From: Nymphaea colorata
Lineage: Eukaryota; Streptophyta; Magnoliopsida; Nymphaeales; Nymphaeaceae
Assembly (NCBI RefSeq): GCF_008831285.2
Contig: NC_045139.1
Coordinates: 29,553,206 to 29,617,205 of the forward strand
Length of the DNA: 64,000 nucleotides
Direction: 5' to 3'
The notes under the pieces are model-generated. The model saw only the letters and a list, made by a program, of their open reading frames with translations, searched no databases and had not been told where the DNA came from. The translations under genes were made by a program, and so were the position numbers. Below are positions 1 through 64,000 of this stretch, piece by piece (positions within the stretch are counted from its first letter, which is position 1; each line of letters starts with the position of its first letter).

Positions 1-1374
1 GCAGAGATTCTGCTACTCTATCCTCTCTCGTCTGTGGAACCTTTGAAAAGCTGCTTTTGGATGTTACTTGACTCAAAATCTCCTTTTTACATTATCTTAT
101 ACAAATTTTACGCGCGCCACTTTAGATATGAAGTAGCAATTCTCAAAGAAAAATAAAGAGGGAAAGAAATTGAGGAGTAGAGAGCTCACAGATTAGAACA
201 ACCATCGGTTTGTAGTTTGTACCTCCATTTCTGTACGATGCAGAGAATGCCGTTAATGGCACAGAGCTTGTTGCAAACTCATGCTGAGAATTCCAATATG
301 CAGAGTTTGTGATTTTTCATTTTGCCGAATATGATTAGTTAACAGAAGTACTTCCAGATGGTCCTTAAAAAAACTAGTGATCATTACTTGTTTATTATTA
401 TCACATAAAAGATCTGAGCAATACCCATTTCACCATGCACGTTTAAAAAGCTGCAGATAAAAGATTAATTTGAATTGGAACTGGAGAAGTACAAGAATCA
501 AAAGTCCTGTAAGTTAAAGTATAGATTCTTAGTAAGAATGGGCCATGATTTCGTACAGTACCATTATTTAATGTAACAGCAGTTGCAGTAGTTAAACACC
601 ATATTATAATAGATGATATCAGGGGAAAACTTCCTCCTTCTCAGAGGTTTAATCTTTTTTTATTTGAAGATCCCCAGTTATTTAGTATGTCCTTCAATAT
701 GTCATAGACAAGAACATGAAGATCTTTAACTTGGATCCCTGTAAATTGGTTGGTATGTTTAGACATTTGTTATGGTGCTAAAAACCATGAGATGCAGCTG
801 CTGAAGAGACAAATTTTCCTCACTCAATTTTTTCGATTTGGTTTTCATTTGAATCGACCTGGAAATCTCTTGAAGAAAAATCAGCAGAGACTTTGTTAAA
901 GTCCATCTCCTCAGATGGAAGATCCACAAGTAATGAACACAAAACTAAAATGCATAACAGAGTACAGTCGAGAAATTCCTGGTTTTTACTTTCTCCTGCT
1001 GTGAGCCGATGAATTCATTCAGTTGTTCAATGTTCTCGTGTGAAACAGTCAATCAAGAGCTGTATTGTTCCATGTAAAAGTGCCTCAAAATGCATGTCCT
1101 TAGCATTCCCCATATCAAAACAAGGATCAAGGTGCTGATTGAAGACTAGAATTCTGATTCCGATATTAGCAAACTGATATTTTTTTTTTTCAAAAGAAAG
1201 GAGAAGAGTCAACTGTTGCAGAAGAAAACGTGCTGAAGCTCATAGTCACTTTAGCTTCCTTCCTCTAAGCATGCATATAAAATCATACGACAGTGCTCGG
1301 GATGTAATCTTTTGAGAGAGAGAGAGTAGGATATCAGATAAACAAGCAGACAGCGACCTTCTTCATAACTTCAC
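1..1374. other. Intergenic, no gene recognised
   Basis: No reading frame here resembles a known protein and codon structure is absent. The sequence is AT-rich, with a short GA run (about 1313-1327). Part of it is presumably the 3' untranslated region of the minus-strand ERF gene that ends at 1375. Confidence 0.5.
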
Positions 1375-1827
1375 TCAATTATTAGAGGAACAAGAGCTAA
1401 GAGGATCAAGTAGAGTAGGAGGACACTTAGCATGCCTAGGATGAAAACTTTGCAGAATGGTAGCTATAGTCCATGAATCGTCGTCATCGTCATCACCAAC
1501 AACAAGCCAGTCTTCATCCCGGGAAGGCCGGCCCCCGGTGTCTTCGACCACCGCCTGCGGCGGTGCAGGTGGGGGAGCAAACATCGGGTAGGCAAAGTTG
1601 GTGCGAGCTTTACCGAGGCCGCTGAACGAGATGGAAGTGAGATCATAGGCAATTGCAGCTTCTTCGGCCGTATCAAACGTACCAAGCCAGTGCCTCTCTT
1701 TGGTGTTCGGATTTCGAATCTCCGCCGCATATCTCCCCCATGGCCGCCGGCGGACGCCTATATAGCCGCCAGGTTCTCGTGGCCGGCGCCGGCGAGGCTT
1801 CTGGTGCAACTTGGAGACGTCGCTCAT
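1375..1827 (-). CDS. Small AP2/ERF-family transcription factor
   Basis: Nuclear DNA-binding transcription factor with a single AP2/ERF domain, 150 residues, no intron. The start is the ATG at 1827-1825; an in-frame TAG lies six codons upstream, so no longer N-terminus is possible in this exon. A basic stretch (KPRRRRPR, residues 10-17) precedes the AP2 domain at about residues 22-81. The domain shows [17 protein letters not shown], then [13 protein letters not shown] and ARTNF, the standard three-strand/helix signature of the ERF type. The ERF-diagnostic Ala-14 is present, but position 19 is Asn instead of the usual Asp. The helix region reads [13 protein letters not shown] where most ERFs have YDRAA..MRG. 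The tail is Pro/Ala-rich, then acidic (GDDDDDDSW, a possible activation segment), and ends Ser/Asn-rich; there is no LxLxL or DLNxxP repression motif. The AP2 core resembles the LEP/PUCHI-like group, but I cannot fix the subgroup. Family is certain; orthology is open. Confidence 0.93.
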
Positions 1828-1897
1828 CTTCCCCAAGTGATACTATGCCTCTCAGAGAGACACAATGCTTGTGGCAGACGTTGTGGGTGGAGTTGGC

Positions 1898-1905
1898 TTT
1901 TTATA
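1898..1905 (-). promoter_or_regulatory. TATA box of the ERF gene
   Basis: Read on the minus strand, TATAAAAA lies about 70 bases upstream of the ERF start codon. The spacing fits a TATA box with a short 5' leader. Position and sequence are seen directly; function is inferred. Confidence 0.5.
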
Positions 1906-3909
1906 ACCACCAAACTCATAAGCAGTGCAGCCACCTTCATTCTCCAGAGGACAAAATGATGAGATGCTTTCTATCATCTGAATAAGAAATTCTGTCGTCA
2001 TAAGCTAAAAAGCAAGGCAGCCATTCTCAATTAAGTTCAAAATTTTTCTTTTCCTTGTGCACCAACTTTAGAGATCAGTTTCTGAAGAAAATTAAGTTCA
2101 TTTCTGTTTAGATATATAATAATATCTAAGTTCAGAAGACCCATCTTCTTCTACTACTTGAAAATGTTGGAAATATAAATAAATTATGATTATAGAAACC
2201 CTTTAATGAGAATGACTAGTGAATCAATTTGCATGCCATAGAAAATGACGGAAAGTACGTTGTTTGAAGCAAATGCTTTTCTACCAAACAAGTGAACAAC
2301 ATCGTCATTCTTTTTAGACTGAAGAAACCTGCCTTGAGGTGGGATAGTCGGCAGCTGGTTTAACATTTCGTACCAATGATCAACTACCCAATAAGCAAAT
2401 ACATTTTCTAGGAGTGATCTACTCATTCGCCCCACTGTACTGATACCATCTTCGAAAAAGTTAAAGACTCACTAAAAATCTGTTGATGTTCATGTCCTAC
2501 GCCATAATTCCTCGTGCAAATTAGAGAAGTTTGTGCGTTTCTTCTTTCACTTTACGGCATTCCAATGAAACATCAAATGGGAAGAAAATGTGGGGATAGA
2601 GATCGAAGTGATTTTGGTTGTGCCAATTGAAAAACAACAAGAAGATTAAGATAGAGAGTTTGTGGAGGGCAGGTGAAAGGCATGAGCACTATGTGGGGAA
2701 CTAAAAATTTGTTAAAAACTCCCCTTCACTTCCTCGTTGGTTGTGTGTGCTTGTCTCTCTCTCTCTCCCTCTCTAGAACACTCTCTCTCTATCTCCATGT
2801 TTTCCTCGACATGACGTGACTGAAACCCGGTGCAACCCATGATGCAATGAGCCCTTCTGCTCGTTTGAGGGTCATGGTGGGTCCCCTCTGCCTTTGTTGC
2901 CTGTGCACAGGCCTGCTCTGTGCTTGTGTTGTTGGCCACCCCTGTGGCTGCCCCCCAACACATCCTCCCTTTCTTGGGGCCACCAATCGTGGAGAAAGAA
3001 CTGAAAAAAAAAAAAACCTGCCGACATGATCGGTTCTTGATGCATACATGTATATATGGAGCATACTTTAATTCCATGTTAAGTTGTCTTCTTGAAAAAA
3101 AAAAAAAAAAACGTATACTTATGTCATGGATTTGACAACTTAAGCTTTTGTTGTAAATAAACCAGTCTTCCTCATTCATTTCTTTCTGAAGTCTTAAAAT
3201 CTGATTTACTGTACATAAGGATTGATAAGTTTGATGCCTAGTAGTAAAAGAATTGACTCTTAACACTATGTTTTCAATGCTGAGATCAAATCTATACGTC
3301 CAATAAGCGTGCCCATTTGTTTTCAAATTTCTTATGGGTCTGATATATGCATCAAAAAGAACATTACGTAAAATCAGCTTCCAATAAGCGCCAGTTCCCA
3401 TGGCCTCCAATGTGAGTAAACCCACAAGGAGGTAAGCTCTTGGTAGCCTTATTGAGGGTCCCCTCTTAAAACTTTTGATAATATTGTTGAAGGAAGATGT
3501 TGCATGAGCTTTTAAGTTTTGAGTTGTGCCTGAATTGTGGTGGTAAAGTATGAGATAGTCCATCTTGAGACCTTTCTGTATCTGCTTTTTGCCACAGAAC
3601 GTGAGGACGGGGCAGAATTTTGGGCGAATAGATGCATTTTACAAAAGACATGATAAGCGAGACACCTTCCACTGTGTTCGAATTGAATGAGGCGTGTATG
3701 ATCGAATAAAGACAAGAAGACAAGGCTCCTCGCTTCTCTCCTTGCCGGCAGGGGCAGGGGCAGAGGCAGAGGCATGTGTGGGCAATTGCCCACACAGATG
3801 AACAGAAAATGTTTACTTGTATACATGCATACATGTATGTCCGTATTATGTATATGCTAACCTCTGGTGGATATCTTACAAGAGCTTCTACGTAGCCAGG
3901 TGGATCAAG

Positions 3910-4474
3910 CTGGCTCAAGCTTGTGCTTGGGGAACTGAGACCAAAAGGAGCTCCCGAACTCAACACTTGTGAACCGAATTCAGAAGCTACTAGTCAATCA
4001 ATGGAGGCCATTCCATCCAGCTATCTTTCAGACTATCATCTGTCGTCGTTGCAACAAACTAATGAAGAGAAGGCGGAAGAACTTAGTTTGTCCAACTAAG
4101 AACGGGCGGAAGCTGCTGCCCAGATTATGCCGATCACACCTGACGCCTCCTGGAGCCAGGAAAACACTGATGAGCCCTTGTTCCACGGCCCAGCGCATGA
4201 TGCACTTGGACATGACATGCACGCATGCATGGCCATGTCGACCATGCATGACCATGTCCATGTGGCGCCATTTTTAGGGACTAAGAGTATGCCGTCCGCT
4301 CATTCATCTGCATTCTGCAACGATTTCGAGATGCTCATGTCCGTCACATTGCTGGATCATGGCATCATGTACATTGGAATCATGCACATCACGACGCTTT
4401 TGCATGATACCATGCACATTATTGACGAGGAACGCAAAAGAATTTCGATGGGATTGACTCTGAATCTGTACTAG
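3910..4474 (+). pseudogene. Coding-like remnant of unknown identity, interrupted by a stop
   Basis: One forward frame reads on from about 3910 with Glu/Ser/Gln-rich, protein-like composition (for example MEAIPSSYLSDYHLSSLQ and EEKAEELSLSN). It hits a TAA at about 4098-4100, then continues open in the same frame from MPITPDASW to a TAG at 4472-4474. The second part is His/Met-rich because of a run of CATG tetranucleotides (ten between about 4193 and 4263). Both halves being in one frame suggests a gene or exon broken by a single nonsense change, but I do not recognise the family. It could be chance. Confidence 0.22.
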
Positions 4475-5158
4475 ATTCCATCTGCAGGACTGTACATGGT
4501 AGACGTATGCACACTAAACCAGGGGAATTAATAACCATAAACTATGGCGAGTACAATAAGCTGTTACATGCAAAGTCCTAGAGAATCAAATCTCAATCCT
4601 TCAAATTGGCAACGACCAACAAGGTGAATTAGTAGTAAAAGGAGATTCAAAGCTTAGAGGCAGGCACACTAGTCATGGACTCGTGGTTGGTATCCTTGGC
4701 CCATTTTTATGAGTAGGAACAGGAACTTGAACCTGTGCATGATGTAAAGGTACACAGGCTTGTGCGTATAACTAGGGTTCGCGCTGTTGAAGCTTTGAAA
4801 GCTATGTTAATGCAACAAATATATGCCCGAAAAAAAGGAAGGAGAGAGTTGGGGAATTTTGGAGATTTTTTAAAAGAATTGTCTTTTTTTAACTTTTAAC
4901 TTTTTCACTAACTCTGTTTGTCCTTGTAACGGTTTCTAGAATAAGAATGAATATAGACGTTCTTGTCATTACACCCTCAACACACAATCTTTGTCCACTC
5001 ATCAATGCATTATGCATATAACCAGCTTTGGTCCGAGTCGGATGGACACCACTTTGGAGCCCATGTGGATCCATCCATCGATCATAAGATGGCAACATCA
5101 TGATTGAGCACTTGCATACATGGCCATGGATGACTGCTTGATCCTACATGGACATGCT

Positions 5159-5190
5159 CTATGTGTGTGTGCGTGTGTGTGTGTGTGTGG
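5159..5190. repeat. (GT)n microsatellite
   Basis: A run of GT dinucleotides with one CG interruption, ending in a short G run. Confidence 0.8.
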
Positions 5191-8177
5191 GGTAAATTCA
5201 CCCTCTTAGTTGCAGCTAAAAAAGTGTCAATTTTTTACTAAAGCACGCAGAGTTTAAGCACACTCCTATATAATTAATGTGCTCTGTTGAACTCCAACGT
5301 TTCAAATCCGAACACCTTCCTGTTGGGGATCTGTGATAACTCAATTAATATTGAGGTTGAAGCTTTGGAAATCACAAATCCCTCCGATCCACTAAAAAGA
5401 ACACCAAGCTCCTAACGTGAGCTCATAATTGGCAGATGAAGCACGAGCAGATGGCTGTTTCAATTTTTAAGAAAAACATCTTTTGTGTTTTGTTATAGAA
5501 AAGCATCATTTTCTATTAGCGCATTATAAAAAATCATTAAGCACCATTAGCAACAATATTAAAATAATAAGCACATTTTTGCATCGTATCAGCGTGTCAT
5601 AGCGGAGCATTTTTGTGTCATGCAGGACACGCGCATGCCCACACACACATACACACAGAGAAGGTAGTTAGGCCAGCCACCACAAGGGACCCTGGCACCA
5701 AGTTTTTCACCCTGAAGAGAAGAAACTAAAATATAAAATTACTTTTCCAAGTGGGGAGCATATGGTGTCATCCTGTGAATATTTAACAACTGAATGACCT
5801 TTATCTAATAAAATAATATTTGTGTTCATGTGTTTTATTGAAGCTTATACATCAAACGGGGTATGGTGAAGGCACGTACTGCCTCCCACTCTACACTACA
5901 CAGAGGAATGCTCCTCCAAAGAATGAGAAAAGGGCCATTTGAAGAAATGGATTACCAGTACTGAGTTAGGTATCTGACCCTTCCATGGCTGCCCAAGAAA
6001 CACCATGAACTGAGGTCCATGCTGAGACCTTGTTGGAGCTGTACATTGGGTTGGAACTGTAGTTTATACGTACTCCGGAGGGAGGCCGGAGCTACGTTAC
6101 GGCCGCAATCCCCTAGCACCTACCTTGACCCACTAAGCTCGGTCCAACAAAAACTGGGTCCGAGCTATATATGCAGTGTCCACCCTAGATCTAGCTTGCA
6201 TGATCAACTTTATGTAACAACCCGGCTGGCGGATCCCAACCAGACTTGATCAGCAAGAATGAAGGCAGACCCAAATCAGTTTCAAACGACTCCATTGATC
6301 AAGCACCTGACAGATCAGTCTCTTATAGACACACTTCATCTTCTGCCCGACCAGCTACACCATGTCCCTTAAAGCAAAGAAAAATAAAGAGCAAAGAAAA
6401 AGAAAAAGAGAGAGACTCCAACACCTTTGGATAAAAAATCAGTGGTAAACAGATACCGAAGGAAAATGTTGGTGCAGTAACTGCTATGACTGTTTTTAAT
6501 ATGGAAATCCATTTTGTAAAATGATAGAGAGGATCGGCGTGGGTTAGTCATACTGAATCAAGGTTGAGTGCTCTATTTTATATTTCTAATGTCACAAAAA
6601 ACAACTTCGAAAATAATGACAATAACAAAACGTCTTTCTTCAATTCATCCTTCTGTCATTACATTCCAAGAAAACAATTTCCGTTGATTGATGTTTTTTG
6701 GGCATCTGATAAGTAAATACATTGTGTTCTCAGAACACCTGCTCCTAAAACACATATTTCAAAAACACCATATACTTTTCATATTGAACATAGTAAAATC
6801 GTTCCTAATATTGGATTGGTGAATTCAAAAGTAAACAAAAAATATATATGTATATATTGCATAATACTTGCAACATATATCGGAAATACATGACGTTATG
6901 TCAGTAGCAATGTGGAAATTTGTCAATTATCTATAAGTATGGCCTCCCTTTCAGGCGGTGGGTTTCATAAACTCTCAGCACACCGACAACCTAAACAGTG
7001 GAAGAAAATCTGAAAAAAAAAAAAAAAACAATCAAATTAGCGCGTCCAACCTTTCCAAAGGGCAGAAACTAAGGCATCTACGAACCGACAACAGATTAAT
7101 TTGGAAGAGGCTCGTGCTAACAACAAAAGAGGACGTAAAGTTGCCTAAAATTTGAGCCTAAATTCACTTGAAATTGCAAACTTGTGGAGCCACGGAAGTA
7201 AGAATCCCCAATTTTTATTCAAATATTTCTCAGAAAAATCCACCAACGTTTTGCACGACATTCTGATACACCAAGTTCACGAAACACGAACATGCCAAAG
7301 CCTGCCGCCTGGATCCAAGCTCGTGAAGGATCCACCTCCATAGAACTAAGGCAATATTAGGGCCGATCGAGTATTTCCCTGTGAATTTGCAGCCACGGCT
7401 AATTCTGAAACAATAAAACTAACCCAATGTAGGGCAAGTTCAAAACAAGGAAAGAGAGAAGGGGAGCGAGAGAGCAGATAAGAATTTCATTTCCGAGTGA
7501 GTAGGAGGTTACTATACTGCCCCTAGTGAGGCCCGAAGGCATCCTCCCTTTCCCTCCTCTAGGGTCCTGAGTTGCATCAAGATTCGAGACCTGGGCAGTA
7601 CACTCTTTAGCTTGAGTGTCAATATCCCATTATTTGCAATCTAAAGAGGTAACACCCACTATAATCAAACAGGCAACATCCCATATACATACTCATCCGC
7701 CCAACCAGCTATTCTACACCTCTTGAGACAGCTCAAAAAAATTTTATTAAACAGAGCCACGTCCAAGAGCAATGGATGTGAAAAACAACAAATAACAAGT
7801 GAAAAGTACAACAGAGAGAGAGAGGAGAGGTCATAAACTGAGGCGAGAGAGAGATTTTCTTTCATTTACAACTCATATTTACACAGTAGTTAGTGCCTTT
7901 CTTCCAATTTCTCCCTCTACAAAATTCCTACTAAATGCTATAGCACAAGCTTTTTCCTGAACCCAGGTTGTACATTATTTTGCATAGAAATGCAAGTAAG
8001 TAAAATACCGCAATTTGAAAATGCAGCAGCATCTGATACAAGTCGAAGGCTAGTAGCTGTCTAGCAAGCTTCGGCCTTTGGCCTAGTGCTGCTCACGGTA
8101 GGAGCTTGGCACATGCGAAGTTGAAAACAACCGAATCGCTGATGCCTCTGCATGTGGACAAGCGAAATTCAAAAACC

Positions 8178-11100
8178 TTATAATCTTGTATCTGTCATTT
8201 CTTTCACATCGGTAACTGTTGCGTTGCAAAAGAAGCACCGTTGGCTATTCAGCAGGTGTCTACTTATGCAGCCAAAACATGATTTGTGATTGCAAGGCAT
8301 GAGCTGGCTGTCTGATTTGCATGCATAACAAATGCAGCAAATCACCTCGTCATCCTCTGCTATGCATCCTAATGAGCCTATGGTGTCCACTTCTCTTCTG
8401 CTTCTCAGGCAGCTTGCAAATCTCTCGAGCTTTTTGAGTCTAACAAATGGAATATTGCCCCTGAGCATGCCACCCTGGAGAAAATAGGCCGATAATACTG
8501 AGCAACAGCTGATAAAGATTTTCCATGGACAAGCATGAAATTGAATTCAAAACAGTAGACGTAACAGACCAATAGAAATACTGGATGCCTCAAATGAACC
8601 AAAGGAACCAACTTAACGATGCCTCGAAAAGAGGAACATGAATAGGTTTAATGCATAAAGAGGTGAACGCAGTTAAAATAGACCAGGAGGACCTGCTATA
8701 TCTTGGGAGCCTAACTAAAAATTACATATATCTGAAGGTCAGAAAGAACCTCAAATGAGCAGTTGAAAGCCTGAAAGGCTGAAACCTATCCATATTCATG
8801 TAACCTTGAAGTCTAGATGGGAAGTGGGTCTTGAACAATGTGGATTCTTAAGTATATCAGGTTATATTCATTAAAAAACCAGATTGAGTTTGTTTAGGCC
8901 CAAAAAAACTCTTGCACAAGAAATACAAAGACATGCATGGACACCATCTGGCTCTCTCTTATTCTTTTTCTTCATGAAAATACAAAGTGGTTCTTTCCCC
9001 TAATTCTGGAAATCAAGTGTGTTCAGATCCTGTCACTTCTTCTACCTTACATATATAACATGGGAAGTCTCCTAACTCAGACCCACTTATTCCATATCAG
9101 GTAACAGTATGACTATCTATATCCTACATTCGAGGCCCGACAATTTCCAAAAAGCATGGATGTCAGAGATTGGCATAATGTGCATCTTCCAAAGGCAGGA
9201 CTACCTTTCTACGTGCCTGATAGGATAGTTGAAGAGAAAAAACATAGGTCATTGATCAGTACTTTTGTCGCTTCAGAACATTTGACTTTGGTCAACTTGT
9301 TGGAGGTGACCGTAGGCCACTTAGGTCAGAAATAAGTCTGTATGAGGAAATTCATTAGAAATGGCTATTCTTGAAATCACAGATAGAAGCAAAGGTCTAT
9401 AAGTAGAAAATCCCCACAGTAAGATGGCTGAGGAAATAATGGCCCTGACTAGAGAGATCAGAACTAAACTGAACCGCGACGAGCTTGAAAAGGCAAACTT
9501 ATGAGCTGCCACAAAATGATCATGTACAGTTCCTCTAGAACGATTAGATTATGATGCATTCATCAGGTTTCCTTGTTTTTGAACCTCTCAATGTTTAGCA
9601 ATTAATAGAAAAGTTTCCTATTGATAAACAAAACAATGATAATAAGATTTTTTTTTTTCCTAGTATCTTCAAGTTATACTTGAAACAAGGCCAGAAAGCT
9701 CCAGTTCATCTTACATCCCTATATTACTGATAGCAGCATTAAAATCAGCAATTATTTGGCAAGTATATGAAGCAGGGGATATCACATCAAACTTGACGAG
9801 GCTGTTGATCTTCAGACTACTAAGATATTAGACAGCTAAGGTTCGTTCATCTTGTACCCCTAAATGGTCAATAGCTGCAGTTGAATCAGTCATTATTCTG
9901 CTAGTATGTGATGTAGGGATTTAACAACATCCTGTCAAACTTGACAAGGCTGTTGATCTTCAGATCACTTAAATATTAGACACGTGAATATTAGTGCATA
10001 TGACACTACAAGGTTCTGAGTTATTGAGTATCAAGAATCAACTGCTCATAGTAAATCAAAAGCAACTACTGTCACAAAGTGATACTTTAACAGTAATGAA
10101 CTCCAAAAGCCTCATTTCTTGAAATACTTACCCAATTGAAATCCAACAAATATTGGAATCCAAAATGGACAGTGGCAGCACAATCCATGCTTATAAAGAC
10201 TCCTACGATGTCATTCGGTTTTACTAGCAAGGGATCCTCACTTGCATCCACTAGGTTCAAAATCATTCCCACTAAAGGAGCCAAGATCATGGCTCTATTA
10301 AGCTTCTCTACAGATTGGCCATGTCGTCTAATCGACCTGCAGGAAACAAAATCATATAGCAATCAAAACGTCATTGGTTAGTGAAATGAAAAGATCCACA
10401 CGTTTACATTGCAAGTTCTCAATCAGTTCATAATAATTATCAGTTGACTAGCTGAGAATTTAGATAAAGTTGTTGATTAGCATACAAGCTTTATTTCATG
10501 TGCTGCCAGACCAATAGGCTCCAGATTAAAAAGTGCAAATGGGTATCAACATAGTCATCTCAAGATAATACATTGGAGTTATCATGTAAAATCATGGAAA
10601 GAACATAACCATAGGAATAAACTTACATATCAAATACTTCAACATCAATTGTTGAAGTCATCTGGTTGAGAATAAAGATGATCAACTCAATCAACCTCCG
10701 CAGATTCATGTCAGGTCCCGAAACAAACGCTTGAGGAATCTCATGTGTGAAGAACTCCAACACCCTTGCAAGATTGCAAGAGAGGTCAAATATGAGAGTG
10801 GATTTCCTTTGCTGCAACTCTGTAATCTACAAAAGATGTAAAAAAATTTAAGTATTCCTGCACATCCTTGATGTCAAAATGCAGTTAGAGATCCTGGGCA
10901 TTTTTTCTGATCAGTTGCACAACGATATCTGCAGCATCAATGGGGTGCATCTTACGGAACAAAATGAGGGTCTTCATGGGCACCTTTCAAGTTTCTAGTG
11001 ACAAATCACAAGGTAACAAGTAATAAGAGACGGTGCTGCAAAGTCAGCATTTACATTTTTTTTTCTTTTATTGACAAGCCAGTATGAAACATTGTCATTT

Positions 11101-14100
11101 GGTCCGATGACAGAGGTATTTGAACAGTGCAGTGGCCTGTGAGTATTGTAGTGAACTGAACAGTACATTATGATATCTTCCATAACTATGAAGGAAACTG
11201 ACATGTTACAGCCTGAAACTAGCTTCACAAGTGTAACTATACAGTATCAGATATAACCCATGATAAATATATCTTGCATAGCGGTACAACTCAATGGGGT
11301 GCATCTTAGTCAAGACGAAAGAAAGTTTTTTTCCAACTTAAAAGGTACAACACTTTACTAAGGCTGAATATTAAGTTTTTCCATGCAAGGGATTCTTAAT
11401 GAAAGTAAAATAAATAAAATTTATGTATATATGATCTTACGCAACAAAATTAGGGTCTTCATGCTATATTTACCCTCCAAATAAAAATTTTAAGTTTTAT
11501 GAGCATTAAGTTGTTTCAAGACTCCAACAAATAAGTCATATGCAAAAAAGTAATCTATTTGATACCCATTAAAGTATTAAGAGTAATAAAAGTGGTCACT
11601 TTAATTATTTCCAATGAAAACATGCATGTTCTGTAACTTGTAGGCAGTATATGGTTGTTATTTTGTTATGTTTATGCAACTCATCTTTTTCTATGGAGAG
11701 CATTTTTTTCCTAAATTTTTATACTTTTTGTGGGTTTCACTTATTTAAAAAAAAAAACTATATATTATTTTAAATATGGAAACTAAATATGCAACTTTTT
11801 CATGCTAACTTTGCACCCAACCAGGGGTTAGGTTACACTCTTACACCATCAATTTGTACCGCTGATACAAATGAAATGGAGATAAACAGCAGTTAAAGGT
11901 GCTGTGTCAAATGAACTACTAAATCTTTTACTAGTCCACCAGCAGATTGTCAATAGCCACATTAAAATAATAGTAATAACTTGGCATGGAAAAAAAAAAA
12001 AGCACTGAAACAGTAAAAGAATTCCACAATACAACTAAAATTCTTCACTCCAGGCTAACATGCAAGAAAGTAAAGTTCTTATATAGAATACAAGTATTTT
12101 ACGTAGTTGTAAAAGGTAATGCATACACTAAGTTGTCATGACAAGGCAGAATCACCCTGTTGACCAGCTCAAATAACTGAGTCAACCCAGATCATCCTGA
12201 CTCACTACAATTTCAATCATAGCTTCCGATTTGCTGCCTGGATTCAAAATTTAGGCCAACAAATATCAGAAAATTACTTAGGCTGTAAACACAAGACTTC
12301 CCAGACCTAACATGACAAGCAGGCTTTTGAACATGAGTCATGAAGAGTGCACTGCGTGCTTCAGGTATGGCAAACTAACCAAATAATTTTCTCTCATCTC
12401 TCGGATAGAAACTGAAAATTCCGTTATTGTCCAGCTCAGAGTGTTGAATAGCCGATTAAGAAAAGTAGAGAACAATTCCTTATCAAGGAGGCAGACTTCC
12501 TTTAATAAACCCTATAAGAAAAATCCAGATATAGCATCAGCACTTGGTGAGCAAGAAAGGGAAAAAGAGAAGGAAAGAGCATATTTTGCAACATGCAACC
12601 TCAGCCAAATTTACTGTTCTCTTCCTATTGCTCAAACTAGGTACCTGAAAACGAACTGATGAAGATTCCCCTTGTTTTGAAAATCCAAATCCAGAACCCT
12701 TGCATAGTCGTAGAAGTATGTTCGTAACAGGAATCCATGATCTATCGTCAAATGCAGAAAGCAAAGCAAGGGGCATTCTCTGAAGAGCTGCTTCATTGTT
12801 CTCAAAAGCAGCGAAATAATCTTTATACTGTACTAGGACAGATATTGAATGGAGCAGGACATCTCTTAGATCAGCACTTGATATTCGAGGATCGTTGAAA
12901 TGTGTGACCACAAAAGTAACCTATTAAAAATGAATAGGAAACCTTAATATTGATTTTAAGCATTTCAAAAGACAGATGGCTAGACTAACAAGGCAGATAC
13001 TAAATGAAAGTTGAATGCATTTCACTGTCTTTCGAATCATTATTTCATGCAAATACACAACGCTACTGAAAACAAGGACACAGAAATGTTTTGTTCAATC
13101 AACCGAGCAATTAAGTTCCTAAAGCCCCATTAGACTACATAAAAAATAAAGACACTAACTGAGTTCCAAATAGTAGATTCAAGTATTCAACCATTTCAAG
13201 TGCACATAATGACCTAAATGAACATTAATGTACTAGACTACTAGTGAATACTAGCCCAATTTGCTAATGCAAAAAAAATGAAACTACATTTGGAATATTT
13301 TTTATTTCTTCCGTCTGATAGAAACAGAAATTATTAAACCAGATGCACAATATGACTAAGCTCAAAAAAATATAAATAATAGAATCATCTTCAAGCCATA
13401 TAATATGAAAATAAAGAATGTGAAGATATCATAATCAACTTGTAACAACATAATTAACTAAGCTATAGTTATCGTACAAATGAAGATAATCCTTGCTGCA
13501 GGAAAGATGCCGACGAGACAAATGGTGGATCACTTCTTCGTAGAGCATGGAAGCAATCAACCTGAAACAAAGTAAAAAAAAAAAAACATTAGGGGAGAAA
13601 AAAAAACATTCCAAAGGTATTATGGGCATTTAATATGAAAAATCAAAATTTATGGCACAATCTGCATCTCATGATTGATGCTGTAAAACATTCTTATTTC
13701 TTATGCAGTTTTGCTACACACAATGCATCCTGACTTTGTACCTCTCAATTCTCTCCCATAAGGTATAAAGATATTTTTGACAAATTTATAAGCAACATAT
13801 TGATTAGGTCAACTCCAATAATTACATATATCACAATCATACTAACTGCTTCTCATCTACCAGTAACACATGTTTACCTGTTTCTGTCAAAAGATGAGGA
13901 GGAAGAAAGAGAGAAGAAAAAGAAGAAGAAGAGCACTGAACATTGTTTAGTGTAGAAACATATAAACATATTTAGAGTATGAATAACTTGTAAATATGTT
14001 TTTTGAACGCACCAAAAGCACCCTGCACCAGTACCTGGATGTACCAGCACTGGTATGGGTATGTATTCCATTTTAACAATCCACATATACACTAGCAACT

Positions 14101-17100
14101 AAAATATCATGATGCAGATCAAGAACACACATACCAATGCTTCTAAATAAAATTCTGGTACATAAACAAAAAGTGAATCTGTTCTGCTAAGGACCAATAG
14201 CAATTGAGCAATCCACATGCATGCAGCATACATTCCTCTCTGCTTCCACCTGGAAAATAGAGAGACACGATACCTGGAGACAATCATACTAAACATGTCA
14301 GAAAATAAGCCAATTCACGCTTGTGACTGAACACTTCTAAAGCCACTGTAGGACAGGATAATGCCAACAAGATATCAGGAAAACAGAGAGCAACTATTTC
14401 AGCTAGATACTAAAGGTTTCCCCAGAAGCCAAAACAGCAAAAGAGATATTGTTTAATAAATGAAAACTCATAATGGTCAAGGTAGAAACAACAAGGATGG
14501 AAACAAAGGCATAAAGTTTGGCAGCATACACCTGCTATACAGTTCAATAAAGAAGTGACGACAGTAAGCGAGGTTACAGGTAAATAATGTATGAAGCATC
14601 AAAGAAATAAAATTATCAGAAAACAGTTCACTTAGAAGAATGCTAGGTGTTCAAAGCAAGTAGAAAATAAAATATAATAGATCAAACTTATAGAGAAAGA
14701 AATAACAAGACAGCATAAAAGAAGACCTTCAATGTAAATAGATTACTGTATCTAGGTTCTATTTGGTAACAAGATGGTATCCTTTAAATAAGGGATCGCC
14801 CGTTGGATTGGCGAAAATTTGATGATAGAACTACGAGTCGAGGTCTGAAATAGACAAGCACGTATTTGATTAAACATGTTATAACTTATAACCCAAAACA
14901 AGACATAGGGATCTATATTATAGACGGCCAAGTGCCAAGAAAGAAGGAAATAGTGTAGTGACTCAGCACATGTAGGTGAAGGTTCACAATTGGATGCATC
15001 TGATTTGTAGATGCATACAGTAAGCCTTGATGATCAACGACATAGGAAAAGATATTGTATAAAGTATGTTTAGAAAGGCTCGTTGATAGATTGAAAAAGA
15101 TCCCGTATATCAAGCAGCAAGCCTAGGGAAAAAAGTATACATGGCATATTTCCCAGGATAAGAAAAGAAATGGGGGACCATTTCACAAGATACAAATATG
15201 CTAAATCAAATGACAGGAAAATATCCACGCGAACTTGTCGCGAAGTAGAAAGTTGATGGAAAGAAAATGACATATAAACAAAAGAAGAAACATTTTGACA
15301 GGTGAATCACGTCCACACTACACTCAACCATGTTTAACCCAGAGAATAGCAAGTTGGAAAGTGAACACACAAATTCATCGATCTACATCATATCATGTTG
15401 CTTAATTTCCTAGATTTGAGTACGCATGATTCTTCGTGGGCCTCATACCATAATATGTTTTTCATAACACTGCAGATATCTTTTCAGGACAAGCCTGTCA
15501 AACTCTCAGAAGCAAATGAAAAATGAACACTAAATGGGATGAAAAGAACTAAGGAACTCATCACCAAATAGAGGCCTAATAATGCAAACCAAAATTTGAC
15601 TACATTTTCTGGCTGAAAAGAATGACAATATCAAAATTGCATCATAATCAATAACTGACCTAGAATGGCATGACACCTAGTCCATTTTCTCTCTTGCCTT
15701 TTTCTTGAATTTCACCCAGTTTCCACATTAAATGTTTCCTGTCCCCAACTATTGTCTTCAATAATATTCACCAACTTAGATTTGGCATGTAAAAGAAATA
15801 AAAAAAATTCTTAGCTACTGATTGATGTCCATAATGATTTTGTGTTTCCCTTTTCATATGCCTGCACTTGTTCCTCTTCTTCTAGTATTTTTCTCCTCCA
15901 CAAGCTTTATTAGCAATATTGTAGATTGTGTCAGACACTCATGTTGTTGGGAAGTTGGACACATAATATCAGTGTTGTACGTATCGTACGATACGGAGCC
16001 GCACCATACGATATGTATCGTATCGAACGTAAAATACGATACGATACACCCCCTGTATCGTACATTTACGATACATGCACCGTATCGTACGATACGGACA
16101 CGATATGACTACGATACGATTACGATATGGTTACGATATGTTACGATATGGAAAGATACAGGTACGATATGGTAATTTTTATTTATTTTTTATTATTTTT
16201 TGAGAATTTTTTATATTTTTTCTGATTATTTAAAAAAAAAACGATACGATTACGATACGTTACGATATTTTACGATACAGCGTATCTTAAAGCCAGACCG
16301 ATACGGCTTACGATACGCTTTTTACAACATTGCATAATATCATACAAAGTGAAAAATCAGAAAAAGTTTTTTAGATATTAAAAATCCACAAAAAATTAAG
16401 AAGTCAAAAAAATACAAAATAATAACAAAAACTTACGAAAAAGTACTCTCTACGAAAAATACAAATTACATGAACATAAGAAAATAACAAATATATCAAC
16501 ATGCACTCTTTCATTAGAAAGAGTTGCTCTTTGGAGTCTTTAAGCAATTTACAGTCACAATTTGAATTTTTATTTTAAATTTTTGAGAACAAACATAGAC
16601 TCTCATAAGAAGAAACCATGAAAGCTCTAGTTTTATTACATGAAAATCAACCCTACATTTTACTTTTTTACTTTAAATGTGTAAGAATATCTTTCACATT
16701 GAACTTAATATTCAATCTTAAGAAATTTATGTAATTTTAGATAAGGAAAACTTCTTGATACTTTTCCATGTTTTCAAGGCGCAATATAAGTTACACCCTG
16801 TACAGTGTATACTACAGTACTATACAATATGGAGAGTGTATCACAAGCTACTTACATCTGATACAGAATAGTTACACCTTTGAAACTAGCTTCAAGGGGG
16901 TATCATATTGTTTTCTTTCATAGTTACATTATTTAATGAAAGTATCTTCGATATGCTATGTTACATACAATGCTATTTATTGGCTTAAATCTTGTGTTCC
17001 AAGCAGAAGGAATAGTAATGGTTGAAAAAAGGTTGACCCAAGATCCAAAGCGATACTGACTAATGAACCACATGCTACTGAAATTTGAAAAGCTGCATAA

Positions 17101-20100
17101 AATGATGAAATAGGGAAGAAAGTATAATTTAGTATAGAGATCATCATTCATCAAATTATGAATTACCCAAAGACTTATTACCAAAACAATCACTTGTCAA
17201 TGTGAATGACAATGGAATATAAAGGAAACTTCAAAGCTTATACACAAAACAAAACGTTCAAATGTTACTAGATAATAGACTCCTACTGTTGGCCATAATC
17301 ATTTACCATGCACAGTGTCTCACACAGTCAACTAGTTCCTCCCGATAAGCATTTCGGACTTCCTTCAAATGCTTTAGCTGTTCAGCGCAATTCCTTTCTG
17401 ATCTTATTTGTTTATCAGTTTCTTCCAACAGGGAGATCCATTGTGACTGATGCGACATATAATGAGATGCCTACATCCAATAAAATACCTTGTGAAGACT
17501 CATAATGATAAATGTGTTAAAATACACTCCAACAAAGTCATGGCTTTTATCTTATACAGACACTTTGGCTACCCAAACAAAGTAGAAAATGTAACCAAAA
17601 GCCAGCAAAACATCAATAGCCACATAAGATAAAAGCCAAATTTGCAAAAGCATGCATCAGCAACAGTAGCAAAGAAAGTTTGCCTATATTTTGAGGGAAC
17701 CCCTTGTAGACATAATTATTTTGCATCTTTTACAACCCACCAATTGCCATGTATGACAGGGTAAGAAACAACCATGAGAGACAGAGAAAGAAAAAAACCC
17801 AATAACATCTTTAACGCACATTGACTAGCATCACAATCATTTCTAGTGTTAAAAGTTATTTGCAATATTTTAGCAACAGAGAAGTAGCAAGTCACCTGCT
17901 TGAAATTTGGAGCAAGACCAAGATGATACAGCAAGAGCATAGCATCCAAAAGTTCCTCCTCTCGTAGAGTTTCTGAAGATGCATGACTAGCCTTTGGCAC
18001 ACTTCTGTTACACTGCACAGGTCGATAACCAAAGGCAGGATTGGACTGACCACTCGAACTAGGTTTATCAACAATCTCATCATTCAGACTACTAGCACTG
18101 CACTCTGAAGCAACATGTGCTGATCTCTCAGGAATAGCAGTACAGTGAGCCTTAGGACTTCTAGAGACAACCTTAATGGGATTCTTTCCAACTCGGCCTA
18201 AATCAGCATCAGCACTAGCACAACAACATGGCTTCTTTCTAGTGCTGTGTGTTACTCGTGTCCCTTTGCTGTCCATGGAACCTTCCTCCCATTGAACTAG
18301 TTCTTGTTCACTATCGTTGATTGGATAAGATTTTATCAAATGGCTAAATGTCCCTCCAAGTCTAGCAAAATCGATGTGAAGGGGATCAGGTCTAAGAAAC
18401 AATCCTACAGGGAAACTTTGCTGACCACCTCTGTGAAGGAATCCTTCACTAGCACTAGCTTTTGAACCTGCAGTTATTGGACTCCTCATACGTTCAGAAA
18501 TATCGCCAAGACCAAATCCTTCTGAAAGGAAATGAAGAATAACTGTGTACACAGAGACAAGAACAGAATTGCTTGAAAATCCAGCAGCGGGCACCTTACG
18601 ATCTGCAGCTCTAGCCTTCAATATAAGGTTCTGCAGGAAATCTCTAAAAACTGATCCAGATGACTGGGATGGTGATGATGGAGGTATAAATTGTATGACC
18701 AACCTGCAAACTTCCCGTTGCATCTCCTCAACCTACAAATGGAACAAGAAAATATTATAACATGAAGCATAAATAGCACTAATAAACAGGATAGAGCTAA
18801 AATTTTGCACATACAGAAGCTTTCATAAACCCCCATTATGCACAAAATTATATGGGTTCATTTAAATTTTAAAGATAAACACATCTTGAATACCTTTATA
18901 TATCTGTTTCAGAAAATCACAGCCATCTGCAATCCCTTGATATAGTATGAATAACCAGTTGCACCAAAAGAAGACAACAAGTAACAAAAATAACACATCA
19001 TGCAAAAAGACAACACTATAGGAAGAGAAAAGAAAACTCAACAGAGAATAAGAGAACACCTAAAATATGCAAGAAAGTAAGGAAAAGTATCTAGCAGTAA
19101 GGCCAGAAAGCTTCCATCAAATGCATAGCCAGTAGAAGTGAAGGAAGGAAAAGATGGCAGGTAACATCTGTTATGACCTCTAGCATTCAAGAGCAGTTCC
19201 AATTAAATTAATTGATATTGCTTTAAGAGAGAGACAGGAAGCTATTGAATAAGATGAGTTTAGAATGGTTTCAATCAGTATGATTCTTGTTACCTTCAGA
19301 ATGACAGGTGCAAAAGGTCTCCGTATCTGTTGTCCCAGTTTGACATAACATGACATTCAAAATACAGATAAGTTCATTGTTTTGAATTATATTCTAAATC
19401 AAATAAGCAAAAACTTTTGTATGGCTAGATACTCAAAAAGCATGAGCAAGGGGACATTATCACAGCTATAAACCCTGTACTCTCTGTGTGTATGTGTTTG
19501 TAACTTTGTATGGATATACACGCTATGGCACTTCAGGAAAATGACCAAACATGGGCCATTTAGGTATGCATATTTGTTGCAACTGGTAAGTTGTAACAGG
19601 TACACAGGATCCCCAACTTTTGGCATTGTTATGTTCCACCAACACACAGAATAGGTTGTACACAATAGTACAAGAAATAATTTGTGATACAATTTCAGGT
19701 GTCCATATTTCTATTTTGTAATTGGTGCAAAAGCTCCACATTTTCAGTATCCACCAGAAAAAGACTAAGTTGTAGTGGTACTTATGGTAATGCATTCTTA
19801 TGAGTATAATCATGAATAACCAGCAAAGTATAGGATGCAGATTTCACGTGATGTGTCACCAACAAGGACAACAAGATATACAATTGCAATCAATTATAAT
19901 AAGCAAAGAAATCACATCATATTGTTTTATAAAAGATAACTTTTCCAAATATCAACTTAGGGAAAGAAATTCAAATCAACACAAATTAACAGCTCAAAGT
20001 TCAATAACGTGCAATGCTTCATATAGATAAAATCCATGCATCTTAGCAAAGAAAGTACCTTACTGATTGCATTTGACAATGCTGTTGTTGTCAATGTCAT

Positions 20101-21609
20101 ACTAGACTCCGAAGATGCATCCTCACAAGATCCAGGCCACCAAACAGCTGGCATAAAGCACTGTAAATCATGCTTGTTTGGGCCTTTTCTTGAAAGTAAT
20201 CCTTCCAAAAGAAACTCAAAATCTGGAGACTTCCATAGCTGCAACATCAGTTCTTCTCGCCTCAGAAGATAAGAAGCTAATGCAAGGTAAGGGTATGGCC
20301 CAGAATAAGGACAATCCATCAGCACTAGAGGTGCAGTTTTGCAACCACAAGCAAGTGCATGTAACACATGTCGAAAGATCAATTCAAACTGTGGAAATAC
20401 CATAAAGTGATCCAAAATTCTGCCCAGACTTGAGTAGTCATGGGGCGGTTGCATCCCAAACACTTCTAGAAAGAATGACATCAATGGGCCTCGGCCAATA
20501 TACTCTAAAGCCCCTGTCATTTTGCCAAATGCAGAGAAAAACTCTTGGCAAGTAGCTTGACAGATTGGATTGAAAACTTGCTCAACTGAAGCAAACCTCC
20601 TCCATCTTTGAAAATTGTCGACTGATGTGGAAGCAGAAGTATCTGCACAGTGTAACTTTACTAGCCTGAATAAGCAACGGAGAAGGTAGGTAGCAACAGT
20701 GGCAGCTGAGTCCAACTTCCCATCATAATTAAAGGCAGGAGCTGCTTGGATTGGAAGGAATCCATCAATAGCATACCTAAAAGGCCTGGAGCCAAAATTA
20801 AGGTCGCATCTCTCGCCTTGTGATAAAGAAAAAGCTGGGTAATATCCAACCCTGGGCTCCATCTTTCGCACTTCGTCAAATGCCACACCAAGAGAAACAC
20901 CATTCCTGTAGAATGAGATCTCATCCAAGTCCAAATCTATGCAGCATCCTATTACATCCCCAACAACCCATGGTTGCCCATACATCTCTGGGTCCTTATT
21001 CCACTTACTAATTCTCCTGCCATCATAGGAATAGGAGTCATCAGCATCCCCCACACCCTTAAGATCAGTAAAAGGACATGAAACAGTGGCCCAACCAAGC
21101 TGCTGAATGCCGGCTGTTTCCAATATCACTTCATACATCCATTTCCCTTTCCACATGCAAGCATTAGCACGGGCACTGCTAAAAGGAGCCATGCTCTCTA
21201 CCAGCAGCGGTTGCTTAGAGATCCTAATGTCCCCGCAAATACTAGCCTCATCAATAACAACCTCACTGGCACCACATCCATTGTCAAAAATGAAGACCCC
21301 GTCTCTGTCACCCAATTTTACTTCTCGCTTTGCAAGCAACCTTTCAATTTCTCTTCTCAAGGTTGACTGCACAAAGCTGACATCTACAGTACTTGTTGGT
21401 AAACGGATAGACCTAAAGGGCAGGTCAAATATATACTCAAGCATATGCTCAACTGATCGCGAACTGGCATCATCACAACTCGAAACAAGATGAGCTTTCT
21501 GAGATTTGTCCTTCCGGCCTTCACTGGCCAATAAAACTGCCAAACCCGAAGAAAATCCAGATTTTCCATGTAGATGATTGAAGCCAAACTTTGAACCTTC
21601 TTCTGCCAT
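8178..21609 (-). CDS. RKP: RKP/KPC1-type E3 ubiquitin-protein ligase (SPRY + RING)
   Basis: Plant homologue of the KPC1 (RNF123) ubiquitin ligase. In Arabidopsis, RKP promotes ubiquitin-dependent turnover of the cyclin-dependent-kinase inhibitor KRP1. Ten coding exons on the minus strand: 21609-20059, 18732-17896, 17470-17307, 14273-14135, 13561-13478, 12920-12645, 12511-12380, 10826-10627, 10336-10132, 8474-8178. All introns are GT-AG and all phases agree, giving 1294 residues, close to the Arabidopsis protein (about 1280 from memory). The start is the ATG at 21609; the codons before it lack another ATG. The SPRY domain is at about residues 150-275 (KGKWMYEV, QQLGWAT, GDVIGCCIDL, FYRNGVSLG). 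A C3HC4 RING lies at about 1242-1279, with C-x2-C, C-x-H-x2-C-x2-C and C-x2-C all present. Conserved middle blocks include SLFSRWKQRGMYA and RSWIPVTNI. No frameshift or missing zinc ligand was seen. Introns hold a hAT-like MITE and a tandem duplication (listed separately). Identification is from family memory; the splice model is read from sequence. Confidence 0.95.
9706..9990. repeat. Diverged tandem duplication in an RKP intron
   Basis: Two direct copies of about 145 bp, near 9706-9846 and 9847-9990, share CATCTT, a GCAG..TGAATCAG-like stretch, CAAACTTGAC.AGGCTGTTGATCTTCAGA and AATATTAGACA. The offset is 141 at the left end and 148 at the right, so small indels have accumulated. It lies wholly inside the last RKP intron. 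Confidence 0.7.
15970..16332. mobile_element. hAT-like MITE rich in CGATACG motifs, in an RKP intron
   Basis: A 363-bp element begins CAGTGTTGTA and ends TACAACATTG, so the ends are inverted repeats (CARTGTTGTA). It is flanked by an exact 8-bp target-site duplication, CATAATAT, at 15962-15969 and 16333-16340. Eight-base duplications with CA..TG ends are typical of the hAT superfamily. Both arms are packed with CGATACG/CGATA and their complements (more than twenty), separated by an AT-rich centre (about 16170-16235). No transposase frame is present, so it is non-autonomous. It sits in the RKP intron between the exons ending at 17307 and starting at 14273. Confidence 0.85.
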
Positions 21610-22165
21610 CAAATTCACCTTCGAAATAACAACGTCCCCTCCTTTGCCTCAACTAAAAGAAGAAAAGCTACTGGCCCGCAGGCTGCAGCCAAAACGTGCA
21701 TTCTCCTCACTTACCCAATTTCAGATTGGACCTTCAATTCGACTCTGTCTAGTACCTAAAAGAAACTAAATACCAACAACCTCAAGTTAATCATTTCCAT
21801 TTGAATCACAGCCCCTAATAAATCATCAATATAACAGTTAACCAAACAAGAACAAAACTAGCACCAGTAAGTTCCACCAAACGAAAATCAAATGAATGGT
21901 GCGAAAATTACCAGTATCCAATAGCTATTATTAGTTAATCAATAACCTGACTCAAGAACAACAAAAAATGAAAAACAAAATCTATTCCAGCCCCGATCAG
22001 AAATAGAGGGGAAAAAAATCAAACTCCCCACAAAACCAGTCCTTGAATTCGAAATTAGTTCTTCCACAATCAAATTCAAACATCATCAGCAGATTTCTTG
22101 ATTTAAAACCTCAACTTCAATAAACGAGAAAAAGGAAAATCAAATAGCTCCACAACAAGACTCAC

Positions 22166-22330
22166 GAGGGGGACAGCGGAAGCAACAAGTCGGACTCGGT
22201 AGGGTAAATGGGTTTCCTGCGTAGTCCCTCAGCAACGGCACCAAGGTCGATAATTAGGGTTTCCAAACGCCATGAGGGGAGAGACAGGGAGACAACGAAC
22301 GAAGAAGAAACGATATTTTCTTCTGCCTTT
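22166..22330 (-). promoter_or_regulatory. Probable RKP 5' leader and first splice donor
   Basis: On the minus strand a good donor, TC|GTGAGT, occurs at 22167/22166. A pyrimidine-rich acceptor (TTTTCTTCTTTTAG) lies about 40 bases upstream of the RKP ATG, near 21650. Together they suggest a non-coding first exon and a 5' leader intron of about 0.5 kb. The leader upstream is CT-rich (GTTGTCTCCCTGTCTCTCCC). There is no transcript evidence, so this is inference. Confidence 0.4.
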
Positions 22331-22339
22331 TATTCGTTA

Positions 22340-24560
22340 TATTATTGCGGAGGAACAAAAAAATTCAAGACACTTGAAGCCATTTATCCGCAGCCACCTT
22401 TAACTAATCGATTTTTTTAGCGTAAAGGACTCGGCTTTGTGTTATTACAAAAAGTGGCCCAAGCTTTTCTTTACGTCTGAAGAAGGCGTATCCAAAAGCC
22501 ACTTAATCTACTTTTGTTCGATCAATAAAACGACTTATATTATATAGAATAACATAATTAAACACTAGAAAATAAAACGTATTTCTGGTCGAATTTATGT
22601 TAAATATATGTTATTAACAATTAAATCCTTTTGATTGTCTAAACGATGCAAAATAATGTTGTAAATATCGTATTCATTAGTATATTATAAACCTTGAAAT
22701 TAATGTTTGTAATCAAAGGTTTTTTAATAGGGTTGGCACAATGGTTTGGAACGATGACTAATAGGTGGTCAATCTTTATCCCGAGTGTTAAAAGCATCTT
22801 ATTTACTGCAAAAAAATGTCACTATTGTCAAGATGAAGTGCAGTACTGTGATATCTTAAGATACCAAATGCATGTCATGTATTTTTGTTATTATGTTATT
22901 TTTTGTGAACTTATTTTTAAAAAATATTTTTTTAAAGAAGATGCATAAAACACTATTATCAGTGTTCCACGAATCTGCTTTATTTTGTTTGGTAGATTTA
23001 TGGGATAACAACACTATATGGTTTGTGGAAAGTGGGGACTCGCCTGGAATATTTGTATTCAAGTATTATCAATATGAATCTTCAACAACAATAGCCTGAA
23101 AATTTAAATTTAATGTTTGATTAAACTTTTGTTAATTTACAAATTATATTTTCCAAGCGCCATATTGATCGCCATGTCACATTGGCAATATTAATAGGAA
23201 ACGATGAAAAAAAGTTTGGCACAATGCAAGATCAATGTCTCATGAGTTTTTGGTAGCATTTATGTTCTCACCGCCCAAAAAACTTTTTGTTTGTTTTTTT
23301 GTTTTTGACGCTCCATTAAATAAATCTTTGAAGCCTGGCATGTTTCAAGAAGTACCAAAAAGGAAAAAATTAACCCATTTATAACTCCATTAATTTCTTT
23401 GACTGTCTAAATATTTTTACTTTAAGAAGAAGAAGAAAGCAAGCAAGTGGCTGAAGACAATAAAGAAAGACAGTGCGCGCCCTTCCTTAAATACCTGACA
23501 GTTTGACCGCTTTCCATGAATTACTCGAAGTTAATGTTGGGAGGGCGAGAAGGAGACCAAAATTCGGGAGTTCGTGCCACGTCAGCCGCCCCGCTGCTGG
23601 GCACGCGTGTCTTTGTTCGCTCACGAATGGACGCCATTGGTTGGTGGAGGACGTAAAGGGAGGTGGGTCCCACGGCTCGTCGCCCCCCCCCCTGCCTGTG
23701 GGAGAGCGTTCTCGTTGGTCGCCTAATTGCCGCAAAAAAAGGAGCCCCGACCATGATCAAGTCAATTCTCCAAACGGGTCGAACAACGTTCGAATCCGGA
23801 TCTGGATTTTCCCCATCCACAGCATTTGGATATAGTGCACCTGGATTCTAAGCGCCTCAATCTGGATTCAAATATGGATCTGGATACAAAAGGTAGATAT
23901 CTTTCACAAATTCATTTCTTAAGGCAGGATTTGTTTTCCTAGACATATTGGAACACGATTATTTAAGTCTTCAAATTTTAAACAAGAAAAAATAAACTGA
24001 AAAACTCTTTCTTCACTTACTTCTTAAGTGAAGTACAACTTGTTCAACATAACCCTAAGAAGGACAACAGGAGCGAAGTAAAAAAAAAAATTAGGGTTTA
24101 ACGCGTAAACTGCTCCAAGCATCGTGTGATTCAAAGTGTAATTTTTCAATTTCGTATTGTTGTCTTTTGTTAAGGGTCATAAGACCTATGGATATATAAA
24201 AAGAAGTGTCACACATCGTCAATGCATTATGCGTGCTTATGACAGTTCTACTTTCCAAGCTGATAACCTTCTCTTTCCAATATTGTTAAATGCTCAATTA
24301 TAAACAATTAACATAGAGAAATAGATAAAACTGCTTGGCATATTTAAATTTTATATATATATATATATAATGGCGAATGAATGTCACTGGATCTATACTG
24401 ACGAAAAGTTGTAAGAAAAATAATGAGAAAAAAAGTAATAGATTGTCTAGTATTTGTTCATATTATTTTCTCATTATTTTTTTTTCAATCGTTAATCATA
24501 ATAGATAAAACAACCCTCTGCAATGAGTTGGGTGACTTGATATTCAAAATCACCATTCAT
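22340..24560. other. Intergenic region upstream of RKP
   Basis: No gene recognised. A GC-rich island (about 23500-23760) contains CCACGTCAGC, a bZIP-type ACGT core, and a C run, but no coding frame I trust. The segment around 23780-23900 is a degenerate repeat with GGATCTGGAT-type words, seen again near 26.0 and 27.7 kb. Confidence 0.4.
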
Positions 24561-24579
24561 TTCTCTCCATCTCTCTCTC

Positions 24580-24935
24580 GTTTGGCTAACCAGTGTCTTT
24601 TCTGTCTTGTTGTGGCTGAGTCTTGGGTCCACCTTTTTACCTCTTGCCATTTCTTATTTAGTGTTCTAACTTTTACTTGGTTTCCTTGTTAGTAGTCTTC
24701 CAAACCCGTCATCCATTCGTCTTCTGTTTCTCTTTTGTCCTTCCCCCCACCTGTCTGCTTCGTGGGGTCGTATTTGGAGGTCGTGACTCATTTCAGCTTG
24801 GTGGCGCATTTGGGAGGAGCGCAACAACAGAGTTTTCAATGACACATTATCTTCGTCAAATGGTGTGGCTCGTCTTGTGTAGGGGGATGTCCAGTTTGCC
24901 ATTCGATTAAGACGCCGTGGTCCGTCTGCGGCTGG
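24580..24935 (+). mobile_element. Decayed LINE (non-LTR retrotransposon) 3' ORF2 fragment
   Basis: Translated segments match the zinc-binding tail of plant LINE reverse transcriptases. NQCLFC...AESWVHLFTSC is read from about 24593, giving the C-x2-C...H-x4-C pattern. About 150 bases on, in another frame, comes WRIWEERNNRVFND, then [10 protein letters not shown]-like residues. Frame changes and stops (for example a TGA before the WRIWEERNN block) show it is dead. No upstream reverse-transcriptase domain is visible, as expected for a 5'-truncated LINE. Confidence 0.6.
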
Positions 24936-25117
24936 GTGACGGTGCCGCTTCTTCCTTCCTCTCTATTCTCACATTTCTTGTCACTGTGCATTGTATTGTA
25001 TATTTCGTCTTTTTGCTTTTGTTTTTGCGGATTGCTTTTGTATCTAGGGGACGTCTTGTCCCCAAATTTTGTTATATATTTCCCATTTTATCGGCTCTTT
25101 TTCTCTCTCTCTCTCTT

Positions 25118-25265
<148 letters not shown>

Positions 25266-25869
25266 TGACTGAATTTGGTAAAAAGGAAATGCAAAAAAAC
25301 AATTTGTTTGGCTTTAAGAAAAGTAGGCATTAAATTCGAACTATGATAATTTTGTTGTGTAGCTTTGAATTGAATGCCAAACCCAATTTGGTTGACACAT
25401 ACATGATTGAAGGTTTGAGTGTAAAGCTGACGAAAACATTACCCCAAATCTGAAAAGAACGCTTCATCGGATTTAAATGTGAAGCAGATGCACGTTTAGG
25501 CCGTTGTTTAATGGAATGCAATAAAAGATAATGCGCCAAAATTGTTTTAGGTCATCCGCTAAGCTCGTATCGTTTTCATCAGGGATCCAATTGCCAAATT
25601 GAGTACAACAAGTCCTTAAAAAAAGTCTTGTAGATCTTTCAGGATGTTAATGTTAGCGGCCTTTTATATATATCAAATTATCAATTCTGCCGTGTACGGG
25701 ACGTGTTGGCGAATGAATAAAATTTTAAAATTTATTGTTAAATAACAGTTACCAAGTTAGCATCAGCTGCGGTTTATGATGTCGTAATAGTTTTGGTGGC
25801 TTCATTGATGATTTATGGTTTATTTAGTTGTCATGGTGACATGAACTATGAGAAATTTGTGATGAGTAT

Positions 25870-25873
<4 letters not shown>

Positions 25874-25924
<51 letters not shown>
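25874..25924. repeat. (AT)n microsatellite
   Basis: Uninterrupted AT dinucleotide run of about 50 bases. Confidence 0.9.
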
Positions 25925-25928
<4 letters not shown>

Positions 25929-25997
25929 CGTGGTTGGATGGTGCAATTTAACATCATTATTCACATATCCGTTAGAATCAAAGTATTGTAGCTACAA

Positions 25998-26245
25998 CAG
26001 GGATGTCAATGGATCACATTTGGATTGGATATACCCTTAACCGTATTTCTTTTTTGGAATATTCATCCAACTGAATTCAAATTTCAGATTTAGATACAAA
26101 AAAAAAACATATTCAAATCCAAATTTGAACAGGATTATGCCAAATTTCAAAATGAAATAGCATTAGATACAAGATATTTGTTTAAAACTATTTCGATTTG
26201 AATCTGTATCCAAATCTGATTGGATGTCATTTTTTAAATTATAAT
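25998..26245. mobile_element. Degenerate MITE-like repeat (CAGGGATGTCAATGGATC family)
   Basis: Begins CAGGGATGTCAATGGATC and ends near GATTGGATGTCATTTTT. It contains inverted words (TGGATTTG-like / CAAATCCAAAT) throughout. The CAGGG start is hAT-like, but the right end is degraded and I see no clear target duplication. Related fragments occur at about 23780-23900 and 27660-27880. Confidence 0.4.
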
Positions 26246-27049
26246 CCAATCTGATTTCTTAATGAGATGTTAAGCACCACGTCAAAAGAAAGAAAGGAAC
26301 AAAAAGAACGTTGAAGACCTTGATAGATTATTGGGCTTTTCTCTTTTGCTTTTGGGTTTCACTTCATTTGAAATTTGAATATCTCAACTATTGTAGTGCG
26401 ACAGGTCAAATACAAGTTTTGTGGTTCCATAACGTGCATTACTATTATATGTGTCAGAAATGTATTCAACCAATCTTTCAAAATTTCATGACTCTACACA
26501 AGTGAGATTTTCTAAATGTTAAGTTAAAATGAACTAAAACTGATAGTCTTACATGTCTAAAAATGTCGAAAGAATATTCTCAAATATGCAGACTACGTCT
26601 TCATAATTAAAACATAAAATATGACAAAAGACAATATCCAAATTAACTGGCCGTATAAATAATATATATAATGACATTTTCTTTATTTTTTTTAAATAGT
26701 ATATTGTTGTCTAAGTAATTTTCATGTTCATTTTGTCCCAATTTATTTTCATATTAACTTTTTGACGCCAACTAGTAAGTTCTAAACCTGTTTTGACACG
26801 TATCTTATCTTACATCATCTACCAACTTCATCAAGGACAAAGGAAAATGCCCCGAAAAGTTGAAATATGAGAGGACGGCCACTGTCTGCTTCAGGCAACT
26901 CCCTTTGATATGACACCTGCTTAGGTTAGAATTCAACTAGAAAACCCCAAACGACACCTATCAAACATGAACAAAAAGTCCATAATTCAATCCACACTCC
27001 ATTGCCATATCATGGTGTATCCATTGATATAATTGGACCTCGGTATTGG

Positions 27050-27290
27050 ACTGGGTTGCCGGTGGGTAATATAGGCTCGGGGTCTGGGCTCGGGCTCGAA
27101 CTTGATAGGCCGGCTCAGGTTGGTTTGATGGGTCTTGCTCGATAACATGATATTTTTATTATTATTATATTTTATTATTAAAATATATTTTATATTAAAA
27201 ATTATTATAATTTTAAAAAATAATTTTTTATTGAACCAAGCCCAACCCGATTTCGGTCATCAAGCCAGCCCGATGCCCAGTCTACTATAA
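27050..27290. repeat. GGGCTCGGGCTCG inverted-repeat element
   Basis: The GC-rich left part (GGGCTCGGGCTCG, CCGGCTCAGG) is followed by an AT-rich core and a right part with CAAGCCCAACCCGA and CAAGCCAGCCCGATGCCC, giving an imperfect inverted repeat. This layout is common in small plant DNA-transposon relics. No certain target duplication was seen. Fragments with similar words lie at about 39.05 and 41.0 kb. Confidence 0.4.
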
Positions 27291-28132
27291 TACAATACAA
27301 GGCCTATATTTTTTTATTTATTAAATTCTTTTTGAAATTCATAAAATAAAAATTAAGGCAACATGCGCTGATACATACGGTACGTATCCACTATAAACTA
27401 ATACGACAAGACGACGCCGACACAATTTCCTACATCCATTATATTTTTCCCTTCTCTTTTTTTTTTTTTGGATTTTTTGTCACATACTCAAACGCACCCA
27501 CGACTTCTTTGTGCTTTTCATTCAAGACAAAGCTACTTTGCAGCTGTCACCTCCAACATTGATGCCGTACATTACTTTGGCGGAGGGCTCAAATTTAAAT
27601 TAGTAATATTTTTAATAAAATTAAATGCCAGTTTTTTTAAAAAAAAAACTTACGCACGTGACAGAGATGCCAATGGAGATGAGATAAAAGTAATATTAAA
27701 TTAAAAAATTGGATCATATTTGGATTTGAAAATTGACATCCATCAGTTCGGATTCTCTTTCATGCAACTATTCGATCTGATGATAAACATCAGTATGGCC
27801 AATTAAATTTTCCTAATAGCTATGCACTTTTCCCAATCAAATTCAAATTGTGGATTTAGAATTCGGATTCAGATATCACATACATTGTTCTTTATCCCCA
27901 TTCAAATGCAAATTTGAAATGATTTTTCTTTATTGGCATTTCCTTCGGATCCTTGTGGAGTGAACTTATCAATATCATCATCCCTGTGGACTGGAGGTGG
28001 TTGATGGAGAAGCGATGCAAGAGGTAGGTCCGTCGCCTTTTGCTTATGGATATGGTGATGGGCCGTGTGGCAGGTGGTGAGTGCTGACAAAAGAGCATGG
28101 ATATGCCTTTGGCATCAGAATCTTACATCATC

Positions 28133-28136
<4 letters not shown>

Positions 28137-28174
<38 letters not shown>
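28137..28174. repeat. (TA)n microsatellite
   Basis: Uninterrupted TA run of 38 bases. Confidence 0.9.
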
Positions 28175-28177
<3 letters not shown>

Positions 28178-28254
28178 TGATTTCGACCTCTCATAGCATA
28201 TCGTTCAATGCATTATGTTCAATCACCATTAATAGATAGAAGACATATTATTAA

Positions 28255-28415
28255 TGGAGCGGAGCTAGAAATTTTTTATGAGAGGAGCCAAATTAAAGTT
28301 TCTAATATTGACAAGGGTCGAATTATCATTTTTTAAAATTTTTATATAAGACAAGTGATATTTTTTAAAATTTATATGTAAATAAAAAAAATTGAAGTAG
28401 AACCTATATATATAG
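28255..28415. mobile_element. Degenerate copy of the GGAGCC hAT-like MITE (inverse orientation)
   Basis: Begins GGAGCGGAGCTAGAAATTTTTTATGAGAGG, which matches the reverse complement of the right end of the copy at 31892-32074. It continues with the family's TTTTTAAAATTT...ATATGTAAAT core. The far end is not clearly preserved. Confidence 0.4.
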
Positions 28416-29020
28416 TGTCTTGGTATGCCTCATACTAGAATAAGTATCATCACTTGACTTAATGGTCTAAAAATATTTAACAATTTTTTTCCACCTCTTT
28501 ATTTTGTTTACAAATCATGCATGCTTTGGATCTTTTTTTTTGTTTTTTTTTTAAAGGCATTCTTTTACCATTTTGAAGTAGTATGAGTGTTAGTTTACAT
28601 ACATCTGACATTTCTTTTTACACCTTAATTTTGTGTTTCAAGATAAATTTATAAATGTCAGGCCATTTTGATAAGGGGCAAAAGACAAACCCTACTAAAA
28701 AATAGTCACTGAAGTTTTTTTTTAAATTTAAACTTATAAATACAATCTTAAAGGTGGTTTGACGAGGAACATATATTAAGTTAGTCATTTTTTTTATTTT
28801 GATAATAATTTTTAAAGAACGAACAACTCTTATAACATTAAAATTGTGATAGTAGAAAAACAATTTTTTTTTATCAAATCTAATTTGAGTTAAAACATGA
28901 TTTATATTAAATTGGTGTTCATGAACAAATTGGATATTTATGTTTTGTTTAAAATAAATTTTCAACACAAATTTAAGTGTCATGGTTCTTGTCTCCCATT
29001 CAAATGGTCAGATGTTTACC

Positions 29021-29025
<5 letters not shown>

Positions 29026-29071
<46 letters not shown>
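29026..29071. repeat. (TA)n microsatellite
   Basis: Uninterrupted TA run of about 46 bases. Confidence 0.9.
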
Positions 29072-29074
<3 letters not shown>

Positions 29075-29212
29075 TAAAGTCACAAAGCCATCTATTGAGG
29101 GTCAATCATTTGAAACATATAGATGGTTTAGAAAATATCAAGAAGAAAAAAGTGTAAACTAAAATTATATTACAAAAGAATCATAACTTTCAGTTTTTTT
29201 TGTTTTTTGTTA

Positions 29213-29401
29213 ATATAACAACCCGACACACTCTCAAGGTCGGGCCCCTAGTTACGGATCCTAACTCGCCTCCTAGTAGTTCTGGTTTCAATCCTAAAAA
29301 TGTAGTAACCAGGACAATCTTCTCCTCAATGACCCATTTATAAACCCTTAAAGATTCCTCACAATCTTCGATACGAGACTAAACATTTGGGGCATTACAA
29401 T
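29213..29401. repeat. Short TGTAATGCCCC-ended element
   Basis: About 190 bp bounded by TATAACAACCC on the left and GGGGCATTACA on the right, imperfect inverted ends. Read on the minus strand it starts TGTAATGCCCC and ends GGGTTGTTATA, a layout shared by many dispersed plant elements. No coding capacity; flanks share only TTAA-like bases, so the class is uncertain. Confidence 0.35.
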
Positions 29402-30938
29402 TAATCGTCCATCATGTTGAGCCGTGGTTCTTATTAAATGACTGTGTGACTTTCAAAAGCTAAAGCCGCCATGTGTGTATATAAAAGATCATTGCCAAAC
29501 AAAAGGCCAAAACTCCAAAAAGATTTATTATTTTAAGTAGGAGATGCTTTTAGATGGTAAGTGGGAGTTGAAGACTACATATAACTGAATGAAAGGGACT
29601 TTGAAGCGGCCTATTTGCCGTTACCTTTCATTGCTAAAATTGCAAATAAAACTGTAAAGAAAAGGATTTGAAAATATTAATAGATAATCAACAAGCATTG
29701 CTTTAGGGTTGCCAGAAAAAGTTCGTTTAAAGGATTCTATCAGTATCCGGTGGTTAAGACATAACCCAATGTTTTAGCTAATGACGTATCAGGACATAAC
29801 TCTTTAATCGAAGACGTCAAGAAGCAACTGACGCTAATTCCATGGCTAAGGTCCAAGACAAGCTACATTTTTAATCTGTGTTTGATGGGCAGTTGAAAAT
29901 CCTCTTGTTAAACAAGGAGAAATATTTCAAGAAAATATTATTCTGCTCTATAAAAATGTCAAACTGTTTAGCTTTCTTAAATATGACGTTTTTCTTAAAG
30001 TGTGCATTTGACAGCATTAGGTTTGAGATTTTTGGATTTGAGAAGAATGGATTTAAGATCAAACCCCCCTTTCTCTGATCTTAAATCCGATTTTTTTTTT
30101 CTCGATGCAAAAAAGTAACAGTGTATTCATTCACCGTTGATTTGAGATCTGATTATTAAAATCTCAGATCCATGGATTTAAGGTTGGGCACCCTCTTTCT
30201 GATGTTAAATCCACAGTTTTTCATATGTAATATGGATTTACAGCTACCAAAATAATCTTCAGTTTATTTAAACTAAGTATTTCTGTACACATTTTAATGC
30301 AGCATCAGATATAAGATCTAAGGCTATAAAACACTACCTAAATAAAGATCTTTAAGTGTGGATCTTAGGTTCGATATAAGATCTTTCCTACCTAAATAAG
30401 GATCTTTGAGTATAGATCTTAAGTCTGATATAAGATCATAAGTTTCGTAGATCTTTTACCACATCAGCAAAAACATGTCACGTCAATTTGATGTCAAATT
30501 CATATATTTTCAAATTCGAAGTGATCAATCAAACGCAGCCTATGGGAAAAAAAAAACCTTCATCCGACAGAAAATATTTATGTTTAAAAAAAAAAGTCAT
30601 GCCATCGATCGCCGTCTAATTCCTGGTCTCTGAATTTTCTTTTCCCGTATGGACCAAGACAGATCTTTCTTTAAATAACAATCAAAAGCTGTGACCGGAA
30701 AAAGGGGACGTGCACAATAAAATGCGGTGGTGCCAATCCAGGATTCAACTGCAACAGTTCAAAATGATGGAGGAGGAAAGGTTTAGGTACGAGTTGGATC
30801 AACATTTGCGGGTGGAAATCACCATCACGCACCACCTGCAGCAACAAGATCGTCAATTATATTCGTAATCACGGCCACCGTTAGTCATCAAGATCGTAGA
30901 ATATGAGAAATTTCAATTGGGCATAACATCCAAAGAAA

Positions 30939-31104
<166 letters not shown>

Positions 31105-31891
31105 TGGCTTGTGGATGAGACTCCGGAAAGAAATGACTTACAGGTTACAGCACGCGGAAGTCATGTGGTGCTAGGAAATACATTATAATATTGCCAAACT
31201 GAATGAGGAATTTAACAAGTTGACTTAGTTGATAAATAAAATAAAGATACAATGTGTGAGAGAGAGAGATAGAGAGAGGATCATACCTTCTGTGATTCCG
31301 GAACAAAAATTGTATAAAAATGGCTCCCAATACTAAATACCCATCATTTTTATAGCAGTGCTTTCTTTTTCTTTTTCCTCGACCAACACACACTTGTTAT
31401 TCAAAGCCTACGAAAGATAACAAGAATTAAAAAAATAGAGGAATATAGAGTCGACAATGGAAGCAATACAAACACGAATAATCCATCTAACAAGAAATCC
31501 CTATTAAGCGTTGCCCACATTCTTCAACCACAATGTTGTAACCTCTTCCAAAAGGTGATCGCTACAGAACCATTCTTTGAAGCAAGCCTTTACATGTACC
31601 GTGAAGCCATGCCACGCAAGAATTGGATTCCATTTATGCATCCCTCAAGCCATCTCTTCCATCCGTGATTATTCAAAGCACATAGTTCAAATTAAAAATT
31701 TTACTTAACATATCATTTTCGGGTGAGCAAGAGGATCAAGACCCATCGCTCAGAAAATAGCTAAAGTCTCCTCTCATAGTCTAAAAAGAATGTGTACAAC
31801 ACCTTAGCAGCACACTGCTTTTCCCTTATGTCGCAAAAGCATAGTGCCCATGAAAATCAAATCTTCATCTTTCCCATATCACCAATTCAAC

Positions 31892-32074
31892 CAGAGGTAG
31901 AGCCAAGAGAGGGCCCGCATGGTCCCTGGCCCTACCTCAATTTTTTTTTTAAATTTACATGTAAATTTTTAAAAATCTTATGTAAAAATTTTGAAAAATG
32001 ATTTTTCGGCCCCTTCTAAAATTTAGGAACTTTAATTCGACTCCATTCATGAAAAATTTTTGGCTCCACCCCTC
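31892..32074. mobile_element. hAT-like MITE, GGAGCC family
   Basis: 183 bp. The left end is CAGAGGTAGAGCC; the right end is GGCTCCACCCCTC, whose complement GAGGGGTGGAGCC aligns over 13 bases. Flanks are AATTCAAC (31884-31891) and AGTTCAAC (32075-32082), an 8-bp duplication with one mismatch. Inside are a GGCCC/GGGCC stretch and an AAATTTACATGTAAATTT palindrome. No coding frame. Relatives lie at 39644-39842, about 49213-49390 and about 28255-28415. Confidence 0.72.
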
Positions 32075-33228
32075 AGTTCAACCAGTTTGCTGCATCTCAA
32101 GAAACGTATGTTAAACCACCGACAATGATTTGGATGTTCATCCCAAAGAATAGATTTACATTTAAAGGATGTTAAGCGTTTTCATAACAGGCTTTTTCCT
32201 TGATATTGCCTCCTAAGGCTTACTATTGTTCTTCAGAAGTCCAAACATGTACATACACACAAACGTATAGAAAATCCATAGTTAAATGTTATTTCAGCAA
32301 TGGTGAACACAACTTGATCCACTTGAACTCGCCTAGTAGGTGCCTGGTTACGGTCATACTTGTGACAAAATCTCCTTTGTTTTGTTTAATAATTGGCGGG
32401 CGTGAAGTTGAGGGCAATGCTCCTTGGCTGTGATGCCATACTTCTGTCCACATGCCATCAGATTCAACCTACCATCTTTTTTTAATTCCCTTTCCCCTTT
32501 TCAAAGCCAACCTCGAAACGATGACTTTTACCACTTGCGACGCAGAAAAAAGAGCAATTCAGCCAGAAGAGACAAGCTTGGCTTGTAAAGTGCTCATTCA
32601 AACTCATAAAATAGGCTGTGGAGCGCGAAAAGTTTTTTGGCTAAACTTAGCTCCCTCATAAAATAGTAGATATGTTACACTTATGTGTATATTTTATATA
32701 GTGTAATAATACGAAAAAAAAAAGATTGAAGTGCCTTCCAAGCAAATAAAAAACTGGTATTTTTCAGAATTGAAAAACTAAAACGGAATATAATAGACCT
32801 AAGGTTCAAAGCATAATACTTTGAAATAAAGATCATATACTTTGCAGATTCAGCTCCACTTGGCTCCTCATTCATCCTCCACCGTCACGCGAATAGCCTT
32901 TTTTTTAAAAGAAATATGTGAATAGGTGCACTGTTCTGGCTTTCACAAGATTATAACTCCAACGGGGGAGCAGAACCAAAGAAGAATCTAGGCAGGAACC
33001 GTCCAGGTTCCAGCCACTTGCTATTTATTTAGTTACTTGTGTGTGGGGTGTGCACGCGCATGTGTATGCATGCTTGTGTATATGTTTGTGCGTGTGTATT
33101 TGTGTAGAGTGTGAGCATAGACATAACAGGCTAACATAGAATATATTAGCTTGTTGATGCTTTATAACATATTTTGTGAATAAAACCTGCAAAAAATATC
33201 GTATCTTTCATGAGAAGTCCCACAGAAC

Positions 33229-33555
33229 ATGTTAGACGTTACACAAATCAGCATCGTGATTTCAGGAAGAAGATCAGAAATCAGCAACGTCGTGATTTCA
33301 GGAAAGGATTGAGCCAGTGATTTCAGGAAAGGATTGAGCCAGATTGAGACGTGATCTTGCCTTATCCCATTGGTGATTTCCTACCTTATCATCTTGTTGT
33401 ATATTCGAGTAAATAGGGAAGATGAGCACTGAATGTTGTACAAATACCTTACGATTGGTAAGGCTTCAAAAAAGTTTTTGGAATGAAGAATTCATTCGTC
33501 TTCACTTTCTCCCTCTCTTCTTCGTCTTCACTCCTTTCTTGTTTCTACCATTTAA
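33229..33555 (+). mobile_element. Possible solo LTR
   Basis: Begins TGTTAGACGTTACACA, a typical copia-type LTR opening. It ends with a pyrimidine-rich tail (TTCACTTTCTCCCTCTCTTC ... TTCTACCA), as plant LTR 3' ends often do. No matching 5-bp target duplication or second LTR was found. A 25-bp unit (GTGATTTCAGGAAAGGATTG plus AGCCA) is tandemly repeated twice at about 33292-33342. Confidence 0.28.
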
Positions 33556-33839
33556 TAGAACAAGTGCTCTTTATAAAAGGTCAGATGGATTAGACTAGAA
33601 ATATGACATTATTTTTATTTGGTAAGAAATGTCCAATACAATAGGGATAAATGAAAGGTGGAGCGACAGTGGTAAAAGGGTAGCAGTGAACAGTAACACA
33701 GTTGTATATTGGGACTCTGGTATTGCACATGAATCGGAATCATCTTCATTTGAAAATAAAAAAATGGTTGGACTTATTGGCCCAGTTCCTTGAAGGTTTC
33801 CCCATCATTACAGGAAGAAAATTTACTAGTGGAACCAAA

Positions 33840-34325
33840 AACTCCATAGTGGTCAGCTTTTTGGGGAATTATGCCAGTCAAAGTATGCTTTCGAGTGAAC
33901 AGCTGAGTGGGAAATAGAAAGCTGCTAAAAGGTAACGGAATTTCCAAACGATGAAAATAATGTTCCATGGGCATGGACAAAATTCAAAGTTAGTCATGGA
34001 TGAACCAGAAGACAGAGGGCAAGAGTAACTTTAGTGGTGTAAGCAGTTTGAGCTTCAAGTAGTGGCTTATATTGCACCACAACCCGTATTGGTCAGCTTT
34101 TTGCTGAAAATGCACCACTGATAGCATGCTTTCCAGTGAAACAGCTGAAGAGGGAAAAGAAACTGATAAGTACCATGACTGGCATTGCTATTAAACAGAC
34201 GTCCTAAAGGTTCAAATCCCAGACAATGACAATGACGTTCCATGGGCATGGACAAAATCCAAATCTTATAATGGCTGAACCAGGGACAGAAGGCCAGAGT
34301 TGCTTAGTGGTCTAAGTCAGTGTAA
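33840..34325. repeat. Diverged direct duplication
   Basis: Two copies share GGTCAGCTTTTTG (33851 and 34091), GCATGCTTT/GTATGCTTT, GTGAA.CAGCTGA, GTTCCATGGGCATGGACAA (33962 and 34237), TGGATGAACCAG/TGGCTGAACCAG and TTAGTGGT.TAAG. The offset grows from 240 to 275, so one copy carries about 35 extra bases. No coding frame is preserved. Confidence 0.6.
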
Positions 34326-34691
34326 GAGCAAATCTGTAATAATCATCACCCAAGAATCAATTCCACAATATACATTTTCACCGTTTTAATTTATGCCGAT
34401 CCTTCATCAACGACTAAATTTGTCAATCACTAAGGTAAATAATTATCATTACTTCTCCTAGTTTATGATGCTTCAAATAACTATATCTTTGTTAATCGAC
34501 GATGCTTCATGACCAACCAAAAAAAAAAAAAAAAAACTCAAATCCTGCCATACATACTTTCATACTTTTCATGCAGCAGCCTCCAACTATCTAGCACTAC
34601 TTTTAGGAACCCACATGTTAGATAACTACTTCACAGGCCCGCAGGTAATGCTGAACATTCATATACATAAATAAGCAGAAAAAATGGACTC

Positions 34692-37600
34692 TCATTTAGA
34701 CAGTTGTCTTCTTTGCTTCTGAGTTGCCCAAAAATTCATTAACCACCTAGAGAACTGGATCAGACCAACCACGCTTCGGAAAACAGCACGGCCATTGATG
34801 ATCCCATGCCGGAGACTCCTTGCTGTTTTAGCTACTGCTGGTGTTGCTCTGTGGTGCATCACCAAGTTTCTTTTCTGCACAAAACCTATCAAGTGAAGAG
34901 AACATAAAACCAACTGTACAATCTAAATCATATTTTCATGCACTCATATGGTTGACCAACCTGTTGTTGTCATACTTGTCAAATGCCGCAGTCTCTCTTC
35001 AGCAATGCGAACAGCTCTGGTGGAGTTACGCACACCCTCAGTTATCTCCTGACTGCAAAAGGACATTTGGACTTGTTTCAAAAGGGTTCCTGAAGATGCA
35101 CAAAAAATTGAAAAAAAACCTTATTTGTTTTACTTATGCAGATATTGAAAGCTAACCCCAAGTCACTAAGCTCCATCGTCAAGTCGCTAATTTCCATGCC
35201 AGTCAATCTGACCGCAGCCATCGTGTTTGGGAGTTCCTCCCTTGTTGCATCTAGCAGCTTCTCCATTGATTCCGCAGCCCTTTTGAAAGCCTTCGAGCAT
35301 AAGTAGCCAAATTAGTCATAAGAATGCTACCAAGGATTGCATAACCACCTACAGAGACAACATAGCTAACAAAAAAGAAAGACCGGCTACCATCATGATC
35401 TTCATTCTTAATTTTATCCTTTATTTCAAACTTCATTAATTTACATAATTGGTATTGCAGATTCACTTCCCATTTCCAGTATGTATTTGTTTATGTTCAC
35501 AACACAACCAGAACCAGAAGCAACATCTAAAATCCTGCATGATATAAATCACCTCCATGATTGTCAAAGAAAACATCATCAGCACAAATTAAACAATATA
35601 AGAGGACCACAGGACAAAAACAATACCAAATAGTAAATCTTAACTTTAAAATGAACAATTTCTTAGTAAGCAGATCGAGGAATACTTGCACCACAGCATG
35701 TGATCAGTTCCATGATGCAAGAGTTCCAGGCTTCCAACTAACTTCGTCAAATATGAATTTATGCCCGATCTTTACAAATGTAACAAGTAAAAAGACAGTG
35801 AAAGCTGTGCTGAAGCATCAGAATATCAGATTAGCATTTTTTGTAGCAACATTCCAAGGAAATGAATATGTCAAACAATCAAGCAAGAACACAAACAAGG
35901 AAGATAATTGCTCAACTGTCTAAGAGTTCCATTGCGCCAGTCCCTGACAAGATTATATCAACAAAAGGTACTCTTTCTTTCTTGTCAACACAAAAAAGTT
36001 ATCATTCTAAACAACTTGAAAGCAAGGTTATAATATACCATTCCAACCAGCAGTAAATAGCTCATTTACAGAAACGAGTTTACCATTGAATTGCTCAAGG
36101 ATTTTAGATGGAATAAAAAAACCTTCAACAAGGTAATCTAAGAAAATCTAGTAAGATTTCAATGGATCTAAATGAACAACCACCAGCAGGCTTTGATAAC
36201 ATAGAGAACAGGCAACTATAACAACAATAGTATGGCACAAAAAATAGCTTTTTCATATCCAAAAAAGTAAAGCAATGTGACACATCAGTAGTTATTTTTA
36301 TTCTTCTATTTACTTCTAGGACCATTGACTTGGAAACTCAACAAGACAATTCTCAAAAACATCAAGATAAGATACCTACCAGCAACGTTGGAATGGCACT
36401 GAAAAGTAACCAAGATGCTGACAATGCTGCCTGTTGAATAAAATTGTTCAGCAATGGAGGACAACAGAAAGAAAGGAGAAAGAGAAAATATACATGCCAA
36501 TAAATAAACAATAGCATGCAAATACACATCCAGACATCCAATATTTGATTCTGTATTATCAGTTTCCTATGCTGACTAATGCCCCATTTGTTTAGCTCCT
36601 AATCTGGTTGCAAAACCTTCAATTGTTATGTAATCCAGCATTTATTTCCACTCCTTTACATGGGACAGGAACAAACATAAAAGTCGTGTCTCATGTATTC
36701 AGATATTAAGAGAATATATCTAAAACCAAGAAATTTGCTTGCGATGCATGTTTCATAGTTATTTTGTGACGTGTGCTAGCACATTGATGTCTAGTAGTCC
36801 AAATAAGATATTCATGGGTAGGACTTACTGGACAATAAGGCATCTACATCTTGATAATTACTTTAAATATTGTAGTGTTTTCTTTAATTCTCAAATGAAA
36901 TATTGAAGACATACACATACATTCATGAAAACAATTTTGGCAAATTTGCTGCTGGGAGAGCTCCTATGCCTATGAATAATAGCTTCACTTCAATTAGTGT
37001 TTATGAAACTCGGGCACAAGAAGAGTGCAAGAAAAAAGTGCATAAATGCTCAGGAAAGTTTGAAATACTAATAAAATGTAATCCAGAATGGAGCATTTTC
37101 TAGTCCTAATTTCTGGATGAAGTCTTGGATGGGAGTATCCAGGAAATCAGTGTATGGCTTGAATCAGTAGTCCTCTGTACTGGAAGACTTTTAGTTGAAA
37201 CTGCAATGGTATGTGATTCCTCATTTAGCTTATCAATGAACTAGACCAACTCTATGCAACCTTATGTTCCTAGTCCTACCACCCAAAGGAAAAGAAGTTT
37301 CTATGTAAGCCCAGTAACAGAGGATCAGAAATAATCCTATGAATCAGAGATGAGCTAGAAGGTCCTGCATGTACTATTCAACCATATTCAACAATTAAAA
37401 GCAACTTAGAATGAAAATATTCAGGCAGGCTTAAAAGGCCACAAGCAAGTAAAGGGTATTTAGCAAGGCATTTCTTTTTTGGTTTTGCTCATTATTTGAG
37501 TCTTCAGAAGAACCTTCTCTTGAAAATTTGAAACGTGTAAACCAACACAAGGCATTCCCACAAAATTTCATCGCCTAATTAAAGGTAGGATAAAATATTT

Positions 37601-38719
37601 ATGGGATAAAATGTTTACTTATTTTGCAGCGTCTCCACTTTCACCAATCACATGAGGTGAAACTTTCACATAGGCCTAGAGGTGAGGCAGTTTTCACCTT
37701 GGTGAAATCCTAATAAACTGTATCCTTCAGTAACGGTTACGTCAGTCTTCCATTCAAAATGACAATTTTCACATCATGGATAACTTATCTTGTTAATGAT
37801 CAACCAAGGTAAGTTATCCTAGTTTTGGAAGATTGGACTAAGCTAGAAACTCGCTACACTATGAAGTAAAATAAGACATCCCTACTTATCCTGCTTTTCC
37901 CGGAAGGTTGGATGTACACAAGGACGATAGGAAGAGGTGAAAAGTTTCCCATGGAAAATCTACATTCTAAGATGGCGTTTAGATCTACCACTTATATAGA
38001 GGAGCAGGGTACGAAAAGAGGACTGATTACGATGCAATGTTTCAGCTTTCCGCTTATCTCTGCCTCGACACTACAGCCAAGAATATCAAGTATCTATAGC
38101 AAGTTTTTGGAATGAGTTCATACAATACTTAATCATCTGGACACGGAGGAAAAAAAAAAAACTTGATTCTAACGAGTGAAGAATGAGGAGAAACACACAA
38201 TGCAGACATGCAAATGCGCTCAGATAATGCAGATTCCCCAATTCTAGCTAATATCCATTAAAAGAAAGAAAAGCAAAAGAATCTAAACAACTTAAATTTC
38301 ACAAAGCGAACAAAACTAAGGAATATGGGGAATTTAAGACGAGAGTTTTCAGAAGCAATGAAATTGAGTGCGAATGGAACAGAAGAATCATCAAGGACGA
38401 GGAGGAGGACAGAGAGAAGAAAACAAACCACACAAGCAACGGCATTGAGGGCGAGCATGTGACGCTGATCCAGGCTCCATTGCGTGAAGGTAGACGGAGG
38501 CGTGCCAATCGAAGATGACAAATCGGTCACACAAAAAGAAGTACTGGCAGTAGTAGCATCAGAAGAAGAAGTAGAAGGAGGAGCAGCAGAGTGATGAGGG
38601 AAGGAGAGATTAGAAGAAGGGAGGAGACGAAGCTGGTGGTTGCGAGGGAGAGCTGAGCGAGGAGAGCTCTTCCATCTACACAGCGGTGTTGTTGGCCTTA
38701 GGGCTTTTGATGATAGCAT
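34692..38719 (-). CDS. Predicted plastid membrane protein, plant-conserved, function unknown
   Basis: Five exons on the minus strand: 38719-38429, 36430-36380, 35290-35157, 35052-34961, 34885-34692. Phases agree and the protein is 253 residues. Residues 1-80 are rich in Ser, Pro and Arg with few acids, as in a chloroplast transit peptide. One hydrophobic segment follows at about 88-114 (LNAVACV then AALSASWLLFSAIPTLL). A conserved amphipathic region comes next (AFKRAAESMEKLLDATREE, then MEISDLTMELSDLGQEI), which looks coiled-coil-like, as in DUF948-type proteins. The C-terminus is basic. I recall plant homologues with the same LAFKRAAES-EKL and GMEISDLT blocks but no assigned function; the DUF948 link is a guess. 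The donor after exon 1 (GTG|GTTTGT) is weak. The last-exon acceptor was chosen as TTGATAG|GTTTTG because the nearer GCAG site leads to a stop. Confidence 0.82.
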
Positions 38720-38734
38720 TCTCCCTCTCCCTCA

Positions 38735-38780
38735 ACCTCCCTCTCCCTCTCCCTCAACCTCCCTCTCCCTCTCCCTCTGC
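38735..38780 (-). repeat. GA-rich tract in the 5' leader of the membrane-protein gene
   Basis: On the plus strand, CCCTCTCCCTC is interrupted by CAACC three times, an imperfect 24-bp tandem unit. On the coding strand this is a GAGGGAGAGGGAG tract about 20-60 bases upstream of the ATG. Such GAGA tracts are common in plant leaders and core promoters; a regulatory role here is inferred. Confidence 0.55.
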
Positions 38781-38789
38781 GTGTGGCTG

Positions 38790-41700
38790 TAGAATTAGAT
38801 CGGAACAAGGAAAACGAAGGACAACGTCGAATTCACCGTGGAAAGTTGGAAACCTGCCTTTCTCAAAATCTCGTGCGAGAGAAAATATCGGCGAAATTCT
38901 GGGATTGAAAATTTCATCCCGTTAAATGAAAAACATTCGTCCTTGAGCGCATTTTTGTTATCCCACAAAGATTGAGGGAAACCTTTTCTATTGTAAGAGG
39001 CGAATTTTCTCCTTCGATAACTCATAACAGGCAGGTAAATCTAAGCCAAGGCCTACCCGATTAAATTAAAAAAAAAATTTTAATATAAATTATATATAAA
39101 TATAATTAATTATTATAAAATATTATATATATATATTAATAAAATAAATATTAAAAAAAAATTGTAATCACCTTAAATCATTTGGATTTCATGCAGCATG
39201 GCTTTGAGATTCCCTTGGATCATTAACGCCGTTTTAGAAGACTCTTTGTTTGTCAAGGGGTGGTATTTTGGCTCTTAAAGTTAAATTGACTGAGATTTAG
39301 AAAGCAAAGGAGATTTCAGATCATACCAAACTTCAAATATAAAGATTAAAGGGCGCGCAGTAAATTGTATAGTTGAGAACTATAGATTTAAAATCTTCAC
39401 TGCTTTCGAAATCTATGGACATCTAGTGAGGGGAGAAGAAGAGACGATTAAGACGTTGCCCTTGATCTATTTAGACCTTCCTACGTTTGTGGGGAAAAAT
39501 GAAAGAGGATAATTGCCGACTTCTTAAGGAAGGTCCCTCTTTTTAGGCTCGTTGGACAGCAAAAGTCAGGCAGAATATATCTTGTCAAACATGTGATATA
39601 TTCCATGGATAATGCATTCCAAAAAACAATGAGTTTCAAAGAAAATGGCGGAGGAAAGGGGGGCCAGCAGGGATCACGGCCCCCCTTAGATTTGAAAAAG
39701 AAAAATCAAAATTTTACATGTAAATTTAAAAAAAATGGTTTAATTTATATAAAAAGCTTGAAAAATTATATTTTGGCATTGTTAACATTTTGAAACTATA
39801 GTTAGTTTGACCCTTGAAATGAAAAATTCTTAGCTCTACTCCTTCAAAGAACAAAGTGTTTTATTACCAAACACCCCTTAAGAAGTATAAGAAAATGAAT
39901 AGTACCTACATAGTTGAGTTCATTTGGATGGACTAAGAGGTCGTTTGGTAAACTCGCCGGTTGGCCTGGCTCACTGACTTGACAAACCCGCGACTCAGAC
40001 TCGAATTGGTATATGACTGGGTCATTGGGTCAGTGAGTTAACTCGTTGATTCGGTCGAGTGTTCAAATAACCATAATGTAAATCACTTCAGCTGAGTTGG
40101 ACAAGTCATGCCGAGCCAGGAGAGAGTTATGCGAAGTTGGGCCGAGTTAAGGGTGAGCTTGGCCAACCTTGACTCATCACCGGATCTGCTGGTGATCCGA
40201 GCTGACTCGGGCAATTCCCTTGACGGCCTTGGTGAGTTTGCCAACTACGTCTACAGCTGCTAGCTTGGGAAGATCGTCTCGTCACTTTGTAGGCAATGGC
40301 GAGAGTTGATTTCTCTCATGCAATCAATTGTTATTTGTGGATGCATGGAGCTTTTCTCACATTGTAAGTTCATTAAAAGGGCATTTCATGGTCCGAAATT
40401 TTGATTTTAGAATCAAAATCTAATAATCGTAACTCCACCATAGATTGGAATTGAAATGAAAATTCCAGTTCCAGTTTCTTTTTGTATTTAATAGCGTGAG
40501 TTTTGGACATTTTAGAATTAAAAATGACTTGTTCGATAAAAAAATAATTAAAATTTTAGAATCGGTGAACTGAAGCGTCCATATCTTGTACTAAAAAAAA
40601 AGATGAACAAATTCCAGAATTTCCGAATGTGATCATAATTTTAAAATTTTGATTCCAGGATAACCTTATAATTCAAGGATTAAAATTCTTTCTTTGATAA
40701 TGTAATTCTAATTTTTAAAAATGAAAATTTTAGTTCTAAAATTACTCGAATTCAAGCGAATCAAATGCCCGTTAATGAATTACAAAGTTATTTGGGACAA
40801 ATTCGACAGAAGAATTCTGCATCGTTGCCAAATGAAATTGTAATGCTCTTAAGAGGGGATGGATGTCTGACATTCGGACAGCGGTAGGCCCCTTTTATTG
40901 TGGGCAACCTCTACATGCCCAGACATCCAGCTCTGGTGTGTAATCATATTTGGGAAGACCTCAAACACCATTCTGTTGTGTTGTCTTTTGCTTCTCAACT
41001 AGGCTCGGGCCGGCCTAGTCCGATAAGAGTGGGTTCGGGCCAGCTTGATGTCTGAAACCCGAGCTTGAGTTTGAGTTCAGCTTGGTTAAAATAAAAAAAA
41101 AATATTTTTAGTAAAAAAATATTTTTAGTAAAAAATATTTTTAGTAACTCATGAATGTTTCAAACATGACATGCTCAGAAAAATAGTTTCGTAGAAACTA
41201 AATTTATAAAAAAAAATTGGTTGTTAAATCAGCTTCAGAAAAGTACTCTGTGTGTTTGGATAATAAGATCAAAACACATTTTTTAATGAATAACTTGGTG
41301 GGTGCCAGGTTATTCACTCCCATTTGAAAATAAGATTTGGCTAAGAATGAGTTTTAGCAAAAACTCATTTTTGGGGTCGTTCAAATGCCCAAGATTTTTT
41401 GTTTGCAGATACAAAGATAATCTAATATTTACAATTTTTCAATCTCTATGAGATGGTGAGGGGACAAAACACTACTAGTCCGAGTTTAAATTTGTGGATC
41501 TCAAATCTGGGGAACCTTCGTCAAAACCGGATTATAATTGAGGTATTAAAAAGAAACAAGTGATTGGTCCTGGTGATCTTCATCTCTTAATTTAATGTGA
41601 AAGAGAAAGCCTTCTGCTTGCGTTTGATAGCTCACCTGAGCTCAGATTCACTGAGTAAATGTGACGTTTATCAAACTGTAGATTTAAAAACCGCAGATTT

Positions 41701-42090
41701 CAGATCCGTGAAAATGCTGAAATCCGATGAAAAGAGCAATTCACTGCCTTAGTTAGATGTAATTTCACAAGCACACAAACACATACATATCACTGAATCA
41801 GAATGCTCTCTCTCTCTCTCTCTCTCTCTCTCTACATTATATTGTATCATGAGATCTAAAAATCTTCCGGTCTGAAATCACAGGTATTACTCCCAAGTCC
41901 CGAATCTGCAACTTGGGAATCATGGAGGTACTGAAGAAGACTTTTGCACGTACAGGAAAGATCAAAAACCCCAAACTTTGCATTCTTATTCATGTACACA
42001 AAACACCATCTCTTCTTCACACAGTCTTTCTAACTAAAAAGCAGATTAAGAAACGAAAGAAAGAAGCAAAGTTGTACAATGAATACTGCC
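38790..42090. other. Intergenic region, MITE relics
   Basis: No gene recognised. It includes a GGAGCC-family MITE (39644-39842), GGTTCGGGCC-type repeat words near 39.95-40.2 and 41.0 kb, a TTGGGGTCGTTCAAATGCCC-like transposon end near 41385, and a (CT)n run at about 41810-41834. Confidence 0.4.
39644..39842. mobile_element. hAT-like MITE, GGAGCC family, second copy
   Basis: About 199 bp with a 9-bp direct repeat TTCAAAGAA at 39635-39643 and 39843-39851 (8 bp is usual for hAT; one base may belong to the element). The left end is ATGGCGGAGGAAAG followed by GGGGGGCC; the right end is TTAGCTCTACTCC. It shares the TTTTACATGTAAATTT core and the GAAAAATTCTTAGCTC tail with the copy at 31892-32074. 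Confidence 0.62.
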
Positions 42091-42095
42091 AGCAG

Positions 42096-42722
42096 CTAGT
42101 TCACTTGCCCACCGCCTCCCACATCTATCCCTGGCCGTTTGGGTCCTCTTGTGAGCATCACACCAAAATTCTCCGTCGACCCACCATTTGCCTTCACCAA
42201 CAAAACATAAAACTCATCACTACAGAAGAGCCGATCGCAGACAGTTCTTTCTTTCTTATGCTATAAATCTTTTCGCTTTATACAGACACTGTTTTTCAAG
42301 TGAACACCAAATTTTTAAAGAGAGTTGTACGAAAATATGCTCGTAAAAGAAAGAGAAAGAGAGAGATGGAGGTAGAAAGAGAGAGTACTCACTCTGGTTT
42401 TGGTTTCATCTTCTTCTTCAGGTTCTTCACTGTTTCTGGTTTCGGTTTGGCCAACTTCTTCTTTCTTCCTGGTTTTGGTTTCATCTCCTTCTTGATCTTC
42501 ATGTACTTCTCTCTTTCTAGTTGTGGTTCCATCTTCTTCTTGTTCATGTTCGCCTTTCTTTGAGCGACCATCAGTACAATCTTCACCAAAGCCAAGATGA
42601 TAAACCAAACAGCCCCAGACGCCTCTCACTACCAGCTCAAAACAGGAGCAGGTGGACCTGAGGAAGGCCATGGGAGAGGCCATGGACGGCCGTGATTCTG
42701 CTTCGCCGGTGCCGCCGGCCAT
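42096..42722 (-). CDS. PROPEP-like precursor of a plant elicitor (danger) peptide
   Basis: PROPEPs are small cytosolic proteins whose C-terminal peptide is cut out on wounding or infection and perceived by PEPR receptor kinases. Exon 1 is 42722-42393 (ATG in GAGATGGCC, 110 codons) and ends at a strong AGA|GTGAGT donor. Exon 2 is 42212-42096 under my preferred acceptor (148 residues in total). Family features seen: a hydrophobic/Cys N-terminal segment (STCSCFELVVRGVWGCL) like the amphipathic motif of PROPEPs; a long Glu/Lys/Thr middle with repeats of DETKTR; a basic, Pro/Gly-rich C-terminus MLTRGPKRPGIDVGGGGQVN ending Gly-Gln-x-Asn, as AtPep1 and AtPep6 do. Neighbours fit: Arabidopsis PROPEP6 also lies between a DUF617 gene and RKP. 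Acceptor choice is uncertain: TCTTCTGTAG at 42220 puts TGA in frame at once, while sites 7 and about 29 bases on keep the peptide in frame. Family call rests on these features, not on a search. Confidence 0.68.
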
Positions 42723-43199
42723 CTCACACTCTCGGGGCTTCTGATCTCTCACTAATACAGGGGCCTTGATGGTCGGGGAGACTCTGTTTTTCAGAGAAGC
42801 GAGTCAAGTGACTCGTAATTTATTACCAATGAATGCAGGCCGCTGGACCACACCAACTCTCTGTGCATCTTCTGCTCGGCCTTCTAAACACGTAGTGCGT
42901 CGTCTGACAAATTTTATATTATTCATTTAACTCTTTCCCCTGCCTTTCCTTTTGTTCTTAAATGCTTTTTGACTGAGATTTGATACCTAGAGAAGCGCAT
43001 AACATGAATAGGACGCAAGAATAACAGCTTAATTTTTAGTGCGCTGAGGGTGTGCAGGAGCTTGTTACGCCTCGGCGCACGTGTTACTGTTTGCCGGTTC
43101 CATCGCCAGCCCGTTTTCATCGGTTTTTCAATTTTCATCGCTTTTTTTTTTTAGTGTGGGCGCGCGCTCACCCTGTACACACACTCGTATATGCTCATT

Positions 43200-43485
43200 T
43201 GTCGAGTCGAGCTCGAGCCTTAATAGAGTTTGTCGAGCCTTAATTCAATTGATATATTCAAATGAGTTTACGAGTTTGTTGAGTTTTAATCGAGTCGAAC
43301 TCGAGCTCTACACGTAACAATGAATATCAATTCTATTCAAAGGAGTTTGTCGAGCCTTAATCGAGTCGAGCTGGAGCTGCTTCGATCGAGCTATTCTCGA
43401 GCCCAAGTCGAGTTTGAGGTTTTATTAGTCGAACCAAGTTCGAGCTGACTGAAACTTGGGCACGACTAGGCTAGTGTTCACCCTT
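43200..43485. repeat. GAGTCGAGCTCGAGC repeat element
   Basis: Words GTCGAGTCGAGCTCGAGCC, TTTGTCGAGCCTTAAT and AATCGAGTCGA recur four or more times over about 285 bp. The right edge reads GGCTAGTGTTCACCCTTAA. This resembles the widespread plant elements that open TAGGGGTGTTCA...GAGCTCGAG; the left end is not clear, so it is probably a truncated DNA-transposon relic. Confidence 0.5.
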
Positions 43486-44321
43486 AATTACAACATTGCA
43501 TTGTCTATATGATTTAGATAAATTAGATAGCAATTCAGTATAGTTTCAAATATAAAAGTAATCTAATCCCCCACATTAAGGTATAAAGCACCGAGAATAT
43601 TTTGGAAGGTCGTTTGTATAGGAAGTGACACTACCATTTTCTCTATGTACTTGTCAGATTAAATCGGTTATTTCATTCGGTGAAGGATAAATCACTACGA
43701 GTGAATGAAAACAAGGTTTAAATAACCCTGTTCAAAATAATAGGCAGTATATGCATAGACAAGGCGTGGGGATGATGCTCTTTATGTCTCATACGCTGCT
43801 TTAGATCTGTATAATTTTGTTTTGTTGCTTGTGCTCTCTGCGTTTTGCTTCCTTACTGTTCGCTTGGGGCCCCATTTTGACGCATCGGGATCCGCCTCAC
43901 ATTCTGCATGACACAAGTTCCTCCTATCAAGGTTAGCAATTTGCATTCAAATGACACCAACTTTAACAAAAATACTCAAGCTTTTTTTTTTCTTCTAAAT
44001 GTTTATTTAGGATAAACCACTTGGAAGATCATATCCTTATGTCTCTAAACTTGTACCTTACTTAAGGGGACCTAAGTTGTATCACTTAACTCAAATGTTG
44101 TGCTAGCTATCGTTTGCAGTCCAAATAAATAAACGACCACAAAACTTATATATGGCAAACTAAATTGCAATGAGCACTCTCTTTCTCACTTTATAGATGA
44201 GCTGAAATCTTCCTACCATTTTGAGTTCCATCCAATCATGATTGTTGGTTGCATTGCATGAGGAGATATGCTTTAAAATGTTGGATGATTTTTTCGTTCA
44301 AATGTAATAGAGAATCTACAA

Positions 44322-44328
<7 letters not shown>

Positions 44329-44355
<27 letters not shown>
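44329..44355. repeat. (TA)n microsatellite
   Basis: Uninterrupted TA run of 27 bases. Confidence 0.85.
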
Positions 44356-44359
<4 letters not shown>

Positions 44360-45001
44360 GTTGTCGATCTAAAATAAATAGATGGTTGAAAGAAAAACCA
44401 TAAGAAAATAGATAAACCAATACTTGATGACGAAAATGATCATAATTTTTTTCTTATTATATTTTTCTTTAACTGTACATCATGTTGAATCAAACAATGA
44501 CCCTAAAAAACTAAAGTAACCATTCAATATATATATATATATAATATATAAAATGTGGTGCTACAGTAATTCAAGTACGATTGTGCAAGATAAGATCCAA
44601 CCCAACTCATATGAGAAGTCTAAATGGGAAATCAACAATTGCTGACTATGTGTGAGATCCTGACTCCCCTGAAAGCAAGGTCAGTCCTTCAAACCGCAAC
44701 AAACTAAACAACTTCCTTCATTCTCTCTCCTCCCTTCTTTTACCACCCTCACAGCATCACCTTTACACCAGGCCTCTCTCTCTCTCTCTACTGTTCCAAA
44801 TATATCTCTCCCTCTCCAATCCATCGTCCCTTTTGTTCACCTCTCTCTCTCTCTTCAAAGCAAAGTTTGATATGTTCTTTACAGACCGTTATTTCTCATA
44901 CATAACATAACACAGGTCTCTAACACCTTTCTCTCTCTAACTTCCGTTCCATCTCTCCTTGTCTGGAAACTGAGAATGGTACTCCATTGTTGAGGTTGAA
45001 G

Positions 45002-45835
45002 ATGGGACACAAATCAACGAGCACGGTGGCCCCAACCGATGGGCCGAGCGACTGCGCCTCCACCTCCACCTCCTCCGACGGCCCACCGGCATCCTCCGCC
45101 GACGAGGGCCCACAGGCATCGCCACCCGAGGCTCCGCCCCCACCACCCCGGCCCCAGGTCTCCCTCCTCCAACCCTCCCAAAAGAAGCGAACCAAATCGG
45201 TCAAGATGTACCGCCTCTTCCGATCCGTTTTCCGAACCTTTCCCATCATAAGCCCCGGTTGCCGCCTCCCCACCGTCCTTCCCGGCGGTCCTTCCCACCA
45301 TTCCGACGCCCACCTCGTGGGCGGTACGCGGGTCACCGGTACGCTCTTCGGGTACCGGAAAGGCCGGGTCAGCCTGGCGATACAGGAGGCGCCCAAGTGC
45401 CTGCCTCACGTTGTCATCGAGCTGGCCCTTCAAACGAACTCGCTGCTCAAGGACATGTCCTCCGGGCTGGTACGTATCGCCCTCGAGTGCGACAAGCGGC
45501 CGGATCGGACCAAGCTGCTGGACGAGCCGCTGTGGACCATGTACTGCAACGGGAAGAGGGGCGGGTACGGGGTGAGGCGCGAGCCCAACGAGGAGGACCT
45601 CAACGTGATGCAGCTGCTGCAGGCCGTGTCCATGGGCGCCGGCGTGCTGCCTAGCGTTAACGCGAACAATAACAGCGCCGGGCTCTCCGAGGCGGACGCC
45701 CAGGACGGCGAGCTAGCCTACATGCGAGCCTACTTCGAGCGTGTTGTGGGCTCCAGAGACTCGGAAGCCTTCTATATGCTTAACCCGGACGGCAGCAACG
45801 GGCCTGAGCTTAGCATCTTCATGGTTAGGATATGA
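45002..45835 (+). CDS. MIZU-KUSSEI 1-like protein (DUF617)
   Basis: MIZ1 is needed for root hydrotropism in Arabidopsis and associates with the endoplasmic reticulum; this is a member of the same DUF617 family, not necessarily the hydrotropism gene itself. Single exon, 277 residues. The start is the ATG at 45002; the frame upstream offers only TTG codons. Residues 1-66 are low-complexity (Ser/Thr/Pro/Ala, a run of six Pro near 45-49). A conserved basic segment KMYRLFRSVFRTFP (about 68-81) precedes the DUF617 domain at about 108-277: GTRVTGTLFGYRKGRV, HVVIELALQTNSLLKDM, LLDEPLWTMYCNGKRGGYGVRR, AYFERVVGSRDSEAFYMLNP. The length is near that of Arabidopsis MIZ1 (about 297). The gene is visibly GC-rich with C/G third positions, unlike the AT-rich flanks, which is usual for intronless DUF617 genes. 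Confidence 0.93.
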   Translation: MGHKSTSTVAPTDGPSDCASTSTSSDGPPASSADEGPQASPPEAPPPPPRPQVSLLQPSQKKRTKSVKMYRLFRSVFRTFPIISPGCRLPTVLPGGPSHHSDAHLVGGTRVTGTLFGYRKGRVSLAIQEAPKCLPHVVIELALQTNSLLKDMSSGLVRIALECDKRPDRTKLLDEPLWTMYCNGKRGGYGVRREPNEEDLNVMQLLQAVSMGAGVLPSVNANNNSAGLSEADAQDGELAYMRAYFERVVGSRDSEAFYMLNPDGSNGPELSIFMVRI

Positions 45836-46100
45836 ACTTGATATTGAACTTGGTAAGATCGGTGGGATCAAAGTGAATATTAGAGTTCTGGGCGTTTCAT
45901 GTACAGATTCACCAGAGGCATGGCTTTCATGAGTTTTACTTATTTTCCTTTTTTTTTTTTTTTGAAGTGTTTTTGTGTTGATGCCAATTTTTTGATGTAT
46001 GTGGTATATGTATGGATAGGTCGCCTTGAATTTTACATAGTTTGGTTCTTTTTCACTGCGATGGTACAAGAAGGCTAGATAGGTATCTAAAATGTAAACA

Positions 46101-46139
46101 ATATATATATATATCTATATATATATATATATATATATA
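46101..46139. repeat. (AT)n microsatellite with one interruption
   Basis: AT run broken by a single CT, 39 bases. Confidence 0.85.
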
Positions 46140-46696
46140 ATAGAAAACCTAAATAGTAGCTCTAACTTTTCAAAGTCAGCTAGTCATGACATCACAAGGA
46201 ACGGCTAAGAGAAAACCAACAACAAAAAGGTGATGAGAGGGAGAATAGGTACGTAAGTGCTGAAACCATAAGGGCAATGCTAATCAAAAATTATATTTGT
46301 TTTTTATTTTTTTATATTGATAATTGAGATAAAGAAAAAGAAAAAAAAGTTAGGAATTAATGCTAGATTATTAAAATGCCATATCTTCTTTCTCACTTTT
46401 CATTTCTTCCAATCATAATCATAAGATACTTGCACACACGGATGGGTCAAGAGAAGCGACAGGTTGGGTCAAGAAGAGTGATCGGTCGAACCAAACTAAA
46501 AAAAAATTGATTTTTTCAATATAAAAAAAAATTCCTGCGCTCTCCCGGGCCATGGCCCTCGCGAGCCCCCCTCCCTCCGCCCCTTGCGTGCACATGTGTG
46601 AAAAAACAATGCTAAAATGATTCATGGCTAGTGTGTATATATATATATATAAAGAAGGGGGTCCCACCTAAGCCGTGGCTTCACTCAAACTAACTG

Positions 46697-46699
<3 letters not shown>

Positions 46700-46739
<40 letters not shown>
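46700..46739. repeat. (AT)n microsatellite
   Basis: Uninterrupted AT run of 40 bases. Confidence 0.88.
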
Positions 46740-46741
<2 letters not shown>

Positions 46742-49212
46742 CAGAAATTGAAATTTTTTAGTTGAGTGATGTATTTTTTATATTCGGGTTTAGTTTTGTT
46801 TGACATTACCTGGATAAGTTCGTCGAATCATTTGGCTCACTTTTGAAAAAAATCTTGGCTCTCACTATATATATATATAAAAAGAGAGAGCTGTAACCTT
46901 CGCTCGTAAGTACGTGTACATTGACACATGCACAAGGGTACGTGCGGACACACGCAATATAAGTGCACATGCAGCATTAATTGGAAAGTTGGAAAGTGCA
47001 CAACTATATTCTTTTGTCATTTCCTTTACTCCTTGGATGTGGAGCCTATGTTTTATAGGACGCATGTTATACGTCCCAAAAGCATTTAAATTATTGATAT
47101 GAGAAATTGAAGGACATTCTAAAGCAGCTCAGAGAAACATGCATGTTTCTCGTCTTGCTACCAAAAAAATCAATAATAAAATAATTGCATTTGCGCGGTG
47201 TCATGGCAGCCAAAAGATCGGGCTCAAAGTATCATTTCCACCATTGCCTAAAGGGGACAAAAAAAAATAGGGCACAAAAAAAATAGGGGACAAATTGTCT
47301 TCCACATTTAAATAAAGAAATCTGTCGGCTGCTGGCCACAAATTTAGGGACTGTGGTTAAGAAGGACAAAAACCATTGGTAACACTAAAATAAACTGTCC
47401 GATGCTATAAATGGTTGCGAGTCACTAGTCACAGTTGTTTTTCAGTGACACTTTATAAACTCTTATCATCTTATATCCCGGTAAATTTCATATATATATA
47501 TACAAACACGTAAAAACTAAAATCAGCTGGTGACCTCTTTGGGTGGATGATTTTTTTTTTTTTTTTTTTAAAAAAAAGTATGATGCTAACAAGTATCGGA
47601 AATAGGTTTTGTGGGTAACAAAAGTGGACAATGAACTGCCATTGTGGAATGCTCTATTTGCGACAGTTTCTACCATCACAAAGTATATAAAAGAAAAAAA
47701 ATCACATTCCATTATAAATGTTGGCTGGCTGATATATATATGTATATATAATATGAAAGGTGAAATCTTCCGACCATTTGAATCTCCGTCCAATCACGTT
47801 CACCCTGATGCAACACATGGGGTGAACATTTTTAAATACACCAGCTGATTTAATATATAAATATGTATGTGTATATGTATAATACATTAACAGAATATCT
47901 CAGCTACGAATGTCGAGCGACATCACGTTCCACCTAACTGACTGTTGCAAATTTGTACTTCCCGAAAGTAACGGTGTGTGAGATTTTTTTTTCTGAACTT
48001 TTACATTATTGGGTATGAATTATCAGACGATCACTTTAAAATATCTGGAGGGCTAAGTGCCTAAGTCCGTTTGATTCACTGCGCATCTTTTCATGCCAAC
48101 GAATTGGAAACAAATAAACGAATAATATTTGCATTTGTTTTCTTGCTCTTTTTCTGAAAAAACTTGGAAGACCTTTTGATAATCCACAATTTTTTTTCGA
48201 TTAAATTTCCACGGAATGATCATAGAGAGAATTTCTATCATTAAAATGATTATATTTTGATAAGAGGACATTTGGTAACAGGAACACTAACATGGTGTTT
48301 CATATGACACTACGTCATAATGTTGCATGAACCTCCTCCATTGTCAAACACGGACGCAAACACTGGCTTCTTTTCAGATTTATGGCTTTCAATTGGATCC
48401 CAGTAGATCCAGGTCCGAATTTAGACTTGGTTTTGAAGAATCGCAATCCAGTCGTTTCTGATCAGTTCCCTTACGTGGACGCACGACCGTCCAGTGATCC
48501 AGAACAGTCCTTGTTTGGCGTGGCCAAGTTTCCGATAAATGACTCGATATGGTTTGATCACGTGATCCACATCAGCACTTCTTGTTTGTAGCGTTCTATC
48601 ACAGTCTGATCCATGTCAACGATCGTTTGGTTCTCACTGGAAACGGCCATGGACGAGTTCAAGATCCAGTGGGTCCAGAGCTCAACAAGATCGATCTAGA
48701 TTCGTTTCCACATGGATCAGGATCTTCAGTCTTGCTAATTACAAGACCCGATAGAGATATTCTCCCACAGCGAGTCCACATGGATCTAGTCCGACCCAAA
48801 ACCATCTCATTAATGCTGGCACTGGCAGCCTTCTGTTCATAGTTCGTACCCAAGACTTGGACGCCGTCCACGTACATCGAACGACCTTTTTCATTGCTTT
48901 TACGAACGACACGTCCACGTTCTTGGTCAGATGCATAATCAATCTGCTTCAAAAGGTGTGCTTGGATCTCATGTTCTTTATGTGGCCCCAAATTGACCTG
49001 TATTCACGCCTTGGTGGATCCCTCCTTCTGGTTTAGCTGATTCTTGTCCATACTATTTACTTGTAGCAGGAATTTAATATCCACATTTGCTAGCATGAAT
49101 TTCAGATCAGCCTCGAATGCCAAGGTCTATGTATTTATTTATGTAAATTTTTAAATCTATCAAACACAAACACAGCGTTCGTGTTGACAACTTAATATGA
49201 TCAAACTGAACC

Positions 49213-49390
49213 CAGGGCCGAGCCAAGGGGCAGGTAGAGGTCTTGGCCCCTCCTCAAAAAAAAAAAAAAAAAACTTGTAAATTTTATTTATTATATATAA
49301 AATTTTGAAAAATTATACTTCAATCATGTCAAAAATTTAAAACTAATTTAAAACTATGATTCGACTCTCCTCATGAGCCAAGCAATGCCT
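49213..49390. mobile_element. Degenerate GGAGCC-family hAT-like MITE
   Basis: Starts CAGGGCCGAGCCAAGGGGC, the best-preserved left end of the family in this window, followed by CTTGGCCCC, an A run and ATTTTGAAAAATTATACTTC. It ends near GATTCGACTCTCCTCATGA, matching the tail of the 31892-32074 copy, but the right terminal repeat is lost. Confidence 0.45.
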
Positions 49391-49949
49391 TGAATTTAGT
49401 TCATTTCCATATTCTTTGGAATCGGAAGCTTTGAGAATTAGTGTCGGCAGTGGAAAACTTGTCGGTCAAAAAAACTGTAGGCTTCACTGTTTTCATTAAA
49501 AACCAAGGCAATTTTTTTTTTTCACAATGAAATTTTGTTATGAAACACTTGCTTTCTACTTGCACTTGCGAATGCTTTAATAGAATCGAATATTTTCTGC
49601 AATGCAAAACTTTTGCCATCAATCAAACAGTTCATTGGAGGAAAATAGAGGCATTTGAGTAGTTGAAGCGTTCAAACCATGTTTTTTTTTTCTTTTCGAA
49701 AAACATGTTCGAGTTTTTTGGTAAATAGAAAATGTAACGAACTTAGTTTTTGGTGAAAAGATTGTCTGTTTGCCAGAAAAAAAAAAAAAAAAGTTTACTT
49801 GAACAAATGATTGATTCAAAAGAAAATTGTTGGTCCTGATATTTTTTGTGGGTCTATGAGTAACCGTACCAAAAGAGATGAAAAGCACACTCGCGGTTGG
49901 AAAGAACGACACACAACCTCCTACAACGTGTGAAGACTTGATGTCTTAG

Positions 49950-49956
49950 ACGTGGC
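49950..49956 (+). promoter_or_regulatory. ACGTGGC (G-box/ABRE core) upstream of the SEP2-like gene
   Basis: ACGTGGC lies 89 bases before the ATG, with a TATA-like ACTTAAAAGG at about 49981-49990. ACGT-core elements are bound by bZIP/bHLH factors in light- and abscisic-acid-responsive promoters, which suits a stress-induced plastid protein. Presence is seen; function is inferred. Confidence 0.4.
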
Positions 49957-50044
49957 GCCCTAACCGGCCTTGTCCTTGGACTACTTAAAAGGGAGGAGAA
50001 ACCAAACTTTCAAAGTTCTCTCTCCTTCTCTTCAACGATCAGCC

Positions 50045-51388
50045 ATGGCTGCTGCTTCAGTGGCATCTCAGTCATTCTTCTGCGAGTTGCAGCAGAAACC
50101 GGCGTCCCCTAAGAAGGACTTGGCCGTTACACGAGTCCGAATCCCGGACGCGTCGTCGCCGGAGAACAGTAAGATCATGCTGCAGCCGAGACTATGCAAT
50201 TTGAGAACTTATGGCGCTCCGAGCAGTGGCTTGTTGAAAGCAAGAGAAGACTCGCGTGTCTCTCCCTTCTTCGATTCTCTGTCTGCTTATATCGATAATT
50301 CAAGGAAAACCGAGTTCGTCGAGATCCTGTCCGGTCGTCTGGCCATGGTATTTCTTCTCTCACTCCTTTTTTATTTTATCGCATCTCTGGTACTTCTCTG
50401 TAGATTTCTTGGCCCACAAAACGCAGGGTTCTATCAATTTTAGTTTATCGAAGTCTGAGTGTAGGGTTGCTTTTCATTCTTCTTGCTCTTAGGAGGTGCC
50501 CAGGTAGAACGGAAAAGAAAATCAACCAGAAATTTAGAAGCTATTCACAGAATTCATGCTGTTACAGAACACAGAATTCCCCATCTCATTTTGTGTTGGT
50601 AGAAACTATAAACACCTCGAAGTTTCTTGATATTTACTGAAACCATCCTCCTAATTAGTTAGGTAAAAGAAAATATGTTCTTTGGTAGACCTCAAATTCA
50701 ATTCTCTGAGAGAAGAAGTCAGCTACCAAAGTTCTATTGAAGAACGAAGAGATTGAGGGTTCGTCTTGTTTTTCCAATTTTTAATTTCTTCTGTAGTTTC
50801 TATGACACCAGGATCTGTCATCTTCATCTTGTCCTTTTTACGTTCACTGTAAAAAAAAAACTCCCGCAGAAGATTCCTTTCATGTCTTCGAAATTTCAGG
50901 TACAGCATATGAGCGTTTATTTGGCAAAGGAAATCGAGTTTAGAATATAGGGAAAGACCTTTTACTGGGCGGGGGAAACAAAAAATTAAGAATCTGGCAT
51001 TTTACTGCTGTTTTGTATTATTGGCAGGTTAGATTCCTCACTAGAAGAAAGTGATTCAGTAAAAGCAAAGACATGACTGAAACTTTATGATCTTTCACTG
51101 TTTTTTGGTTGAGGGCAGATAGCATTCGCAGCAGCAGTAGGGGTGGAAATGGTGACGGGCAACTCCTTGTTCGGGAAGGTGGGGATGCAGGGGATAGTAG
51201 AGGGAGGTGGGCTGTGCCTGGGAGCCGTCGCGTGTGCCGCTACTTTTGCCTTCTTGTCGACGGCCCGGACCAGGGTGGGCAACATCTTCACCTTGAGCTG
51301 CAACAGCTTGGTCGACTCCCTCATCGACAATCTAGTGGACGGGCTCTTCTATGAAGATGACTTTCAGGACTGGCTGGATGACATATAA
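50045..51388 (+). CDS. SEP2: Stress-enhanced protein 2-like (LHC superfamily)
   Basis: Thylakoid protein of the extended light-harvesting superfamily; Arabidopsis SEP2 rises under high light and is thought to help photoprotection. Two exons, 50045-50347 and 51119-51388, joined in phase 0, 190 residues. The start is ATGGCTGCTGCTTCAG, in a good plant context. Residues 1-45 form a Ser/Ala-rich, acid-poor plastid transit peptide. A conserved KIMLQPRLCNLRTYG-like block follows at about 43-57, then SPFFDSLSAYID. Helix 1 carries the chlorophyll-binding-type motif E-I-L-S-G-R-L-A-M (about 93-101) and runs on into IAFAAAVGVEMVTG; the intron falls exactly after GRLAM. Helix 2 is about GGGLCLGAVACAATFAFLS. 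The C-terminus (FTLSCNSLVDSLIDNLVDGL) is the diagnostic SEP2 tail. Intron of 771 bp, GT-AG. Confidence 0.93.
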
Positions 51389-53168
51389 ATCAATACCCTT
51401 CTCTCTTTCTATATGTTCTCTCTTTTTCCTTTGCTGTTTATGAATGTAGTTAGTTATGAAGATTTGGAAAAAGAACAGCCATGTAAAGTTTCACAGGTGT
51501 CTGAGTTTCTAGGAGAACACACATTATGTAGGGTTATCATATAAGGCAAATGGTATATATAATATGTATGAATATTGCTGTTATAGTGACCATACGATTC
51601 AGGTGAGAAGGATAACGTGTGACTCTTTTCTTCTTATGTTCATCCAAGGTAGCACAACTATGTGTCTCCTAGAGAGAGAGAGAGAGAGACTTTCCTATCT
51701 GGCACACAAGCGCCAAGAAACAGATGCCAACAAAACAAGAATCAGGATGCAAGAATCAAAACAAGAATCAGTTTGGTCCACTTCTCAGGAGGTAAACTCC
51801 AAGTTTGCTTCGATCAATAAAATTTGACATAAAAATTTGATCTTTAGCAGAAACAAAATGGTTCAAATAAGTGTTGTAACCAAGACATGGAAAACATCAC
51901 TAGGACTATTCACTTTCTTGTTAGTATACTGACGAACATTTGAAGTGCATGTGTGCAAGTTACGTTAAGACAGTGCGGCCTTATCTCAACTCGGTGCAAA
52001 TGGAGGATAATGAATATGTTCATTCAATAACAACCTGCAAATAATATAGGTGATAAAGGGAACTCCAAAATGGGACCAGGAGAGTAAGGAATCAGTTACA
52101 TGAGGGCCCGTTTACTAAGGGTATATTTTGTAATTGTTTTATGAATGATGAATTAGCTTCAAAAATCGGGTAGATTCATGAAACACTCTGACAATTTATG
52201 AAGAAATTTATGAGACAATTTATGAAGTTTATGAAATTTTGTTAGATGAAGTACAGGCAATTGGACATGCCCATATCCCTTTTTCATTTTGTATGACGAG
52301 GAGGCCTTCAAATTAGTGGCCTGCTAGCCCTGACGATCAAGCCTAAAGGGGATAATAATAGCATGGGGAAACCTCAGGGTGGTGACAGTCGAACCGGGGA
52401 TTTCACTTGGATGAACATATGAGCAGTGGGCCGCTTTAATATAATCTATTAGTTTACAGGTAAAGCAATCTACATCGCTTAAAAAGCCTCTCACACACAT
52501 GGGTTAGAATAACAAATTCATAGCGATGGACGGAATATTCATCGGAAGAGTCTGAGAAGTGAAGCAGTTTTACATTGAGGGCACTAGAAAATGGCCACTG
52601 TCAACCTGGCAGTACTTTGTGATCAACCTCTATGCCTTGCATTTTGAGGTTGAGCAAAAAGATACGGAAACAAATCCTCTTGTATAATTAATAAAACAGC
52701 CAAAAAAGAAAATATTTCTTTTTTGATTCTTTGCTGCATAGAGTCAATTGAAAGTGCTGGCTAAGTCAAATTGCAGCTTCTTTACTGAGAGAGAAGAGGG
52801 GAAGCAGAAAAAAGTAAGAAGAAAAGACTCATTCTTTGCATCAATATCAAAGTGTGGCCATCTTAATTCAACTGGTCATCATCAAGATATATTTATTCAT
52901 GTTCAAGGGAATAACCTTATCATGACTTCTTAGTCATTCACTTGAATTATTTTTACATGCAGAACGTGGCAGAGAAGGGAAACTCTTATTCTACAAAAAT
53001 GAGTTCACTTCTTGAACTGCATGCATATCCCTGGAAGGAAATAGCTCAAAGAAGTGGTCCCTGCTCACCCGGAATCCAAAGTTGCTTAAAGAAGTGACAG
53101 CAGCTGCTACAGATGCATGTTGGACGTTCTGAATTATTAGCTTTAACTGGCTATAGTACAGGTTCATT
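51389..53168. other. Intergenic region between convergent SEP2-like and DPE1 genes
   Basis: The two genes converge here, so the stretch contains both 3' ends. A (GA)n run lies at about 51672-51689. No other gene seen. Confidence 0.45.
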
Positions 53169-56100
53169 TCACAGCCTGTTGTACATTGAGAGCATATCAC
53201 TTAGTTTCCTTGCTTCAGATTCTAATTTGTCAAAATTCCTTGAGCTGCTCATCCTCCAGCGCCAGTTCCCAAACTGTTTCATAGAACAGGAGAAAAACAA
53301 ATGGAAATTGCTAATGAGTGACTCAAGTATGAACTTAGATAAATTCCTCATTTTGCAACTGAGCAGCAACAAAAATGGATCAGAATTAAATGTTCTCGAT
53401 GCATGTTCTTAAGTGAATAATTTTTGGCACGATAACCAACCATACTGAGATTGATAATAAATAAAAAAAAAATATGAACATGTTGGAATGAGAAAATGGT
53501 AGGGATATAAGTGTTCCGATTATTGCAGTAACAATTTTCACAAGAAAAACCTTCATATTTGTCCAACTTGGAAAGGGCAGGCAAAAGAGAATACAAATGC
53601 TGCCACCATATTTAATAGCAGAATGACAAAACTTTTAACATAGACCATAAAATCGTTTCTTCCTACCTGTGTGGCTGGTGTATTCATCCTTGCTGAATTA
53701 TCAAGTTCAAGGACATCTTGCATGGGTATTATGACAGTTCGTGCAACTGATGATACAGCAGCTTCCATTAATGCCCATGAGCTGTGACTCTCTTCAGTTA
53801 GGTGAAGGTATTTCCGTACCTAAAACAGGAGTAAATATAACTTGAATGGGTATAACACATATTACCACCTCGAGAAAAGCAAAAATGCCTATCGCAAAGG
53901 CAAAAAACTCAAATTTGGACTTCTTATAAACTCCCATATAAGCGCATTCCTGGAGTGCATGCCACCAGTGATATGGGAACCAAACCAAGTTCCTCGAACA
54001 AGTTGAGAATAAATTTATCTTAGATCAAGTCACAGTAGGCCTATAATGAACCTTGAAGTCCTTAACATATTCACCAGAAGAAGAAACTTACGTTTGACTT
54101 CTCATTTTCTCCCAAGTTCTCCCACCAGCCAACAGCCTGTAAAAGCATACATCTGAAGGCAGTAATTGCATTGCTCAAAGGAGATGATTCTTAGAAATGG
54201 ACAGATGTGTATAATGATGATGTCGTATGTTTAAGTTTGAGTCAAATGAGCTAACATAAAAAATGGTTTATGCAGCAAGTTTTGGAGCCAAAAAGAACAC
54301 CCAGAAAAGTGCTGCTCGACTACAATAAGAGATCATACCGTGTCATTATCATGAGTTCCAGTGTATACAACTTGATTGACTTCATGATTATGAGGCAGGT
54401 GTGGATTATCTGATCTACTTCCAAAAGCTACCACGAAAAATATAGTTAGATATTATAATGACATGATACACACACACACACACACACACAAACATATATA
54501 TCAGAAACAAAAATACTTATTTTATAGCATAAGCTAGCTGCAAAAATTACCAAATTGAAGAACAGCCATTCCGGGAGCCCCAATCGCTTTCCTCAACTTA
54601 ACAACATCCTCGGTGATTACCCCCTGTAGTAAAGATCTAATACATGTAAACCATGATATCACTTAATTATGGTATGAATAGATATATGGGGTGGTGCCAC
54701 AACATCTATGTCATCTAGAAAATTTTTGTCTGAAAAAAATCCTCTAGATGCCACAAATTCCAGCTTATCTAGTCAGATCTTGATTCTGAAGTGTACCTAC
54801 AATTTTCCCAAGGTTATGTAATTTTTATAAAATGTGCAAGTAGCATCTCTTCATTCTAGACGAATAAATCTTTGAAACCAAGTTGTTTTCCAGCACTTAG
54901 ACATCTCCAACAAAGAGTAGCTTACTTGGTGGAGTTACATTTCAATCAACTGAGTCAAATTTTACAGACCCTTAAGGTGAAAGTATTGAATTTTTCACCG
55001 TATTGAAAAAATTAAATCAAGTAATGCCTTTTAGGAAAATTATCTTAAATAGTAAGACCGATGGGCTTTATGCAAATTTCACCATATGTAGCTGCTAATA
55101 ACCTACCAAGTCTTCAGCAATTATACTGATATCTCCAATTGCATTGGCTATTGCTTCAAATAAGGCTTCTCTTGGTCCAGCCTGTTTCCAAATCCAGATA
55201 TTAGCACAAACCAGTGTGGAAAGAAGAGTTAACAAGAAGCAACTAACCTTCCAGGTTCCAGCCAATGCAATCTTGGCTTCTGTAGATATTCACTATGTCA
55301 GTATCTGCCACATCTCATCAGTTGCACCAGTCAAATACTATCTCCCTAAAATCTACATGACAGTTAGATGTTACCAGAAGGAACGGCCCAGTATCCAGCA
55401 AATCCCCGAAAATGATCGATCCGAAATTCATCAAAAAGATCATATGCGCGCTCTATTCGCTGTATCCACCAAGTGAAACCATCCTTTTCCATTGCTTGCC
55501 AGTCATATAAAGGACTATCAAACAGATAGAGGAAAAAATTTAGATGTATACATGAGTAAAATCAAGCACAACATAAGAACATTGAGAAACTTGGTTCCTT
55601 CTGCCCTAAAAAGTATTGCATGCAGTCGATGTCATTGATATATTGACAAATAAACTGAGAACAGAGGTATTTTTTATATATATATTTTGCAGATGTTTTC
55701 TGCAATGTTTGAGCTACTTGATATTTGATTTATTGTATTCATAAATGTATGAGGTAATCCATTTTCATATACCAGTTCTATTAATGAGATATAGAATTGT
55801 AAAGAGGGTAAAACCTCATCAGGCCTAAGTTTATTTCTATCATTCCATCCGTATCCTTAATAGAAAATACAACACCATGACCATCAGCAATGCAAAATTT
55901 GAACTTCACTTTTGTCCAACCAGAGTAATCCACCAGAAAAACATCATTGATCATTTGAATTTTTGCAAAATTTTCTGAATAAATTTAGTAATTGATTTTT
56001 AAATACTATGCATAAAACTTCATTGATAAGCTTGCATTTGCAACACTTTGTCACGGACTCACGGTTGTTGACGAATTGTATGAATTATGAAATAACTTCC

Positions 56101-59035
56101 TTTAATGGCATGTGACAGAATAGTTTGCCTTACGATTTTTATTATTTTTTTAAATAAAACTCCTGTAGTTTGACTTTGACCTTTCCAGGATATTATCTTC
56201 AATATGCATGAAAATATTTAATTTGAAACTAAAATCCACGGTTTATAGGCACAAGATGCACTAAATGATTTTAGTAGAGGGAGTATCGCAAAATTGTTAT
56301 ATTGTTCTAAGATTTTCTGAGAAAACTTGTCAAATAAGTTATCAAGACTGAAAAATATCTGACAATGGTATTTGTACAATTAACTCTAATATGATCAATC
56401 GTAGAAATGATTCTCTTGAAGTATACATAACACAAGACAATGTACAGTGACTACCTGCCCCAAAGTTGGCCAGTTTCACTGAATGCATCAGGAGGCACAC
56501 CACTAACAAGAAGAGGAAATCCTTTCCTGTTCTGTATGTGGAAAGTGAAAATTGTAAAACAGTCTCTATGTTACTTATTAGTTGAGGGGATTCAATTTCC
56601 AGACAGGGTATTACTTACCAGCAAAAATTTTCTTTTGTTTGCCCAAACATCTGCACTATGGTAACCTACATAAATTGGCATGTCGCCCATGATGGAAATC
56701 CCTTTGGATTTGGCATATTGATGAACTGCTTGCCATTGCCTTTGAAACAAAAACTGCTGAGCGATAAATATATCTATCTGCAAAGCATACAAAAAAGATG
56801 TGAGGCATTCATGATCCGCTATGTATTAATAACTAAGAAAACTTTAAAGAAATTCAAAGACCCCAAAGGTAGCTTTAACTAAGACTTACAAATTTTTTGT
56901 GTGTTTGGTAAATTTCTTCTAAGGCTACAAGATGACGATCCTTCAAAGGTTCAGGCCATTCATACCAAGTCAATGTATTGAGAGTATTGTCAATGGCTGC
57001 GAAAAGAGCTGCATCCTCAATCCAACCTGGAAAAGGCCTCCACATTAGCCTTGATGCCTAAACGGCCAAGGAGCTTGTAGAAATCCAGGTTAGCAGAAAA
57101 ATATTTGTTCAACTACATCCTTTAAAAGATATTTTCAAATTATTATGTGTTTACAAGCTTATTTTAAATGAAACACTAAAACCAATAAAATATTTAAAAA
57201 TATACTGCAAGACAAATTTTTCCTGTTTTGAAACTTCCATGGCTTTTAGCAAAATTAGTCCAATTTCTGCAGGTCACACATGCAATTATCCATGTGCTTC
57301 ATGCAACCATGGTCCATGTGGACCATGCGTTTCTTTGAGGCAGGTATTTGTATAAGTATATGCCTCTGGCTGTTGCATAATAAGAATGATTAGAAGCATT
57401 TTTCATCCCCTTCATCACCTTGCTTGGCATTGTTTAGTAAATCATTAGAGGCAAAATAGCCAGCCACAAGGAGACAAGCAAACAAACAGGCATCAATGTA
57501 AAACACTTTTATGGCATTGGACAATCTGGGACTTGTGCACAATCAGCATAGGAGAGGTGATTTATGCAAACTGCAAAGCAGATCCACAATAAGTGACAAA
57601 CACCAGCCTAATGAGAAGGTCAATCAGCTGACGAATAGGTCCAGTGTCAGGGTCTAATAAATTACCTGAAATTTCTGGTGCTTTTCGGAAGGCTTCAAAT
57701 TGCTTTTTCAGTTCTCCATCACCTAAAACAAGCCTTTCTGCAGCCTGCAGATGAGCTAGAAAGAAATAAATCATTTTACTTAATTCTTTCCACAATCGTT
57801 CTGGGACCAGGAAATTTACATTTCTTGTCATTCAAGACTGGGTACTAGATTAAATACTGGGGAAATCCATCAAGGTAACAGCAAGGAAAATATACAGAAA
57901 CATCCTCAAAAATATAAAATAAAATGTCCAAGAATACACTAACCAAGTTTGAAAGGATAATATATTACAGTCGAGAGAATCTAGAGAGAAATTTCGAAGT
58001 AGCATTTGCATGCCAACCGCTCATAATACTTTTGAGTTTATGCAAAGAAGTAGGTAGAGAAATTACAACCATTTTGCTATAAATACAATAGAAGAAGGTA
58101 AGTTTCATGTACTGGAAAGGTCTGTATACCGTTACCTTTGCAATCAATGGATCTTTTACATCAGCAACATCTGCAAATCGCACATATTCTTCATCCCTTG
58201 CATTTAGGAAGCAACACATACATTTGAGTGTTAACATTTTTCAGAATGTACACTTAAAACAACAGGTCGAAGCTCTTAAAGGCACTCACATTGGTTCTGG
58301 GAGTTCTTCCTCCTTCAGTAACCCATCCTTGACAAGTTCTTCCAGAGAAATAAGAAGCGTATTACCACAGTTTGCATCCTGTAGGTAAGACGTAGACCAG
58401 TCAGCCAAGTGCAGAAATGCAATTACATAGTAAAACATGCAGGAGTATAGTTTACACAAGCTCAAGTGTTTCATATGCAAGGTAACCTTCACTGTGGAAT
58501 TAAATGATGCTGTCAATTGTCATTTGCTGAAGCAAAATATAGAATGCCACATGATAAGCAAAGTATGCAGGAAAATATAACAAGCACCTATGTAGGTAAA
58601 ATAAAACAGCATAGATTGGATCAACAAAATAACGTGGATTCTCATACAGTCAGAAATGTGAGACCTCCAATTAGTTGGTGGTAATTTGAAGAAGGCCGAC
58701 ACACTTTTAAAGCTTGCGGGCAACAAAATAATGCAAAACTGAATCTATGCCTTTTAGAACCCTCTAGTCATGAGTATAAAGCGTCTCTGCTGTCAACGAA
58801 CATTCCTTGCTGAAATTCCTTGCTTGTTCATATGAATAACAACTTAATGAGTTTCCTAGTGGCACTCAAGCTTATGCAACACTACCGTAGACAGTACCTG
58901 GCCTGCATACGGAGACCCATCTTCACCACCTTTCCTGCCCGGTGGAACAAGAGGGAGTACCTGCTCAAATTAAAGAAGACAAAATAGTCCGAGTTCAGAA
59001 TAACAAAAAATTATGACAAAAAGAAAGGATCGAGC

Positions 59036-59091
<56 letters not shown>

Positions 59092-59858
59092 GCAGTAAAG
59101 AAAGTAAACTTGAGAATGATTTATCACAAGTCAGCACAATAAATTGTGAAGATGATAAATGGAAATAAAAAGAGGCTTCCATATGTAAATAAAATACCAT
59201 CACTGCAGCAATCCCACAGAACCGCAATTTTGTCAAATGCGGATTGACCAAGAAGCCTCAGAGGCACACTACATTGAATCTCATTCAACCGAATTTATTT
59301 GATAGCAGAATCTTATGCACTAGATTTAACAACTGGAGACGGACCAGACAAACAACCTTAGTTCCAAATGCTAAAGCGACACCAAGAACAGGAAAATGCT
59401 CAATCTCAAAGAGAATTAAAATGAAAAGGGTGCTTCCAATGCTGAAATGTAGTTCAACCCAGACCAAAACGCAGCCAACAGAATAGGCTCCACAATCAAA
59501 TTTTCACCTGCCAGACCGAGCAACCAGTGGAATGCAGCCAATCCAAGAAGCGGAACGCCTCGGAGCCGAGATCGCCAATGCCATGGGGGCCCGTCAGGGA
59601 GCTAGGATGAAGCAAGATGCCGGCCCTTCTGCGGTCCTTAGGATCCTTCCGGGGGTACCACTCTCCGTAATCCGCCGGCAAGTCCTCGCCCACGGCGAAC
59701 TGTGAGACGTCACGCAAAGAGCTGCTCGTAGCGGCCAGTTTGAATCCTCGCCCTGTTTTTAGGAGAAGAGAGAGGCCTTTCCTGAATTGGGGTTGCTTGG
59801 TGGCTGGTGGGGAAGATGGGAGTGGGCAGAGAGAGTGATGATGAACGGAGAAAGCCAT
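53169..59858 (-). CDS. DPE1: Plastid 4-alpha-glucanotransferase (disproportionating enzyme 1, GH77)
   Basis: Transfers glucan units between maltooligosaccharides in the plastid stroma (maltotriose to glucose plus longer chains), acting in starch breakdown. Sixteen exons on the minus strand: 59858-59508, 58960-58898, 58378-58290, 58196-58136, 57744-57666, 57026-56890, 56777-56619, 56531-56455, 55514-55375, 55279-55248, 55181-55107, 54623-54551, 54427-54339, 54136-54092, 53819-53667, 53273-53169. All are GT-AG and phases agree, giving 575 residues against 576 in Arabidopsis (from memory). Residues 1-50 are a Ser/Pro/Lys transit peptide. GH77 landmarks follow in order: LLHPSSLTGPHGIGDLG, DANCGNTLLISLEELV, IMGDMPIYVGYHSADVWAN, the nucleophile Asp-372 in RIDHFRGF, acid/base Glu-419 in IIAEDL, Asp-472 in GTHDNDT, and MNTPAT near the end. 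All three catalytic acids are present. A GRKGGEDG-type insertion replaces the shorter PDEGG in exon 2. Single-copy and apparently intact. Confidence 0.96.
59038..59088. repeat. Compound (CT)n(TA)n microsatellite in DPE1 intron 1
   Basis: CT run followed by TA run, about 50 bases in total, inside the first DPE1 intron. Confidence 0.88.
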
Positions 59859-59956
59859 TCTCTGCAACCAACAGAAAATGGCGACGGGGAAGATATGTGT
59901 GGGGGAGAAAGAGAGAGATAGAGAGAGCAATTCACATGCCTTGGGTTTCTGGACGG

Positions 59957-59964
59957 CTTATATT
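59957..59964 (-). promoter_or_regulatory. TATA-like site of DPE1
   Basis: AATATAAG on the minus strand, about 100 bases upstream of the DPE1 ATG; the stretch between is GA/CT-rich. Weak match to a TATA box. Confidence 0.35.
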
Positions 59965-60719
59965 CACGCTTTTGAAAGTTTTCTACCGTATTGGCGTAGA
60001 ATATCGGATCGCAAGCGAGGAACCCATTATTTATTTTGTACTTTCTCTGCTAAATAATTCAAAATATTTTTCTACCATTAGTTGATGGCGCTTTGCCCAT
60101 CGGGTGCATGTTTGGAAAAATCGCGAAGTAAAATAAAATTTGCTTGCTACTTTCCCTAACCGTCGGTGAACTGGATTTGGGCTCTTTTCCCAGGCTGATC
60201 TTTTGTTTCTTGTGACAAAAATCTTCTCCTTTCACTCCGATAAGATAAAGGCAGATGATTCTCCTTTTGGCAGTGAACAAAAAATTACTAAGAAAAAGAT
60301 ATAATTATTAAAGGTAACTAAGCCCACAAAGAATTATTTAAAATTGGCATTTAAATATTTATTGCTAAATTAAGAATTGAGTAAAACTTAATTAACATGG
60401 TCAGAAGAGAAATATCAAGAGCACGAGGAGTTCTCAGATTGAATGCTCAATTGGTCTTTTCAGAATAAATTGAGTGCTTTTTCATGTATTTAAATTACTT
60501 AGATTTTTTTTTTGTGATAGATATTTTAGCTTTTATGCAAGATATTAATTTTTCGAATAGATGAAAACAAATTACCAAAACGTATATTTATATCTGCTCT
60601 AAAACTTGGCTTTCCTTTTTTATTTTTAAAAGCAAGAAGTCCTCTCTTGCCGTAAATGATTTAAAATAAAACGCCCTTTAAAATTATCCAAAATAATTGT
60701 TAACCTCTTGTAACAAAAT

Positions 60720-62560
60720 GCAATATGAATAATAAACGGACGGCTAAAATGCACTGACAAAAAGCTCAGCCATCTTTTTCTGAACACGGTTTTTTTCTGG
60801 AGACATTTTTGTTTGAAAGTGGGTTGTCTTTGAAAAGAGGCACTATTGTTTTATTTTTAATTATTTTTTTATGAACGGCTAAGTGTCTGGCTTTGACAGA
60901 TTAGAACCAGATGGAACTAGAAACTTTTGGGCCCGGGGACACTAATTCAAAACATCTAAAGTTAAACTGATTGAAGATGACCAATATATAAATAAATAAG
61001 TAAACAGTTTGATTTTTTAAGCATTAATATGTAAATAAATAAATTTTGTGGGACCTTGCAGCTAATAGTTGGAAACCATCCGTGACTTTGAGACTAACCC
61101 ATAGCCAATTAATCGATGTAATTCAAGTTTTAAGTCGCATGGAATCCAACAATCTGTACTTTTCACTATGGCATCAGGTTCGGAAATATCGTTATTAAAA
61201 TATCTGTATTTTCAATCTGTAATGTTATTAAAATATTGTTTCACATTGATCAATGCGTTTGGTATCATTGATGGTTGAAAATATCAAAACCAATTCATAG
61301 AACTTAATTTTTTAATCTTTTTATTTTGTTTAAATCATATTTTAATTATGTTATACAGAAGACAAGAAATAATACATCATATGTATCTGCCAATGTGGTT
61401 TATGTTGTAAAACTGACCGGCAAAATGAAGTGGGTCCGGTACCGGTATCAAACAAACTTCGATCTCAGTCATTTCAATCAAGTGTATAAAAATAGGACGG
61501 TCTTAGCAGCTTTCTGTCAATTTTAATTAAGATCCAAAACATTTATGTCAGATCCATTTCAAACTCTTTTTGCCTTCAAAGTAGCTGATTTTTATGTCCT
61601 TTCTTTACCAAATCCAGCAACATTTGTGTCCATGAATTTGCAATGATGTGAACTCAATAGATACAAAAGCGGATCAAGTGAAGGTCTCTTGCTTGTATAA
61701 ATAATTTGAAGTAACTACGAAAAATTTTACTACTCGGTCTACTTTTATATCAAGACTCACCCCAACCCACTTCCTAAAAGCGGGTTGGGTAGTTACAATA
61801 GTATTAAAGTATGGTTCAATACTCGAACATGGTCCTACACAGACACATGTAATGTAAGGAAAGTGGATTATAACACATTAAAAGTTTAGTCATATGTTAA
61901 AGATTTTGAGAGATTTTAAAAGAGTTATAAAAGTGGTTGTTAAAATGCTTGATCTTTTTTGTTGGTAATTTTTTTTTAGACTAAAACCGAAGCCGTTAGA
62001 GAGCAGGTTGAGATTCTCTGAACCAAGGGCCCAAGCACGGGAGTGTATCCGATAACTATAATCATACGTCCTTAAAAATTTATCACAATCTTTAATATGA
62101 AGCTAAACTTTTTCAAAACAAAATACATGTTTTGATAAAGAGCAACTTGTTTATGTGTAAGATAATAATATGTTTGTACTAAATCAAAACAAGTTGCTCT
62201 CCTGTTTCGATAAATAATTAGAAGTAATGAACCCTTGAAATTTCTCCAATATAATGATTAAAATCTTCAAACGTAAAGTAATTTAATAATAAAGGGACGG
62301 CTAAAATGCACCAACGAAAAGTTCAACCATCATTTCTGCAGATATTTTTTTGGGCGATTTTTTGTTTGAGAGCGATATGAGAAGATGACACTGAAGAAGC
62401 TGACATTTGTCGGCTTTCCATCCTTCCTTTCACAATCAGAAGATGGAGCTGTGAAAGTACCTGCTTTTTTAGACCTGATCCAGATCCAATAGGCCGGAAT
62501 ATACTTGGTCTGATCAAAAAATAGCTTTTCATTATTTTAATTATTTTTGAACTAGAAACA
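60720..62560. repeat. Pair of related direct repeats about 1.56 kb apart
   Basis: ATAATAAACGGACGGCTAAA (about 60729) recurs as ATAATAAAGGGACGGCTAAA (about 62288). Both are followed by ATGCAC, AAAAG, CA.CCAT, a GGAGA/GCAGATATTTTT stretch and, about 200-250 bases on, ATTTTAATTATTTTT and GAACTAGAAAC. Direct orientation could mean a segment duplication, a decayed LTR pair or two insertions of one family; I cannot decide. Confidence 0.45.
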
Positions 62561-63733
62561 AACTGTAGCACTCGCGCAGCTACAAATTTTAGAAATTTTA
62601 GGTTAGAGGGAACAATTTTAAAAGTTTTCATGCTTTAAGGGGTACTAATATAAAAAAATTAATTAATGGTTGACGGAACCATTATACAAACAAAGGAAGG
62701 TTAGTGTAGGCAATTGCCCACACCAGTCCCCATATAATTTCGCTACAATAACATGGTACTTGTGGAGCTAGAATTTCTAGGCTCAGGGCCCCAATATATA
62801 AAAATTAACCAATAGTTGTACAACCTTTATAGAAATAAAGGAAATTTGGTGGCACTACACCATTAGCTCTCCTCTAAGGTGGTTTGAGTCCTTAAGTCGA
62901 ATCAACAATATGTATCGAACTCGTAACTACAAGGTAACAAGATTGTCCTCAAGGCCCTTCTCAAGTCTAAGATGATACAAAAGCATTTTTGTGTTTAAAA
63001 AGAATTTTAAATTAGTTACAATCCTTCAAATTTTATTATTAACATAAAGAATATTTTTGTTTTGGCTAATATAAAAATCTTAATCGACTAAAGTACTAAA
63101 CCAAGTATAAACATAAGCTAAGCTACAAGGTGAGAACTAATAAGGAAAAAGGGAAAGCAATTAATGGAAAAAAAAAAGTAGATGCACCAATTTAGTGCCC
63201 ATGGAGTACTTTTGAATATTTAATTGTTAAGTTAGTAAAAGAATACATTATAGCAACCAGATGAAAAATTATCCTTAACTTCACAATACAAGCAAGTTTT
63301 CCTTCAGCAACCCTCTTTACCAATACAAGCGCCACATAACTATTTCAAAAAAATAAGAAACTCAGTTGTTTGTACATAATTAATCATGTATTAAATTATT
63401 GGATATGGTTAAGAAAGTTAATACAAACTAATGTATGCATAATTTGTCCTTATTGAGGGTGTATTAGTTATTTTTGTCAAGTTAAAACAAACTTAAGTTA
63501 GTAACAACTTAGAGCTATTGGCAAATATATTTTTCTAAAGTTGTGGTGGAAAACTTATATAGTGTTTTATTACAATGTGAAAATGGTTTTTCATGTCACT
63601 AATTATTCTCCAGTCTTCTTGAAATTTCTCTTCATTTTATTATGTTTTCTTGTTCTAACGAAAGACGGAGTTCCAATTTCAACCCTACAAGTTCCAATTG
63701 TAGGGTTGGACAAAACATCTCATAACAAATTTT

Positions 63734-64000
63734 ATGATTTATCTCTTCAGTAGAACCTGTACACGCTTTCCCCTTAGAAACATTGTCGCTTTCGTCATAT
63801 ATTGTTTGAAAACCATGCAAGAGTTTTTCACTGGACAATTCGTTTAAGACAAATTATCCAAACCATGCCTCCCACTGGACAAGTTCTGACGATGATTTAT
63901 CTCTTCAGTAGAACTTGGACACGCTTTCCCCTTAAAAACATTGTCGCTTTTGTCATACATTGTTTGAAAACCATGCAAGTGGACAATTAGTTTAAGACAA
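63734..64000. repeat. 158-bp tandem repeat reaching the window edge
   Basis: ATGATTTATCTCTTCAGTAG, ACACGCTTTCCCCTTA.AAAC, ATTGTCGCTTT.GTCATA and TGTTTGAAAACCATGCAAG recur at an exact offset of 158 (63734 and 63892). The trailing GGACAATT.GTTTAAGACAA recurs at 148 because ten bases are missing from the second copy. The array may continue beyond the window. Confidence 0.8.

What the first reader, a model, noticed from the sequence alone, without database searches (positions are those of the whole stretch)
42096..42722. A PROPEP (danger-peptide precursor) gene hidden in two short exons
Neither exon would pass a simple length filter, yet together they give a 148-residue protein with the layout of plant elicitor-peptide precursors: a hydrophobic/Cys N-terminal motif, a highly charged repetitive middle and a basic Pro/Gly-rich C-terminus ending G-Q-V-N. 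AtPep1 and AtPep6 end G-Q-x-N. The predicted peptide has Gly-Gly-Gly-Gly where the Arabidopsis peptides have Ser-Gly-Arg-Pro-Gly, so it may define a divergent ligand class with its own receptor specificity. Position next to a DUF617 gene and near RKP matches Arabidopsis PROPEP6, as I recall it.
Basis: partly seen in the sequence, partly recalled or inferred. Interest (0 to 1): 0.86.

Follow-up and report, generated by a model that had tools for sequence, protein, structure and literature searches.

The report
Waterlily danger-peptide precursor gene (PROPEP)

Summary
The gene is real and is best read as a PROPEP (precursor of a plant elicitor peptide, Pep) of the waterlily Nymphaea colorata. 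Lines that agree: a 16-residue N-terminal block shared with eudicot and grass PROPEPs; a C-terminus ending GGGGQVN; a phase-0 intron leaving a last exon of 31 codons, as inferred for several other PROPEPs; last 31 residues identical in N. thermarum while the linker differs; a strong PEPR-receptor match in the same genome. An HMM of 71 other PROPEPs gives 30.7 bits; the best of 40,000 shuffles gives 12.0. A grass-only HMM does not recognise it (2.1 bits). It lies between RKP and DUF617 genes, the order I recall for Arabidopsis PROPEP6. The 'divergent class' argument fails: GGGGQIN ends an active peach Pep and Turnera and Oxalis precursors. Asp-Val just before the glycines is what stands out. 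Expression, processing and receptor activation are untested.

The parts
42393..42722 (-). Exon 1: start codon, N-terminal block and charged linker (residues 1-110)
   Evidence: Translation equals P0001; donor AGA|GTGAGT
42606..42653 (-). N-terminal PROPEP block TCSCFELVVRGVWGCL (residues 24-39)
   Evidence: Best of 53,879 six-frame 16-mers against a PSSM of 69 other PROPEPs, 0 of 20,000 shuffles; ungapped in alignment A3
42393..42572 (-). Charged linker, residues 51-110 (13 K/R, 22 D/E), holding four degenerate 32-nt direct repeats
   Evidence: charge; repeats at 42394, 42436, 42469, 42517
42192..42392 (-). Phase-0 intron, 201 nt, GTGAGT...GAAG
   Evidence: the 141-aa database protein requires it
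42096..42191 (-). Exon 2: 31 codons plus stop, ANGGSTENFGVMLTRGPKRPGIDVGGGGQVN
   Evidence: 31 of 31 residues identical in N. thermarum P0002
42099..42167 (-). Predicted Pep, last 23 residues FGVMLTRGPKRPGIDVGGGGQVN (mature N-terminus not known)
   Evidence: C-terminal decamer is the best of 3,823 stop-anchored decamers; 4 to 11 of 23 positions identical to 14 other Peps
44987..45832 (+). Neighbour: DUF617 (PF04759) gene
   Evidence: Pfam E 4.5e-68
8181..21648 (-). Neighbour: RKP-type E3 ligase gene (RKP_N and SPRY at 19960-21648, RING at 8181-8546; the exons between were not modelled)
   Evidence: RKP_N E 5.9e-48, SPRY E 1.3e-28, zf-C3HC4_3 E 2.6e-7

Best explanation
The locus is a PROPEP gene of Nymphaea colorata, probably of the PROPEP6 lineage. 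Exon 1 encodes an N-terminal Cys/hydrophobic block and a charged linker; exon 2 encodes the peptide. By analogy with Arabidopsis, damage would release calcium, type II metacaspases would cut after a basic residue (for example after R110 or R125), and the C-terminal 16 to 31 residues would leave the cell and bind the LRR groove of the waterlily PEPR, anchored by Gly135 and the terminal Asn141, to switch on pattern-triggered immunity. Shown here: gene structure, sequence relationship to PROPEPs, constraint on exon 2, presence of a PEPR-like receptor. Inferred: expression, cleavage, release, binding, signalling, and descent from the same locus as Arabidopsis PROPEP6.
For: HMM of 71 PROPEPs without Nymphaea: P0002 33.0 and P0001 30.7 bits (best single domain of P0001 22.0), best of 40,000 shuffles 12.0, and apart from the exon-1 frame itself (21.1) no window ORF among the 26 rows shown. 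Eudicot-only HMM: 27.0 and 27.6 bits, within the range 9.2-37.8 of 29 held-out grass sequences; best of 10,000 shuffles 12.6. N block and C block each rank first in the window. Intron phase and last-exon length match those inferred for other PROPEPs. Exon 2 unchanged between two waterlilies: 0 of 31 against 8 of 23 in the aligned linker, Fisher P 4.7e-4. PEPR-like receptor at G000:C3:14660780-14663668: 917 bits, 49% identity, next 632 bits, 41%; its best solved-structure match is AtPEPR1 5gr8, 651 bits against 462 for the next. Neighbours RKP and DUF617.
Against: A grass-only HMM gives P0001 2.1 bits, below the best shuffle (12.5), though P0002 gets 18.2; a Brassicaceae-only HMM gives only 15.3 and 16.6 against 11.5. 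Pfam Pep1_7 (PF17232) does not match P0001 or P0002 and its genome search did not report this locus; maize PROPEP1 P0025 also goes unmatched. The profile search A4 did not list the waterlily at E<=10. Asp133 replaces Ser15, which is needed for AtPep1 activity (PMC4526913). No expression or activity data.
Confidence: 0.9

Rival explanations
1. It descends from a PROPEP, but the peptide no longer signals through PEPR: Asp-Val in place of Ser/Gly-Ser/Thr abolished binding, and the protein has another role or is drifting.
For: Asp133-Val134 is not found in the 39 C-terminal decamers used for the PSSM, which carry S or G, then S, G or T, there. Changing Ser15 of AtPep1 to Ala nearly abolishes activity (PMC4526913).
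Against: Exon 2 is identical in two waterlilies while the linker differs, which argues against drift. Tomato SlPep6 and the grass Peps also lack Ser15, so that place varies between families. A PEPR-like receptor is kept.
Confidence: 0.08
2. It is a PROPEP, but not the positional counterpart of Arabidopsis PROPEP6; the shared neighbourhood is coincidence or misremembered.
For: The Arabidopsis gene order (At2g21990 DUF617, At2g22000 PROPEP6, At2g22010 RKP) is recalled only; a paper search for these locus tags gave two hits not about it. PROPEP trees are poorly resolved (PMC11289955 passages).
Against: Both neighbours are firmly identified here, and among the five AtPeps compared AtPep6 is the closest to the waterlily peptide (8 of 23 identical positions; the others 4 or 5; AtPep2, 4 and 8 not compared).
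Confidence: 0.2
3. It is another kind of small signalling precursor whose peptide also ends in Asn (RGF/CLEL, IDA, CEP or PIP type).
For: RGF1 also ends in Asn and is read by an RxR motif of its receptor (PMC6749341 passage).
Against: By inspection residues 1-16 are hydrophilic and show no secretion signal, and the family motifs as I recall them (DY of RGF, SPSKR of IDA, SGPS of PIP) are absent. The N-terminal block and the HMM score point to PROPEPs.
Confidence: 0.01
4. It is a chance pair of open frames, not a gene.
For: Both exons are short, and the NCBI entry is an uncharacterized protein whose transcript support I could not see.
Against: A homologue in a second waterlily with an unchanged last exon; two motifs in order on one strand that each rank first in the window.
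Confidence: 0.01

Closest known systems
Eudicot PROPEP6-type precursors (Turnera P0016, Oxalis P0020, walnut P0042, pear P0015, Arabidopsis-group P0022)
   Same: N-terminal block [PT]C-x(2)-[FCL]-...-CL, charged linker, C-terminal GxGGQ[IVN]N; intron ahead of the peptide inferred from truncated entries
   Different: SS or ST before the conserved Gly where the waterlily has DV; block ends KCLG(L/Y) where the waterlily has GCLVYHLG; these eudicot entries match Pfam PF17232 and the waterlily does not
Peach PpPep1
   Same: Ends GGGGQIN, 9 of 22 aligned positions identical in the ungapped comparison
   Different: TT instead of DV; precursor sequence not seen
Maize PROPEP1 (P0025) and other grass PROPEPs
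   Same: N-terminal PCSLLQLLLRACAGCLV against TCSCFELVVRGVWGCLV; not matched by Pfam PF17232 in the maize case
   Different: Extra residue in EGSGGNGG and His ends; a grass-only HMM does not recognise P0001
Arabidopsis PROPEP1/AtPep1 (P0003)
   Same: CLDQTLRAILKCL aligned without gap to CFELVVRGVWGCL; Gly17, Gly20, Gln21 and Asn23 kept
   Different: Only 4 of 23 Pep positions identical; Ser15-Ser16 replaced by Asp-Val
AtPEPR1 (PDB 5gr8) and the waterlily receptor at G000:C3:14660780-14663668
   Same: 49.8% identity over 707 ectodomain columns against 35.6-41.0% for nine other waterlily LRR kinases
   Different: Arg487 column kept, but also in 6 of those 9 controls, so not diagnostic; binding untested

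Membership tests
PROPEP / plant elicitor peptide precursor | N-terminal Cys/hydrophobic block | tested here: met
   21.1 bits, first of 53,879 six-frame 16-mers; 27 of 69 accepted PROPEPs score lower in leave-cluster-out scoring, at least two of them probably mis-registered by the script
PROPEP / plant elicitor peptide precursor | Peptide at the extreme C-terminus with Gly17 and terminal Asn23 | tested here: met
   G135 and N141 invariant in A1; decamer first of 3,823
PROPEP / plant elicitor peptide precursor | Highly charged variable linker | tested here: met
   13 K/R and 22 D/E in 60 residues
PROPEP / plant elicitor peptide precursor | Phase-0 intron shortly ahead of the peptide | tested here: met
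   Last exon 31 codons; 6 of 21 truncated entries (P0072, P0074, P0079, P0091-P0093) turn into V at a point 30-36 residues before the C-terminus of a full-length relative, 4 more (P0080, P0086, P0089, P0090) at 29-30, P0012 at about 42, the rest uninformative. Read from proteins, no DNA of those species seen
PROPEP / plant elicitor peptide precursor | Overall profile similarity | tested here: met
   30.7 and 33.0 bits against 12.0 for the best of 40,000 shuffles; not recognised by the grass-only profile
Pfam PF17232 (Pep1_7) | Match to the curated model (26.2 bits) | tested here: not met
   P0001 and P0002 no match; maize PROPEP1 P0025 no match and Urochloa P0028 15.7 bits, so the model does not define the wider family
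Brassicaceae-type Pep | SxGxxxxxN | tested here: not met
   Asp133 in place of Ser; SlPep6 and grass Peps also depart from it
Pep-PEPR system | A PEPR receptor in the same genome | tested here: met
   Best of 42 scored among 2,745 candidates, 917 bits against 632 for the next; best solved-structure match AtPEPR1
PROPEP6 locus | Position between DUF617 and RKP as in Arabidopsis | tested here: inconclusive
   Waterlily neighbours shown; Arabidopsis order recalled, not confirmed
PROPEP / plant elicitor peptide precursor | No N-terminal secretion signal | not tested
   No predictor run; first 16 residues hydrophilic by eye
PROPEP / plant elicitor peptide precursor | Induction by wounding and PEPR-dependent elicitor activity | not testable with these tools
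   No reads, no assay

The most novel reading that the evidence does not exclude
The RKP-PROPEP-DUF617 interval is the founding PROPEP locus of flowering plants, still in place in a waterlily and in Arabidopsis, so that gene position can settle the disputed kinship of Peps that sequence trees cannot; and the waterlily ligand, with Asp-Val in the Ser15-Ser16 places, pairs with a PEPR whose matching pocket changed with it.
Probability: 0.4. Interest if true: 0.6.

Novelty: new member of a known kind. Interest (0 to 1): 0.42.

Why it matters
Peps differ so much between plant families that their orthology is disputed (PMC11289955; PMC12893677; passages). A waterlily member, with its receptor in the same genome and flanked by RKP and DUF617, gives an early-branching reference point and a positional anchor for the family. 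If the peptide works, the Pep-PEPR alarm was present by the split of Nymphaeales from most other flowering plants, and the Asp-Val change makes the co-evolution of ligand and receptor directly testable. I found no description of a waterlily PROPEP in the held open library: searches (listings only for most hits); subscription papers and the supplementary tables of PMC4526913 were not seen, so an early-branching PROPEP may already be listed there.

Tried and rejected
Divergent class because of GGGG: rejected. A second waterlily PROPEP: P0001 against the genome gave only its two exons and two weak hits, E 4.8 and 5.6; PF17232 gave one sub-threshold hit (18.9 bits) in low-complexity sequence, rejected. 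A search with the Turnera precursor never ran, so single copy is not established. Arg487 as proof of receptor identity: rejected, since 6 of 9 control kinases carry it. W boxes: two in 1 kb upstream against 0.9 per kb over the window, not telling. Bacterial-type promoter scan: not applicable to a plant gene.

Rows dropped before counts: of 92 non-Nymphaea proteins fetched, 71 were kept for the HMM by a script rule on the C-terminus and 21 dropped, mostly truncated entries; the rule let in P0088, which ends at an intron, and dropped P0009, which has a full C-terminus. For the N block 69 of 71 had a usable CL; for the C block 39 of 71 (grass type and tailed ones left out). Of the 92, 27 first came from a search whose query included Nymphaea, the other 65 from one that did not.

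Full report
What is there. On the minus strand, exon 1 runs from the ATG at 42722 to 42393 and exon 2 from 42191 to the stop at 42096, joined over a 201-nt GT-AG intron. The translation, 141 residues, is identical to P0001, an uncharacterized protein of Nymphaea colorata, so the window is taken to be that species. A first protein search scored 16 candidates and returned two: N. colorata P0001 and N. thermarum P0002. P0002 has 103 residues and skips the stretch that follows KRE in N. colorata. An alternative donor at 42506 in N. colorata would give exactly such a 103-residue form, so that difference may be one of gene prediction.

Constraint. Over the comparable parts, the two waterlily proteins differ at 2 of 49 N-terminal positions, 8 of 23 linker positions and 0 of 31 exon-2 positions; linker against exon 2, Fisher P 4.7e-4; all aligned exon 1 against exon 2, P 0.03. 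The N. colorata linker holds four degenerate copies of a 32-nt repeat.

Relationship to PROPEPs. A profile search seeded with both waterlilies, AtPROPEP1 and published Peps returned 29 proteins, among them AtPROPEP1, PROPEP6s and maize PROPEP1. A second profile without Nymphaea returned 80, from Brassicaceae, Malpighiales, Oxalis, walnut, pear, Solanum, Stephania and grasses; it did not list the waterlily at E<=10, and only the 7,970 candidates sharing most words were scored. In alignment A3 the waterlily STCSCFELVVRGVWGCLVYHLG falls without gap on AHPCSLLQLLLRACAGCLVRLL of maize, YSPCSLFEHAIKAFLKCL of pear and IPLQCLDQTLRAILKCL of Arabidopsis.

Statistics. An HMM of 71 non-Nymphaea sequences scored P0002 33.0 and P0001 30.7 bits (best single domain 32.7 and 22.0), the frame holding exon 1 21.1, and the best of 40,000 shuffles 12.0. 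Held-out tests: eudicots only (42) 27.0 and 27.6 with shuffles up to 12.6; without Brassicaceae (40) 25.6 and 35.3, shuffles 11.1; Brassicaceae only (31) 15.3 and 16.6, shuffles 11.5; grasses only (29) 2.1 and 18.2, shuffles 12.5, so the grass profile does not recognise P0001. Block tests: the N block ranks first of 53,879 16-mers and the C block first of 3,823 stop-anchored decamers, the latter with only modest support on its own (296 of 200,000 shuffles).

Gene structure. Truncated database entries that appear to read from exon 1 into the intron let the intron be placed in other PROPEPs. In P0072, P0079, P0074 and P0091-P0093 the sequence turns into Val (GTN, phase 0) 30-36 residues before the C-terminus of a full-length relative; in four Brassicaceae-type entries at 29-30; in a PROPEP1-type entry at about 42. 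The waterlily has phase 0 and 31 residues. This is read from proteins; I saw no DNA of those species.

The peptide. The last 23 residues share, ungapped, 11 positions with walnut (tail removed), 10 with Oxalis, 9 with Turnera and with peach PpPep1, 8 with AtPep6, PpPep2 and Stephania, 7 with tomato SlPep6 and pear PbePep4, 6 with pear PdrPep6, 5 with AtPep3 and AtPep5, 4 with AtPep1 and AtPep7. GGGGQIN therefore occurs in Peps of several orders, one of them active (PMC8132438, passages), and rice OsPep7 also carries GGGG (PMC9055822, passage). The odd feature is Asp133-Val134. In AtPep1, Ser15 to Ala, Gly17 to Ala or loss of Asn23 nearly abolishes activity, but SlPep6 has Gly at 15 and ZmPep1 His at 23, and families have their own motifs (PMC4526913, abstract and whole Results section). 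Perception across families was not seen there, yet two pear Peps trigger ROS in Arabidopsis and not in pepr1/2 (PMC13148170, passages). AtPep1 binds LRRs 4-18 of PEPR1, with its terminal Asn held by an Arg in LRR 18 (PMC6749341, passages).

Receptor. With AtPEPR1 as query (ectodomain checked against 5gr8) the genome's best match is C3:14660780-14663668, 49% identity over residues 1-971 of the query, with the kinase end at C3:14660303-14660632 (55%); next best 632 bits; 42 of 2,745 candidates were scored. Its ectodomain is 49.8% identical to AtPEPR1 over 707 columns against 35.6-41.0% for nine other waterlily kinases, and its best solved-structure match is PEPR1, 651 bits against 462 for GSO1.

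Neighbourhood. RKP (RKP_N, SPRY and a RING) lies on the same strand at 8181-21648, about 20 kb away, and a DUF617 gene at 44987-45832 on the other strand, 2.3 kb from the ATG. A paper search for PROPEP with synteny returned two hits, listing only, neither of which looks like a synteny study of PROPEPs by title and abstract.

How it would work. Metacaspase cleavage and PEPR signalling follow from the Arabidopsis system as I know it; PROPEP1, 2, 6, 7 and 8 fusions sit at the tonoplast (PMC10902123, passages). In the waterlily, R110 directly before exon 2 and R125 sixteen residues before the end are candidate cut sites; N. thermarum has KRE before exon 2, so R110 itself is not kept in that gene model. 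Nothing about expression, cutting or activity was tested.

Verdict. A new member of the PROPEP family in an early-branching angiosperm, with a likely receptor.

Noticed in passing
42394-42548: Four degenerate copies of a 32-nt direct repeat in exon 1 make up much of the charged linker; linker growth by local duplication may explain its variable length.
   Followed up: partly
42799-42816: Palindromic GCGAGTCAAGTGACTCGT about 80 nt upstream of the ATG contains a W-box-like TTGAC.
   Followed up: no
1378-1842: AP2-domain (ERF-type) open frame on the minus strand, Pfam E 6.3e-13.
   Followed up: no
59499-59957: First exon of a 4-alpha-glucanotransferase-like gene (Glyco_hydro_77, E 3.7e-7) with a transit-peptide-like start (the transit peptide is by eye).
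   Followed up: no
49964-50440: Open frame with KTEFVEILSGRLAMVFLL, which looks by eye like a one-helix LHC/stress-enhanced protein, but no Pfam match at E<=1.
   Followed up: no
25000-25265 and 30950-31130 (approximate): Long (TA)n microsatellites, seen as YIYIYI runs in the translations.
   Followed up: no
L008 (G000:C3:14660780-14663668): Waterlily PEPR-like receptor kinase, the expected partner.
   Followed up: yes
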